Origin: Ignavibacteriales bacterium
GTDB lineage: Bacteria > Bacteroidota > Ignavibacteria > T3Sed10-11
Direction: 5' to 3'
Assembly: GCA_003562775.1 (NCBI GenBank)
Contig: PWTU01000538.1
Span: 1-64,000, forward strand
DNA length: 64,000 nucleotides
The translations under genes and the position numbers were made by a program. Numbering within the stretch: the stretch's first letter is position 1; the number at the start of each line of letters is the position of its first letter. Under the pieces are notes generated by a model. It worked only from the letters and a program-made list of their open reading frames with translations, searched no databases and had not been told where the DNA came from. Below are positions 1 to 64,000 of this stretch, piece by piece.

Positions 1-69
1 AAAGACTTAATGGATTTTGCGGGGGGACTGGTTCAAATGATGATTGCAGAGGTTGCAGAAGATGCGTAG
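1..69 (+). CDS. C-terminal tail of an upstream gene truncated by the window edge
   Basis: Frame 1 open from base 1 to TAG at 67-69 (KDLMDFAGGLVQMMIAEVAEDA*); overlaps the next start by 8 nt. Product not identifiable. Confidence 0.5.
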   Translation, partial: KDLMDFAGGLVQMMIAEVAEDA

Positions 70-982
70 ATCAAGATATACCGGAATAGATCCAGAGCAG
101 CTCGGGCTCGATAACTTACTTTACACCAAGAAAAACAGAATTGCCACCGTAACCATTAATCGACCCGAAACCCACAATGCGCTGAACTTCGAGACTGTCC
201 GTGAACTGCATCGGGTTTTCGAAGATGTTACGTGGGACGATGATATTGCGGTTATGGTTTTAACCGGAGCTGGCGAGAAAGCATTTTGCACAGGTGCGGA
301 TATTAAACAATGGCATGACGAGTTTATGACGCATCCCGGCGATTTTTATAAATGGATGGGTGCATTCATAGAAATGCATGATCGATTACGCAATATCGGC
401 AAACCGACGGTCGCGCGATTAAACGGTATTGTCGTCGGAGGCGGTAACGAGTTGAATATGGCTTGCGATCTTGCAATTGCAGCAGATGATATTTACATAC
501 GGCAGGTAGGACCTGCACGCGGCAGCGTTCCGGCTGCCGGTGCAACTCAGTGGCTGCCGCTCATCGTCGGCGACAGACGCGCCCGTGAAATTTTACTGCT
601 ATGCGATGAGATACCGGCGGAAAAAGCCCTTGATTGGGGACTTGTAAACCGCATTGTTCCGAGGGGAAGATTAGACGACGCGGTCAATGAAATGACCGAC
701 AAACTTCTCAATAAACTGCCGGAAGTAACGCGCTACACAAAACAGCAGCTTAACGTTTGGCGGGATTTTTCGTGGGCGATGACTATCGGTCATGCACGCG
801 ATTGGCTGACGGTGCACACATCGGCGCCCGAAATTTATGAAGGGATTGATTCTTTTAAAAACAAGAGGCCGATTGATTATGAAAAAGTTCGTAAAGGTCT
901 GCTTACGCATTGTTCCTCCTGCGGAGCAACGATGCCGGTCCGTTATACATTCTGCGGCGAGTGCGGCAAAGAGCTTGCCTAA
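62..982 (+). CDS. Enoyl-CoA hydratase/isomerase (crotonase) family protein with C-terminal zinc-ribbon
   Basis: Crotonase motifs (TINRPETHNALN, FCTGADIKQW, NGIVVGGGNELNMACDLAIA); C-terminal CSSCGATMPVRYTFCGECGKEL. ORF track start at 44 is a TTG; ATG at 62 overlaps the upstream stop. Confidence 0.9.
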   Translation: MRRSRYTGIDPEQLGLDNLLYTKKNRIATVTINRPETHNALNFETVRELHRVFEDVTWDDDIAVMVLTGAGEKAFCTGADIKQWHDEFMTHPGDFYKWMGAFIEMHDRLRNIGKPTVARLNGIVVGGGNELNMACDLAIAADDIYIRQVGPARGSVPAAGATQWLPLIVGDRRAREILLLCDEIPAEKALDWGLVNRIVPRGRLDDAVNEMTDKLLNKLPEVTRYTKQQLNVWRDFSWAMTIGHARDWLTVHTSAPEIYEGIDSFKNKRPIDYEKVRKGLLTHCSSCGATMPVRYTFCGECGKELA

Positions 983-1403
983 ATACCTTCTGCTAATTGC
1001 GGCGCTCTCTCTGTCCATCGATGCAGGGGATGACGATTTTTTCGAGGAAAAATTGAACATAATATTCTATCAGTTTCTCGAAGAATCCGACGACTTATTT
1101 ATGGAAATTGTACCGGGCGATCGTTTCCGCCTGCCGCTGATTCGCGGATATCAGGTACGTATCGACCACGACAAAATTGAAATCATTGCACTAACCGGAA
1201 GAGAAGTCGTAGAGCCCGACGGAATGATAATGCCGAGCGGACATGTAGCACAGGGTTATAATCTGGGGAGGTTATCAACGCTTGAATATGAACTGCTTGT
1301 CCATTTCGATCATCAGACGGATCGGTATTTTTTTGCTTTACGGGGTGATTCAATTCGTGTTTCACCGTTCAGGGATGAGTTTACAAACGTGATTATCCCT
1401 TGA
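975..1403 (+). CDS. Small secreted protein of unknown function
   Basis: In-frame TTG at 975 overlapping the previous stop gives a signal-peptide-like N-terminus (MPKYLLLIAALSLSIDA); the track ORF from 837 would overlap the crotonase by about 146 nt. Confidence 0.5.
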   Translation: MPKYLLLIAALSLSIDAGDDDFFEEKLNIIFYQFLEESDDLFMEIVPGDRFRLPLIRGYQVRIDHDKIEIIALTGREVVEPDGMIMPSGHVAQGYNLGRLSTLEYELLVHFDHQTDRYFFALRGDSIRVSPFRDEFTNVIIP

Positions 1404-1437
1404 TGCTTATTAACCTTCATATGGGAGTCCATTTACA

Positions 1438-2214
1438 ATGCGATACAACACAATTCTCGTTTCCACGAGCGACAAAGGATTTGCAAAAGTTCAAATAAAC
1501 AGACCACAGGTCCTCAATGCGCTCAACCGGGAAGTAATGGATGAACTTGTTTCGTCGCTCGAATCATTTGATCGCGATGATTCGATCAAGTGTATAATAC
1601 TCACCGGAAACGAAAAAGCATTTGCAGCCGGTGCGGACATAAAAGAGATGGCGGATGCGACAGCCGTCGATATGCTCGTTCGGGATCAACTTTCTAAATG
1701 GGATAGAATCCGTAAAATCAAAAAGCCGCTCATTGCCGCAGTCAGCGGCTTTGCACTCGGCGGCGGGTGCGAGCTTACTATGCTCTGCGATATAATTATT
1801 GCTTCGGAAACGGCGACATTCGGTCAGCCGGAAATTAATATAGGTGTGATGCCCGGCGCCGGCGGAACTCAGCGTCTTACAAGAGCCGTCGGAAAATACC
1901 GGGCAATGGAGATGGTGCTCACGGGAAAATTCCTGAAAGCCGAGGAAGCACAACAGGCTGGACTTGTAAATAAAATCGTTCCGGTAGAAATGCTCATCAA
2001 CGAAGCGGAAGAAATGGCGGCACTCATTGCCTCAAAGCCGCCGGTGGCATTACAGATGGCAAAGGAATCGGTGCTTAAAGCGTTCGATACGACTATAGAA
2101 ACCGGGCTGGAATTCGAACGGAAAAACTTCTACCTGCTCTTTTCAACCGAGGATCAAAAAGAAGGCATGAAAGCATTCGTTGAAAAACGAAAACCACAAT
2201 GGAAGGGTAAATAA
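1438..2214 (+). CDS. Enoyl-CoA hydratase
   Basis: Full crotonase fold motifs: KVQINRPQVLNALN, AFAAGADIKEMA, GFALGGGCELTMLCDIIIAS, GVMPGAGGTQRLTRAVG. Confidence 0.93.
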   Translation: MRYNTILVSTSDKGFAKVQINRPQVLNALNREVMDELVSSLESFDRDDSIKCIILTGNEKAFAAGADIKEMADATAVDMLVRDQLSKWDRIRKIKKPLIAAVSGFALGGGCELTMLCDIIIASETATFGQPEINIGVMPGAGGTQRLTRAVGKYRAMEMVLTGKFLKAEEAQQAGLVNKIVPVEMLINEAEEMAALIASKPPVALQMAKESVLKAFDTTIETGLEFERKNFYLLFSTEDQKEGMKAFVEKRKPQWKGK

Positions 2215-2222
2215 AAAACCGT

Positions 2223-5200
2223 ATGGCGCCTACCATCCTCACCCCGGATAGCAAACTCTCCTTTCCGGACTTTACACTGCTTCGGGCATCGGCGGGCTCG
2301 GGCAAGACCCGGGCGCTTGCACACAGATATATTCAATTCCTCCTTTCGGATCGTGTAGACCGTAATACTCTTTCCAACATTCTTGCCATAACGTTCTCAA
2401 ACAACGCCGCACGTGAAATGAAAGAGAGAATTCTCAAGTGGTTAAAAGCCATTTACTCGGGGGATGAAGAACACCTCGAAATTCTTGTATATCTCACAGG
2501 ACTCGAACGTGATACATTGGAGGAACGAGCCGGACAACTTGTGGATCATATACTCGATAACTATTCCGATTTTCAGGTCAGAACAATAGATAGTTTCACA
2601 GCATCAATTTTTCGTTCCTCGGCACTCGAATTCGGCGTCTCTCCCACAACGGAAATTTTATTACAAAAGAATGAACTCATCAAACAGGCATTCGATACAT
2701 TTTTCCGGCAGATCAAAGAGAATACCGAAGAAGCATCGGTCCTCGAGAAAATAATAGAGTATATATTATCACATAGAGGACCCGATACGCGTTATCCCTG
2801 GGATCCAACCGAAGAAATTATTTCCGTATTTAAGAATCTGTACACACGTCTTGCATCCCTTCCGCATGATGTGAAAGCTGAGGATTACTCGGATGCAATG
2901 GCAAATATATTCGAGAATATAAAAGAACAGATTCAAAAAATAGATAAATTTGTCAAAAAATCCGGTTTGGAGTACAATAAAAATGCCCGTTTTGACAACG
3001 CACTTGAAGCGGTAAAAACCAACGACAGGGATTATGCAATCGGGAGACGGCATAATGCCAGCATTATTAAAAAAGGAAAGATGAAACCGGATGAGTTCAA
3101 CAAGTGGAATGAACAGGTCAATGCGTTGCGCGATGAACTTAACGACCTATACGCACGAATGACATTGTATTATGCCCGGTCCTTTTATAATGCGCACCTT
3201 TTTAACTTCCGCAACTTTAGCAGTATCCTTAACAATACAAAACGGGAACGCAATCAAATTTTAATCGACGATATCGGGAAACTGCTATCTTCGTTTCTTC
3301 ACCAGGAAATCATACCGTACGTTTATCTAATGCTGGGAGACACCATTCATCATTATCTGATCGACGAATTCCAGGATACCTCCCCCCTTCAATGGGCGGA
3401 TTTAAAACCGTTGATCGAGAATTCGCTTTCGCAGGGCGGCAGCTTGTTCGCGGTGGGCGATACTAAACAGGCCATTTATAAATTCCGCGGTGCGGATTTC
3501 AAGATCATGAAACACCTTGAGGAGAGACAGGAATTTTTATCTGCCTCGCCGAATATCCTCGACCTTGATACAAACTACAGAAGCGACGGCAACATCCTGC
3601 ATTTCAATGAAATATTTTTTAACAATATACTCGAACACGATGAATACGGCGCCGCAGCGCGTTTGAGCGGACTGGATCATCACAAACAATATGCTGCCAA
3701 AGAAAAAGAAAACAAAGGGTACGCAGAAAGCATCGTGTATACTCCCGAGATGCGGGATGAAGCCCCTGAACCAGAAAGAAAGAAAATTCTTGATACCATT
3801 AATGATGCCTTACAAAGGGGATACAGCTATCGCGACATTGCCGTTCTTACATTTAAAAATAACGATGTCACGACGATAAGTTCATGGCTTAGTGAAGAGA
3901 GCATACAATTTGTATCATTCTCAAATCTGGATGTGCGGAAACGTAAAATTACCGGCGAATTAATTTCGCTGCTTCAGTTTCTTAATTCTCCGGTCGACGA
4001 TCTTGCGTTTGCAACATTCTGTCTCGGAGATATTTGCCGGACGGCACTCGAACGAACCGGCATTTCGAGAGATAATTTTATTCAATACATCACACAAGCC
4101 GGAAACGAGCCGGAGCTGAGAAAACATCCTCTCTATAAAAATGTAATGCAATCATTTCCCGACTTTTGGCAAAACTATCTGGAGCATTTATTCAACAGGG
4201 TCGGTCACCTGTCTATTTACGATCTTACGCTCGACATATATAAAATGTTTTCTCTATACCATACTTTTCGTGATGAAGAAGCGACGCTAACTAAGTTTAT
4301 CGAAGCAATTAAAGATTTTGAATCGAACGGTGCAAACAGTCTCCGTGCGTTTTTGGATTACGTGGAAGCCGGAGATTCCGAATCGGAATGGAATATCGAC
4401 ACACCCGAAAAAATAGACGCGGTACAACTGATGACCATTCATAAAGCAAAGGGATTGGGATTCCCTATTGTTATCGTCGTGCTCTACAACGATCACAGAA
4501 TGAAGGAAGATTTCTATATCGACACGAGCGACGATCCCCCAAATTTAATGTATTTAAAATCAACCTTTGCCGATGTTGATCCGACAATAGAAAGGGTGTA
4601 CAACGAACACAGATTAGCAAACATAGCTGATTATTTAAACGGACTCTATGTTGCGTGTACACGGGCTGAAAATGAGTTGTATCTCATAGGGGTCCCCCCC
4701 AGAAACATCGGCAAGACAAGTATATTTACATTTCTCCCTGACAAAACATTCGGCGAAAAGGAACAATGCACACAACATCTGCATTCGGAAGAAAAATTCA
4801 TCACCGCACACTACCATAATTTACAAGCTCATTTCGGATTCGGGGACGATATGCCGCTCAATATTGCTGATCTGCAACGCGGCGAGCTGATCCATGAAAT
4901 ACTTTCTTCAATAGAATTTTTCGATAATATGCTGGATGAAAAAATAAAAAATGAATTTGACAAATTTAAACAACAAAACGCTTCAGCACGCGAACTATCC
5001 GAAAAAAGTATAATCGAGACGATTACATCATTCATAAACAGTGATGATATATTTCATTATTTTGAAAAACGCAAAGGAAGAACAATTCAAACCGAAACGG
5101 ATATCACGGATTCATCCGGCAGGTTGTTCAGAGTTGACCGTTTGGTTATCGATCCGGATCGAATAACTGCAATTGACTTTAAAACAGGCGATGACAGCAT

Positions 5201-5327
5201 TTCCACAATCAACCATGAAAAACAATTGTTGAACTACATAAACATCCTTCGCGACATATATCCCGGTAAGACCGTTCACGGAATCGTTGCCTATATCGAT
5301 AAGGAAAGTATAAAGGTAGTCGAATGA
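2223..5327 (+). CDS. UvrD/AddA-like helicase-nuclease
   Basis: Walker A RASAGSGKTRAL, LIDEFQDTSPLQW, VGDTKQAIYKFRGAD, VQLMTIHKAKGLGFPIV, C-terminal nuclease-like AIDFKTGDD. Confidence 0.88.
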   Translation: MAPTILTPDSKLSFPDFTLLRASAGSGKTRALAHRYIQFLLSDRVDRNTLSNILAITFSNNAAREMKERILKWLKAIYSGDEEHLEILVYLTGLERDTLEERAGQLVDHILDNYSDFQVRTIDSFTASIFRSSALEFGVSPTTEILLQKNELIKQAFDTFFRQIKENTEEASVLEKIIEYILSHRGPDTRYPWDPTEEIISVFKNLYTRLASLPHDVKAEDYSDAMANIFENIKEQIQKIDKFVKKSGLEYNKNARFDNALEAVKTNDRDYAIGRRHNASIIKKGKMKPDEFNKWNEQVNALRDELNDLYARMTLYYARSFYNAHLFNFRNFSSILNNTKRERNQILIDDIGKLLSSFLHQEIIPYVYLMLGDTIHHYLIDEFQDTSPLQWADLKPLIENSLSQGGSLFAVGDTKQAIYKFRGADFKIMKHLEERQEFLSASPNILDLDTNYRSDGNILHFNEIFFNNILEHDEYGAAARLSGLDHHKQYAAKEKENKGYAESIVYTPEMRDEAPEPERKKILDTINDALQRGYSYRDIAVLTFKNNDVTTISSWLSEESIQFVSFSNLDVRKRKITGELISLLQFLNSPVDDLAFATFCLGDICRTALERTGISRDNFIQYITQAGNEPELRKHPLYKNVMQSFPDFWQNYLEHLFNRVGHLSIYDLTLDIYKMFSLYHTFRDEEATLTKFIEAIKDFESNGANSLRAFLDYVEAGDSESEWNIDTPEKIDAVQLMTIHKAKGLGFPIVIVVLYNDHRMKEDFYIDTSDDPPNLMYLKSTFADVDPTIERVYNEHRLANIADYLNGLYVACTRAENELYLIGVPPRNIGKTSIFTFLPDKTFGEKEQCTQHLHSEEKFITAHYHNLQAHFGFGDDMPLNIADLQRGELIHEILSSIEFFDNMLDEKIKNEFDKFKQQNASARELSEKSIIETITSFINSDDIFHYFEKRKGRTIQTETDITDSSGRLFRVDRLVIDPDRITAIDFKTGDDSISTINHEKQLLNYINILRDIYPGKTVHGIVAYIDKESIKVVE

Positions 5328-8131
5328 GTACTTCCATTCTCGTCCCGCCCGGGTATGACATAATCGAAGATATAGCCAACCGGTTGCCATCTCAAAACAA
5401 CGATTATTCCGGCACTTTAATAGTATTTCCGGGCAAAAGACCCGGATACTATCTGCGCAAGATAATCGGAACCAGAACCGGCGCCGGCTACATTCCTCCC
5501 GCTATTATGTCAATGGATGAGTTCGTGGACTACGTGTATGAAAACGAGTTAAAGATAATCGACAGGAAAATAGACTCCATCGATGCTGCTGCAATTCTGT
5601 ATGACATACATAAATCGACGACCGCTCCACTCGGAGGCGAACATTTTAAAAGAGTAGACGATTTCCTGCCGCTGGCAATGAACATCTTTAAAGAACTCGA
5701 AGAATTTTGCATTGCGGACATATCGGTCGAGAGACTGCATCAAACCCTCGCAGGATATGATGCGGAGCAACTCGGCACAATCGTACATTATTACACAAAG
5801 TTCTACGAGAAGACAGCATCGGAAAATTACTCAACCAGGTCGCTCCGGTACCGGAATGCAGCGAATTCGATAGATGATATTCAACTATCCGAATTTACGC
5901 ATATAATATGTGCCGGATTCTTTATGTTGACAAAATCCGAGCGGGATATTTTTTCCGGATTATTAAAACGGGATGATGCGCTCATAATTTTTCAGGATGG
6001 AAAGGGGATGCGGGAACATTTAAAGGAACTTCGCATACAACCGGAGGAAATCGAAGTTGAGGAAACAACGCCTGTTATCCGGGTTCATAAAAGTTCCGAC
6101 ACACACGGTCAGGTATTTGCGTTATCAAAACTTATCAAACAGCTCGACGATCAGAATGTAATATTGGATGAAAAAAATATAATCGTAACTCCTTCAGCAG
6201 AAACACTCTTTCCGCTGATTCAAAATACCCTTCCACTCATTTATAACAACAATTACAATATTTCGCTCGGGTATCCTGCGTCACGAAGTACAATTCACGG
6301 TTTCATTTCATCTATGATGGATGCAATCCTGTCGCGCGAAGAAGACAAATACAATGCGCCGGAGTATCTAAAATTTGTACTTCACCCGTACACAAAAAAC
6401 ATACTGCTGAATGAATCACCGGAACCATCAAGAATATTGTTTCATGCACTTGAAGATCATTTTAGCAAAAATCCAGCCCTATCGTATTTCGATCTCCGCG
6501 AAATTGAAAACGATACCTCCTTTTTCAAAGCTGTCGAAGCCAGAGCGGCTGGCGCCGGTTATACTCTAACCGCTGATGAATTTCAAAATCATTTGACGGG
6601 GATACACACATATACATTGCGTTCTGTGGAAAACGTATCTTCAATCGGTGAGCTGTCTAAGAAGCTTATCGATATAATTTTATATATTAACGAGAACAGC
6701 ACGGCACGGCAGCACCCTCTGTTCAACCATTTCTCCGGTCATTTAATCGAGTCATTATCCGGATTGCAAAATTCCCTGCTATCGAAAATATCATTTGATG
6801 AACCGGAGGGATATTTTAAATTCTACAACCACTATGTATCGGAAATACAGATACCATTTGCCGGCACCCCGTTAAGCGGATTACAGGTTCTGGGATTTCT
6901 CGAAACCCGTTCGTTGAAATTCGACCGTGTATTCTTTCTCGATGCAAATGACGATGTCATATCCGGTATGCGTAACGATGAGTCGCTTGTGCCGAACCGG
7001 GTTCGCAAAGAACTCGGCATTCCAACCTACCGCGATCGTGAACGGTTGTACGCATATTATCTGGATCTGTTAGTTCATCATGCAAGAGAAGTTGATTTCT
7101 TTTACATTGAAAAAGATAAGAAAGAACGCAGCCGATATCTGGAACAACTTGCATGGAACGCAGAAAAGTCAGGTAAACTTATCGAAACCGATTCAATCAG
7201 ATATAATGTAAAACTGATAAATACCGAACCATCGCCAATACCTAAAACCGGAGATATATTACCCATTCTCAATGAATTGGAATACAGCGCAACGTCGCTG
7301 GATACATACCTGAAATGTCCGCTTCGATTTTATTACCGGTATATACTGAAATTCCGTGAACGCGACGAACTCACAGAAGAGGTTGACAACCTCCGGATCG
7401 GATCAATTGTCCACGGCATCCTAAAAAGATATTTTACATCACGAAAAGGGATTGAACTTTCACCGGTTGATCTTTCGACAGATGAGATGAACGCAGCAGT
7501 CGATAGTGAGTTTAGCGATGTATTCGGTGACCGGATATCGGGAAAGATTTATGTTCTGCGGCAGCAAATAAAACGGAGGATGGAGGAGTTTTTATATTCT
7601 TATCAGATTCCATTGGCAAGAAAATATAAGATAAAAATTCTTGATGTTGAAACTTCACTAAAGGCAGAATTAAACGGTTATCAAATTACCGGCACGATTG
7701 ATCGAATTGAAAAAAGGAACGAAGATGTGTATATCCTCGATTTTAAAATATCGGGCAATGCAGACCGGCTGAGGATTCGCTTCAACAAACTCGATATCGA
7801 TGATCGATCAACCTGGTATAGTGCAATAGGTTCACTACAGTTGCCCGTTTATATGCTCTTATACGAAAGCAATATATCCGGCTCATCCCAATCCCTTAAT
7901 CCCGCCTTTGTCCTTTTAGGAAAACAGAGGATTGCTCCGGACATAGATATTAGTTTACTGAAAATGATGCAGGACCAACAGGCAGAATTAAACCGGATAA
8001 AAGAAGTAATAAATAGACTATTGAATGAGATAACTAATCCGGATATTGATTTTCATCCCACCGAAGATTTTGGCGCCGAGTGTCCGAACTGCCCGTATAA
8101 ACTGATTTGCGGAACGCAGTGGACGGGGTGA
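5324..8131 (+). CDS. AddB-like PD-(D/E)XK nuclease with candidate 4Fe-4S cluster
   Basis: Overlaps the AddA-like stop (ATGA); LKCPLRFYYRYILKF, VYILDFKISG, C-terminal CPNCPYKLIC (C-x2-C-x5-C). Confidence 0.85.
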   Translation: MSTSILVPPGYDIIEDIANRLPSQNNDYSGTLIVFPGKRPGYYLRKIIGTRTGAGYIPPAIMSMDEFVDYVYENELKIIDRKIDSIDAAAILYDIHKSTTAPLGGEHFKRVDDFLPLAMNIFKELEEFCIADISVERLHQTLAGYDAEQLGTIVHYYTKFYEKTASENYSTRSLRYRNAANSIDDIQLSEFTHIICAGFFMLTKSERDIFSGLLKRDDALIIFQDGKGMREHLKELRIQPEEIEVEETTPVIRVHKSSDTHGQVFALSKLIKQLDDQNVILDEKNIIVTPSAETLFPLIQNTLPLIYNNNYNISLGYPASRSTIHGFISSMMDAILSREEDKYNAPEYLKFVLHPYTKNILLNESPEPSRILFHALEDHFSKNPALSYFDLREIENDTSFFKAVEARAAGAGYTLTADEFQNHLTGIHTYTLRSVENVSSIGELSKKLIDIILYINENSTARQHPLFNHFSGHLIESLSGLQNSLLSKISFDEPEGYFKFYNHYVSEIQIPFAGTPLSGLQVLGFLETRSLKFDRVFFLDANDDVISGMRNDESLVPNRVRKELGIPTYRDRERLYAYYLDLLVHHAREVDFFYIEKDKKERSRYLEQLAWNAEKSGKLIETDSIRYNVKLINTEPSPIPKTGDILPILNELEYSATSLDTYLKCPLRFYYRYILKFRERDELTEEVDNLRIGSIVHGILKRYFTSRKGIELSPVDLSTDEMNAAVDSEFSDVFGDRISGKIYVLRQQIKRRMEEFLYSYQIPLARKYKIKILDVETSLKAELNGYQITGTIDRIEKRNEDVYILDFKISGNADRLRIRFNKLDIDDRSTWYSAIGSLQLPVYMLLYESNISGSSQSLNPAFVLLGKQRIAPDIDISLLKMMQDQQAELNRIKEVINRLLNEITNPDIDFHPTEDFGAECPNCPYKLICGTQWTG

Positions 8132-8136
8132 GTTCG

Positions 8137-8166
8137 GTTGGCAGCATGCAGTTGACAGTTTGCAGT
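8137..8166. repeat. Degenerate ~10-nt period intergenic sequence
   Basis: gttggcagcatgcagttgacagtttgcagt between addB-like gene and 8270 CDS. Confidence 0.4.
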
Positions 8167-8218
8167 CTTTGGCGAATGAATTTCATTGCACTTTCCATTG
8201 TTATACAATTGTGAAGAT

Positions 8219-8234
8219 ACGTGCCCGGGCACGT
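8219..8234. promoter_or_regulatory. 16-nt perfect palindrome ACGTGCCCGGGCACGT
   Basis: Sequence equals its own reverse complement; 35 nt upstream of the 8270 start codon. Confidence 0.4.
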
Positions 8235-8269
8235 TATATCTGTTTATATTCTAATTCATACATAGGTCT

Positions 8270-10393
8270 ATGACACAATCAAAACAAAATCCTAACAGAC
8301 TCATTCACGAAAAAAGTCCGTACTTGCTGCAACATGCATATAATCCCGTCGACTGGTACCCATGGGGAGATGAGACGTTTCAGAAAGCCAAAGAAGAAGA
8401 CAAGCCGATATTTCTCTCCATCGGTTATTCAACCTGCTACTGGTGTCACGTCATGGAACGTGAAGTCTTCGAGAACGAACAGCTTGCAGAATTAATGAAT
8501 AACTATTTGATCAACATAAAGGTCGACCGGGAGGAACGACCGGACGTAGATCGAATTTATATGAAGGCACTACAGGCGATGTCGGGGCACGGCGGCTGGC
8601 CAATGTCGGTGTTTTTAACGCACGACCTAAAGCCGTTTTATGCGGCAACATATATTCCTCCCGTCTCAAAACATGGTATCCCGGGTTTCGGAGATGTCAT
8701 TCAAACGATACATAAAATATGGAATAACGAACGGGAGAAGATCACACAGTCAAGCAGTCAGATTTTTGATCACCTCTCAAAATCGATTGCACCGGCCTTA
8801 CCGAAACAAAATCTTGATGAAAAAATCCTTGACAATGGCTTCATCAAAATCAAAGATGCATTCGACCCGGAAAACGGCGGGTTTGGCGACGCGCCGAAAT
8901 TTCCGACCCCGGTGATGTTTAATTTTCTATTGCGCTGCCATAAGCGAACCGGAGATTTACATGCACTTGAAATGCCTGCTTTTACGCTTACAAAAATGGC
9001 GCACGGCGGCATATACGATCATATCGGAGGCGGATTTCATCGCTACGCAACCGATGCAAAATGGCAGGTTCCCCACTTTGAAAAGATGCTCTACGATCAG
9101 GCGCAGCTTGTTTTATCGTATATCGACACGTATCAGATTACACGTGATGAATTTTATGCAAACGTAGCAAAGGATGTACTCAATTATGTTAAACGGGTTA
9201 TGACTTCTCCTGAAGGTGGTTTTTATTCAGCCGAAGATGCGGAGAGCGCCGTCGATCCCGATAATCCTACTGAAAAAGAAGAAGGTGCTTTCTATGTTTG
9301 GAAATATTCTGAAATAAAATCAACACTTACACCCGATGAATTTGCAGTCGCCGAACTGTACTACGGACTTCGTCAAAACGGCAATGTGAGCTCGGATCCA
9401 CACGGTGTTTTCACCGGAAAGAACATACTTTCGATTGAGAAAACGAAAGAAGAAGTAGCACAGGAATTAAATAAAGATATCGATGACATATCAGAACTAC
9501 TATCATCAATCCGTCTGAAATTATTCGAAGCGCGGGAGAAACGCCCGAAGTGTCATCTTGATGATAAGATTCTCGTTTCGTGGAACGGACTGATGATTTC
9601 CGCATGTGCCCGGGCGTATCAGGTATTCGAAGATGGTCAATACCTGCACATGGCTGAAAATGCCGCAGGTTTCATTACAAAAAAATTGTATGATAGAAAC
9701 TCAGGAAAGTTACTCCGCCGCTACCGGGACGGCGAGGCGATGATTGAAGCACATCTTGAAGACTATGCATTCTTTACACGATCGTTAATCGATTTGTACG
9801 AGGCATCGTTCGATACAGAACTCCTCGATACGGCACTCCTGTTAAATGAACAAATGATTGGATTGTTTTATGATGAAGAGAACGATGGCTTCTTCGATAC
9901 TTCCGGCAACGATCCGTCTGTTATTTTACGCTCTAAGGAATGGCATGACGGCGCCGAACCGTCGGGTAATTCCATAGCAATCGAAAACTTGCTGCGATTA
10001 TCGTATATGTTCGGACGCGACGATTACCTGGAAAACGCAATGAAGTCGCTTTCTTACTTCAGCGAGTTGATGAACAAGGCACCTCAGGCACTTGCCCAAT
10101 TTCTTGCCGCAACCGATCTTGCACTCTCAAAACCAAAGCAGATTATCATTGCTGGAAACAAAGAGGAGCCGCAAACCCGCGCAATGCTCAGGGAAATACA
10201 CTCCCGCTTCCTACCCGGCAAAGTATTACTCCTCGCCGACGGCGGCAAAGGCCAGGAATACCTCGCCTCAAAAGTTAAGTTCATCGGAACGGTAAAAAAG
10301 ATAGACGATAAACCGACAGCGTATGTTTGTGAAAACTTTACCTGTGAGCTTCCGGTGAATGAGATTGACAAGTTAGGGGCTATATTGAAATGA
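8270..10393 (+). CDS. Thioredoxin domain-containing protein, DUF255 / YyaL / SPATA20 family
   Basis: [72 protein letters not shown]. Confidence 0.95.
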
Positions 10394-10447
10394 ATGAATG
10401 AATGAATGCTTGATTGATTGATTGATTGTTTGTTTGTTTGATTGAAT
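10390..10447. repeat. Compound tetranucleotide microsatellite (TGAA)n-(TTGA)n-(TTTG)n
   Basis: aatgaatgaatgaatgcttgattgattgattgattgtttgtttgtttgattgaatg directly at the stop of the DUF255 gene. Confidence 0.85.
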
Positions 10448-10508
10448 GAGTGATAACAAACCAATTAAGCATTTGCATATAAAGTTTTATACTGATATAT
10501 TTAAAATT

Positions 10509-10998
<490 letters not shown>

Positions 10999-11049
10999 CG
11001 ATTCTCACACTAAACACCCAATTCGCAACTCTTAACTCGTCATTCGTAA

Positions 11050-11766
11050 ATGGAATACTACCTCGCTTTTCTCGCCGGATTTTTCGGCAGCATGCACTGC
11101 GTGGGTATGTGCGGTGCAATTGTTTTGGCATACTCAACTCAAAGTAAACTCACTGCCAAACCACCGTTACAATCGATACCCGCTCACCTTTCGTATAACG
11201 CGGGGAGAGTATTAAGCAAAACCATTGTCGGTGCTCTCCTCGGATTCATCGGGGCGGGTTTGACTGGTATCGAAACTATAGCTCCGTACTTTACCGGCGC
11301 TGTGGGATTTTTGCTCATCTTTTCCGGAATATGGATGTTAAAGATTATCCCGGGAACCGGCTTCTCAGAGAAACTCCCGATGCAGCGTCAGACACGTGCG
11401 TTTCTGTTTCGATTATATATAAAAACATACGGAAAACTACTCAACAGTCCGACAAACGAGAGCAAGTTCTACATCGGCATGTTGACGGTATTCCTTCCGT
11501 GCGGATTGCTTTACGCCATGTTCATAAAAGCTGCAGCTTCGGGGAGTATGCTTGCGGGTGCAACGATAATGTTTCTATTCGGGATGGGAATCTTTCCAGC
11601 ATTGTTCGTTGTCGGAATTGCCTCGTCATATTTTGGAACAAAGCTGCGTTTTATTGGCGATAAACTTGCGGCAATTACGATTATAATTTTAGGAATAATG
11701 ATGGCGTCGCGGGCGCTGGGGCTGCCGATGTTGTTAATGGGCGGTGGGAACGGTGAGTGCCATTAG
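11050..11766 (+). CDS. Sulfite exporter TauE/SafE (UreH-like) family membrane protein
   Basis: AFLAGFFGSMHCVGMCGAIVLAYS, LSYNAGRVLSKTIVGALLGFIGAG, FLPCGLLYAMFIKAAASGS. Confidence 0.85.
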   Translation: MEYYLAFLAGFFGSMHCVGMCGAIVLAYSTQSKLTAKPPLQSIPAHLSYNAGRVLSKTIVGALLGFIGAGLTGIETIAPYFTGAVGFLLIFSGIWMLKIIPGTGFSEKLPMQRQTRAFLFRLYIKTYGKLLNSPTNESKFYIGMLTVFLPCGLLYAMFIKAAASGSMLAGATIMFLFGMGIFPALFVVGIASSYFGTKLRFIGDKLAAITIIILGIMMASRALGLPMLLMGGGNGECH

Positions 11767-11795
11767 CTTACAATACCCTCATTAATTTCACAACT

Positions 11796-12293
11796 TCACA
11801 ACGCTTTAAACCTCTCAAAAGGTTGATTGCATGCATTGCAATAGTAAATCATCCTGCACAACGTCGGTCCAAACGGGTTCTCCATCGTCGTATCTTCGGA
11901 TTTGCAGTGGGGACATATTGCCGTTGCATGCATTGCCGAGGTCGGATCGCCTTCGTGTTTTGTCGGTGGAGTGATGCCGAACGTTTCGAGCTTCGACCGG
12001 GCTTCATCGTCGAGCATATCGGTCGTCCAGGGTTCTTTAAAGCTTAAATCGACATGAACCTTCTCAAATCCCAGTTCCCGGAGTTTCTCCTCGATATCCG
12101 ATTTCATCTGGTAGATAGCCGGACATCCTGCAAATGTCGGGGTCATTGTGACATATACTTCATCCTTGTCAACCTTTACATCCCGTATGATTTTCATATC
12201 GACCAGAGATAATACCGGGATTTCGGGATCGGTTACATCTTTTAACGCTTCCAATACCTCAGCGTTCGATATATTTACTTTGCCTTTATTCAT
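11796..12293 (-). CDS. paaD: 1,2-phenylacetyl-CoA epoxidase subunit PaaD (MIP18 family)
   Basis: ALKDVTDPEIPVLSLVDMKIIRDV, TPTFAGCPAIYQMKSDIEEKLRELG, C-terminal Cys pairs; adjacent paaABC. Confidence 0.9.
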   Translation of the reverse strand: MNKGKVNISNAEVLEALKDVTDPEIPVLSLVDMKIIRDVKVDKDEVYVTMTPTFAGCPAIYQMKSDIEEKLRELGFEKVHVDLSFKEPWTTDMLDDEARSKLETFGITPPTKHEGDPTSAMHATAICPHCKSEDTTMENPFGPTLCRMIYYCNACNQPFERFKAL

Positions 12294-12371
12294 TATCCAA
12301 TTTAAATACCTATCTCTCCATGATATAACTAACCGTTTCCGTTTCCCGTTTCCCTTTTCACATTTTCCGCC

Positions 12372-13151
12372 TCACCACTTCGCACCCGGAATCATCCTGT
12401 ACACTTTCTGCATATCCGACACCAGATTTTCCAGATGGACGGTATGTTTTTTTTGTCTCCCGCCATATACAGGTGTAACATCTGATTCTACGGTACCGTT
12501 CGTTTCATGAACCGGAGATTTCAAACCCGATCTTTTTAACACCGGAGACACAAATTGAAGCCATTCTGTTTGAAGGGCTTTACTGTCGGGCGCGATATTT
12601 TCATCGACCAGCATTTCCTCACCTGGTATCTTTTCGAACAATCCGAGCGCCTGGCCGAACGCTTCATCCACTGCACGCTGCATTCTCCGGTGACTTTCCT
12701 CTGTTGCATCTCCGAGCCGTTCAACATTACCCCGTGTATGAAGCAGATGATACTGTTCCTCCGGATAAATTTTAGCGGCAAGTTCGCGAATCGGGTCGAA
12801 TTCGGAGTGTTTTAAATATCCTAATCTTATTTTTTCGGCTGCATCGAAAAAGAACTGTCGCACTATCGTATACGCCCAATCGCCTTTGGGCATCTGCACA
12901 AGATGACAACATGTGAATTCAGCCGCGTCGCGAAGAAACCCCATCGTATCGGGATCTTTTCCACCGAGCGATTCGTATATTCGCAGCCACGCCTGTGCAT
13001 GTCCGATTTCATCCTGGGCTATATTCGAAAAAGCAATATCCTCTTCGATAAGCGGAGCGTGGCCTGTCCATTCGGCATCGCGATGACCGAGTATGAGCTC
13101 GTCGTCTGCAAGTGCGAGCAGATATGTTTGAATCGCTTCGGTTTTATTCAC
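12372..13151 (-). CDS. paaC: 1,2-phenylacetyl-CoA epoxidase subunit PaaC
   Basis: LALADDELILGHRDAEWTGHAPLIEEDIAFSNIAQDEIGHAQ; gene order paaA-B-C-D. Confidence 0.92.
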   Translation of the reverse strand: MNKTEAIQTYLLALADDELILGHRDAEWTGHAPLIEEDIAFSNIAQDEIGHAQAWLRIYESLGGKDPDTMGFLRDAAEFTCCHLVQMPKGDWAYTIVRQFFFDAAEKIRLGYLKHSEFDPIRELAAKIYPEEQYHLLHTRGNVERLGDATEESHRRMQRAVDEAFGQALGLFEKIPGEEMLVDENIAPDSKALQTEWLQFVSPVLKRSGLKSPVHETNGTVESDVTPVYGGRQKKHTVHLENLVSDMQKVYRMIPGAKW

Positions 13152-13431
13152 GGTGTTTCCCCTTTAACGGCGCCGGGAAACCGTACACCTCGCGATATTC
13201 TTTATCCGTATTCCGCGCAAAGAAAAAGGGATCCTCGTAACTTGTTCTCACAACGTTTTCTTCGCGAACCACCCACAAGCTGACACAATCGAGACGGCGT
13301 GCAAATTGTTCCTTCGCCATTTGAAGCGCCATCTCCTCATCGGATGCGTGTACCGCGCCAACATGTACGTGCGGCGCGCCGCGCTTCTCCTGATGAAAAA
13401 CTTCCCAGATCGGTAGTTGAGTATCGCTCAT
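13144..13431 (-). CDS. paaB: 1,2-phenylacetyl-CoA epoxidase subunit PaaB
   Basis: [38 protein letters not shown]; small overlaps with paaA and paaC. Confidence 0.92.
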
Positions 13432-14378
13432 GCTGCGGGTACCTCACGTTTTCGTTTTGCCGCGGCGAGAGCTTCGCGAACCCATCGACCTTCTTCATGT
13501 GCTTTCCGTCGTGCTTCCATCCTTTCTTTATTGCACGGTCCGTCGCCTTTAATGACGCGTTTTAATTCTTCATAATCGGGCTCGGTAAAATGCCAGTGCC
13601 CTGTTTTTTCATCGTAGTATAAATTATCGTCCGGTGGTTTCAATCCAACCGAAAGCAACTGCGGCGCAACCAGATCGACAAACTCCTGCCGGAGTTCATC
13701 GTTTGTTTTTACCTTTACACCCCAGCGCTTCAGTTTTTCAAGATGGGGAGAATCGCTATCCGGCATTCCGAGCATCATCAAGGTAGGATACCACCACCGG
13801 TCAAGTGCATCCTGTGCCATAAGTTTTTGCTCTTCAGTTCCGTTCACCATCCTGATAAGCAAATCCTGTCCCTGTTTTATATGAAACGATTCTTCAAAGC
13901 AGATACGTTTCATCGCACGCGCATACGGACCGTATGAGCTTTTGGCAATCATTCTCTGGTTTACCACTGCAGCGCCGTCGACAAGCCACCCGATCATACC
14001 GACGTCCGCCCATGTCGGAGTGGGATAATTAAACACGTTTGAGTACTTTGCCTTTCCATCAAGTAGCTCTTCGAGCATCTCTTCACGGGATTTACCGAGT
14101 GTTTCGGCAGCGCGGTAAAGCAGTTGTCCGTGCCCCGCCTCATCCTGCACTTTCGCTATGAGCGTCAGTTTACGGCGAAAACCGGGTGCATACGGTATCC
14201 ACTTCCCTTCCGGCAGCATCCCGACGATCTCGCTGTGCGCGTGCTGACCGATCATTCGAATGAGTTGTTTTCGGTATTCTTCAGGCATCCAGTCGCCGGG
14301 CTCGATTTTCTCACCCCGGGCGATACGTGCTTCGAACTCGGCAAGTTTTTCTTCGTATGTGTTTTCCTGACCATCCAT
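13428..14378 (-). CDS. paaA: 1,2-phenylacetyl-CoA epoxidase subunit PaaA
   Basis: [51 protein letters not shown]. Confidence 0.94.
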
Positions 14379-14436
14379 GAAGGACCTCCCTTAGATTGAT
14401 ATTAGTACAGTTATAAATATATACACAGCCCGACGG

Positions 14437-14655
14437 TCATGAATTAGCTGTTTCTACTTTACCTGGTAATTTGCTGAGAGTTAGTTTAGCTAAGTTTACC
14501 TTATTACTTGCATTATCAATATCAATTCCAACAAGTTTCCCATCGGCATCATAGTCAAGAATAACGCCTTCGGAAATTTCTTTACTTTCCCTACTCGGTC
14601 TCTCCGACAAATCTATATAAAGGGAATCCGTTTCAGGATAATAGTTTAATTTCAT
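14437..14655 (-). CDS. DUF2283 domain-containing protein
   Basis: MKLNYYPETDSLYIDLSERPSRESKEISEGVILDYDADGKLVGIDIDNAS. Confidence 0.88.
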   Translation of the reverse strand: MKLNYYPETDSLYIDLSERPSRESKEISEGVILDYDADGKLVGIDIDNASNKVNLAKLTLSKLPGKVETANS

Positions 14656-14894
14656 AGTTTAAATCCTCTATCGGGAAAAGCATTATGTATAGTTAATTTA
14701 TCTTCTAAAGTAATGACCCTTAAAAATCGATCCTCCAGATCTGGTACGGATGCCCAAAATCGATACCGATTATGCTCCTGAGGTTCAAAATATACAGCGT
14801 TTTCAACGACATAAATACACCATTCTTTTTTTAAATATGGACGTTTCCTTAAAACCTCATTCTCAAAATAATCAGTGAATTTATACTTTGCCAT
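14652..14894 (-). CDS. Small protein co-transcribed with DUF2283 (toxin-antitoxin-like arrangement)
   Basis: 80-aa ORF overlapping the DUF2283 start by 4 nt; FENEVLRKRPYLKKEWCIYVVENAVYFEPQEHNRYRFWA. Confidence 0.65.
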   Translation of the reverse strand: MAKYKFTDYFENEVLRKRPYLKKEWCIYVVENAVYFEPQEHNRYRFWASVPDLEDRFLRVITLEDKLTIHNAFPDRGFKL

Positions 14895-14971
14895 TAATTT
14901 TTAGTGATATACAAAAGGCACTTGACTAAACATAAATATACGATTTCTTTACGAAAAATCAACTTAAAATT

Positions 14972-15766
14972 TTATTTAGCCGGTTCCAGTAATCCTGAAG
15001 CGTTCAATAGACGTTTCGTATACGGGTGCCGGGGCTCGTTCATTAATCGCGATGATTCAGCTTCTTCGACAATCTTTCCACGATACAGTACAATAATCCG
15101 GTCGCATATTTCAAGCGCCGACGCAACATCGTGTGTTATGTACAGCAATGAAAAACCTTTTTCTTCCTGTAACTTTTTGATCAACCGGAGAATTTGTACC
15201 TGTGTTAAAATATCAAGGGCGGAAGTCGGTTCATCAAGAATTAACAGTTCCGGTCGGGCTAATAAGCTCCGGGCAAGAGCAACTCGCTGCCGCTGCCCGC
15301 CGCTTAATTGCCGGGGGTATCTTTTCAATATATCGGGAGATAGACCGGTAGAGTCCAGAACCTCTTGAATTCTCGTTCCATTATTTCCTCTTATTTGAGA
15401 GGATACCTCTTGATAATTCAATGCCTCAAGTAATGATTGTTTTACCGGCATCCGCGGATTAAGTGACGCAGTGTGATTTTGAAAAAGCATTTGTATTTTT
15501 CTTTTAATCTTTTTTCTATTGTCTGTATCGGGAAATATATTCAACCCGTTAAAGAAGATATGTCCGTTATCCGGCAACAGTAATCCCGCGATACAACGTG
15601 CTATGGTACTTTTCCCGCTCCCGCTTTCTCCGAGGATGCCGACAGTATCCGCACGATGTATGGAAAAAGACACTCCTTCAATGATTTTCTTCCTCTGTTT
15701 TCCCAGTAGTCGCTGCGCCTGGACTTTAAAGCTACAGTGCAGATTCTTCACTTCCAGTACGGGCAT
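14972..15766 (-). CDS. Peptide ABC transporter ATP-binding protein (OppF/DppF-like)
   Basis: GILGESGSGKSTIARCIAG, QLSGGQRQRVALARSLLARPELLILDEPTSALD. Confidence 0.92.
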   Translation of the reverse strand: MPVLEVKNLHCSFKVQAQRLLGKQRKKIIEGVSFSIHRADTVGILGESGSGKSTIARCIAGLLLPDNGHIFFNGLNIFPDTDNRKKIKRKIQMLFQNHTASLNPRMPVKQSLLEALNYQEVSSQIRGNNGTRIQEVLDSTGLSPDILKRYPRQLSGGQRQRVALARSLLARPELLILDEPTSALDILTQVQILRLIKKLQEEKGFSLLYITHDVASALEICDRIIVLYRGKIVEEAESSRLMNEPRHPYTKRLLNASGLLEPAK

Positions 15767-16716
15767 CTTACAAACCTTTCGTTATCAATTTCTGTCAGCG
15801 GCGGCTCTTCAATCCTGCAATCATCACGGACTTTGTAACATTTCTCATGAAACGTGCATCCTTGCAAGAGATGCAAAGGAGAAGGAACAGCGCCGGATAA
15901 AGTATCTACCGCATTGGATTCAATATCATCGGATTTAAAATAATACTGCATCAACATTTGTGTATACGGATGCAATGGCTGTGTGAATAATAGCTCTTTC
16001 GGTGCAACTTCTACGAAACGTCCCGCGTACATAATCGCTGCATCTTCGGCATATCTGCGGGCAACCTCAAGATCATGCGTAATCAGGAGAATCGACAAAC
16101 CCATCGAACGCCGCATCTCATCAAGAAAATCGAGTATTCGATACCGCAGCGATGCATCCACCGAACTGGTCGGCTCATCTGCAATTAACAGTTGAGGAGA
16201 CGGAAAAACCGCCATAACTATAAGTATTCGCTGCAGTGTGCCCACACTCAGTTGATGCGGATATGATGCTAATACTTCGTCGGGATTTTCTATTCCCGAT
16301 TTTTTTAACAACTCCCGTAGTTTTATCAGCTCCCGGGTACGCTCAGATTTCTTGTTTATATGCAGCGCATCATAAACCTGCTTTTTAATCTTTTTTACCG
16401 GATTAAACGACTGGGCAGGATCCTGAAAAACATATCGTACTTGATTCTTTCTTAGAGTGCGGATTTTCTCATTTGGCATTCCCAGAATATCTTCACCGTT
16501 AAGGTAGACATTTCCGTTCACAGAAAATTTATTTACCCCGTGAAAAAGTCTCGTTAACGCAAACCCCAGGGTCGTTTTGCCGCAACCGCTTTCCCCAATT
16601 ACTGCAAACACCGATCCTTTTTTAATCCCGAATGATATCTCATTGACAAGCGAAACCCGTTTGCCTTGATCAAATACCTGCACTGTAAGATCGTGAACCC
16701 GGAGAATATTTTGCAT
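15748..16716 (-). CDS. Peptide ABC transporter ATP-binding protein (OppD/DppD-like)
   Basis: AVIGESGCGKTTLGFALTRL, HQLSVGTLQRILIVMAVFPSPQLLIADEPTSSVD, C-terminal oligopeptide-type Cys region. Confidence 0.9.
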   Translation of the reverse strand: MQNILRVHDLTVQVFDQGKRVSLVNEISFGIKKGSVFAVIGESGCGKTTLGFALTRLFHGVNKFSVNGNVYLNGEDILGMPNEKIRTLRKNQVRYVFQDPAQSFNPVKKIKKQVYDALHINKKSERTRELIKLRELLKKSGIENPDEVLASYPHQLSVGTLQRILIVMAVFPSPQLLIADEPTSSVDASLRYRILDFLDEMRRSMGLSILLITHDLEVARRYAEDAAIMYAGRFVEVAPKELLFTQPLHPYTQMLMQYYFKSDDIESNAVDTLSGAVPSPLHLLQGCTFHEKCYKVRDDCRIEEPPLTEIDNERFVRCPYWK

Positions 16717-16851
16717 TAACTTTACCGATAAATGACCGGAAAAATAAATATAATGAATATATTGACGTAAAACTTATAATTCATTACTTTTATTAAGAAT
16801 TTATTCTAATAAATAACTCATTATTTTTAGAAAATACAAGAGGTCCTCCCG

Positions 16852-18519
16852 ATGAAACGTCTTTACCGGCTTCTGCTTGCATCGCTCATAATCATACTTA
16901 CTCTTTATGGCTGCTCCGAGAGAACAGATCCCGACCGGCCTGATATTGTCATTATTGGCATACCGGGAGATGCAGATACGTTCAATCCGATATTTGCGAC
17001 CGGAATTACTGCAAGTCAAATTATCGATCTAATCTACCCGAGTCTCGTTCATTCCGATTTTGATCCGGAAGAGGGAGTAATATCATATTATCCTTCTTTA
17101 TCAAAATCGTGGGAACATCATAATGACAATCAGCATATTACATTTGATCTGCGAACCGATGCGGTATGGGAAGATGGCACTTCGATTACCGCACGGGATG
17201 TTTATGTCACTTATAAACTCTACGGCAACCCGGAAATAGGGAGCGTCAGGCAGGATGCCCTCGAAAACTTCCTGAAAAACGAAGACGGTACGCCGGATAT
17301 TGAGCGAAGCATAGAAATAGTAAACGATTCAACCATAATCTTTAAGTTTGAAGCGGCATATACCGGGCAATTGTTCGACGCGGGATTACCGATTTTGCCT
17401 GCCCATATTTTCGAAAATATTCCCAACGATGAACTCCGCACTCATCCGGTTAACCGGCAGCCGGTCGGCGCCGGGCCATTCAGATTGCGTTCCTGGACGC
17501 CACAGCAGTCTATAGTGCTGGAATCGAACGACTTATCGGTGCTTCCCCATCCGGGAAAACTATCCCGGCTTATATTTCAAGTGATACCCGATTATCAATC
17601 GAGAATATCACAACTTGAAGCCGGAGAGATTGATATGATGGATGATATAACAGTCGAGGATGCCGGGCGTATCGAAGGAAAAAGGACATCCATTAACATA
17701 ATACCTATGCCCGAACGCCGGTATTATTTTATCGGATGGAATAATATTGATGTGCAGGCATTTGCTGATTCCGAAGGACAAACTATTCAACCGCACCCAA
17801 TATTTGGAGATCCCGATGTAAGAACTGCACTCACACTCGCAATCAACCGGGCTGAAATGACTAATGCGTTCTTTGGCGATTATGCCCGTGAAGCGGTCGG
17901 ACCAATACCGCCGGTTTTTCGATGGGCGTATGACGAATCATTGGAACCGCTCCCCTATGATCCGCAACGGGCTGCTCAATTACTCGAAAATGCCGGCTGG
18001 CGAGTCGATGATACCGGAATTCTACATAAAGAAAACAACCGTTTCTCTTTTACTATGATGATTCCGTCGGGAGATCATTTGCGATCTATGATGGCAACCA
18101 CAATACAACAACAGTTGAGAGAAATCAATATCGAAATGAGGATTGAACAGGTTGAAGGTGCGGTCTTTCTCCAAAATCTGATACAAAAAGCTTACGACGC
18201 CTGGATTGTCGGTTTTATGTTTCCGCTGGAACTCCAGATCGATAATCTGTGGGGTTCGGATTTTAACACTGCATATTTTAACTTTGTATCATTTCAAGAT
18301 CAAAGAGTCGACGAAATTCTTGCGAGAACGAGAGTCATATACAACACAGAAGAAGCGGCGCCGCTCTGGATGGAACTCCAGAGAATATTCCACGAGAAAC
18401 AACCGGTTACTTTCCTATGTTGGGTAAGCAATATTGTAGGGGTACATGAGAGAGTAAAAGGCAAAACAGTCGATATACATGGATTCACTCACCGGGCTTG
18501 GGAGTGGTATACCGAATAA
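16852..18519 (+). CDS. Peptide ABC transporter substrate-binding lipoprotein (SBP family 5)
   Basis: Lipobox LYGCSE; GDADTFNPIFATGITASQIIDLIYPSL, RTALTLAINRAEM, GFTHRAWEW. Confidence 0.92.
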   Translation: MKRLYRLLLASLIIILTLYGCSERTDPDRPDIVIIGIPGDADTFNPIFATGITASQIIDLIYPSLVHSDFDPEEGVISYYPSLSKSWEHHNDNQHITFDLRTDAVWEDGTSITARDVYVTYKLYGNPEIGSVRQDALENFLKNEDGTPDIERSIEIVNDSTIIFKFEAAYTGQLFDAGLPILPAHIFENIPNDELRTHPVNRQPVGAGPFRLRSWTPQQSIVLESNDLSVLPHPGKLSRLIFQVIPDYQSRISQLEAGEIDMMDDITVEDAGRIEGKRTSINIIPMPERRYYFIGWNNIDVQAFADSEGQTIQPHPIFGDPDVRTALTLAINRAEMTNAFFGDYAREAVGPIPPVFRWAYDESLEPLPYDPQRAAQLLENAGWRVDDTGILHKENNRFSFTMMIPSGDHLRSMMATTIQQQLREINIEMRIEQVEGAVFLQNLIQKAYDAWIVGFMFPLELQIDNLWGSDFNTAYFNFVSFQDQRVDEILARTRVIYNTEEAAPLWMELQRIFHEKQPVTFLCWVSNIVGVHERVKGKTVDIHGFTHRAWEWYTE

Positions 18520-18584
18520 TGGGATTACTTGTTACGCGAGACGATGATTTATAACCGCATTGTAATATCCGAAAGGTTAATTGC

Positions 18585-19556
18585 ATGATTCGTCTCATAC
18601 TGGGACGTATTGTTTCATCGATTCCTCTTATTGTCGGCCTGGTAACAATAATATTTATTATTGTGCGACTGTTACCCGGTGATCCAATGACAATCTATAT
18701 ATCGCCAGCAGTGCCTCCGTCTGTCGCCGAACAATTGCGGGCAGAGTTCGGATTTGACAGATCGATCCTGCACCAATACGGTCAATGGGTGTGGGGAGTG
18801 GTGAGAGGTGAGCTTGGATTTTCCTTTACCCATCAGAAAGATGTCACCAGAGTTATCGCCTCTGCATTCCCGAACACACTTATCCTTGCCGGAACAGCTA
18901 TTTTATTTCAAGTTATTGCGGGAATTTCATTCGGGCTTCTCGCGGTGCGATTTCATAAATCTTACATCGACAAAATTATATCTATGGGAGGATTAATAGT
19001 CTATACGCTGCCTACATTCTGGGCTGCGATAGTCCTCCTGTATATTTTCTCGTATTCTCTCGGGATATTTCCCTCATCGCAAATGCATTCCATCGGCGCC
19101 GATGAATTCGGAAGAATGGAATATTTTCTCGACTTAATAAAGCATCTTATTTTACCTGCAACCGTATTAGCGCTGCCGGGCGCTGCTGCTATTGCACGGT
19201 ATTTACGAACAAATTTGCTCGATGTTCTGCATGAACAATATATCCTGAATGCAAGGAGCATGGGAATTGGAGAACGGAAAATATTCTTTTCATACGCTCT
19301 CTCAAACGCTTTGATCCCCACAATCACTATTACAGGAACAAGCATTGGAATTCTTCTTGCAGGCGCCATCGTTACGGAAACAATTTTTTCCTGGCCCGGA
19401 ATGGGACGCCTTACCGTCTCCGCTATCTTTGCACGCGATTACCCGCTTATTATCGGTTGTACTATGGTTGCGGGCATCGTGGTCATAGCCGGAAACTTGC
19501 TCGCCGATATTATGTACCGGGTGGTCGATCCAAGAATTCGGACCGAGGGACTATGA
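18585..19556 (+). CDS. Peptide ABC transporter permease (OppB/DppB-like)
   Basis: MIRLILGRIVSSIPLIVGLVTIIFIIVRLLPGDP, EQYILNARSMGIGERKIFFSYALSNALIPTITITG. Confidence 0.93.
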   Translation: MIRLILGRIVSSIPLIVGLVTIIFIIVRLLPGDPMTIYISPAVPPSVAEQLRAEFGFDRSILHQYGQWVWGVVRGELGFSFTHQKDVTRVIASAFPNTLILAGTAILFQVIAGISFGLLAVRFHKSYIDKIISMGGLIVYTLPTFWAAIVLLYIFSYSLGIFPSSQMHSIGADEFGRMEYFLDLIKHLILPATVLALPGAAAIARYLRTNLLDVLHEQYILNARSMGIGERKIFFSYALSNALIPTITITGTSIGILLAGAIVTETIFSWPGMGRLTVSAIFARDYPLIIGCTMVAGIVVIAGNLLADIMYRVVDPRIRTEGL

Positions 19557-20806
19557 AAGTTTTTTTAAAAAAATATTATAACTCCCTTTTGTTCATCTTC
19601 GGTCTGATTTTTCTATACATCACCCTATTTAAATTTTCGTTGACGAAACAGACTCTTCTATCGTTATGCTTTACAGTTATAAACACGGTTATCGCACCGC
19701 ATAAAGCGCGTGAAATTTGGAATTGGGCACTCATAGAGTACTGGATCGCCGGACTTATCTATGTATTTTTAATTATCGCAATTATATTCATCATTCTAAA
19801 AATAGAAAATTTTAAAACACTTATATCGAAATTTTTCCCGCAACGCAGTACATTGCTGGGGTTTTATGGCGTCGTTACCTTTGGTCTGATCGCATTATTA
19901 GCTCCGCTATTGGCGCCGGCAGATCCGTATGCGCAGGGAGATCTTGCCACAACCCGGCTTTTACAGCCGTTCACACACGGAACTATGTTGATTCGAATTC
20001 CGGACCCCCCTCCCGGGTTGGAGGGAAAAAACCGGATAGAACAAATTCGCCGAAGCGCGAATAACTACCTTCTAAATCGCATCACACGGTTCACCCGCTC
20101 AGATCAATTTACAGCCGGAAATGAATATCGAACAACATCAATCATTTTTATTCTGGGAACCGATTCATTAGGACGTGATATTCTCAGCAGAATAATCTAC
20201 GGTACACGAATCTCAGTCGGAATCGGGTTCGCCGCAACATTGGTTGCGATGTCATTTGGAACGTTGATCGGTTTAATATCGGGTTTCTTTTACGGATTTG
20301 TCGATAAAGTTTTGATGAGAATCGTCGATTTGTTTATTGCAATTCCGTCATTATTTCTCGTTATTACCCTTGTTGCTTTTTTAGGACGTTCAATAACAGT
20401 GCTCATTATTATACTGGCGGTAGCGGGTTGGATGGGAACTGCCCGGTTGGTCCGGGCGGAGGTATTAAAATTGCGGGAGCGTGAATTTGTTCTTTCCGCT
20501 CAACTGCTGGGGGTTCCGTGGTATGGTATTATACGGTCCCATCTGTTGCCGAATGTGCTGCCGGTGATTCTCACCGGTGCAGTTTTGCAATTGGGAAATG
20601 TAATTTTAGCCGAAGCCGCATTAAGCTTCCTCGGGTTAGGTACACAACCGCCGATTCCAAGCTGGGGAAATATCATCGGCGAAGCAACTCCATACCTGCG
20701 AATTGCCTGGTGGATTGCAATATTTCCGGGCATCGCACTATCAATGTTTGTGATTTCGGCTCATTTAATCGTTGAAGGAGCACAGGAAAAAATTCAAAGT
20801 ATTTAG
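19553..20806 (+). CDS. Peptide ABC transporter permease (OppC/DppC-like)
   Basis: LGTDSLGRDILSRIIYGTRISVGIGF, EAALSFLGLGTQPPIPSWGNIIGEA; ATGA overlap with OppB stop supports start 19553 over track start 19457. Confidence 0.92.
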   Translation: MKVFLKKYYNSLLFIFGLIFLYITLFKFSLTKQTLLSLCFTVINTVIAPHKAREIWNWALIEYWIAGLIYVFLIIAIIFIILKIENFKTLISKFFPQRSTLLGFYGVVTFGLIALLAPLLAPADPYAQGDLATTRLLQPFTHGTMLIRIPDPPPGLEGKNRIEQIRRSANNYLLNRITRFTRSDQFTAGNEYRTTSIIFILGTDSLGRDILSRIIYGTRISVGIGFAATLVAMSFGTLIGLISGFFYGFVDKVLMRIVDLFIAIPSLFLVITLVAFLGRSITVLIIILAVAGWMGTARLVRAEVLKLREREFVLSAQLLGVPWYGIIRSHLLPNVLPVILTGAVLQLGNVILAEAALSFLGLGTQPPIPSWGNIIGEATPYLRIAWWIAIFPGIALSMFVISAHLIVEGAQEKIQSI

Positions 20807-20826
20807 TCTAACATCAAATTCGATTT

Positions 20827-23800
20827 ATGGCCATCCTAAACAAACGTTGTGAGATTATTGAAAAAATCGGTTCGGGATCGACGGGCAGTGTATATCTCGT
20901 TAAAGACACGTTTTACGAAAACGTTTCGGTTGCGTTAAAAACAATTCAAGCGGATTATATCACCGCGGAATCATTAAAATCTCTTAAAAACGAATTTCTG
21001 ACTCTCAAGCAATTTGATCATCCAAACCTTGTTAAAGTATTTCACTTTGACAAGATTGTCGTCTCGGATGTTCCGGAGTTTATAAACGATTACTTTTTCA
21101 CGCTCAGTTACATCAAAGGACGAAATTTACTTCAGGCAACAGAAAACGTTTCGGTTGAATCACTGTATGAAATAACCTATCAGCTTTGCGAAGCACTCCA
21201 CTATATACACAGGCATGATCTCATTCATTTCGATATAAAACCGGACAATATTCTTATAACCGAAGAAATGGTAAACGATGAACTCCTGCCTATCGTAAAA
21301 ATTATCGATTTCGGGTTTGCCGCAACAAATGTCGGTGAAGACAGACCTCCTATTCGAGGCACCCTTGAATACATTGCACCGGAACTTCTTCGCGGCGAGT
21401 CGTTCGATCAAAGAGTTGACCTGTATTCTCTCGGTGTAACTCTTTACCATATTATAACCCGTACGCTTCCTTTTGCAGCGGATTCTTCCATCGATATAAT
21501 TAAAAAACAAATATTAGAAGTCCCTCCTCCTCTCTCCCGCCTCCGTCACGATATTCCGGAAGAATTAAATTACATAGTGACAAAACTCCTTGAAAAAGAT
21601 CCGGTCAAAAGATTTCAAAATGCAAGCGAAATTATCGAATTGGTACGTGAGAGATTTCCCAGATATCATATTTTGAAGAAACAAGTCTCCGACATCCCTC
21701 CCGTAAAAATTATCGGAAGAGAAAAGGAAATAGCCGCTTTAATTGAAAAAATTAAAACCCGTATTAACAAAACTCCAAGCGGAGACATAAATCTTATCAT
21801 TATTGAAGGTGATGCCGGCATTGGAAAGACTGCTTTGTTATCCGAATTGGCAAGGCGTATCGAATCAGATGAATACCCAATTTTCGAAACGCGTTGCTTT
21901 GGCGAATCCTCAGCACCCTATGAACCATTTCGTATATTGTGTAAAGCAATTCTGTTTTATCTTAAAAAATTAGATGAAACTGGAGAAAAACTTATCTCAC
22001 AATATAACTCTGTATTCGAAACGTTAGTATCCGATTTATTTCGCGGAAACGGAGATTCGCATGCACAGATACCCGAGGGCGTCGATTCAAAGTTACGATT
22101 TCATAACCTTGTGGCGTCACTGTTTGTGGAATTTGCAGAGCTAAGACCCTTTGCTATGTTCATCGATGATATCCATCTTGCCGATGAGTCGAGTGTTGAA
22201 CTATTTCACTATATCGAGCGGTCGATTGTCGATTCACCGGCTATTATTATCGCAACCTCTCACTCCGGGAAACAAGAACAGTGGCAACAAACAAGAAAAA
22301 ACGGATCTGCGATAATCCCGCTTTCCGAATTCAATGAGACTGAGATACAGAAATTTGTGGAGACCTACCTCAACAACAAACACATTGATAAAGAAATAAT
22401 AAAAACATTACACCAGGAAGTGGGTGGTTTACCCTATCTTTTAAGAGAATTTCTGCTTCAATTTTCAGATCTCCCACCCAAGGAAGCAATACCGGCTCTC
22501 ACCCGTGCACTAAAGGAACCAGATCGTTTCCCGCGTACAATAACTCAATTGTACCAGAATAAAATCGATCAGGGAATGCCGGAGGAAAACAATCTGCTCG
22601 CAATGCTAAGTTGCTTTCCTACTCCTATAACCGATTCGCTGTGTAAAAAGATAAGTCCATATTCTCCCGAGAGAACAATGCAATTTATCAACAAGATTTC
22701 GCGAAAAGGGTATCTCAATATAACGGACGATGGAACAAGATATCAATTTGCTCAGCGACGTTTTCAACAATTCATCTATAATTCAATCGGCGATGAGAAA
22801 AAGGAATTACATCACCTCATTGCAGAAGTTCTGGAACAAACGTACCCGAAAAAACCATCGGATCAATCAAAACAGATTGCATACCACTTCAAAGAATCGG
22901 GAAATACAGAAAAAGCGGTACAACATTATTTAGATGCAGCAGAATACGCAATTTCGATTTTCGCAATAAATGAATATACCCAATTACTTGAAATATGTCT
23001 TGAACTCCAAACTGACGACGACCCGCTGAAAAAAAAGATAATGGAAAAATTAGGCAACGGATATATTCTTGTTGCCGATTACGGGAGTGCAGAAAAAATA
23101 TATAAGCAACTGCTGCGCCTTCCCGACATACCGGATTCAACAATACTACTGTATCTCAAGTCATTGGGAATAGCACAAATTCGCTTAGGACATCTTGACG
23201 ATGCGATACAATCTCTATCTGAAGCATCGACGCTGGCGCTCTCTCTATCTGATCAAATTGAACTTGAAGGTGAATTGGTATCGATAGAGATTATGCGCGG
23301 GAATTATACAGAGGCACAGGATCGCTGCACTAAATTGCTGAATGAATTTCGCGAGGCAAAATCCACCTCCGAATTAAGCACCCTTTATAACAAAATGGGA
23401 ATTATTAATTTCTATCAAACCAACTATGACGAAGCCAAACAAAACTTTTCCCGCTCTCTAAGCATATTAAAGAAACTCAATTTAAAGGATAAATTGATCG
23501 TTCCCTATTTGAACCTCGGCAATGTTTCCAGTAACCGGGAAAATTATCAGGAAGCGGAATACTACTGGAATGAAGCGCTCAAATTGTGCAAAGAAATCGG
23601 CAATGTACAACAAGAGGCACAAATATATAACAACCTGGGGATAGCCGCATATCAACAGGAAAAATATAATGAGTCGCTCTCCTATTATAAAAAAGCGCTG
23701 AATATATTCAGGAGAACCGGCAACATACCGGGTGAAGCTCTCTGTTTGTCAAATCTCGGAGAGGTGTATTTAGCGATTTCGGAATTTCAGAATGCGCTGA

Positions 23801-24549
23801 CTAATTTGCAACAATGTCTCGATATTAACGACTATTTGCAAGATAATGAGGGATTGACCGAGAGTAACCTCCACCTTGCAAATATATTTCTTCAAATCGG
23901 CGATGCGGATCGAACACGCTATCATCTTGACAATGCCGGACGTATTATAGAAGCAACGGGAATCAATTCACAGCGCGGGACATTTTTATACCTCTCGGGT
24001 AAATTAGAAGGATATTGCAATAATTATGAAGCAGCAACCGATTACTTCACAGACGCTCACACATTCTTTGAAAATACAAACGATTTAAAGCAACGATACG
24101 CAACGTTACTTGAAATATCACGCATTGAAAGATCTCAGGAAAATTACGAGAAAGCTACACAACTACTGAACGATATTCTCACGTTTTGTATCAACGAAAA
24201 TTTGACATGGATGCGAGCCGAAGTACTATATGAATTCGGAGTGCTCTCCAGGAAATATAAAGCCGATGATAGTTTTAATCCTTTGAATTACTTCAACGAT
24301 TCGTTTAAAATTATTCGGGATCATCCTGTATCCGATCTGACATGGAAAATTTGCTATCATATCGGAAAAGAATATTTACACCGGGGATTAAATGCCAAGT
24401 CGAGAGAATATTTTCATCTTGCCCAAAAAGTTCTCGATTATTTGGTCGGCTCATTTAGCGATCGGTCAATTAGATTCACATACCTTAATAACCACCGGCG
24501 CAGAGAAACGATCGAAGATATTGCCTCCATTCTCCACCGAATCGGTTAA
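20827..24549 (+). CDS. Ser/Thr protein kinase fused to AAA-type ATPase and TPR repeats
   Basis: Kinase motifs GSGSTGSVYLVKD, VALKTI, HFDIKPDNILI, IDFGFA, TLEYIAPELL; Walker A GDAGIGKTALLSEL; many C-terminal TPR units. Confidence 0.92.
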   Translation: MAILNKRCEIIEKIGSGSTGSVYLVKDTFYENVSVALKTIQADYITAESLKSLKNEFLTLKQFDHPNLVKVFHFDKIVVSDVPEFINDYFFTLSYIKGRNLLQATENVSVESLYEITYQLCEALHYIHRHDLIHFDIKPDNILITEEMVNDELLPIVKIIDFGFAATNVGEDRPPIRGTLEYIAPELLRGESFDQRVDLYSLGVTLYHIITRTLPFAADSSIDIIKKQILEVPPPLSRLRHDIPEELNYIVTKLLEKDPVKRFQNASEIIELVRERFPRYHILKKQVSDIPPVKIIGREKEIAALIEKIKTRINKTPSGDINLIIIEGDAGIGKTALLSELARRIESDEYPIFETRCFGESSAPYEPFRILCKAILFYLKKLDETGEKLISQYNSVFETLVSDLFRGNGDSHAQIPEGVDSKLRFHNLVASLFVEFAELRPFAMFIDDIHLADESSVELFHYIERSIVDSPAIIIATSHSGKQEQWQQTRKNGSAIIPLSEFNETEIQKFVETYLNNKHIDKEIIKTLHQEVGGLPYLLREFLLQFSDLPPKEAIPALTRALKEPDRFPRTITQLYQNKIDQGMPEENNLLAMLSCFPTPITDSLCKKISPYSPERTMQFINKISRKGYLNITDDGTRYQFAQRRFQQFIYNSIGDEKKELHHLIAEVLEQTYPKKPSDQSKQIAYHFKESGNTEKAVQHYLDAAEYAISIFAINEYTQLLEICLELQTDDDPLKKKIMEKLGNGYILVADYGSAEKIYKQLLRLPDIPDSTILLYLKSLGIAQIRLGHLDDAIQSLSEASTLALSLSDQIELEGELVSIEIMRGNYTEAQDRCTKLLNEFREAKSTSELSTLYNKMGIINFYQTNYDEAKQNFSRSLSILKKLNLKDKLIVPYLNLGNVSSNRENYQEAEYYWNEALKLCKEIGNVQQEAQIYNNLGIAAYQQEKYNESLSYYKKALNIFRRTGNIPGEALCLSNLGEVYLAISEFQNALTNLQQCLDINDYLQDNEGLTESNLHLANIFLQIGDADRTRYHLDNAGRIIEATGINSQRGTFLYLSGKLEGYCNNYEAATDYFTDAHTFFENTNDLKQRYATLLEISRIERSQENYEKATQLLNDILTFCINENLTWMRAEVLYEFGVLSRKYKADDSFNPLNYFNDSFKIIRDHPVSDLTWKICYHIGKEYLHRGLNAKSREYFHLAQKVLDYLVGSFSDRSIRFTYLNNHRRRETIEDIASILHRIG

Positions 24550-24571
24550 TAATTGTAATACAATATTACAC

Positions 24572-24598
24572 CTTAATGTAACATAATGTTACATTAAG
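24572..24598. promoter_or_regulatory. Perfect 13+1+13 inverted repeat CTTAATGTAACAT-A-ATGTTACATTAAG
   Basis: Direct reading; contains TGTAAC-N5-GTTACA, neighbouring TGTAAT-N5-ATTACA; about 90 nt upstream of a -24/-12 element. Confidence 0.6.
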
Positions 24599-24689
24599 TA
24601 AATACAAAAATACTATTTTTGTGAGAGCTCAATTCTCTAACCTTATAAAATACAAGTATATACAGAACTAAATTTACGGTCATCATTAT

Positions 24690-24706
24690 CTGGCACGATT
24701 ATTGTG
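24690..24706 (+). promoter_or_regulatory. Candidate sigma-54 -24/-12 promoter CTGGCACGATTATTGTG
   Basis: GG at 24692-24693, GT at 24704-24705 (GG-N10-GT); about 55 nt before lipoprotein ATG 24760. Confidence 0.7.
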
Positions 24707-24759
24707 ATTTCTACAAATGTAAATCATTTAACATCAATAATGTAATTACGGGGGAAGCA

Positions 24760-25338
24760 ATGCTTCGCAAATCTTTTTCGTTCATCATACTTGCAGGACT
24801 TTTAGTTTTCTTCGTCGGGTGCAGTGATTTTGAGAACCCGATAGGAGTCGAAGAAAAAGCAGAGTCAAAAGAACTCAATTTTCTAAACCTGCCGGATCCG
24901 GGCGTGTTATTTAAAACGATGGAAACATCTACCACTATCAGCCCTCAGACCGGCGGCGAACTCAAGCTCGAATATTCTCAGGGACAGGGCAACGATAAAG
25001 TCGATATCAACATCACGTTACGTTTCGAGCCCGGCTCGGTATCCGAGGATATAAAGGTCTCAATGAGCGTCGATCAAGATATACTAATGACTAACATCGA
25101 CATCACATTCGGGCCTTCGGGATCTGAATTCCTGAAACCTGCAAAACTATCGGTCAATACCAGAGGACTCGATCTTTCGGGAGTCCCTTCAGATGCCGAA
25201 ATAAGTCTTTATTATGACAATAACGGGAAATGGGAAGAAATCAGTTCAAATATGATACGTCATAATGTCGATCTGGGACAATTGCAATGTGTAAACGGTG
25301 AGATTCCGCATTTCTCACGATATGCATTTGCATTTTAA
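24760..25338 (+). CDS. Lipoprotein of unknown function (paralogue of 29987..30577)
   Basis: Signal peptide with lipobox FFVGCSDFENP; C-terminal HFSRYAFAF shared with paralogue. Confidence 0.8.
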   Translation: MLRKSFSFIILAGLLVFFVGCSDFENPIGVEEKAESKELNFLNLPDPGVLFKTMETSTTISPQTGGELKLEYSQGQGNDKVDINITLRFEPGSVSEDIKVSMSVDQDILMTNIDITFGPSGSEFLKPAKLSVNTRGLDLSGVPSDAEISLYYDNNGKWEEISSNMIRHNVDLGQLQCVNGEIPHFSRYAFAF

Positions 25339-25377
25339 AAAATAATTGTAGAAATTCTCCCGAACCCGAAAGAACCA

Positions 25378-26634
25378 ATGCAAAATTATAATAATAACCC
25401 AAAACACATTAAATTCGACGAGGAACTCAACGATCTGTTGACCCGATACTGTTCAGAATCTCTTGTACGTAAAATTCAATCGGATAAAAAAGAGATTCCA
25501 CTCATCGAAAAAAGGATGCATAAGAGTTCTAAAGATCGAGATGAACACATAAATGTAAGTGCAGATTTGGTATATGGATTTCATCTCGACACCATTATCG
25601 CCAGATGCGAAGAGGAACTATCACCCCCCGAATACTATGAACTTCTTAACGAAATAGGCGATATTTGCAAACGCTTCGGACAATTTGAAAAATCCAGAGA
25701 AATCTATCATCGTGTTATACTTTCACTGAACGGCGATATCCGGTACTCAAAACAAAAAGGGATAGCATTCTTAAGAAGATCGGAGATTTTTATTCGACAG
25801 GCCGAATGGGATTCAGCCCTCGCCGATTTAAAGATAGGTAAACAGCACTTTCTCGATGCCCGGTACAACGATGGAATCGGGCATGTTGAAAATAGTCTCG
25901 GTATTTTGTATGCCGAAAAAGGGGAACTGAAAAAATCTATACATCACTGGAAAAACGCCCACGCTATATTTGAAGATGAGAATGACGAGATGACGGCGGC
26001 GGTGCTTATGAGTCTCGGAATTGCCAACAATATTGCAGGTGAATGGGATGAAGCACTCAGTTATTATCAGCGGGCGCTCCCGAAATTTGAGCAGATCGGT
26101 TCGATGTCCAGATTGGCGGAACTTCATCACAATATAGGTATGACCTTCCTATCAAAAGGAAACATTGATTCAGCAATCAACCAATTCGACGAAAGCATTT
26201 CATACTCAAGCCAACAATTTTATCAATCGGTAATGGGGTTGTCCTATCTGGGTAAAGCGGATGCGTATGCACGGAAAGGCGATTACAGTACTTCAATGTT
26301 GTTTATTCAAAATGCGCTCGATATATTTAGAAAATTAAACGATCATCTCAGCATTGCAGATACTTACAAAATCAAAGGGATTATTCACCGCGAAACCGGG
26401 AATACAGAAATAGCAGAGGTCTATCTCAAAACAAGTATTCGCTTGAACGAGTTATACCAGTGTGCTCTCGGTCTTGGCGAATCGCAATACGAACTTGGTA
26501 TATTATACAACCAGTGTTCGGAAAAGCAAAAAGCAGTCAGTGTATTTCAGAACTCGTTACAAAATTTCCAAAGAGTAGGTGCTTATAAAAATGAACAATC
26601 CGTAAAAGAATCATTGGCATCTGCCCTTGAATAA
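25378..26634 (+). CDS. Tetratricopeptide repeat protein
   Basis: Multiple TPR units e.g. AAVLMSLGIANNIAGEWDEALSYYQRALPKFEQIG, AELHHNIGMTFLSKGNIDSAINQFDESI. Confidence 0.88.
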   Translation: MQNYNNNPKHIKFDEELNDLLTRYCSESLVRKIQSDKKEIPLIEKRMHKSSKDRDEHINVSADLVYGFHLDTIIARCEEELSPPEYYELLNEIGDICKRFGQFEKSREIYHRVILSLNGDIRYSKQKGIAFLRRSEIFIRQAEWDSALADLKIGKQHFLDARYNDGIGHVENSLGILYAEKGELKKSIHHWKNAHAIFEDENDEMTAAVLMSLGIANNIAGEWDEALSYYQRALPKFEQIGSMSRLAELHHNIGMTFLSKGNIDSAINQFDESISYSSQQFYQSVMGLSYLGKADAYARKGDYSTSMLFIQNALDIFRKLNDHLSIADTYKIKGIIHRETGNTEIAEVYLKTSIRLNELYQCALGLGESQYELGILYNQCSEKQKAVSVFQNSLQNFQRVGAYKNEQSVKESLASALE

Positions 26635-26701
26635 TACCTCCAATTTCCACTACTTAATGTTATACAAAATATTACGCCCTGTAATTTTTACAACATTATA
26701 A

Positions 26702-26716
26702 CGGTAAAATTTACCG
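26702..26716. promoter_or_regulatory. 7+1+7 inverted repeat CGGTAAA-A-TTTACCG
   Basis: Direct reading; intergenic, about 90 nt upstream of the 26806 -24/-12 element. Confidence 0.35.
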
Positions 26717-26805
26717 GGTGAAATAATTACCTGTAGCTCATCTTTTTGAATTGCCGAACTTACCACCTCCGACCGGTTTTTTATTGATATTCATATTTTT
26801 TCACT

Positions 26806-26822
26806 CTGGCATCATGTTTGTT
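26806..26822 (+). promoter_or_regulatory. Candidate sigma-54 -24/-12 promoter CTGGCATCATGTTTGTT
   Basis: GG 26808-26809, GT 26820-26821 (GG-N10-GT), immediately upstream of the activator gene. Confidence 0.6.
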
Positions 26823-26851
26823 GATACTTTGTATGTATCAATATCTGAAAT

Positions 26852-28273
26852 TTGCTCTATAGAGATGATGTGAGGAAAAATATTTCAATAATTAAAGGTG
26901 CATACAAAATAGGTGCTTTATCTTCACCTGAAATGGCGTCGGCAATCGATGAACTCCTGTCGCCGATGGATAACATTAAGGTCGAGACGTTATCACGCCC
27001 TCTCCGGGAGGAATCCCCGCACCTGATAATTTACGAGCCATCGAATACCAACGATGGAACGCAGGATCAATTGTTATCTTTTTTACGGGAGTGCAGTGAC
27101 AATATTCCGGTAATTGCAGTAACGAATAAACCGAATTACCAGAAAGCTATCGCATTACTAAGAGCGGGCCTAAAAGATTATATAAATCTGTCCAGCGAAA
27201 AATCAAAATTATATCAGCAAATAGAATCATATTTTAAATTATGGCAAAATGAGCAAGAGAAAAAAGCGTTTCAAGAATATACCAGAGCCACGTACGATTT
27301 CAGCCGGATTATTGGAAATTCTCCCCACATTGAAAAAGTATTGGAGGTCCTAAAGAAGGTTATAGACACAGAAAACGTAACGGTTCTGATAAGAGGTGAG
27401 ACCGGTACCGGCAAAGAATTGGTTGCAAAAGCCATTCATTACAACAGCAGAAACAGAGATAATCCCTTCGTCGAAATTGCTTGCACCGCTATTCCCGACA
27501 CATTACTTGAATCAGAACTCTTCGGTTACGAGAAAGGCGCTTTCACTGACGCACGCGATAAGAAAGCAGGTCTTTTTGAGATTGCCCAGGACGGTACTAT
27601 TTTTCTGGATGAGATCGGCGATATAACTCCGGTTATTCAATCAAAACTGCTCAAAGTCATTGAGGAGAAAAAATTCCGGAGACTTGGGAGCGTGCGTGAT
27701 ATCCCGGTACAAGCACGTATTATTTCGGCTACCGGCGTCAATCTGGAGCAAATGGTAGAATCGGGAAAATTCAGAAGAGATTTATATTACCGGCTTAATG
27801 TCGTCCCGATCGAACTCCCTCCCCTCCGTCAGAGAAAAGAGGATATTCCGATTCTTGCAAATCATTTTCTTCAACAATTCAACAAACAATATGAGAAAGA
27901 AGTTGAAGGATTTTCCAAGCGGGCAATAAATTTTCTGGCAGAACATACCTGGCCGGGAAACGTACGGGAATTAAAACACAGTATAGAGAGAGCAGTATTG
28001 TTGGTTGAACACGGATTAATCGATGATTCTCATTTTTCAATTAAAAATAACTCGAATACATTCGATGAAAATCAATCTCATACTTTCGACAATAATTATA
28101 TAACATTTAATTTATCTATAACAAATGCTACCCTGGAGGATGCAGAACGTCAATTAGTAAAAAAAATATTACACCACACCGGTGGAAATAAAACCAAAGC
28201 GGCACAGATAATGAAAATATCGCGTCCAAAACTCGATAGAATTATTAAACGAAATCAAAACTACTTACAATAG
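26852..28273 (+). CDS. Sigma-54-dependent transcriptional activator (degenerate receiver, AAA+, Fis-type HTH)
   Basis: GETGTGKELVAKAIHYNS, ELFGYEKGAFTDARDKKAGLFEIAQDGTIFLDEIGD, WPGNVRELKHSIERA, HTGGNKTKAAQIMKISRPKLDRIIK. TTG start at 26852 uncertain; GTG at 26870 possible. Confidence 0.92.
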   Translation: MLYRDDVRKNISIIKGAYKIGALSSPEMASAIDELLSPMDNIKVETLSRPLREESPHLIIYEPSNTNDGTQDQLLSFLRECSDNIPVIAVTNKPNYQKAIALLRAGLKDYINLSSEKSKLYQQIESYFKLWQNEQEKKAFQEYTRATYDFSRIIGNSPHIEKVLEVLKKVIDTENVTVLIRGETGTGKELVAKAIHYNSRNRDNPFVEIACTAIPDTLLESELFGYEKGAFTDARDKKAGLFEIAQDGTIFLDEIGDITPVIQSKLLKVIEEKKFRRLGSVRDIPVQARIISATGVNLEQMVESGKFRRDLYYRLNVVPIELPPLRQRKEDIPILANHFLQQFNKQYEKEVEGFSKRAINFLAEHTWPGNVRELKHSIERAVLLVEHGLIDDSHFSIKNNSNTFDENQSHTFDNNYITFNLSITNATLEDAERQLVKKILHHTGGNKTKAAQIMKISRPKLDRIIKRNQNYLQ

Positions 28274-28306
28274 AGATTTTCCTTTTATCGACTTATGGTA
28301 TAGTGT

Positions 28307-29620
28307 ATGGAATTAAAAGACCTATTAATACATGAAGAAATCAAAACGAATGCTGTTAATAAAACATTCGAAGGTGAAAATCGGGTCAAAGACCTTGAAT
28401 TAATCCTGCATGTGGTAAAAACCATCAACAAGTCTCTTATACTCGAAGAAGTATTACAACTTGTTCTGGATAACGCAATCAAAGTAGCAAAAGCTGAACG
28501 GGGATTTTTAATTCTTCTGAATGAAGAAGGAAAATTACAATGCGAACTTGCACGGGATGAAAAAGGAAACTCGCTCCCGGAAGATGCATATCAGGTAAGT
28601 GAAACCATCGTACAGGATGTTTTTACGTCAACGGAATCAATCTTTATTGAAAACGCTCAAACTGACCATCGCTACGAACAGCGAAAAAGTATTCAATCGC
28701 TTAGATTACAAACTATAATCTGTTCACCGCTTGTCGTTCGTAATGAAAAAATAGGCATTATTTACGTAGACAGCCGCTCGATTCAATCGATCCAAAAAGA
28801 TGAAATAGTAGATCTTTTTGAAATCCTCGCAGGACAGGCAGCTATTGCAATAAAGAATGCACAATTGTATGACAAGTTACAGAAGGCCTTTCAAGATGTA
28901 CAAATTGCTAACGATCAGCTCATCAAATCCGACCGGATGATCTCCAGAGGAAAAATGGCATCGGAGATCAGTCACGAGCTAAAAAATCTTGTCAATGTGG
29001 TGCTATTACAATTGCAATATTTCCAAAGTTCGATATCTATGAATCCCAAACTGGGAGCAGCAATCGAAAATCAACGATTAAAAAATTCGATAGCTTCCGT
29101 GCAGCGGATCGGTGAATTTGCTCAGGGATTGCTCGAATCCGCACCAATGAAATTAGAGAAAAAACCCGGTAACATTAATGAGAAGATTAAACAAACGGTT
29201 AAATATATTAGAACATTAAAAAAATATCAAAAGGCGAAACTCGAGATCTCGCTCGATGATAACGTCCCGATATTTTCATTCGATGAAAAACAAATTCATC
29301 AGGTATTACTCAATCTGTTAAACAATGCAGTCGAAGCATACGAGGAAGCGACGATAAAAATTAAAACGAAATATTTTCCATCCAAAAACATTGTACAGAT
29401 TGTAGTAAGCGACAACGGTCCCGGTATTGAAAAGGAAGTATTAAATAAATTGCTGGTCAGCAAAATTACAACCAAGCCCGACGGCAATGGATACGGATTA
29501 CCTATTTGTAGAAAGATAATAGAGAATCATGGCGGAACTATGGAAATCGAATCAGAGGTGAACAAAGGCACCACATTTTTTATGACATTGTCTGCAAAAT
29601 CGTCCGACACCAAGATGTAA
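28307..29620 (+). CDS. GAF-domain histidine kinase (paralogue of 30628..31947)
   Basis: GAF region AERGFLILLNEEGKLQCELARD, H-box ISHELKNLVNVVLLQLQ, LNNAVEAYEEA, SDNGPGIEKE, GYGLPICRKIIENHGG. Confidence 0.92.
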   Translation: MELKDLLIHEEIKTNAVNKTFEGENRVKDLELILHVVKTINKSLILEEVLQLVLDNAIKVAKAERGFLILLNEEGKLQCELARDEKGNSLPEDAYQVSETIVQDVFTSTESIFIENAQTDHRYEQRKSIQSLRLQTIICSPLVVRNEKIGIIYVDSRSIQSIQKDEIVDLFEILAGQAAIAIKNAQLYDKLQKAFQDVQIANDQLIKSDRMISRGKMASEISHELKNLVNVVLLQLQYFQSSISMNPKLGAAIENQRLKNSIASVQRIGEFAQGLLESAPMKLEKKPGNINEKIKQTVKYIRTLKKYQKAKLEISLDDNVPIFSFDEKQIHQVLLNLLNNAVEAYEEATIKIKTKYFPSKNIVQIVVSDNGPGIEKEVLNKLLVSKITTKPDGNGYGLPICRKIIENHGGTMEIESEVNKGTTFFMTLSAKSSDTKM

Positions 29621-29703
29621 TAATTTACATACACATCCATACCTATAATTATCTCTCTTTTATTCTATAAATACATTACACGCTTAAAATAATATTTAAG
29701 ACA

Positions 29704-29724
29704 AAATTGTAATATCTACAATTT
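29704..29724. promoter_or_regulatory. 8+5+8 inverted repeat AAATTGTA-ATATC-TACAATTT
   Basis: Direct reading; about 190 nt upstream of the 29913 -24/-12 element. Confidence 0.5.
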
Positions 29725-29912
29725 ACACTGGAAACCGGAAAGTTAGACGTCTCAGTCAATTTTAATTCAAGCCCAATTTTTAAACTACCATCTTCCTGAA
29801 TTATAAACTTTTGAATTTTTCGATATATGACCCTGAATAGGCAATAATTCAAGACCGATTCCTCCCGAAAGAATTAATGCAACACTTATATTTTTTTGTG
29901 TTTCCCCATTCT

Positions 29913-29929
29913 CCGGCACGAAGTTTGTG
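29913..29929 (+). promoter_or_regulatory. Candidate sigma-54 -24/-12 promoter CCGGCACGAAGTTTGTG
   Basis: GG 29915-29916, GT 29927-29928 (GG-N10-GT); about 60 nt before ATG 29987. Confidence 0.68.
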
Positions 29930-29986
29930 GATACTATTATCAGAACTAATTAATCCAAACAACATAACAAATTATAGGAGTATATC

Positions 29987-30577
29987 ATGTTGACACGTAA
30001 TTACCCTCTCGCACTTCTTTTTGGATTTCTCGTATTACTGGTCGGTTGTGATAATTTTGAGAATCCCGTTAGCAGTCCCGAAGTAGCTGCACTCGAAGAG
30101 GACGCTGTACAAGCATTGAATTTTGTAAAATTACCCAAACCGGACGGTATCTTCAAACCATCGGAGAATACCGAAGTTTCCGCGACCATATCCCCGCGAA
30201 CCGGCGGTAGACTTGCATTAGATTACTCCGACGGTTCCGTTCGAATTCAGGCAAGTCTGCATTTTGCCCCAGGATCCGTTAACGAAAATGTAGATGTTAC
30301 TATGGAGTTAGTTTATGATTCGGATGCATTGGAATTTAAATTTTCAAAATCAGGTACAACGTTTTTAAAACCGGGTAGATTTTCAGTTAACGCGCGTGGG
30401 CTTGATTTGGAGGGAGTTGAAGATTTAAAATTGGTTTATTATAATAACGATACAGAAGATTGGGAAGAGGCAGAAGAGATCGATCCACAGATGCTTCGTT
30501 ATAATGTAAAAACGGGACAATTACAGTGCATAAACGCGCCGATTAATCACTTCTCCCGGTATGCATTTGCATTTTAA
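29987..30577 (+). CDS. Lipoprotein of unknown function (paralogue of 24760..25338)
   Basis: Lipobox LLVGCDNFENP; shared TISPxTGGxL, FAPGSV/FEPGSV, SVNxRGLDL, GQLQC, HFSRYAFAF. Confidence 0.8.
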   Translation: MLTRNYPLALLFGFLVLLVGCDNFENPVSSPEVAALEEDAVQALNFVKLPKPDGIFKPSENTEVSATISPRTGGRLALDYSDGSVRIQASLHFAPGSVNENVDVTMELVYDSDALEFKFSKSGTTFLKPGRFSVNARGLDLEGVEDLKLVYYNNDTEDWEEAEEIDPQMLRYNVKTGQLQCINAPINHFSRYAFAF

Positions 30578-30627
30578 GTTTAATGAATAATGCCCGGTAA
30601 AAAAGCGTCATCTTATCAAAGGACGAT

Positions 30628-31947
30628 ATGAAACTGAGCGAATTATTAGTAGATAAATCAAATTATTCTACAACAGATAAAAAATTGGTAATGGGGCAGG
30701 ATCGTGCGAAAGACCTTGAACTGATACTTAATGTTGTTCAAACCATCAATAAGTCTCTTATACTTGATGAAGTTTTACAACTGGTACTCGATAATGCAAT
30801 CAAGGTAACAAAAGCCGAGCGGGGTTTTCTGATTCTCCGGGACGAAGAAGAGAAGCTGGAATGCGTCCTTGCACGGGATGCATTGGGAAACCCGTTACCC
30901 GAAGATGCGTATCAAATTAGCGATACAATCGTTCACGACGTTTTTACTACATCGGAATCAATATGCGTCGAAAATGCTCAGACCGACAACCGGTTCGAGC
31001 AAAGCCGGAGCATTATGTCGCTCCGGCTGGAAACAATATTATGCTCGCCGCTTGTCGTTCGTAACGAAAAAATCGGTGTTATCTATGTAGACAGCCGGTC
31101 AATTCAGCCGGTCAACCGGGATGAGATAGTCGATCTTTTTGAAATTCTTGCGGGCCAGGCAGCAATTGCAATAAAGAATGCACAACTGTATGATAATTTA
31201 CAAAAAGCATTTCAGGATGTGCAAATTGCCAATGAACAGCTTATCAAATCCGAACGGATGGTTTCCAAGGGTGAAATTGCAGCGGAAATTAGTCACGAAT
31301 TAAAAAATCTTGTCAACGTAGTGCTCCTGCAACTGCAATCCCTCGAAAGATCGATAACAAAGAATCCCGCCTTACAATCTTCCACCGAGATCCAAAAACT
31401 GAAAGATTCAGTGGTTTCGGTTCAACGGATCGGTGAATTTGCACAGGGACTGCTCGAATCGTCGCCGTTAAGAGTTGATAAAATACCCGGCGACATAAAC
31501 GAGCAAATAAAACATATAGTTAAATTCATCAGAACATTAAAACGGTATCAGAAAGCTACAATTAAACTTTCTCTTGATCCGAATGTTCCGGTATTTCCGT
31601 TCGACGAAAAACAAACACAGCAGGTAATGCTGAATTTGCTGAACAATTCCGTCGAAGCATATAATGAAGCGACTATTAAAATTTCAACCAGGTTTTACCC
31701 GACGAAAGAGCTTGTACAAATAGTTGTTAGTGATAACGGCCCCGGCATAGAACAGGAGGTCCTGAAAAAATTACTGAAGAGTAAGATTACAACCAAACCC
31801 GACGGCCACGGCTATGGTTTGCCGATCTGCAGAAAGATAATCGAAAATCACGGCGGCACGATGGAAGTCGAATCGGCAATCAATAAAGGCGCCAAATTCT
31901 ATTTAACACTTTCGACAATAGAGGACTTCGAAAACACCGACGATTAA
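30628..31947 (+). CDS. GAF-domain histidine kinase (paralogue of 28307..29620)
   Basis: Near-colinear with HK1: ISHELKNLVNVVLLQLQ, LLNNSVEAYNEATIKI, VVSDNGPGIEQE, GYGLPICRKIIENHGG. Confidence 0.92.
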   Translation: MKLSELLVDKSNYSTTDKKLVMGQDRAKDLELILNVVQTINKSLILDEVLQLVLDNAIKVTKAERGFLILRDEEEKLECVLARDALGNPLPEDAYQISDTIVHDVFTTSESICVENAQTDNRFEQSRSIMSLRLETILCSPLVVRNEKIGVIYVDSRSIQPVNRDEIVDLFEILAGQAAIAIKNAQLYDNLQKAFQDVQIANEQLIKSERMVSKGEIAAEISHELKNLVNVVLLQLQSLERSITKNPALQSSTEIQKLKDSVVSVQRIGEFAQGLLESSPLRVDKIPGDINEQIKHIVKFIRTLKRYQKATIKLSLDPNVPVFPFDEKQTQQVMLNLLNNSVEAYNEATIKISTRFYPTKELVQIVVSDNGPGIEQEVLKKLLKSKITTKPDGHGYGLPICRKIIENHGGTMEVESAINKGAKFYLTLSTIEDFENTDD

Positions 31948-34900
31948 AAGAACACTCTCACTTCTCCTCTTCCCTGATGGATTAACGGGCGGTCGTGCTC
32001 GGCGCGGCCGTCGTATTGTATTGATGCCTGTATAAACCGACTAATACGGTAATCAAACGTTACGCGCCACAACCAGCTCAACCCTTCTACCCGCCCTCCG
32101 GTCAATTCAAACGGCAGTGAATATCGCAGCAAATCATCAGGCCGGTTTTGCCTGAGAAGTACTTGTTCCCGTGAGAACTCGGTCCGGAACTGTCCCCGGG
32201 CTTGGATAGAATACAATAAACGGAGCGTCTGTGCATTAATCGACGCATTGATAGGGTATTCGGGAAATTCATCAACGGCGGAGGTTATTTCCATAACAAA
32301 TCCTACCTCGATGCGGGGCTGCGGGCGATATGAAAGATCGGATGTGATCGCATTCGATGTAATCGCACGCTCCCGGTTGCTCGGCTGGGTAGCAATTACT
32401 CTGTCGCGTCGATTTATTACATCAACCTGATGCCCGATTTCTTCGACAAGCTGCCAGCGCAACCTGACCGACCGCTCAATGTAATTTGCCGTCTCAACAC
32501 CGAGACTGAACTGATTCAATCCCTTCCGCTCCATATATCGAAACCGCATTGAGAATTCACGGCTCCGTTCGTTAAGAAACACATCCTGCGTAATCATCTG
32601 ACTGCCGACGATGGTATTCTCCTGATCCCGAAAACTTGAAAGACGCATGAGATAAATATTGCTTGTCTGCGGATCGCGGCTCTTTTCCTCGAGCCGTAAA
32701 TTGGTGTCGGTCGAAAATCGCCGAATCAGTCCGGTAAAGAAACCGTTTCCTTCTTCTATAATCCTCGATGGTATTAGACGCAAACGGATATTTGACCGCA
32801 AATCGACAACCGGAAACAGCTCATCGGTCGGAACGGTCACGGCAATATAATCGCCGTCGAACCGCACAAGCTCGAATTCATCCTCATCTGCCATACCGGT
32901 GTTGTTCAGATCGCCGAGATACCGGTAGTTCCCCGTACCTTTGGGTACGCGTACGAAAACCCGCTCCATACGCGCCGACCGCTGCGTTGTTACTTCATAA
33001 AATAAATCGCTTTCAATAAACCGCTGAAGCGGTGCATATCGGGATTGACTCCGAATAAGAATGGTCTCATTGTCGCTGCGTCCTTCCTGACGGAATACTT
33101 CATGAACATTTTTATTGCGATAGGTAAAATCTACACGCGATGAAAATGTGTTCCAGTCGCGCAACCGCCACGATGTCCGGCTTGTTATGGATTCGGATTC
33201 GGGGGTTTTCGCGCCTCTTAAGAATTCCGTATCCTCCCGATATTCCAGCTCGGTCGATATACTCATTCGGGCAATCTCATCGATCTCAAGACGCGGGGAT
33301 ATCCGGTAAAATGAAAAGCTGCCTGCAATCAATGAATCTGACGGAACGGACCGGACACTTCTGTCTTCCTGCTCGAAAAATACGCCCGGGGTTATACGTG
33401 TTCGATCCTTCACCTGCCAGTTATAAAACAATCTCCCTTGCTGGCGCATCCAATCACCCCGCCGGGATTGTAACATATCATCGCTGTTAATAGATTCAAT
33501 ATAGTATCGTAAAGAAGGCAGCGAACTTCCTTCGACCTGTACTATTGCATCATAACGCTCGGAGTGAAATAAATCGCCGCGTGATATTGCACCGTATGAA
33601 CTGACGAGAACCACCTCTCCCACCGGATTGTACGCTATCGACGCCTGGCGCATCATCTCATCACCGGTAATCTCATCGCTGAGGTCCCACTGCCGGTTGA
33701 ATTCAATCTCATTCATTCTATCCATCGATACAAAATGACTGTCGACATACCGCTGACGGAAATCTATATCGAATGATCCGATGTTCCGGTTCATTACTTT
33801 CACATCGCCCGGTGAATATGACATTCCGAAAAGATACGCACCTCCATCGTTATGCTCATTGTCGAGTGATGAAAACCGGTTCCCGTCGAAACTGCTGAAT
33901 GAATATTCACCGAGAACATTTAAATCTCCAACAACATTATAGTGCATCGCCGCATTGCCAATTTGATGTAACTGCGGCATCGGCAGAAATTGCACGGGGA
34001 GATAACTTCCCGTTTCAGGTCCGGAATATTCAAATTGTCCGCCTGCAATCCGGCGATAGTCCCCTCTTCCTTCACCGACGTATGAAAAACTAATGCTATA
34101 GATTGCGTCCGGTGCACCGGGATCGAAGTCGTAATAGGTAACCGTTTCATCTGCAATAGTCGTATCCCGCCGGATATACTGTCCGTTGCCTCTACCCGTC
34201 TCACTATTCACCCCTACTTCACGCACACTGCTCCGTGATGCCTTAAAGCGATCGGTTCCACTCTGACTTAATATCTGTCTTTCTTCTTCACCCAGTATAA
34301 AATCGATAGGCGAGTTTTGATCGTCGCTCTCGCGGTAATATCCCAAGCTGAGCGACATTCGATCGTCGATCAACGTTTGTTCGGTGTTTGCAGCAAAAAA
34401 ATTGCGGTTATACTGACGATCCGTATATTCAAAATCGATAACAATTCTGCTTGCGGAGGTAATAAGCCGTTGCGCGGTAAAAACCACTTCACCGTTGCCG
34501 TATTCAATGACATAGTCGTTATTTTCACCGCGTGTCATGCGTTGCCCATCGATGTACACCCGTTCTGATCCGGGCACGATAATAATAGCACGTTCGTTAT
34601 TGCGTCCGGTAAGCCGGTACGGTCCCTGTACTCCCTCCTGCCCGCGAAATTCCATCGTATGAAATTTTCCCCTTATACTGGCGCCGGCAATCATAACTTC
34701 CCCGTCGCCGTACCCCGCGCGATATTGGTACTGCCCCATAGCTCCCTGCAAGCGCCTGTTGAGACGTGAGAACTCCGTCCCGGTTACCTCTAAATCAAAA
34801 TCGCCGAAGGTTGCCCTGTAATCGTCGCTAAATATTTGTATATACACTTTATCCAATTCGCGGAGAGTTTGCGTCGTTCCCTCGGGTTGAATGGGTGTAT

Positions 34901-35480
34901 TCTCATCGGTGAGCGTCGCGGCAATCTCTACCTGGTCGGAAAGGTTGCCGGATAATTGCATTCGAAAACCGGATTGCAGGGTTAAGTCGCGATTGGTGCC
35001 GATGCTCAACCCCCGTATCAAGCTGCCGCTTGTCCTCAATTGAGACGTAAAGATATCGTCGAGCGTGAACGAGCGGCGGGGCATTACGGCGCGCCGGGGT
35101 TCATCTTCATCCGTAGTATCCTCGGCAAATTCATAAAGACGATAGATATCGCTGAACATCAGGGGTAAATACCGGTAGGTTACCCGAAGCAACACCGGTT
35201 CAAATTCATCAGATTCGTATGGAATTGCATGGAGGTCCAAAATTCCGTAACGATAATCTATCGAATAATGGTTATCGCGTTCAAGGTGCATGACGCCGTT
35301 CAGTATCACCTTTTCGGATCCTGTGAGTATAAATTTGTTTTCGAGCGATAGTGTGGTATCCGGGCTGGAAATGGAATACTGTGCATGTCCTTCTATGCCG
35401 GGCTTTTCCTGAGACAAAACGGCAAGCGGCAGAATGATTAAAACAATCAGAAATATGTAACTTTTTTGAGCCAGGCGCAT
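31944..35480 (-). CDS. Large (1178 aa) putative outer-membrane/surface beta-rich protein
   Basis: Signal peptide MRLAQKSYIFLIVLIILPLAVLSQ; long alternating beta-strand pattern, terminal aromatic residues (GEVRVFF). Family not identified. Confidence 0.6.
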   Translation of the reverse strand: MRLAQKSYIFLIVLIILPLAVLSQEKPGIEGHAQYSISSPDTTLSLENKFILTGSEKVILNGVMHLERDNHYSIDYRYGILDLHAIPYESDEFEPVLLRVTYRYLPLMFSDIYRLYEFAEDTTDEDEPRRAVMPRRSFTLDDIFTSQLRTSGSLIRGLSIGTNRDLTLQSGFRMQLSGNLSDQVEIAATLTDENTPIQPEGTTQTLRELDKVYIQIFSDDYRATFGDFDLEVTGTEFSRLNRRLQGAMGQYQYRAGYGDGEVMIAGASIRGKFHTMEFRGQEGVQGPYRLTGRNNERAIIIVPGSERVYIDGQRMTRGENNDYVIEYGNGEVVFTAQRLITSASRIVIDFEYTDRQYNRNFFAANTEQTLIDDRMSLSLGYYRESDDQNSPIDFILGEEERQILSQSGTDRFKASRSSVREVGVNSETGRGNGQYIRRDTTIADETVTYYDFDPGAPDAIYSISFSYVGEGRGDYRRIAGGQFEYSGPETGSYLPVQFLPMPQLHQIGNAAMHYNVVGDLNVLGEYSFSSFDGNRFSSLDNEHNDGGAYLFGMSYSPGDVKVMNRNIGSFDIDFRQRYVDSHFVSMDRMNEIEFNRQWDLSDEITGDEMMRQASIAYNPVGEVVLVSSYGAISRGDLFHSERYDAIVQVEGSSLPSLRYYIESINSDDMLQSRRGDWMRQQGRLFYNWQVKDRTRITPGVFFEQEDRSVRSVPSDSLIAGSFSFYRISPRLEIDEIARMSISTELEYREDTEFLRGAKTPESESITSRTSWRLRDWNTFSSRVDFTYRNKNVHEVFRQEGRSDNETILIRSQSRYAPLQRFIESDLFYEVTTQRSARMERVFVRVPKGTGNYRYLGDLNNTGMADEDEFELVRFDGDYIAVTVPTDELFPVVDLRSNIRLRLIPSRIIEEGNGFFTGLIRRFSTDTNLRLEEKSRDPQTSNIYLMRLSSFRDQENTIVGSQMITQDVFLNERSREFSMRFRYMERKGLNQFSLGVETANYIERSVRLRWQLVEEIGHQVDVINRRDRVIATQPSNRERAITSNAITSDLSYRPQPRIEVGFVMEITSAVDEFPEYPINASINAQTLRLLYSIQARGQFRTEFSREQVLLRQNRPDDLLRYSLPFELTGGRVEGLSWLWRVTFDYRISRFIQASIQYDGRAEHDRPLIHQGRGEVRVFF

Positions 35481-35758
35481 CTTACTTTGTGAGCCGGTCT
35501 ATCAATCCGGATTATTATCTTTGTGGTTTATCTTGAGAATCTGTTTACACCGTAGAAAAAACCATGCGCCTCCATTGGCAGGTCGTGGTACTCCTGTAGA
35601 TTAATGTGAATGTACAGCATTTTTTCGCTTAATACCATAACTATATATATTACAAAATAAGAAAATTAAAATCAAAAACGGAACAGATCCTCTCAAACAA
35701 CGTCTAAAATCATATTGGTTCACAAAATACTTGATCACCGTCTCATTAAGGAGACTAT

Positions 35759-36073
35759 ATGACTGCCCGCATTTTTTTACTGATTATGATTCTGTGTGCG
35801 CCATTCTTCATTATACCACAGGACATACCAAAATCGCCTGAATTCTTGAGAGACGAATCCGGAAAAATCACAGGCGTATTATTGGACGACACATACTATT
35901 TCATTAAAATTGTACCGGCAGATACGATACGTACTGTTCCGATGCCACTCTATGCACCGCATAAATGGTGGCGGTATTTTGGAGATGATTCTCTCCATTA
36001 TATTTTGCCGGATTCACTTCTACGGTATTTGCCGGACTCGCTTCGGGTACCGCGTGAGGATTATGATGAATGA
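35759..36073 (+). CDS. Small secreted hypothetical protein
   Basis: Signal peptide MTARIFLLIMILCAPFFIIPQ; preceded by aaggag. Confidence 0.6.
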   Translation: MTARIFLLIMILCAPFFIIPQDIPKSPEFLRDESGKITGVLLDDTYYFIKIVPADTIRTVPMPLYAPHKWWRYFGDDSLHYILPDSLLRYLPDSLRVPREDYDE

Positions 36074-36083
36074 GAAACGGAAG

Positions 36084-36110
36084 GAGTACCGCAGGAGGGG
36101 TAAACCCACA
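36084..36110 (-). other. Partial copy of tRNA-Leu 3' (T-arm/acceptor) sequence
   Basis: gagtaccgcaggaggggtaaacccaca versus gagtgccgcaggagggggtcgaacccaca at the tRNA 3' end (37513-37541): a 12-nt exact core ccgcaggagggg plus flanking matches with small indels. Confidence 0.5.
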
Positions 36111-36158
36111 GTGTGAGAAATTTCGAATCTGAATGTTTTTCTTTATTTGTACATCATA

Positions 36159-37343
36159 TTAATATTCAGCCATTAATTTGAGCTGACCCGTCATCAGCAA
36201 CAATTCTGAAAACGCGGAGAGCACCTCTTCGGCTGTAAAATTGCAATGACCGTATCGTTCGACGAGTATTGAGAACTGAAGATTACGGGGCGTCGCTTTC
36301 TCCTGATACCGTTCCATGTGCCACGCAGGTATTATCGCGTCGAGGCTCGTGTGCATTACTACAAGGGGTATGTTCAGTACCCCCGAGGTTTCATAATGTG
36401 TCTGCACGTAATGGAACGCGGATGCCTCACCGGTGAACCGTTCGACTCCCGCGTTAAGCGCCGTGTCGTCCAGCGACCCGGTGTAAACACGATCCGTATT
36501 ATCGTACATGAAACCTCCCATCACGTTAACCGCGTCGTTTGTGGCGAATACCTGATACCAGAGAACATCCGTGATTGTTTCAATGAACGATTGAGGATTA
36601 TCGCGATCGACAGGGGCTTTAGTAACGGCGATTAATTGTTCGGTTTCGTTCGGATTCGCCGCCACGGCATCGGCAATTCCGGGGAGTAATGTTGACCAGC
36701 GGGTAATGAATTCCAAATCTATTCTCCCGGGGTCTTTCCAAACGGACCACCCCTCGATTTTATCCGCAAAGAAGTAATCAAAAACAACACGGAAGTCACC
36801 GAAATAATCGAGCTGCGACTGGAAATCTCCGTAGGGTCCGCATACCGCCATCCCGCCGTCGAATACCTCAGGTAATTTTTCGATAACGTGCCCCGTTACG
36901 AGTCCCCCCAGCGATGCTCCCACCATATAAATTATATCAACCGTGTGATTGGTCAGGACTCTGACATTTTTCACAATACTTCCGATGTCTTCTACCGCCT
37001 GCGGCAGTACGAGTCCGTTCTTATGATAACCGGTCGTTGCCCATCCGTATCCGAGTACTTCAAGATATTCTGAAAGAAAATCTATGCCGGATAGCTGATG
37101 ATCGCCGTACGGGGACGAATATCCGGGAGCTATCATAATCAGATTGCGGTTCCAGTTTTCAGGAATGTACGTCTCCCATAGAGCACCGCTTGCCAGAACG
37201 CCTCCCCGGTGTATAGGCAGTACAAGTTCATCCAATGGATCCGGTTCAGTGGAAGATTCACATCCGGAAAGGAGGAGCATAAGTGAAAACAATAGAACGG
37301 CCGGTAACCCCGTACTCATTTTCAGCAAAAAAGAAATTTTCAT
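36159..37343 (-). CDS. Alpha/beta-hydrolase-fold lipoprotein
   Basis: Lipobox LLLSGCESS; IMIAPGYSSPYGDH, nucleophile elbow VGASLGG, VVMHTSLDAIIP, late His (GHCNF). Confidence 0.75.
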   Translation of the reverse strand: MKISFLLKMSTGLPAVLLFSLMLLLSGCESSTEPDPLDELVLPIHRGGVLASGALWETYIPENWNRNLIMIAPGYSSPYGDHQLSGIDFLSEYLEVLGYGWATTGYHKNGLVLPQAVEDIGSIVKNVRVLTNHTVDIIYMVGASLGGLVTGHVIEKLPEVFDGGMAVCGPYGDFQSQLDYFGDFRVVFDYFFADKIEGWSVWKDPGRIDLEFITRWSTLLPGIADAVAANPNETEQLIAVTKAPVDRDNPQSFIETITDVLWYQVFATNDAVNVMGGFMYDNTDRVYTGSLDDTALNAGVERFTGEASAFHYVQTHYETSGVLNIPLVVMHTSLDAIIPAWHMERYQEKATPRNLQFSILVERYGHCNFTAEEVLSAFSELLLMTGQLKLMAEY

Positions 37344-37515
37344 TTACATACGCCTTGTTAATGTTAACAGGAGATGGATTCCAGAATAACTATTACGATA
37401 TAAATTATGAGGGCTTCACTCAAATTATACTCCGGGTATCATAACAGCCGGATAGGAGCAGTTGAGTCGGTCAGTTTGTGCAAGGCATCGGTCTTGACGG
37501 ACGTTCTTTTGAGAG

Positions 37516-37604
<89 letters not shown>

Positions 37605-37647
37605 TTGTGTGTTTTAATATACAAAATGTCCGTCGTGAAGGCAAATA

Positions 37648-38589
37648 TTATTTTATTACCGACGCAGACCGCCATCGAATGCGCTCGGCAGAGTCGGTAA
37701 TTCTACGCGGTTGTTTTTCATCAATATCCATTACATATATTTGCGGCGTGTTTTCGCGTTCAAGTTGTGCGCAGAAAATTATCTCCCTGCTGCCCGGGAT
37801 CCAGCGGGGAAACAAAATCGGATCTGCCGTCACAGGCATCGATACAAGCGTTTCCCGTCTGCCGCCCGGTTCTTTTAGATAATATAACCTCCTCGACCGC
37901 ACCCCGCTGAATACTATCCCTTCATCCACCGGATGAACCGATGCATGGCTATACCAGTCGGATCGTGTCTCTGCTACCGGTTCCGGATTCCCCCTTCCGC
38001 TTATACGCATGCGCATTAAATTACGATGTCGAAACGGCAGATTGTAATAAACCCATTCTCCGTCACCCGAAAAAGCAGGCAGCATCGCTCCGAATCTTTC
38101 ATCGGTAATTTTTCTCATATATGAAGAATGTGCAGTATCACCCGCCGTCCCAACGTTGATGACAAATACTTGATGAATACCATCGTAAACCGAAGTGAAC
38201 GTTATTTTTTCTCCTTCGGGAGACCAGCGCGGGTTTCGCACCGGGACCGGAGAGGTCAGGCATATATCATCCATCGTATCAAATGATAACAGATGGAGAC
38301 ATCTGCCTTCTTTATCCGCGACATAAGCAATTCGTTTGCCGTCGGGCGAAGCATCGGGCATACTGCCTTCAACTAATCGCACCCAGCCGGAGCCGTCGAG
38401 ATTCATCAGATATATGTAACTTGTACCGCCGCGAAATCCCTCGGACACAATTTTCGGTTGATCAAACTCGATAGTGATAGTTTCCGGAGAACGAAGAATC
38501 AAAAACCATATCGTAATCAATGCAATCAGCGGTACGCTGATCATGAGGAGTAAAATAGTGAGTGTACCGATGTTACTTCTTTTACACAT
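37648..38589 (-). CDS. TolB-like beta-propeller protein, membrane-anchored
   Basis: Repeated TolB-type motifs: PDASPDGKRIAYVAD, NPRWSPEGEKITFTSVYDG, LPAFSGDGEWVYYN, FPRWIPGSREIIFCAQ; N-terminal TM segment. Confidence 0.8.
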   Translation of the reverse strand: MCKRSNIGTLTILLLMISVPLIALITIWFLILRSPETITIEFDQPKIVSEGFRGGTSYIYLMNLDGSGWVRLVEGSMPDASPDGKRIAYVADKEGRCLHLLSFDTMDDICLTSPVPVRNPRWSPEGEKITFTSVYDGIHQVFVINVGTAGDTAHSSYMRKITDERFGAMLPAFSGDGEWVYYNLPFRHRNLMRMRISGRGNPEPVAETRSDWYSHASVHPVDEGIVFSGVRSRRLYYLKEPGGRRETLVSMPVTADPILFPRWIPGSREIIFCAQLERENTPQIYVMDIDEKQPRRITDSAERIRWRSASVIK

Positions 38590-38606
38590 CTTATACCTCT
38601 GTAGAT

Positions 38607-39638
38607 TTATTGATTTTTCAGTAAATCAATCGCGCGCTCAAGAATCGTATCTATCTGCAATTGATAATCGCGAGCGGTAATGTTAATCTGCAAATCGGGT
38701 ACTATACCGATTCCTTCCAACTGAGTGAGATCCGTCGGGAGTTGCCGCCACACCGGAAGACGGTATCCCCATTCGTTCGGCAGTTCACGAAATACCGGAT
38801 TTCCCAACCCGCCGCCGGTGGTATCACCGTAATGCGTAACATGCGGCAGTTCTTTCATCGCGAGTGTAAAATCCTCGGCGGCGCTGAATGTGGATCTATT
38901 GGTCAACAATACTACCGGATTACGATACTGTATTTTTCCACCGGGAGCAATCGTTCGTTCCTGCAAACCGGTAAAATCCGTATGCCGGGGACCGTTCCGG
39001 AATTGCACGTAGGAATACACACGCCGACGGTCGGTGAAGCGTCTGGCGATGAAGTTTGCATCTCCACTGCTTCCTCCGCCGTTATGGCGAACATCGACGA
39101 TAATTCCTTTGAGATCTTTTAGTTCTTCGATTACCTCATCGATAGATTCAACCCATCTTCCGTCCCCCGCAAAACTTTCGATATAAATGTATCCTATCGA
39201 ACCGATTTTCCCGTAATGGATATTTCCATTACCGGTCACCTTTTTGTCAGACGACAGATACCTGTTTTCAATAAAATTAAAATAGAAGTTTTGAGGATAT
39301 TGATCGTACCAACCGGTATATGACGACGTTCCGTAGGGAGTATACACATTAACGTGCCCATCCCTGAGTGACGCCAACATTTCCGATATAATTTGAAATA
39401 ATTGTTGACTGTTCAGATCGTTATTTATCCGGGGGCTGTACGCTGTATAGATAGAATCCCAATCAACCTGCTTTTCGATAAAGAACGGATAATAGCGGTC
39501 GAATTCATTCCATACCAGATTGAAAATCTCTACCGGTTCAGTTGGTATATCGGGATTGATAAAAAGCTCGCTGCATCCCGTACATGCAACGATAATAAGG
39601 ATAAATACTATGAGAGCCGTTCGGTTCACTTTAGTCAT
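38607..39638 (-). CDS. S41-family (C-terminal processing-like) peptidase, lipoprotein
   Basis: Lipobox VACTGCSE; GIIVDVRHNGGGSSGDANFIARRF, VVLLTNRSTFSAAEDFTLAMK. Confidence 0.85.
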   Translation of the reverse strand: MTKVNRTALIVFILIIVACTGCSELFINPDIPTEPVEIFNLVWNEFDRYYPFFIEKQVDWDSIYTAYSPRINNDLNSQQLFQIISEMLASLRDGHVNVYTPYGTSSYTGWYDQYPQNFYFNFIENRYLSSDKKVTGNGNIHYGKIGSIGYIYIESFAGDGRWVESIDEVIEELKDLKGIIVDVRHNGGGSSGDANFIARRFTDRRRVYSYVQFRNGPRHTDFTGLQERTIAPGGKIQYRNPVVLLTNRSTFSAAEDFTLAMKELPHVTHYGDTTGGGLGNPVFRELPNEWGYRLPVWRQLPTDLTQLEGIGIVPDLQINITARDYQLQIDTILERAIDLLKNQ

Positions 39639-39641
39639 ATA

Positions 39642-40394
39642 TTATATCCTGTACCCGAATAACACCATAATTTGATCACGCGCCGATTTGAAATCCTGCG
39701 GCGTCTCGTGTCGATAGTAATTAAAGGTATATGTCATTTCGATCTGAATCCTGCTTGTGATCAGATGCCGGTATGATAGCAGCGCTTCCATTTGCCGGTA
39801 CGAATCGAAAAACTGAAAAGTACCCTGTATCGGTCCCCGGACCGAATAGGGTGAATGATATATTAATGCGACAGCCGAGGCAGCCATCCTGGTCCGCACC
39901 TCGCCCCCTTTCCCGATCATATAATACGCCTCGATAGAAGGATGGAACGATGTTATATATTCTGCAAAAATTTCGTTTCTGTTCTGGAAATAATAATGAT
40001 CGCGATGGGTAAAAAAATTATCAAAATAAAAACCACCGAAAAACCGCACCCGGTCGTCAAAAAGCGATGCAATGTGGTGAACGTACCCGCCCTGAACTTG
40101 TATGCGAAAATACTCTTCAAACATCCTTTCCTGCCGTACGCTGGACGGCGTAAATGTTCCGGTATTGTATCCAAACACAATCCGGTGATGACCGCGGGCG
40201 GTGTTACGCACGTATTGCACAGAAACGGGCACTGCCGTATCCTGATACCGCAACGGTGATGCATGGTGATCTATAAAAAACTGAGATGTATAGCCCGCCC
40301 CGGCACTGATTATATGTTTTGGTTCGGTACGAATTTGAGAGGCAGCCACCTGCACTATAAAAAAAACCACTAATACTACAACAAAATTTCTCAT
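39642..40394 (-). CDS. Hypothetical outer-membrane protein
   Basis: Signal peptide MRNFVVVLVVFFIVQVAASQ; aromatic-rich beta-strand pattern, ends MVLFGYRI. Confidence 0.6.
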   Translation of the reverse strand: MRNFVVVLVVFFIVQVAASQIRTEPKHIISAGAGYTSQFFIDHHASPLRYQDTAVPVSVQYVRNTARGHHRIVFGYNTGTFTPSSVRQERMFEEYFRIQVQGGYVHHIASLFDDRVRFFGGFYFDNFFTHRDHYYFQNRNEIFAEYITSFHPSIEAYYMIGKGGEVRTRMAASAVALIYHSPYSVRGPIQGTFQFFDSYRQMEALLSYRHLITSRIQIEMTYTFNYYRHETPQDFKSARDQIMVLFGYRI

Positions 40395-40528
40395 CCAGAA
40401 TATTCTTCAATTTAGCACAATATCGACATAATTTAATGATAAGGAATTTTCTTTACATTTTCATCTGTTGATAAAACGTTTTTTTTTAAGCATATTAGTA
40501 CGAATCTGTAAATTCTATATCTCCGCTA

Positions 40529-41947
40529 ATGAAGAAAAACCTAAAATTATATATTTCTGTTATCATTCCGTTGATTGTCTGGCTCGTACCGACCTCTTTT
40601 ATACCGATTGACGATTTAACAATTGTTGAACACCGGGTAATAGCACTATTTCTTCTTGCTGCTCTTTTCTGGATACTGGAACCGGTGCCAATCTACGCAA
40701 CGTCGATAATGATTATGGTACTGCTACTGGTGACGGTCTCGGACCAGAGCTTTATTTTATTTCAGACGGGAAGTGATGAGACGGCTTTGGGTACGCTGAT
40801 ACGTTATCAGGATATTATGGGAACGTTTGCATCCCCCGTTATCATGTTATTTCTCGGCGGCTTTTTCCTTGCAATGGCCGCAACTAAATACCGTCTCGAT
40901 CTCAACCTTGCCAATGTATTGCTCAGACCGTTCGGTAATAATCCCAGGTTTGTTTTAATAGGAATAATTGCAATCACCGCGCTATTCTCTATGTTTATGA
41001 GCAATACCGCAACAACTGCAATGATGCTGGCATTACTGGTGCCGGTACTAACATTATTCAAGGCCGGCGACAGAGGAAAGATCGCATTCGGGCTGGCAGT
41101 GCCATTTGCCGCAAATATAGGCGGGATCGGCACAATCATCGGCACACCGCCAAACGCTATTGCCGTGCGGTATCTCACCGGTGATTATGCAATCGGATTC
41201 GGCCAATGGATGGCATTTGCGCTGCCGTTCGTTATCATAATGCTTGCATTTCTCTGGTTTATATTGCTTCGCTTTTATCCTGTAGAAACAGAGACTATTA
41301 ATCTCAAAATCGGCGGAAAATTTCTCAGGAACTGGAAGGCAATGGTTGTATACTGTACCTTTACGGTAACACTTGTGCTGTGGCTGCTCGATTTTTTACA
41401 CGGTATGAATGCATTTATCGTTGCACTCATACCGGTTGCCGTTTTTTCTATTACAACGATAATTAACAAAGAGGATTTACGGAGAATCAGTTGGGACGTG
41501 CTCTGGCTCGTTGCGGGGGGACTTGCACTCGGTCTTGCACTTGAACGAACCGGGCTTGCAGAAAGTATTGTTGCAAGTATACCGTTCGGTAATTTTGCAC
41601 CGTTGCTGATTGTTGCATTTGCCTGTCTGATCACTATTGTTATGTCGAATTTTATCTCGAATACGGCAACGGCGAATCTGCTCTTACCTATTATGGTTGC
41701 ACTCGGAACAAGTCTTCCGGAGTTGTACGGTATAGGCGGATTGCGGTATATAGTTCTGACGGTTGCATTTGCCTGTTCTCTTGGAATGGCAATGCCGATT
41801 AGTACACCGCCGAACGCCCTGTCGTATGCCTCGGGATTCTTTAAAACCAATGATATGCTGAAAATGGGAATTATCGTCGGCGGAACCGGGCTTATTTTTG
41901 CGTATTTTTATTTATATATACTTGCCGACATAATCGATGTGTTATGA
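40529..41947 (+). CDS. SLC13/DASS family anion (dicarboxylate-type) transporter
   Basis: FLGGFFLAMAATKYRLDLNLA, SNTATTAMMLALLVPVL, NIGGIGTIIGTPPNAIAV, SNFISNTATANLLLPIM, ISTPPNALSYASG. Confidence 0.92.
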   Translation: MKKNLKLYISVIIPLIVWLVPTSFIPIDDLTIVEHRVIALFLLAALFWILEPVPIYATSIMIMVLLLVTVSDQSFILFQTGSDETALGTLIRYQDIMGTFASPVIMLFLGGFFLAMAATKYRLDLNLANVLLRPFGNNPRFVLIGIIAITALFSMFMSNTATTAMMLALLVPVLTLFKAGDRGKIAFGLAVPFAANIGGIGTIIGTPPNAIAVRYLTGDYAIGFGQWMAFALPFVIIMLAFLWFILLRFYPVETETINLKIGGKFLRNWKAMVVYCTFTVTLVLWLLDFLHGMNAFIVALIPVAVFSITTIINKEDLRRISWDVLWLVAGGLALGLALERTGLAESIVASIPFGNFAPLLIVAFACLITIVMSNFISNTATANLLLPIMVALGTSLPELYGIGGLRYIVLTVAFACSLGMAMPISTPPNALSYASGFFKTNDMLKMGIIVGGTGLIFAYFYLYILADIIDVL

Positions 41948-43302
41948 GTACATTTATAAAAAACTTTCATACGCAATTTTTAGTCGATATATATTTTTCC
42001 GATCCGAAGCGTGTTATCACGCTTCCGGAAGGCGAATTTCTCTTTAAACAGGATGAATTCAACGATCGATTATTTCTTGTTAAAAAAGGGAAACTGCGTG
42101 GTTTCGGCATCAATCCCGATGGAAGTGAAGTTGAATTCTTTATTGCAACTCCGTATATGTTTGTTGGGGTAAATAGTTTTTTCTCGACCTCAAAAACAAT
42201 GACGAATACCGTAACGCTTGAAGATTCCATCCTCGCGTACATCGGCTATAAAGATGCGGTATACCTCGCCGGAGGGAACGCAAGTCTCTCCGAACAGTTT
42301 CTCCCGGTCATCGTCAATGAGCTTACATACCGGCAAACCCGAATGATGGAGATCGGTGCGGAAACGGAAAAAACCCTGAAAAAACTTATTCAGTCGGAAA
42401 AGCTTGCCTCACTCGGACAAATGGCTGCGGGAATAGCACATGAATTGAACAATGCCATAGCCGTACTCGAAAAAAACACAAAATGGCTCGGCGAACGAAT
42501 CGCTGAAATAATAGATTCTCACAGACCCGATATGTTACGGCATTTTCAAACAGGTTTGAGCGAAGGCCGGTCGCTCTCGAACAGCGAGATACGCGCACGC
42601 CAAAAAAGGTATAAATCTATTTTTAAACTCACAGACGCCCACGCAGAAACACTGGCGAATACAAGCGTTTCCGAATCGGAACTATCGAAAATTAAAGACC
42701 GGCTCAAACAGCTTGCTCCGGATATCAGTGCATATTGGGAGATAGGTGCAACAATTAAGGATATGCTGGTTGCAGCACAGCATGCTACATATGTTGTAAA
42801 ATCGGTTAAAGAACTTGGCGTTCGACGCTCTCAACGGGCTCAGCACGTAGACATTAATGAAACCATCAAAGAAGCTTTAACTCTCCTCCAAAGCGATCTC
42901 CGGAAAATACATGTAGACCTGCATTTTTCATCCCTGCCGCCTATAATTGCAAATGCCGGTGAGATGATACAGATCTGGTCCAATCTAATTAAAAACGCCT
43001 GTGAGAGCATGATCAATGCAAAAACGGTCGATCCGCAGCTTGAAATAACTTCCGGAATGGAAAAAAACAAAATTGTGGTGACCGTGAAGGATAACGGTCC
43101 CGGAATACCCGAACATATTAAAGATAAAATTTTTCAACCAAATGTAACCACCAAAATTGAAGGACTTTCATTCGGCTTAGGACTCGGTTTGACAATCGTA
43201 CAAAGAATTCTTGACGGTTATGGCGGCAAGATATCGGTTGAAAGCGAACCGGGTAATACACTGTTTACTATTTCAATACCCAAAGGAGACAACAATGGCT
43301 AA
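41944..43302 (+). CDS. Cyclic-nucleotide-binding-domain histidine kinase
   Basis: N-terminal cNMP-binding-like fold (LPEGEFLFKQDEFNDRLFLVKKGKLRGFG), H-box AAGIAHELNNAIAVLEKN, VKDNGPGIPEH; ATGA overlap with transporter. Confidence 0.88.
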   Translation: MSTFIKNFHTQFLVDIYFSDPKRVITLPEGEFLFKQDEFNDRLFLVKKGKLRGFGINPDGSEVEFFIATPYMFVGVNSFFSTSKTMTNTVTLEDSILAYIGYKDAVYLAGGNASLSEQFLPVIVNELTYRQTRMMEIGAETEKTLKKLIQSEKLASLGQMAAGIAHELNNAIAVLEKNTKWLGERIAEIIDSHRPDMLRHFQTGLSEGRSLSNSEIRARQKRYKSIFKLTDAHAETLANTSVSESELSKIKDRLKQLAPDISAYWEIGATIKDMLVAAQHATYVVKSVKELGVRRSQRAQHVDINETIKEALTLLQSDLRKIHVDLHFSSLPPIIANAGEMIQIWSNLIKNACESMINAKTVDPQLEITSGMEKNKIVVTVKDNGPGIPEHIKDKIFQPNVTTKIEGLSFGLGLGLTIVQRILDGYGGKISVESEPGNTLFTISIPKGDNNG

Positions 43303-43777
43303 ACCGAACATCATCTGCGTCGACGATCAACGGGATGTTCTCGCAACATTGAAGAAAGAGTTACAGTTTTTCCGCGATCACATCAAGATTTATTACTGTG
43401 AATCCGCCGATGAAGCTGCAAAAATCCTCAATGAAATCGACACTGAGGGAGGATATGTTGCGGTAATTGTATGCGACCATGTCATGCCGGGAAACAGCGG
43501 GGTTGAATTTTTAAGTCAGGTAAATAACGATGCACGTTTTCCACATACAAAAAAACTTCTTCTCACCGGGCTTGCAACACATGAAGATACTATTGAGGCA
43601 ATTAACAAAGCAAATATCGACCGGTACATCGGCAAACCGTGGGACACTCATGATCTTATTAAAAAAGTACGCGTGTTGTTAACCGAATTTATCCTCGAGG
43701 AGGGTTTGGACTATAATGAGTATCTTCCCGTACTGGACCAGGAAACGCTGTTCGCACAACTCCGTAAATCAATGTAG
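43295..43777 (+). CDS. Stand-alone response regulator
   Basis: NIICVDDQRDVLATLKKEL, VIVCDHVMPGNSGVEFL, DRYIGKPWD; ATG 43295 overlaps HK stop by 8 nt; no output domain seen. Confidence 0.88.
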   Translation: MAKPNIICVDDQRDVLATLKKELQFFRDHIKIYYCESADEAAKILNEIDTEGGYVAVIVCDHVMPGNSGVEFLSQVNNDARFPHTKKLLLTGLATHEDTIEAINKANIDRYIGKPWDTHDLIKKVRVLLTEFILEEGLDYNEYLPVLDQETLFAQLRKSM

Positions 43778-43778
43778 T

Positions 43779-46025
43779 TTATTCCACTATCGAGTGCTTA
43801 TGGTCATCGAGTACCCGGCGGATCAGTGTACCGAACTCGTATTCGTCATAGGGTTTTTTAATATAGGCCTGAATACCTTCCCGGAGATTTTGTTCATCAA
43901 GGATATATTCGCCGTAGCCGGTCGATACAATGACGGGGATGGTTTCATTAAATTCTCTCAGCTTTAACAGGACTTCCCGGCCGCTTACATACGGCATATT
44001 CAAATCAAGTATTAACAGATCAAACCGGGCATCCTGAGATCGCAGCTCGCGAAGCCCTTCCTCACCCGATTCACACAATGCCACATCGTATCCGAGATCG
44101 GTTAACATATCACTGATCATTCTCCCAACCAAAATATCATCTTCGATAACGATAATTTTTTCCGTTCCCCCCGTCACTTTCCGGGTTGACGGTTTAATGA
44201 CCTCCTTTTTTCTCTTTTCCAATGAAAGCAACGGTAAATAAATGGAAAAAATCGATCCCTTGGCTGGTTCACTCTCAACAGTGATAAAACCCCTATGCTT
44301 ATTCACGATACTATAGGCAACGGATAAACCCAGGCCGGTCCCCTTATCGGCATCCTTTGTGGTAAAAAACGGTTCAAAGATTTTCTTTTTTGTTACTTCA
44401 TCCATACCGATTCCGCTATCGCGGATCCATAGTACAACAAATTTTCCCTCGCCGCTGTGAGGAGTTAAAATACGCTTCTGGGAAAGATATTCTATGGAAG
44501 TCGAGAGAGTAACGGTTCCCCCCTGCGGCATCGCATCACGTGCATTAAGGATCAGGTTCATCAAGACTTGCTGCAGTTGCCGTTCATCGCCTTCAATGAC
44601 GGCAGAACCGGTGGATAATTTCGATTCGATAATGATACTTTTGTCGAGACTCCGTTCCATAAGCCGGGCGGTATCCCGGACCACAACATTTGCATCTACC
44701 GGATGATACTTAACGTCACTTTGCCGCGCAAATGTCAAAAGCTGCTGGGTAAGGGCGCCGCCTCGGCGTGAGGAAGATTCAATTAAATCAACATAATCGA
44801 ACCATGGATCGTCATTTTTCATTTTTCGCTTCATTATGGATGCAGCATTGAGAATAGCAACCATAATATTATTAAAATCGTGCGCAATACCGCCCGCGAG
44901 ATTACCCAGACTATCGATGCGCTGTGCCTGCAGCAATTTTTCCTGCATCATCTTCTTTTCTGAAATATTTCGCATTGCAACACGTACTTTTACCGGCTGC
45001 GAATCTTTGTACATCAGTGAGGTGTTGACGCTTACGTCGATAAAAGATCCATCTTTCCGGCGAATCCGTTCTTCTATACCGGTAAGATTTTCTTCTTTAT
45101 TGAAAATACGATTGAGGTTATTTTTCAATTTCGGGTGATATTCTTCGGGATATAAGATAGTAATATCGGCGCCGATCAATTCATCCTTTGTGTAGCCAAG
45201 CATCTTCACTTCTGTTTGATTACAACTCACTATTTTCCCATCTTTGTCGATAATGTGATACATATCGGGAGCATGTTCAAACAAATCGGCGTAGAGCTGC
45301 TGCGATACATTTAACTGCTCAAACAATTGCGCATTATCGAGAGCAATATTGATCTGTCTGACAAACACAGAAAGAAGGTTCATTTGTTTCTCAGTGAACT
45401 TCTTACTATCCTTGCTCGCAAGTATCATAGTTCCCGCAAATCCGCCCGTGGTCTCAAGTGGTTGAGAAATAAGTATACGTATACCGATGCGGCGCAGCGT
45501 CAACGGGAAAGCTTCCGAACCGTCTCGCATTCGTTCCCATCGCATTAGCGGCCGGCGCCAATCCTGTGTGACGGTGCTCGATTCCTCGAATAGTTTTATA
45601 ATATCAACGTCCGCTCCTTCATTATATTCGAGTTGCAGCTCATTGTTTTCTTTCGCGAGATAAATCCATCCGTAATCTGCATCGAGCAGATCTACGACCG
45701 TCTTGAGAGCATTAACTAAAATATCACCGGTTCGTACCGAATTGGATATTGCATCCGAGATTGTGTTGATGGCAAGCATTTCTCGGCGTTGTTCCTCGAT
45801 TTCACGACCGTACCTCACCGAAAAATACACGCTCACAAATCCAAATATCCCGACCACCATCACGATCATAAAATCGAGAACCGTTAATTCCTCTCCCAAA
45901 AGAACATAGATGCTGACAATTGTAGCCATTGCAACAATTACCGCAGTCGATGCAACTACCTGCAATTGTTCAACAAGTCCGAACCGTCGAAAAAGGGTTC
46001 GGTTTCTCCGATTATCAGCCGGCAT
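43779..46025 (-). CDS. Hybrid histidine kinase (TM, GAF, PAS, HisKA, HATPase, REC)
   Basis: N-terminal hydrophobic segments, GAF-like region, [64 protein letters not shown]-terminal receiver [13 protein letters not shown]. Confidence 0.93.
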
Positions 46026-46052
46026 AGTTAGTTCCCGGAATAGTTCACATAA

Positions 46053-47267
46053 TTACGATTGATGAGCCGTTTCCTTCATATAGTTGTTCGTCACAATCAG
46101 CTTTTCTGCATTTTGTATCGCAGATTCATACTCTTCGTCGGCATCTATCGTGGATTCGATTTCAATAATATCCTTTATGGATCCCCACGTTTCAACCTGA
46201 CGGGGCATAAGAAATGAACAACAATCATCATAGGGTTTTGCGGATATAGATTCAGTTCCGATGTTTCGAGCAAGTGATATTATTTCTTCTTTATCCATAC
46301 CGATAAGCGGACGAATAATGGGTATAGCGGCGCTTTCATCCACGACATGTATATTCCTTAATGTCTGTGACGCAACCTGACCGAGACTTTCACCGGTGAC
46401 AAGCGCTTCACACTTATGCCGCTCCGCAATACGTTCTGAAAGCCGGACCATCGCACGCCGGTACAACAACACTCGATATTGAGAAGGAGCAACTGCGATT
46501 ATCTTCTTTTGTATTTCGGCTATCGGTATCATATAGCAGACTGCGTCGTGTTGAAAATCGGACAGCCGTTTTACCAATGCGTGAACCTGATCGATAGAAT
46601 TTCTTGACACATAGGGATAACTGTGAAAATGAGCAAAGTATACACGCGCACCGCGTTTCATCATCAGGTACGATGCGACCGGTGAATCGAATCCCGCCGA
46701 TATCATCGAAACTATCCTACCGCTAATACCGACCGGCAATCCGCCTATTCCCCGGTACCGTGAGCAAAAAATATACACCCCTGTGTATGCTATCTCTATC
46801 CGGATAACGGTATCGGGATCGTTGAGATTAACCGGTAAACTATATCTGTCAACCACTGCCTGCCCGACCTGCTGATTCACTTCCGGCGATGTTAGCGGAA
46901 ATCCTTTATCGGATCGACGGGTATCCACTTTAAAGCTGCCGGCAGGAACATCCTTCATCAATATAATTACACCATCGATAATTTCATCAAGTGAGCGACT
47001 GACTTCAAACCCGACGCCAAAATACGTGATTCCGGGGATGTCGCGAAGCCGTCGCAATACAAGCTGACGGTACGACACATCACTCCACTCGTCGGGCAAC
47101 GATAATAAGAATCTGCCGTTGACACGTCGTATTTCACTTCCGCATCCAACATCGGTGAGTGCCTGCGAGATATTCTTATGTAACCGCTTCTCGAACATTC
47201 CTCTGTTTTTCCCTTTCAGGGCAATTTCACCGTAATGTATGATAATGATTGATTTTCGCATATCCAT
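46053..47267 (-). CDS. thiI: tRNA 4-thiouridine synthase ThiI
   Basis: IIIHYGEIALKGKNRGMFEKRL, VSMISAGFDSPVASYLMMKRGARVYFAHFHSYPY, LVTGESLGQVASQTLRNIHVVD; no rhodanese extension. Confidence 0.94.
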   Translation of the reverse strand: MDMRKSIIIIHYGEIALKGKNRGMFEKRLHKNISQALTDVGCGSEIRRVNGRFLLSLPDEWSDVSYRQLVLRRLRDIPGITYFGVGFEVSRSLDEIIDGVIILMKDVPAGSFKVDTRRSDKGFPLTSPEVNQQVGQAVVDRYSLPVNLNDPDTVIRIEIAYTGVYIFCSRYRGIGGLPVGISGRIVSMISAGFDSPVASYLMMKRGARVYFAHFHSYPYVSRNSIDQVHALVKRLSDFQHDAVCYMIPIAEIQKKIIAVAPSQYRVLLYRRAMVRLSERIAERHKCEALVTGESLGQVASQTLRNIHVVDESAAIPIIRPLIGMDKEEIISLARNIGTESISAKPYDDCCSFLMPRQVETWGSIKDIIEIESTIDADEEYESAIQNAEKLIVTNNYMKETAHQS

Positions 47268-47417
47268 AAAAATTATTGAAATACCACTTTAAATGCAAGC
47301 AATTTTAAAAATTGACTTGAACGATGATGAGAAAAATCATACATTACTATATAAACATAGTCTCGAAAATGTTCCAGCCGCGGGATGAACTTGTCACCTT
47401 AATTGAAGGAGGCGCAC

Positions 47418-47696
47418 ATGCAATCACACGAGGAATCATATCGTCAAGGTTTTCTTGATGGGCAGCAATGCGGCGATCATATGGTCAAGACTTATGATGT
47501 AAACGAGCTTCTGGAGAAACTCCGAAACCCCAAACTTGATTACGAAGACGTTTACTATAAAGGATTTATTAAAACCGAAGAGGAAATTCGAAAAGAAAAT
47601 TTACATTACGAATCATATAAAGAAGGATTCTACAAGGGCTGCCGCGATGTGATAACGGTCGGGAATGAAGAAAGCGAGTTGGGAGTGGGGGATTGA
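47418..47696 (+). CDS. Small hypothetical protein with repeated YxxGF motifs
   Basis: MQSHEESYRQGFLDGQ...YYKGFIKTEEE...SYKEGFYKGCRD; ATG 47418 after ggagg. Confidence 0.55.
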   Translation: MQSHEESYRQGFLDGQQCGDHMVKTYDVNELLEKLRNPKLDYEDVYYKGFIKTEEEIRKENLHYESYKEGFYKGCRDVITVGNEESELGVGD

Positions 47697-47744
47697 AGGC
47701 AGAGGTCGGAGGTCAGCGGGAAGGGTTGATATCGAGGGGAGGGG

Positions 47745-47815
47745 ATTGGATGATTGGTTGATTGAGTGATTGCCTGGGTGCATGATTGCATGGATGCATG
47801 GCGGGTTGATGGAGA
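47745..47815. repeat. Low-complexity GATT/GCAT-rich intergenic repeat
   Basis: ggattggatgattggttgattgagtgattgcctgggtgcatgattgcatggatgcatggcggg. Confidence 0.6.
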
Positions 47816-47885
47816 CGTCCACCTGGGCGGAGTGGATGTGCGACGGAAAGGTGGGCTCCATCTCAGCGGAATCCGATTAGACGAG

Positions 47886-47924
47886 CGCGAGACCCCCTAC
47901 GCACTTCCCTCCCGTAGTCTCGCG
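47886..47924 (-). terminator. Hairpin directly abutting the clpB stop codon
   Basis: CGCGAGAC (47886-47893) pairs with GTCTCGCG (47917-47924), inner TACG/CGTA; no U tract. Confidence 0.45.
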
Positions 47925-50534
47925 TTACTTAAACACAACCGCACCTCGTTCGTTTACATTAACCTCGATCGTATCCCCTTCGACGAACTTTCCCTCAAGT
48001 ATCCGGAGTGCAAGCGGGTTAGTAATGTGCTTCTGAATTACGCGCTTTAAAGGTCTGGCGCCGAATGAAGGATCGTAGCCGAGCTTGCCGATCCATTCTT
48101 TTGCATCGGGAGAAACCGTAAATCCTATGTTCTTATCGGCGAGCATCCTCTCGACATAGTTCAATTGCAAATCGACAATCTTGATAATTTCCTCCTGCGT
48201 CAGCGGCTGGAAGAGCACTATTTCATCGATGCGGTTGAGGAACTCCGGTCGAATCGTATCACGCAGCAACCGCATCAACTGAGAGCGAATATCGGCCATG
48301 ATATCGTCGCGGTTTTCCTCGTTCATCTCTCTCATTCGTTCCTGAATCAGGTGCGAGCCGATGTTCGACGTCATAATGACAATCGTATTTTTAAAGTTGA
48401 CGGTTCTTCCCTGGCTGTCGGTTAATCTGCCGTCGTCAAGCAATTGCAACAAAACATTAAATATCTCCGGATGCGCTTTTTCGATTTCATCGAGCAGCAC
48501 TACGGAATATGGCCGCCGACGGACCGGTTCGGTCAGTTGCCCTCCCTCTTCATATCCCACATAACCGGGAGGCGCTCCGATCAATCTCGTCACCGCAAAC
48601 TTCTCACTGTACTCAGACATATCGATGCGGACCATTGCCGATTCATCGTTGAACAGGAACTCTGCAAGCGCGCGGGCAAGCTCGGTTTTCCCGACGCCTG
48701 TCGTCCCGAGAAATATGAACGATCCGATCGGGCGGTTCTGATCCTGCAACCCCGCCCGCGATCTTCGAATAGCATTTGCAACGGCAGAGACCGCATCATC
48801 CTGTCCGATAACGCGTCGATGCAGCCGGCCTTCCAGATTCAGCAATTTTTCCCGGTCGCTTTCGAGCATCCGGTTAACCGGGATGCCGGTCCATCGCGCA
48901 ACTACCTCCGCAATGTCCTCCGCGTCGACTTCCTCTTTCAGCATCTTTATTTCTTTCTGTACTTCGGCAAGCTCTTCGGAGGTTTGTTTAATCTTTTTAT
49001 CGAGTTCGGTTATGGTACCATATCGCAATTCGGCAACTTTTCCGAATTCTCCCTCCCGCTCGTACCGCGCGGCATCGATTTTTGCCTGCTCGACCTGTTC
49101 CTTCATTGAGCGGAGATTTTGTATAAGTTTTTTCTCATGCTCCCAGTGTGATCGTAACCGGTTCCGTTCCTCGTTTAATCCGGACAGCTCGCGTGTGATC
49201 TCATCGAGACGATCTTTCGAATCCCGGTCTTTTTCACGCTTTACTGCCTCGCGCTCGATTTCAAGTTGTTTGATGCGCCGTTCAATATTGTCAAGTTCTT
49301 CAGGCATACTGTCTATCTCAATGCGCAGTTTCGACGCGGCTTCATCTATCAGATCTATCGCTTTATCGGGTAAAAACCTGTCGGATATGTAACGGTGACT
49401 GAGCTGTGCGGCTGCTACTATGGCGCCATCCGTTATATGAACCCCGTGATGTACTTCGTATCGCTCCTGCAAACCCCGGAGGATTGAGATGGTATCCTCG
49501 ACGGTCGGTTCACCGATAAAAACCGGTTGAAATCTTCGTTCAAGCGCCGGATCTTTCTCGATGTGCTTGCGATATTCATCAAGCGTTGTCGCCCCGATGG
49601 CGCGCAGCTCACCTTTTGCAAGCGCCGGCTTGAGCATATTAGCGGCATCGACGGAACCTTGTGCGGAACCTGCTCCAACGAGCGTGTGCAGCTCGTCGAT
49701 AAAGAGGATAATCTCTCCGTCGGATTCCTGGATCTCTTTTAACACGGCTTTCATACGCTCTTCAAATTGTCCCCGGAAACTCGTTCCGGCTACAAGCGTC
49801 CCCATATCGAGTGCAACAATGCGTTTCGTTCTCAAGCCATCGGGGACGTCGCCCTGTACAATACGGTGAGCGATGCCTTCGGCAATCGCCGTTTTACCGA
49901 CGCCCGGTTCACCGATAAGCACGGGATTATTTTTAGTACGTCTCGACAACACTTGCAGCACACGGCGGATTTCCTCATCGCGGCCGATTACCGGATCTAA
50001 TTTTCCGCGTCGTGCAAGTTCATTTAAATCCCGACCGTATTTCTCGAGTGCCTGGTACTTTTCTTCCGGATTCTGATCGGTTACACGGTGAGAACCTCGT
50101 ATTTCTCTCAACACTTTTAATACAGTGTCGTGCGATACACCCTGCGTGTTTAACAATCCCGATACGTCGCCGGCATCTTTTCCGGTCATTGCAAGCAGAA
50201 GATGCTCGAGACTGACGTATTCGTCTTTCAGGTTTCGCGCTTCTTTCATTGCGCTTTCCAGCACGGCACCGGTCGGTTGACTGACGTATAGATTGCCAAG
50301 CCCTGCACCCGATACCTTCGGCAGTTTTTCGATCAACTCATTGGTCTTAATTTTTAAATGGTCGATGTTTGCACCGATCTTTCTCAAAATGGACGCAGTT
50401 ACCCCTTCACTATCCTGCAGCATTGCCGCAAAGATGTGTACCGGCTCTATTGCCTGATTACCGTAACTCGAGGCAATCTCCTGTGCCTGCTGTACGGTTT
50501 CCTGGGATTTATATTTTAATTTGTTCATATTCAT
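47925..50534 (-). CDS. clpB: ATP-dependent chaperone ClpB
   Basis: Two Walker A ([30 protein letters not shown]), [26 protein letters not shown]; middle coiled-coil present. Confidence 0.96.
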
Positions 50535-50560
50535 GGTTAATCACCTGACGTGTCCTTTAC

Positions 50561-50621
50561 AAAAAACTTGCCCGGCACGTTCAGTATTTATATTCTCTCT
50601 CATACGACGCGTGCCGGGCAA
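50561..50621 (-). terminator. Terminator-like hairpin in the clpB 5' leader
   Basis: 12-bp perfect arms TTGCCCGGCACG (50568-50579) and CGTGCCGGGCAA (50610-50621), followed on the minus strand by G-TTTTTT (50567-50561). Confidence 0.6.
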
Positions 50622-50691
50622 ATAAAACATAATAATAGCGGCTCCACACACACCTTGAGAGCGATCTACACAACTCTCATGGTACGTTGGC

Positions 50692-50741
50692 AACCGTTAT
50701 TCATTACTATTAACCGTTAATAACCGTTATTAACTGTTAGA
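50692..50741. repeat. 10-bp periodic degenerate tandem repeat (AACCGTTATT-type)
   Basis: AACCGTTATT|CATTACTATT|AACCGTTAAT|AACCGTTATT|AACTGTTAGA. Confidence 0.65.
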
Positions 50742-50746
50742 TTACA

Positions 50747-52687
50747 TTAGTTATTCTTCTGCTTATCCTTATCGTCCACTACTTCGTAGTCGGCATCTTC
50801 GACATCGTCTTTGGTTTCTTTGTCTCCCGGTTCTTGTTGTTGTTGTTGATCGCCGGGTTGATCTTGTTGTCCTTCGCCTTCAGCCGATGCCTGTTGATAC
50901 ATCTTTGTCGATGCTTCGTTCCACTTTTCGTTAAGCTCTTCCATTGCTTTCTTTATTTCATCCACACTACCTGTCTTCTGTACCTCTTCGAGCTTACCTA
51001 CCGCTTTTTCTATGTCCTCTTTGGTGGAGGCATCGAGCTTTCCTTCGAACTCCTTGATTTGTTTTTTAGTCTGATAAACAAGATTGTCCGCCTGGTTCCG
51101 CGTTTCAATTTCTTCACGCCGTTTTTTGTCTTCCTCTGCATGCTGCTCGGCGTCATTCTTCATCTTTTCGATTTCCTCCTGCGACAGGCCGCTTGAGGAG
51201 GTAATACGAATGCTTTGCTCTTTGTTTGTCGCTTTGTCTTTCGCAAAGACATTCAGTATGCCGTTCGCATCTATGTCGAATGTTACTTCTACCTGCGGAA
51301 CACCGCGCGGTGCAGGCGGAATACCGTCAAGATGGAAGCGTCCTAGCGTACGATTGTCTCTTGCCATTTCACGCTCACCCTGCAGGACGTGTATCTCGAC
51401 CGACGTCTGGTTATCCGATGCAGTCGAGAATATTTCGCTCTTGCGGGTCGGTATTGTCGTGTTGGCGGTAATCAACTTGGTCATCACACCGCCGAGCGTT
51501 TCGATGCCGAGCGAAAGCGGCGTTACGTCGAGCAACAGTACATCGCTCACATCACCCGATAACACACCGCCCTGAATTGCCGCACCGATCGCTACCACCT
51601 CATCGGGATTGACGCCTTTATGCGGATCTTTCCCGAATAGTTCTTTTACAACTTCCTGTACTTTCGGTATTCGGGTCGAACCGCCGACGAGAATTACTTC
51701 ATCAATATCGGATGGTTGCAATCCGGCGTCTTTTAATGCTTTCTTGCAAGGTTCAATCGTACGTTCAATCAGGTCTTCAACAAGCTGTTCAAACTTGGAT
51801 CGTGTAATGGTCATTTGCAAGTGTTTCGGACCTTCCTGCGTCGCCGTAATAAAGGGCAGATTCACATCGGTCTGACTTGATGAAGACAGCTCGGTTTTTG
51901 CTTTTTCTGCAGCTTCTTTCAATCGCTGCAGCGCCATGGCGTCTTTTCGCAAATCGACACCTTCTTGCTTTTTAAATTCATCGGCGATGTAATCGACGAG
52001 ACGCTGATCGAAATCATCACCGCCGAGATGTGTGTCGCCGTTTGTAGATTTGACTTCGAACACACCATCGCCCAATTCCAATATGGATATATCAAATGTA
52101 CCGCCGCCGAGGTCGAACACCGCGATCTTTTCATCTTTGCCTTTTTTATCGAGGCCATATGCAAGCGATGCCGCCGTCGGTTCGTTTATGATGCGGCGTA
52201 CATTCAAGCCGGCAATTTCGCCTGCTTCTTTTGTTGCCTGCCGTTGAGCGTCATTAAAATACGCAGGTACGGTAACAACCGCGTCGGTGATCTTTTCACC
52301 GAGATGATCTTCGGCAGTTTGTTTCATCTTCTGCAATACCATAGCACTGATTTCCGGCGGCGAATACACCCGGTCGCCTATCTTAACCCGTGCGGTATTG
52401 TTGTCGCCTTTGACAACTTCGTACGGTACAAGTTCAATTTCGTGCTGTACCTCATTATAAAATCTCCCCATAAATCTTTTAATCGACGAGATTGTATTTT
52501 TTGAATTAGTAACCGCCTGCCGTTTTGCGGCCTGACCGACCAACCGCTCGCCATTTTTGGTAAATGCAACAACCGAGGGTGTCGTTCTGCCGCCTTCGGC
52601 ATTCGTGATCACAACCGGATCGTTTCCCTCCATTACCGATACGACACTATTGGTTGTACCTAAATCTATTCCGATTATTTTACCCAT
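50747..52687 (-). CDS. dnaK: Chaperone protein DnaK
   Basis: [62 protein letters not shown]-terminal Q-rich/acidic tail. Confidence 0.98.
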
Positions 52688-52755
52688 GTAAAGTCACTCC
52701 TTTCGTTTTTGAAATTCTATATTTATGCGTATTTTTCCAATCGCTTACATAGAGT

Positions 52756-52773
52756 CACAAAGTTCGTGCCAAG
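52756..52773 (-). promoter_or_regulatory. Candidate sigma-54 -24/-12 promoter CTTGGCACGAACTTTGTG upstream of dnaK
   Basis: On the minus strand GG-N10-GT with TTGGCACG; about 70 nt upstream of dnaK ATG; matches the three elements in the 24-30 kb locus. Confidence 0.6.
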
Positions 52774-52985
52774 TATTGCCAAATCCGATAAGTTGTTATT
52801 TTTAAAGAATTTAAAGAAATAAACGAAGCAATTATTCGATTTCATTGTTCAGCCAATATGGCACCAAATCCGCGACTATGTCAGGTGGGTTCTTTAAGTA
52901 TAGACAAAATAGCAGTTTACCCTTTGATTTAGAATCTTTTTGGTTTTATATTGAATATAATTTATGTAACTTACCACAGCAAGCA

Positions 52986-53783
52986 ATGACACCATCACAA
53001 AATATTGTGCAGGGCTTAAAAACCGGGATTTTCGGAAAAAAAATATTTACATTTGAAACAATCGATTCAACAAATACCTGTGCACGTCTGCTTGCTGAAA
53101 GCGGTGTCGAGGAAGGAACTGTTGTCTATGCCGAAGAACAGTCCGCCGGAAGAGGAAGATTAAAACGGAAATGGCATTCTACGAAAGGTGAGAATCTTTT
53201 ATTCTCTGTTATTTTTACTCCGGACTTCAAAGAACGCCGTTATTATCTTATTCCGCTACTAGCTGCGGTCGCTATCATAGAAGGAATAAGAAAATGCGTA
53301 CCGGCCTGCCCGGTAGTGGTAAAATGGCCCAATGATATTCTCCTCGAATCGGGGGAAAAAATCGGCGGCATTCTAACTGAGTTTACCCGAACCTATGATG
53401 GCAAACTGAGAGTTATTGCCGGTATCGGGTTAAATGTGAATCAGACGAGATTTCCTGAAAATCTTAAAACTCGTGCTTCTTCCATACAGTTGTCTGCAGG
53501 CAAGAAAGTAGATCGTTTCTTCATACTGCGTGAAATTCTGTCGGGAATAGAAAAGTATTATAACGTCTTACAAAATCCGGATAAAAGAGATATGGTTGTT
53601 GAACGCTGGCGTTCATATTGTACGATGTTCAATAAACCGGTCAGCGTACAATTAGGCGCCGCCGAGCATACCGGCATATGCAGAGATATAGACGATGATG
53701 GTGCATTGCTTATTGAAAATAAAAACGGTGAAATACTTCGAATAGTAGCCGGGGATGTAACATCGGTTGCATTCAATTCTTAA
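52986..53783 (+). CDS. birA: Biotin--[acetyl-CoA-carboxylase] ligase
   Basis: ETIDSTNTCARLLAESG, EEQSAGRGRLKRKWHSTKGENLLFSV, VVKWPNDILLESGEKIGGIL, AGIGLNVNQ; ATG 52986 preferred to track start. Confidence 0.93.
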   Translation: MTPSQNIVQGLKTGIFGKKIFTFETIDSTNTCARLLAESGVEEGTVVYAEEQSAGRGRLKRKWHSTKGENLLFSVIFTPDFKERRYYLIPLLAAVAIIEGIRKCVPACPVVVKWPNDILLESGEKIGGILTEFTRTYDGKLRVIAGIGLNVNQTRFPENLKTRASSIQLSAGKKVDRFFILREILSGIEKYYNVLQNPDKRDMVVERWRSYCTMFNKPVSVQLGAAEHTGICRDIDDDGALLIENKNGEILRIVAGDVTSVAFNS

Positions 53784-53791
53784 TAATCAGG

Positions 53792-54580
53792 ATGATAAAA
53801 ATGTTTCTTGCAATTGACATTGGTAACACACACACTTCATTTGCGATATATAAAGAGGACAACCTCCTCGGTCACTGGCGGGTAACGAGCATTATCTCCA
53901 GAACCGAGGATGAGATCGCAGTGCAGGTCGGTTTTTTCTGTGAACACATCGGAATAAAATTATCCGAACTCACGGCGGTTGGAATCAGTTCGGTGGTTCC
54001 CAATCTTACCATTGCAGCCCAGCGAATGGCGGAGAAATACGTCGATAGTAACGAATTGATGGTAATAGGTTCACATAGCGACACCGGTATGCCGATACTT
54101 TACGACGATCCCGCGGCGGTCGGTGCCGACAGAATTTGTAATGCAGTCGCCGGTTTTAAAAAATACGGCGGGCCGCTTATCATTATCGACTTCGGTACGG
54201 CCAATACGTTCGATGTGATATCAAAGAAGGGAGAATACCTCGGCGGCATTATTTCTCCCGGATTGGAGACCTCCGCCGCCGATCTACACCGACGTGCTGC
54301 ACGCTTACCAAAGATCGAGCTTGAGTTCCCCGACAAAATTATCGGGACCAACACCGTCGAAAGCATGAAAGCAGGGATAATGTTTAGCGCCGTAGACAGC
54401 ATCAACGGAATAGTGCACCGCATACGTGAGGAACTCAAAGAAAATGCACGGGTAATTGCAACCGGCGGTTATGCATCCATTATTGCAAGCCGGACATCGG
54501 TCATTGAAGATGTTGAACCGACCCTTGTTCTCGATGGCGTGCGGTTAATTTTTAATATATGTAAATCGAAGACCCGGTAG
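53792..54580 (+). CDS. coaX: Type III pantothenate kinase
   Basis: FLAIDIGNTHTSFAIY, GADRICNAVAGFKKYGGPLIIIDFGTANTFDVI, YLGGIISPGLETSAADLHRRAARLPKIEL. Confidence 0.95.
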   Translation: MIKMFLAIDIGNTHTSFAIYKEDNLLGHWRVTSIISRTEDEIAVQVGFFCEHIGIKLSELTAVGISSVVPNLTIAAQRMAEKYVDSNELMVIGSHSDTGMPILYDDPAAVGADRICNAVAGFKKYGGPLIIIDFGTANTFDVISKKGEYLGGIISPGLETSAADLHRRAARLPKIELEFPDKIIGTNTVESMKAGIMFSAVDSINGIVHRIREELKENARVIATGGYASIIASRTSVIEDVEPTLVLDGVRLIFNICKSKTR

Positions 54581-54584
54581 CCGG

Positions 54585-55133
54585 TTACGATCCATATACC
54601 TGTGTATACAACGTAACAACTACCCGTAATCGTACCGGAGAACCGGATGATTGACCTGAAACACCGACGGTCACCGGCGGCAACGGCGATTGTCCGAGCA
54701 ACGACATTAGATAAGCGAATGTTTGGGAATTTACGTTCAGATACTGAGACACAGCTCCACCGAAAATGGATTGCTCGTTTGCAAAAACATTTACCGGTAT
54801 TTCCGATAAGGTAACAAGGTTCTGATTATCCAACCGTATCGACCCGGAGAGTAAGAGATCTTCCGGCGTGCCCGGCAATTTATCGATCTGTAAGGTTATA
54901 TTAAAAACCGTTATTGAGTCAATAGACACATCGATATCATCAAGGAGCCTATCGAGATCCATTTGATCATATTGCTCGGTTTCACTGAATGACGTTCCAT
55001 CCACGTCAATTTCAATTACGGCGCTCACCGGTGAACCGTCAAAAATAAACGGGTTTACGGAGACATCGCATCCTCCCCAAAATATCATGGTAACGGCGAG
55101 TATACCGACTATATAATAACTGAAGCGATTCAT
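54585..55133 (-). CDS. Hypothetical lipoprotein
   Basis: MNRFSYYIVGILAVTMIFWGGCD lipobox; gaagga RBS precedes ATG at 55133 (track start 55148 is a TTG). Confidence 0.65.
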   Translation of the reverse strand: MNRFSYYIVGILAVTMIFWGGCDVSVNPFIFDGSPVSAVIEIDVDGTSFSETEQYDQMDLDRLLDDIDVSIDSITVFNITLQIDKLPGTPEDLLLSGSIRLDNQNLVTLSEIPVNVFANEQSIFGGAVSQYLNVNSQTFAYLMSLLGQSPLPPVTVGVSGQSSGSPVRLRVVVTLYTQVYGS

Positions 55134-55159
55134 TGTGTATTCCTTCAAATTCTAAATGA

Positions 55160-56065
55160 TTAGATTCCCAGACCGATGCCTGCGCTTAATACGGTAACCT
55201 TACCCACACTTATATCGGCGTGGAGAAAAATCGTACCAAGTGAGAAAGCTGCCCCTGCTGTCGTTCGGAACTTATTTTCAGTTTTAAAGTTGAGAGATAC
55301 ATTACGATCTCCCGACGTTAATGGCCCGGTGTATGTATACGATAAAGTCACGTCAGTTGATTCATACTGTAAACCGCCGTAAAGGGTTAACACAAGAAAC
55401 GTCTTGCTTGCCTGCACTGAAACGGCAGTCGCTTTTGTATCAAGATATTCGCCGACGGATAATGTTTGATAAAAAACACCTGCAGCGATATCGATAGGAA
55501 TTAGTGGAAGATACTGGCTGACACTATGTCGAATACCGATACCAAATAGTTTTACTTCGGGGAAATCGTCCACGGATGGTATCGGGAGATATCGAATTGT
55601 TGCCTGTGTCCCGAAAAAATCGCCTATCGTTACCTGCGGTACGGCAAATGGTATAATACGGGTATCGATCTGGCCGTTTTGAAATCTATATTTCGCACCT
55701 GCCGGGTGAGAAACAACTGAACCGTCGCCGCCGAAAATGGTAGCAGTCTCCACCGGCTCTTGCGTAAACGGTTCGGGGGGAGTTGCCAGATATGTCTTCT
55801 CGTCGTCACCGATAAGCGTCCCCATACCGACTATCTGCAATCTGAACGTAAGCCCCGCTTTTCTTATACGTGCGGAGCCGGGAAACCCGGAATTGATATT
55901 GGCGCCAAAACCGTCGAGCAACGGTTGGATATATCCTTGTACGTTATCCGAAGAAAGTTGTTCAATGGCGTCATCGATCGGGTTTTGACTTTTCGACGGT
56001 ATTGCCAGAGCAACAAATAAAACAATGAGAATACTGCCTCGAACAACTCCATTACATATTTGCAT
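55160..56065 (-). CDS. DUF6588-like outer-membrane protein
   Basis: Signal peptide MQICNGVVRGSILIVLFVALAIPSKSQ; conserved-looking FPGSARIRKAGLTFRLQIVGMGTLIGDDEKTY, RYLPIPSVDDFPEVKLFGIGIRHSVSQYLPLIPIDIAAGVFYQ. Confidence 0.65.
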   Translation of the reverse strand: MQICNGVVRGSILIVLFVALAIPSKSQNPIDDAIEQLSSDNVQGYIQPLLDGFGANINSGFPGSARIRKAGLTFRLQIVGMGTLIGDDEKTYLATPPEPFTQEPVETATIFGGDGSVVSHPAGAKYRFQNGQIDTRIIPFAVPQVTIGDFFGTQATIRYLPIPSVDDFPEVKLFGIGIRHSVSQYLPLIPIDIAAGVFYQTLSVGEYLDTKATAVSVQASKTFLVLTLYGGLQYESTDVTLSYTYTGPLTSGDRNVSLNFKTENKFRTTAGAAFSLGTIFLHADISVGKVTVLSAGIGLGI

Positions 56066-56080
56066 AGTTACTCCTGTCTG

Positions 56081-56099
56081 TATATACCATAGGTATATA
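56081..56099. promoter_or_regulatory. 8+3+8 inverted repeat TATATACC-ATA-GGTATATA
   Basis: Direct reading, just upstream of ATG 56065 (minus strand). Confidence 0.35.
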
Positions 56100-56192
56100 T
56101 TTAAATTAACATAAATAAACATTCATTTGCAAGTCAAACAAAAGTCCGGGATGTTAAGATTTTTGTTGTTCCGAATTGCCGGGCATCTTTAA

Positions 56193-57683
56193 TTAAAATC
56201 CAAACATTTTCACCGATGATTGGGCGAAGTCAACGAGATGTGGGAAATAGATGCCGAATAATATCGTTGGAATTAACAGTGCGAATACCAGTATCTTTGA
56301 GCTCACGCTAAACTCAATGGGTGACGTATCGCCCGGTGGTTCCACAAGAAACATATTTCTAAAAATGCGTACATAATAGAAAAGCGAAATGACCGTATTG
56401 ATCGCTGCAATCAGAACAAGCCCGTACCATCCAGCGCTTATCACGGCAGCGAACAGATAAAATTTCGCGATAAAACCGGCTGTTGGCGGGATTCCGGTAA
56501 GCGAAATGAGGAACACTGCCATTGCAACGCAAACCAGCGGCGCACGATAACCGAGACCCTTATAATCTTCGATATCTTCGGTATCGAGTTTATTCGAAAT
56601 TAGCATTGCGATATAAAATGCACCGAAGTTCATAAAAAGATACATAACAAAATACAACATCATCGATGCTATTCCCTGGTCTGTCAGTACGACCAATCCC
56701 ATAAGAATATAACCGGCATGCGCAATGCTCGAGTAGGCAAGCAAACGTTTGATATTATTCTGCCAGATTGCAACAAGATTACCGAGCGTCATCGTCAGCA
56801 CTGCCATCACGGCAAGAATAATATTCCACTGAAACCCGGCGATGATATCCCAGACGCCGGTCGTGGTGAGCAATTCGGTATCGATAAACGACACTTTAAA
56901 GAATCGTATCATCATCGCAAATCCTGCCGCTTTGGATGCAACGGCAAGGAAAGCGGTAATTGTTATCGGTGCACCCTCGTAGACGTCGGGCGACCAAAAA
57001 TGAAACGGCGCAACGGTCACTTTATAACCAAACCCTGCAATAATCAAAATACCAGCAGTAAGCAGCGCAAGCGGGCTGAAATTCCCCGCCTGCAATGCCG
57101 CATTGACGCCGTAGATATCGGTTGCACCTGTAATCCCATAGAGAATAGAAACGCCGTAAATTAACATGCCGGACGATATTGCGCCATATAATACGTACTT
57201 CAAAGATGCCTCGGCAGAATCCCGGGCGCGCTTTGTATAACCTGCAAGAATGTACGAGGCAACGCTGGTCAATTCCAGTGCAAGATACATCAACAATAAA
57301 TTGGTAGCGCCTGCCATAATGAACATACCGAGCATCATCGCCGTAATGAGCATGTAATATTCACCGATCCGCTTTTTGTTTGCATCGAGTTCACGGCACT
57401 TTATGGAGAAGAAAACTATAAAGAAACCGCTGAGGAGCAATACCACTTTAAAGAATATCGCGAACGGATCGACCGCCACCATATCGCTGAAGATGGATTC
57501 ATTGATTCCCATCTGGCGAAAGACGAATATTGATGTTACAACAAGCCCCGCGATCACGACATACGCGACGTTATGATTCCGTTCCTTGAGAATTAAATCG
57601 GCAATGATCGCAACGCAGAGCGTCACGGTGAGTGCGATCTCGGGCAGGAATAATTTTATACTTTCAAGAATATGTTCTGCCAT
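56193..57683 (-). CDS. nuoN: NADH-quinone oxidoreductase subunit N
   Basis: LLMYLALELTSVASYILAGYTKR, KVTVAPFHFWSPDVYEGAP, RLLAYSSIAHAGYILMG, LTGIPPTAGFIAKFYLF. Confidence 0.95.
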   Translation of the reverse strand: MAEHILESIKLFLPEIALTVTLCVAIIADLILKERNHNVAYVVIAGLVVTSIFVFRQMGINESIFSDMVAVDPFAIFFKVVLLLSGFFIVFFSIKCRELDANKKRIGEYYMLITAMMLGMFIMAGATNLLLMYLALELTSVASYILAGYTKRARDSAEASLKYVLYGAISSGMLIYGVSILYGITGATDIYGVNAALQAGNFSPLALLTAGILIIAGFGYKVTVAPFHFWSPDVYEGAPITITAFLAVASKAAGFAMMIRFFKVSFIDTELLTTTGVWDIIAGFQWNIILAVMAVLTMTLGNLVAIWQNNIKRLLAYSSIAHAGYILMGLVVLTDQGIASMMLYFVMYLFMNFGAFYIAMLISNKLDTEDIEDYKGLGYRAPLVCVAMAVFLISLTGIPPTAGFIAKFYLFAAVISAGWYGLVLIAAINTVISLFYYVRIFRNMFLVEPPGDTSPIEFSVSSKILVFALLIPTILFGIYFPHLVDFAQSSVKMFGF

Positions 57684-57702
57684 AATCTTCGTTAGTCAAA
57701 TG

Positions 57703-59304
57703 TCATGGAATAATTGCAAACTCACCGCCGGCACGCACAACTTCAACCAGATAACTGAGTGATGCATTCATTAATTCAATAGCCGGCGCCGGATACACAC
57801 CGAGGAATATCACGATAAGGGCAAGCGGTACGAGTGCGATCATTTCCCGTGCGTTGAGATCCGGCAGATCCGTGTACTGCTCAGGCAGTTGTCCGAGAAA
57901 TACCCGCTGCAGCGTCCACAACATATATGCAGCGGTCAGCACAATACCGGATACCGAAATAATAGCCAGTGTTCGAAACGTATCGAATGCACCGAGGAAT
58001 GAGAACAACTCGCTGACGAAACCGCTCAATCCCGGTAATCCAAGCGCCGCGAAAAATGCGACCATAACCACACCGGTATATTTCGGCATCTGATTGGCGA
58101 GACCACCGAAATCATTCAACCCGCGCTTGTGTGTCCGGTCGTAGACGACACCCACAATCAAAAAGAGCATCGCGGTAATGGTGCCGTGATTAAACATCTG
58201 CAATACGGCGCCGACCATTCCCTGTGTATTCAGCGCCGCCATACCGAGCACGACAATACCCATATGCGAGACCGATGAATAAGCAATAAGTTTTTTAAAG
58301 TCCGTTTGTGCCATCGCACACAACGCACCGTAAATAATACTGATCACTCCGAGGATTGCCATCGGATACATATAATGAATCGTAGCATCGGGGAAGATCG
58401 GATAACTGATACGGAGTAAACCGTACGTACCCATCTTAAGCAATACACCGGCAAGAATAACGCTGATCGGCGTTGGTGCTTCGACGTGTGCATCGGGCAA
58501 CCAGGTGTGGAACGGGAATAACGGTATTTTTATTGCAAAACCTATAAAAAGAAGAATCCAGGCAGCATAACTCCATGTAGTGTCGACTCCGTATAATACC
58601 GACCCGGGTTCAAAATTTGCGGGATCCATCATCATCAGGAGATTAAACGTATGTACTTTGTCACCCGTCGCAGGATCGATATAGGTAACACTGAAATAAA
58701 GCGCCAGCATTACAATAAGCATCAGTACGCTGCCGACAAAGGTATAGATAAAAAACTTGATCGCTGCGTACTCACGCCGTTCACCGCCCCATATACCGAT
58801 AAGAAAATACATCGGCAACAACATCACTTCCCAGAACACAAAGAAAAGAAAGAAATCAAGAGCTACGAAAACACCCATCATTCCGGTCGCCAACAGGAGA
58901 TAGAGTGCGAAATATCCTTTCTCGAGACGCTCGATGTTCCACGATGAAATCGCTCCGATAAAACAAATAAGCGCGGTGAGGATAACCATCAACACACTTA
59001 ACCCGTCGATACCGAGAAAGTAATTTATCTCGATTCTGCCTACCCACGGGACGGCTTCGACCGTTATCCACCGGTACATCTCCACGAATTGAAAACTTTC
59101 CGGGTCATTAATGCCGAGCCAGCTCCGGTCGAACTTAGCAAATATGATCAAGGAAAGCAGCAACTGTAAGCCGGTTGCAACTACCGTTGTTACCCGGATC
59201 GCAAGCCCGCTCCCTTTCGGGAGAAGCAAGACGACTAACATTCCCAGTACGGGAAGGAATACAACCCAGGTTAAAATTCCGATGCCAAATATTGATAATT
59301 CCAT
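57703..59304 (-). CDS. nuoM: NADH-quinone oxidoreductase subunit M
   Basis: FFLFFVFWEVMLLPMYFLIGIWGG, KIPLFPFHTWLPDAHVEAPTPISVILAGVLLKMGTYG, KKLIAYSSVSHMG. Confidence 0.96.
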   Translation of the reverse strand: MELSIFGIGILTWVVFLPVLGMLVVLLLPKGSGLAIRVTTVVATGLQLLLSLIIFAKFDRSWLGINDPESFQFVEMYRWITVEAVPWVGRIEINYFLGIDGLSVLMVILTALICFIGAISSWNIERLEKGYFALYLLLATGMMGVFVALDFFLFFVFWEVMLLPMYFLIGIWGGERREYAAIKFFIYTFVGSVLMLIVMLALYFSVTYIDPATGDKVHTFNLLMMMDPANFEPGSVLYGVDTTWSYAAWILLFIGFAIKIPLFPFHTWLPDAHVEAPTPISVILAGVLLKMGTYGLLRISYPIFPDATIHYMYPMAILGVISIIYGALCAMAQTDFKKLIAYSSVSHMGIVVLGMAALNTQGMVGAVLQMFNHGTITAMLFLIVGVVYDRTHKRGLNDFGGLANQMPKYTGVVMVAFFAALGLPGLSGFVSELFSFLGAFDTFRTLAIISVSGIVLTAAYMLWTLQRVFLGQLPEQYTDLPDLNAREMIALVPLALIVIFLGVYPAPAIELMNASLSYLVEVVRAGGEFAIIP

Positions 59305-59346
59305 TAACGATTCATCCTCCGAAATGATGAAGCTTTGAATTCAAAC

Positions 59347-61419
59347 TTAAAATGTCCTGAATATAAAAAAGAATACTATAACACTGAATATCACAAACAT
59401 AATGTACGTCTGCACCTTACCCGTCTGAAATTTTCGCAGTATCAGTCCCGAAAATCCGGTGAAATAAGCGGAGAAGTTAACCAGTCCGTCGATAACAACA
59501 TTATCGAACCGACCGGTAAATTTCGACCACCAGCGCGTAATCGTTGCCGATCCGTTCACGATACCGTCGATAATAAAATTATCAAACCATGCCGACAGGT
59601 TTGATAATCCCATCGTCCCGTTCACAACCGATTTATCATACATTTCATCAAAATTCCATTTATTATACGATAATGAATAGAGCGGCCCGGCTGCCTTCGC
59701 AAGATTATCGGCATTCAGTTTTCTGAATTGATAGACAACAAACGCGAAAAGAATACCAAGACCGGCAATCACTATCGAAAGTATCATTGCAAGCGTATGC
59801 GCATGGTGTACCGCTTCCTTAAATACATCGGCGGCCACCGGCTGTACAACCGCAGGCACGACACTCCTCGGTCGTTCGATTGCAAAATAAAACCAGCCGG
59901 AAGTTGCACCGAATGGATTAAAGCTATAGAAAATCCAGGTCGAAAATGCAGCAAACACAATCAACGGAATGGTCATCACAGCAGGAGATTCATGGATATC
60001 GTCTAAACGCGACGGATCTGCATGATTCCCATGAAATGTAAGTATGAAGAGCCGGAACATATAAAACGCCGTCATACCCGCTACAATGAACGCAAGGAAC
60101 GGAATTAAATAATGCCCGTTAACGCTTGCAAATCCGAGCGTACCTGCAAGTATCTCATCCTTGCTGAGAAATCCCGACGTAAGCGGAACACCGGAGATTG
60201 CCAATGTAAATATAAGGAAGGTTAGATAGGTAACCGGCATTTTATTTTTCAATCCTCCCATATTTCGTATATCCTGAGGATCGGTCCGGTGATCATGTTT
60301 CTTATGCAGCGCTTCGTGCATCGCATGAATAACCGATCCGGAACCGAGGAACAAGCCGGCTTTAAACGATGCGTGTGTCACCAGATGAAAAAATCCGGCG
60401 GTATATGCACCGGTTCCCAACGCCATGACCATATAGCCGAGCTGGCTGATCGTCGAGTAAGCGAGTACTTTTTTGATATCGAATTGTGTGATTGCAATAG
60501 TCGCGGCGATGAATGCCGTAATCGCGCCGATATACGTAATCACCATAAGGGCGTCGCCGGTCATAATTGCAAAGGTTCGTGCGATCAGATAAACACCGGC
60601 GGCAACCATTGTTGCGGCGTGAATCAATGCGCTGACGGGGGTCGGACCTTCCATCGCATCGGGCAACCAGGTGTGCAGGGGAAATTGCGCCGATTTACCG
60701 ATCGCCCCGCAGAAGATTAAAATGCCTGCGGCAGTCAGCCATGCTTCACTGCCGAACGGTATCATACCTATAGCAATCGAGTCGAATATCTTTTCAAACG
60801 TAAACGTTGAAAAGGTAACGAACAATATCATAATTCCGATGAACATACCCGCGTCGCCGATGCGATTGACGATAAATGCTTTCTTGGCGGCATCGGAGGC
60901 AGACTTCTTTTCATACCAATGACCGATCAATAAATATGAACTGAGCCCGACCAGTTCCCAGAAAATGTACATCATCAGAAAATTGTGCGTTATCACGATT
61001 CCTAACATTGAAAAAGAAAACAAACCGAGATACGCAAAATACCGCGAGTACCGGACGTCTCCTTTCATATATCCGATAGAGAAAAGATGTACAAGAAAAC
61101 TTACCAGGGTAACAACAACCAGCATGACCACAGAAAGATTATCGAGCATAATGCCCAGTTCAACGGATATGGGTCCGATAAACGGAACATCTCCGAAATC
61201 TATCCAGGTAAACTGACTAATGAATGTCTCGGCAGGATATGAAATTAACTTAACGAAAAGAATGATGAACGAGAGCAGCAATGTTATGCCGAGGATACCC
61301 GTGCCGAGCCAGTCGCCATGGCGTGGCAGCCGTTTACCGAAGAAGAGCAATACTACAAAACCGAGCAACGGCAGAAATAATATATATAACGCGAACTGAA
61401 TGAGTGTATCGGATGCCAT
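59347..61419 (-). CDS. nuoL: NADH-quinone oxidoreductase subunit L
   Basis: FLMMYIFWELVGLSSYLLIGHWYEK, KSAQFPLHTWLPDAMEGPTPVSALIHAATMVAAGVYL, KKVLAYSTISQLGYM. Confidence 0.96.
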   Translation of the reverse strand: MASDTLIQFALYILFLPLLGFVVLLFFGKRLPRHGDWLGTGILGITLLLSFIILFVKLISYPAETFISQFTWIDFGDVPFIGPISVELGIMLDNLSVVMLVVVTLVSFLVHLFSIGYMKGDVRYSRYFAYLGLFSFSMLGIVITHNFLMMYIFWELVGLSSYLLIGHWYEKKSASDAAKKAFIVNRIGDAGMFIGIMILFVTFSTFTFEKIFDSIAIGMIPFGSEAWLTAAGILIFCGAIGKSAQFPLHTWLPDAMEGPTPVSALIHAATMVAAGVYLIARTFAIMTGDALMVITYIGAITAFIAATIAITQFDIKKVLAYSTISQLGYMVMALGTGAYTAGFFHLVTHASFKAGLFLGSGSVIHAMHEALHKKHDHRTDPQDIRNMGGLKNKMPVTYLTFLIFTLAISGVPLTSGFLSKDEILAGTLGFASVNGHYLIPFLAFIVAGMTAFYMFRLFILTFHGNHADPSRLDDIHESPAVMTIPLIVFAAFSTWIFYSFNPFGATSGWFYFAIERPRSVVPAVVQPVAADVFKEAVHHAHTLAMILSIVIAGLGILFAFVVYQFRKLNADNLAKAAGPLYSLSYNKWNFDEMYDKSVVNGTMGLSNLSAWFDNFIIDGIVNGSATITRWWSKFTGRFDNVVIDGLVNFSAYFTGFSGLILRKFQTGKVQTYIMFVIFSVIVFFFIFRTF

Positions 61420-61460
61420 TGTGTGTAGTTCTATATATGAATAATAATTAGTATTTTTTT

Positions 61461-61526
61461 TTGTTAATTGTTATTGGCTCATAGTCAACCGAGCGTTGGG
61501 ATGAAGGACCATTAACAATTAACCAA
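61461..61526. repeat. Imperfect inverted repeat between nuoK and nuoL
   Basis: ttgttaattgttattgg (61461-61477) versus ccattaacaattaaccaa (61509-61526). Confidence 0.4.
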
Positions 61527-61540
61527 TAACGGTGACCAAT

Positions 61541-61888
61541 TCATTCCCGCAACGTGCTCACTTCATCCACGTTGACGGTACTAAACTGCTGATAAATATT
61601 AAGAACGATGGCGAGTGCAATTGCCGCTTCGGCAGCCGCCAAAATGATAACAAACAGCGCGATAAGATGACCATCGAGTGCGAGGGTCGAATACCGGGTA
61701 AAAGCAATAAAATTAACATTAGCCGCATTCAATATTAACTCGATACCCATCAAGACCATAATCACGTTCCGGCGAGTTATTACGGCGAGCAGCCCGAGAG
61801 AAAAAAGTATTGCGCTGATTATTAGAAAATGCTGTAATCCCGGCTCGGCGAGCCATTGTGGGATCTGAGCAATACAATATGCAATCAT
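61541..61888 (-). CDS. nuoK: NADH-quinone oxidoreductase subunit K
   Basis: FLIISAILFSLGLLAVITRRNVIMVLMGIELILNAANVNFIAF. Confidence 0.95.
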   Translation of the reverse strand: MIAYCIAQIPQWLAEPGLQHFLIISAILFSLGLLAVITRRNVIMVLMGIELILNAANVNFIAFTRYSTLALDGHLIALFVIILAAAEAAIALAIVLNIYQQFSTVNVDEVSTLRE

Positions 61889-61952
61889 AGTTTATCTCAA
61901 GAATAATTTAATCAATCCAACCGGGTCCCGGCGTCATTCCACATAGACGCAG

Positions 61953-62465
61953 TTATTTAGCTTGCGATTTCGCCCGCTCGCGAGCGGCCATCATAACGGC
62001 GCCGATCATCGCGACAAGAAGCAGCACGCCGGCTACCTGCATCGGCAGTATAAACTCATTGACTAATAATGCGCCGATACCGTAAACCGTCGTATCCCAC
62101 TCCTGGTCGGGAATGATATTCCAATCGGTAACATAAAAAACGAAAATCAACATACCTGCAATGATTGCCGTAAATAATGTCGCCGGCAATATATTGAGCG
62201 TACCGGTTTTCATCTCAACCGAGAATACCTTCGTCGTAAGCATCACACCGAATATAATAAGCACCAGTATACCGCCTACGTATACGAGGAGCTGCGTCAC
62301 CGCAATGAAATCGGCATAGAGTAATACGTACAATGCCGCAACTCCGAAAAATGTAAACATCAGTGCAACTGCAGAGTGGATAATATTACGAGCGAATACA
62401 ACGACAAACGCCGAGACGACGGTCATTAAACCGAAAATATAAAAGAATATTGCGTAGAGATCCAT
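61953..62465 (-). CDS. nuoJ: NADH-quinone oxidoreductase subunit J
   Basis: ARNIIHSAVALMFTFFGVAALYVLLYADFIAVTQLLVYVGGILVLIIFGVML. Confidence 0.95.
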   Translation of the reverse strand: MDLYAIFFYIFGLMTVVSAFVVVFARNIIHSAVALMFTFFGVAALYVLLYADFIAVTQLLVYVGGILVLIIFGVMLTTKVFSVEMKTGTLNILPATLFTAIIAGMLIFVFYVTDWNIIPDQEWDTTVYGIGALLVNEFILPMQVAGVLLLVAMIGAVMMAARERAKSQAK

Positions 62466-62470
62466 ACTTT

Positions 62471-63091
62471 TTAGGTTTCCGATTTTTTATCATCCGGTGA
62501 ACTTTTTTTCTCATCCTCACCGGATTCCTGTTTTTTTGCTTTAGGTTTTTCACCCGCCGCCTTCTTCTTCTCCTCAGGCGATTTTTTTGCAGCAGCTTTG
62601 TCCGCCTGCCATTTCTCAAATTTCCGGTTCGCCTCTTCGACCTCCGCGGGTGTCATCGTACTATAATTATAAACGAGATTGTGACGGTCGAACTCGGAGA
62701 ACTCGTATACATCGGTCATCTTTATACATTCAGTCGGACATGGGTACACGCACAATCCGCAGTAACAGCACTTTGCAATGTCGATGTCGAACTTCGTTAC
62801 CCACAGACGTTTCGGGTTTCCCGTCGAGGTAACGCCGAGATCGTCCGGCGGCACTGCTTTTACCGTTTCTATCGTAATGCAATTTACCGGACACGCCTTC
62901 GAGCATTGATCGCAGCCGATACAATCGTCCATGTTCACGTATAACCGGTTGCGTGCCCGATCGGTCAGTTCCGGTTTAACGTCGGGATACTGGATCGTCA
63001 CGGCTCTTGAAAACAGATGCCTGAACGTAACGCTCATACCGACCGCTATCGTATAAAATGAGTCCCAGATATCTTTGAAATAACGTTTCAT
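62471..63091 (-). CDS. nuoI: NADH-quinone oxidoreductase subunit I
   Basis: Two 4Fe-4S motifs CIGCDQCSKACPVNCI and CCYCGLCVYPCPTECI; Lys/Glu-rich C-terminal tail. Confidence 0.95.
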   Translation of the reverse strand: MKRYFKDIWDSFYTIAVGMSVTFRHLFSRAVTIQYPDVKPELTDRARNRLYVNMDDCIGCDQCSKACPVNCITIETVKAVPPDDLGVTSTGNPKRLWVTKFDIDIAKCCYCGLCVYPCPTECIKMTDVYEFSEFDRHNLVYNYSTMTPAEVEEANRKFEKWQADKAAAKKSPEEKKKAAGEKPKAKKQESGEDEKKSSPDDKKSET

Positions 63092-63140
63092 AATAAAATG
63101 TACTCCTTTCTCCTCTCCGAAATCACACGCTCAATAATTT

Positions 63141-64000
63141 TCAGAATATCATTTCCCATAATGCAATTAATACAAGATTTATAAATGCTATAGGTATAAG
63201 ATACTTCCAGCATACATCCATAAGTTGATCGACCCGCAGACGGGGCAGCGTCCACCTGAGCCACATTATCACAAATATGAAAAACATACCTTTAGAAATC
63301 ATCCAGAATACGCCCCATAGCGGACCCGACATAAAGTCGCCGAACGGACTGTTCCACGCTCCGAAGAAAAGCACCGAACCGAGCAATGACACAAGGAGCA
63401 TGTCGGCGTATTCGGTTAACATAAACATACCCCATCGCATACCGGAATACTCGGTTTGAAATCCGCCTACCAGCTCCGATTCTGATTCGGGAAGATCAAA
63501 CGGCGTTCTGTTTACCTCGGCAAGCGACGATATGAAATAAAGTACGAATGCAATAAACAGGAAAGGATTGCTGAAGATTAACCAATTGAAAAGCGTTCCC
63601 GATTGCATCTCACTTATCGTCATCAGATTCAGTGTTCCTGTAACAACAATCACCGAAAGGACCGCCACGACCGTGGGCACTTCATAACTGACAATCTGTG
63701 CCGATGTCCGCATTGCGCCGAGTAACGACCATTTATTGTTCGAGGCCCAACCTCCGATCAAAATACTCAGCGTTACAATCGATGTGACGGCAAGAATATA
63801 GAATGCACCGACATCAAGGTGAGCACCTACGTACTCACTGCTAAACGGAATAACGGCAAACGCAGCATATGCCCCCATAAATGCAAGATACGGAGCAAAT
63901 CTAAATAAGTGTTTATCCGCACGAGCTGGGACAATATCCTCCTTTTGTATCATCTTTATCATATCGGCAATGGTCTGCGCCCAGCCGTGCCATCCACCGG
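63141..64000 (-). CDS. nuoH: NADH-quinone oxidoreductase subunit H (5' end beyond window)
   Basis: EVNRTPFDLPESESELVGGFQTEYSGMRWGMF; frame stays open to the window edge (GGWHGWAQTIADMIKMIQKEDIVPARADKHLFRFAP). Confidence 0.95.
   Translation of the reverse strand, partial: GGWHGWAQTIADMIKMIQKEDIVPARADKHLFRFAPYLAFMGAYAAFAVIPFSSEYVGAHLDVGAFYILAVTSIVTLSILIGGWASNNKWSLLGAMRTSAQIVSYEVPTVVAVLSVIVVTGTLNLMTISEMQSGTLFNWLIFSNPFLFIAFVLYFISSLAEVNRTPFDLPESESELVGGFQTEYSGMRWGMFMLTEYADMLLVSLLGSVLFFGAWNSPFGDFMSGPLWGVFWMISKGMFFIFVIMWLRWTLPRLRVDQLMDVCWKYLIPIAFINLVLIALWEMIF

What the first reader, a model, noticed from the sequence alone, without database searches (positions are those of the whole stretch)
52756..52773. 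dnaK preceded by the same sigma-54-like element as the signalling locus
Seen on the minus strand: CTTGGCACGAACTTTGTG, GG-N10-GT, about 70 nt upstream of dnaK, close to the 29913 element (CCGGCACGAAGTTTGTGG). Established: dnaK is usually under sigma-32 or HrcA/CIRCE control; I saw no CIRCE here. Inference: the 26852 activator could link envelope signalling to chaperone expression.
Basis: partly seen in the sequence, partly recalled or inferred. Interest (0 to 1): 0.65.

Follow-up and report, generated by a model that had tools for sequence, protein, structure and literature searches.

The report
Sigma-54 switch controlling the DnaK chaperone
In this uncultured Ignavibacteria-class bacterium and across its relatives, the gene for the chaperone DnaK is preceded by a sigma-54 promoter and a paired upstream activator site instead of the usual heat-shock signals, and a widely conserved activator protein, not the one in the window, is the likely switch.

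Summary
The element is at 52756-52773 (-), 69 nt before the dnaK ATG, with no CIRCE. It is a real sigma-54 promoter. It is almost invariant in three sister species inside a diverged intergenic region, and a -24/-12 site scoring at least 12 lies upstream of dnaK or of an hsp20-dnaK unit in 102 of 154 relatives (4% in shuffles, 1/136 in dnaK coding sequence). All 31 genomes tested encode sigma-54. groES in the same genomes carries CIRCE, so chaperone control is split. The proposed link to the 26852 activator is contradicted: that locus has its own palindromic enhancer and the protein is not conserved. The best candidate activator is a receiver-less, PspF-like protein in a miaB-lptE locus. It is found in 180/197 genomes, is the only sigma-54 activator of one complete genome that still has the dnaK promoter, and its DNA-reading helix changes in the one family whose enhancer changes. 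Sigma-54 chaperone promoters were already predicted elsewhere in Bacteroidota, so this is a new variant of a known kind. Heat inducibility is untested.

The parts
52756..52771 (-). sigma-54 promoter core TGGCACG-AACT-TTGTG (-24 GG at 52770-52769, -12 GT at 52758-52757); predicted start site about 52745
   Evidence: Read directly; near-invariant in G001, G003, G005 inside a diverged intergenic region; class-wide positional conservation. T at the -12 position is common in these promoters (38 of 112 T, 53 C). Start site inferred from the usual geometry.
52879..52883 (-). upstream TGACA half-site of the proposed activator enhancer (-112 from the -24 box)
   Evidence: same position in G001, G003, G005; the 6-mer CTGACA is invariant
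52859..52863 (-). second half-site TGCCA (-92 from the -24 box), 20 bp from the first
   Evidence: TGACA at the same place in G001 and G003, degenerate (CGCCA) in G005; 20 bp is the second most common half-site spacing in the class (27 pairs)
52697..52703 (-). AAAGGAG ribosome-binding site of dnaK
   Evidence: Read directly; conserved
50747..52687 (-). dnaK, 646 aa Hsp70
   Evidence: PF00012 E 2.4e-277; NCBIfam DnaK equivalog
47925..50534 (-). clpB disaggregase, next gene downstream; possibly co-expressed, own control unclear
   Evidence: Clp_N, AAA_2, ClpB_D2-small; only a weak sigma-54-like site 39 nt upstream

Best explanation
dnaK of this Ignavibacteria-class bacterium is transcribed by sigma-54 RNA polymerase from the element at 52756-52771. 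A bacterial enhancer-binding protein (bEBP) bound to the TGNCA half-sites at 52883-52879 and 52863-52859 opens the promoter. The bEBP is most likely the receiver-less, PspF-like protein encoded between miaB/SPOR genes and lptE (G000 contig C218:1383-2582), which also serves hsp20, and not the 26852 protein. groESL in the same cell is under CIRCE (HrcA-type) repression, so proteostasis is split between a repressor branch (GroESL) and an activator branch (DnaK, Hsp20). Shown here: promoter core, enhancer motif, their conservation, absence of CIRCE at dnaK, presence of CIRCE at groES, presence of sigma-54. Inferred: that the bEBP binds TGNCA, that it senses protein-folding stress, and that it is held in check in trans as PspF is (it has no sensory domain).
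For: Core: near-invariant in the genus; score at least 12 upstream of dnaK or hsp20-dnaK in 102/154 loci against 14/154 on the reverse strand, 4.2% of shuffles and 1/136 dnaK coding windows; score at least 13 in 61/154 against 0/154. rpoN in 31/31 genomes, RpoN box ARRTVAKYRE in those read. Enhancer: TGNCA is the most enriched of all 256 gapped 4-mers upstream of 112 such promoters (371 against 69.6), concentrated 60-160 bp before the -24 box, spacing 8 bp seen 52 times against 0.16 expected, no enrichment in dnaK coding sequence. hsp20 of the genus has the same arrangement. CIRCE, exact or nearly so, at groES of nearly all genomes read, including this one. Activator: 180/197 class genomes, conserved miaB-SPOR-bEBP-lptE order, Sigma54_activat plus Fis-type HTH without receiver. 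G114 (1.7 Mb, 100% complete) has it as its only PF00158 protein and keeps a dnaK sigma-54 site with three TGNCA. In family f5 its recognition helix goes from SERTLYRK to mostly Q[TS]PRNIYRK-like, TGNCA largely disappears (mean 0.4 against 3.1, p = 0.0003) and GAAA-N-TTTC palindromes appear.
Against: No expression, binding or mutant data. The helix/enhancer covariation may be a single event in one family, so its p-value overstates independence. G039 has the SERTLYRK helix and a perfect dnaK sigma-54 site without TGNCA, although two sister genomes have one each. The window genome's candidate activator reads GAFTSA instead of GAFTGA in the sigma-54-contacting loop. Some lineages with this activator (G014, G019, G020, G178) show no convincing dnaK sigma-54 site. 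hsp20 was not found in the window's own incomplete assembly.
Confidence: 0.76

Rival explanations
1. One reading: the 26852 bEBP of the window's signalling locus drives both its lipoprotein genes and dnaK from like sigma-54 elements.
For: Same contig; 14 of 15 core bases shared between the 29915 and 52770 elements.
Against: Different enhancers: two exact TGTAAYA-N3-TRTTACA palindromes at 24554-24593, none at dnaK; TGNCA at dnaK, none at 24691 or 29914. The 26852 protein lacks a clear counterpart in the genomes compared while the dnaK promoter is class-wide.
Confidence: 0.04
2. dnaK is sigma-54 dependent and TGNCA is a bEBP enhancer, but the bEBP is another one, such as the receiver-bearing family of G000 C382:3303-4652 or a lineage-specific mixture.
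For: Window-type genomes hold 12-20 bEBPs; the C382 family is present in all five promoter-positive genomes compared.
Against: The C382 family passes the threshold in only 80/197 class genomes. G114 has none of the others and keeps promoter and half-sites. The f5 recognition-helix change is in the miaB-lptE bEBP.
Confidence: 0.16
3. The element is part of an ordinary Bacteroidota sigma-A promoter (TTTG / TAnnTTTG) or a chance match, and dnaK is expressed constitutively.
For: GAACTTTG is one base from TAnnTTTG; a single-genome sigma-54 scan is at background.
Against: Upstream TTTG is at 14 bp, not 19-21 (spacing from general knowledge). Class-wide, the conserved bases are TGGCA and TTG[CT], not TAnn. 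Enrichment is strand-specific and absent in shuffles and coding sequence.
Confidence: 0.03

Closest known systems
Predicted sigma-54 chaperone cluster of Bacteroidota and Planctomycetota (PMC12316311, PLoS One 2025)
   Same: Reports sigma-54 promoters enriched at GroEL, IbpA, GroES, GrpE, DnaJ and DnaK gene families; grpE and groES of Bacteroides thetaiotaomicron are stated to be sigma-54 dependent.
   Different: The text names Flavobacteriia, Bacteroidia, Cytophagia and Planctomycetia, and Ignavibacteria do not occur in it; the passages read give no enhancer motif or activator for the cluster. Here groES keeps CIRCE instead.
Chlamydia trachomatis hrcA-grpE-dnaK operon with tandem sigma-66 and sigma-54 promoters (PMC8762339)
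   Same: sigma-54 promoter feeding dnaK.
   Different: There HrcA represses the sigma-66 promoter of the same operon and the activator is the two-component AtoC; here no CIRCE at dnaK and a receiver-less candidate activator.
Escherichia coli ibpB sigma-54 promoter (cited in PMC4370416)
   Same: A heat-shock gene with a sigma-54 promoter.
   Different: There sigma-32 also transcribes the ibpAB genes; here no sigma-32 contribution is known (not tested).
PspF-type enhancer-binding proteins
   Same: AAA+ domain plus Fis-type HTH, no receiver domain.
   Different: Scores 294 against PspF cut-off 443, so not a PspF; miaB-lptE context; long linker before the HTH.

Membership tests
sigma-54 (RpoN) dependent promoter | GG-N10-G[C/T] core in TGGCAC-N5-TTG context upstream of a start codon | tested here: met
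   T instead of C at -12, as in 38 of 112 related promoters
sigma-54 (RpoN) dependent promoter | genome encodes sigma-54 with an RpoN box | tested here: met
   PF04552 in G000 and 30 relatives; RpoN box read in G002, G003, G004 and G024, not in G000 itself
sigma-54 (RpoN) dependent promoter | upstream binding sites for a bEBP | tested here: met
   TGNCA half-sites, position and spacing; binding itself not shown
sigma-54 (RpoN) dependent promoter | transcription lost without rpoN | not testable with these tools
   needs a mutant
HrcA/CIRCE heat-shock gene | TTAGCACTC-N9-GAGTGCTAA near the start | tested here: not met
   dnaK: best match has 6 mismatches in 18 bases; groES of the same genome: 0 mismatches
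sigma-32 (RpoH) heat-shock gene | sigma-32 promoter upstream and rpoH in the genome | not tested
   No rpoH search was run
PspF equivalog | NCBIfam TIGR02974 above its cut-off | tested here: not met
   294.5 against 443.55 bits; works like a receiver-less bEBP but is not PspF

The most novel reading that the evidence does not exclude
The miaB-lptE-linked, sensor-less bEBP is a general proteostasis activator of the Ignavibacteria and perhaps the wider FCB group: it replaces sigma-32 for dnaK and hsp20 through TGNCA enhancers, is controlled in trans by folding or outer-membrane assembly stress (its operon encodes LptE), and its DNA-reading helix has co-evolved with the enhancer sequence.
Probability: 0.45. 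Interest if true: 0.8.

Novelty: new variant of a known kind. Interest (0 to 1): 0.62.

Why it matters
Textbook control of dnaK is by sigma-32 or by HrcA/CIRCE. This points to a third arrangement over a deep branch: an ATP-driven, activator-dependent switch for DnaK and Hsp20 alongside CIRCE at GroESL. It supplies a defined enhancer, a named candidate activator and a genome (G114) with a single sigma-54 activator, so how these bacteria control proteostasis becomes directly testable.

Tried and rejected
A consensus sigma-54 scan of the window and genome was not enriched over controls, and the 15-mer at two mismatches gave no more hits than its reversed control, so single-genome scans were dropped for comparative tests. 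Autoregulation of bEBP genes through the enhancer: none convincing. bEBP genes next to dnaK: one in 70 loci. Contig C87 site TGGCACGGGTTTTGC taken first as the genome's hsp20 promoter: reading on shows no hsp20 there. The receiver-bearing C382 bEBP as activator: too patchy. Sigma-54 control of groES: not found as a rule; CIRCE instead. A first grouping script put G034 in both helix classes; statistics were redone without that error. A literature search for Ignavibacteria plus sigma-54 plus heat shock gave nothing.

Full report
What is there. On the minus strand, CTTGGCACGAACTTTGTG occupies 52773-52756, ending 69 nt before the dnaK start codon at 52687. The gene is an ordinary full-length Hsp70, followed by clpB; the divergent neighbour is a biotin-protein ligase gene. 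There is no CIRCE in the window. In the window the 17-mer recurs only at 29913 with three mismatches. Generic sigma-54 scans of the window and genome are at background, so the match taken alone would be weak.

Why it is real. The genome encodes sigma-54, as do all 30 relatives searched, and the RpoN box ARRTVAKYRE is intact in the four relatives read. Three sister species with 93-95% identical DnaK keep TGGCACG[AG]ACTTTGT[GA] at about the same distance inside an intergenic region that has otherwise diverged. Across the class (named by the record titles as Ignavibacteria and close relatives; the nearest named record, the metagenome bin SLQE01, corresponds to sister genome G005) the same core sits about 60-180 nt before dnaK, or about 490-730 nt before it, typically where an hsp20 gene comes first. 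In 154 distinct loci a score of at least 12 is reached in 102, against 14 on the opposite strand, 4.2% of shuffles and 1 of 136 dnaK coding windows; at 13 the figures are 61, 0, 0.3% and 0. The site profile is TGGCAY-N5-TTG[CT]. Strong sites also occur in records titled KSB1, Calditrichota, Balneolales, Rhodothermia, Gemmatimonadota, Zixibacteria and Chlorobiaceae.

The enhancer. Upstream of 112 such promoters TGNCA is the most enriched of all 256 gapped 4-mers, 371 copies against 70 in shuffles, clustered 60-160 bp before the -24 box, with 52 pairs spaced exactly 8 bp against 0.16 expected and 27 pairs at 20 bp; dnaK coding sequence has TGNCA only at the shuffled level. Related loci are not independent, so these ratios are descriptive. 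The window has TGACA at 52883-52879 and TGCCA at 52863-52859, 20 bp apart, at -112 and -92; the first is invariant in the sisters and the second kept in two of three. hsp20 of the sister species has TGNCA at about -135, -127 and -90 with a sigma-54 core.

Division of labour. In the same genomes groES carries CIRCE, exact in the window's own genome, and as a rule no sigma-54 core. dnaK has none: the best CIRCE match has 6 mismatches in 18 bases. GroESL thus looks HrcA-controlled and DnaK/Hsp20 sigma-54-controlled. The HrcA gene itself was not searched for.

Which activator. Its locus has a different enhancer: two exact TGTAAYA-N3-TRTTACA palindromes at 24554-24570 and 24577-24593, 98-137 bp before the 24691 core, recognisable in two sister genomes, with no TGNCA. 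The protein has no good counterpart in the other genomes compared. Of the 17 bEBPs of this genome, one is nearly universal: a 400-aa protein with Sigma54_activat and Fis-type HTH but no receiver, in 180 of 197 class genomes, in a conserved miaB-SPOR-bEBP-lptE locus (the miaB and LptE names are my reading of the sequences). Two observations single it out. First, G114, complete at 1.7 Mb, has it as its only PF00158 protein yet keeps a dnaK sigma-54 core and three TGNCA. Second, in family f5 its recognition helix SERTLYRK is replaced, mostly by Q[TS]PRNIYRK-like sequences, and there the dnaK/hsp20 promoters have largely lost TGNCA (mean 0.4 against 3.1 per 130 bp; p = 0.0003) and several have gained GAAA-N-TTTC palindromes. 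That may be one evolutionary event, so it is suggestive, not proof. G039, with the ancestral helix and no TGNCA, is an exception; the window genome's GAFTSA loop is unusual.

How it likely works. Sigma-54 polymerase waits closed at dnaK; the bEBP oligomer on the TGNCA sites loops over about 100 bp and opens it by ATP hydrolysis (general sigma-54 mechanism). Having no sensor domain, the bEBP is presumably restrained in trans, as PspF is by PspA (established for PspF, inferred here). What it senses, and whether heat induces dnaK through it, is not shown.

What is known. A 2025 comparative study (PMC12316311) predicts sigma-54 promoters at chaperone genes in Bacteroidota and Planctomycetota; Chlamydia hrcA-grpE-dnaK has tandem sigma-66/sigma-54 promoters (PMC8762339); E. 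coli ibpB has a sigma-54 promoter (PMC4370416). The kind is therefore known. The extension to the Ignavibacteria, the TGNCA enhancer, the CIRCE/sigma-54 split and the candidate activator were not found in the papers searched; the library lacks most subscription journals.

Noticed in passing
window 24554-24570 and 24577-24593 (+): Two exact TGTAAYA-N3-TRTTACA palindromes 98-137 bp before the sigma-54-like core at 24691 of a lipoprotein gene, recognisable in two sister genomes (L098, L102): a separate enhancer, plausibly for the 26852 bEBP.
   Followed up: partly
window 52895-52917 (-): AACTGCTATTTTGTCTATACTTA, almost invariant in four sister species upstream of the dnaK half-sites; could belong to the divergent biotin-ligase gene or to a second regulator.
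   Followed up: no
window 50535-50746 (-): 212-nt dnaK-clpB gap with only a weak sigma-54-like site 39 nt before clpB; unclear whether clpB is co-transcribed or separately controlled.
   Followed up: no
L432-L440, L443-L451 (family f5): In this family TGNCA is largely replaced by GAAA-N-TTTC palindromes and the recognition helix of the miaB-lptE bEBP has changed with it.
   Followed up: partly
L193:1383-2582 (+): The candidate activator of the window genome has GAFTSA in place of the sigma-54-contacting GAFTGA loop; G003 and G088 share it, and G007 reads GSFTSA.
   Followed up: no
L150, L152, L154, L156: Lineages (G019, G014, G020, G178) that keep the bEBP but have no convincing sigma-54 site or CIRCE at dnaK; how dnaK is controlled there is unknown.
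   Followed up: no
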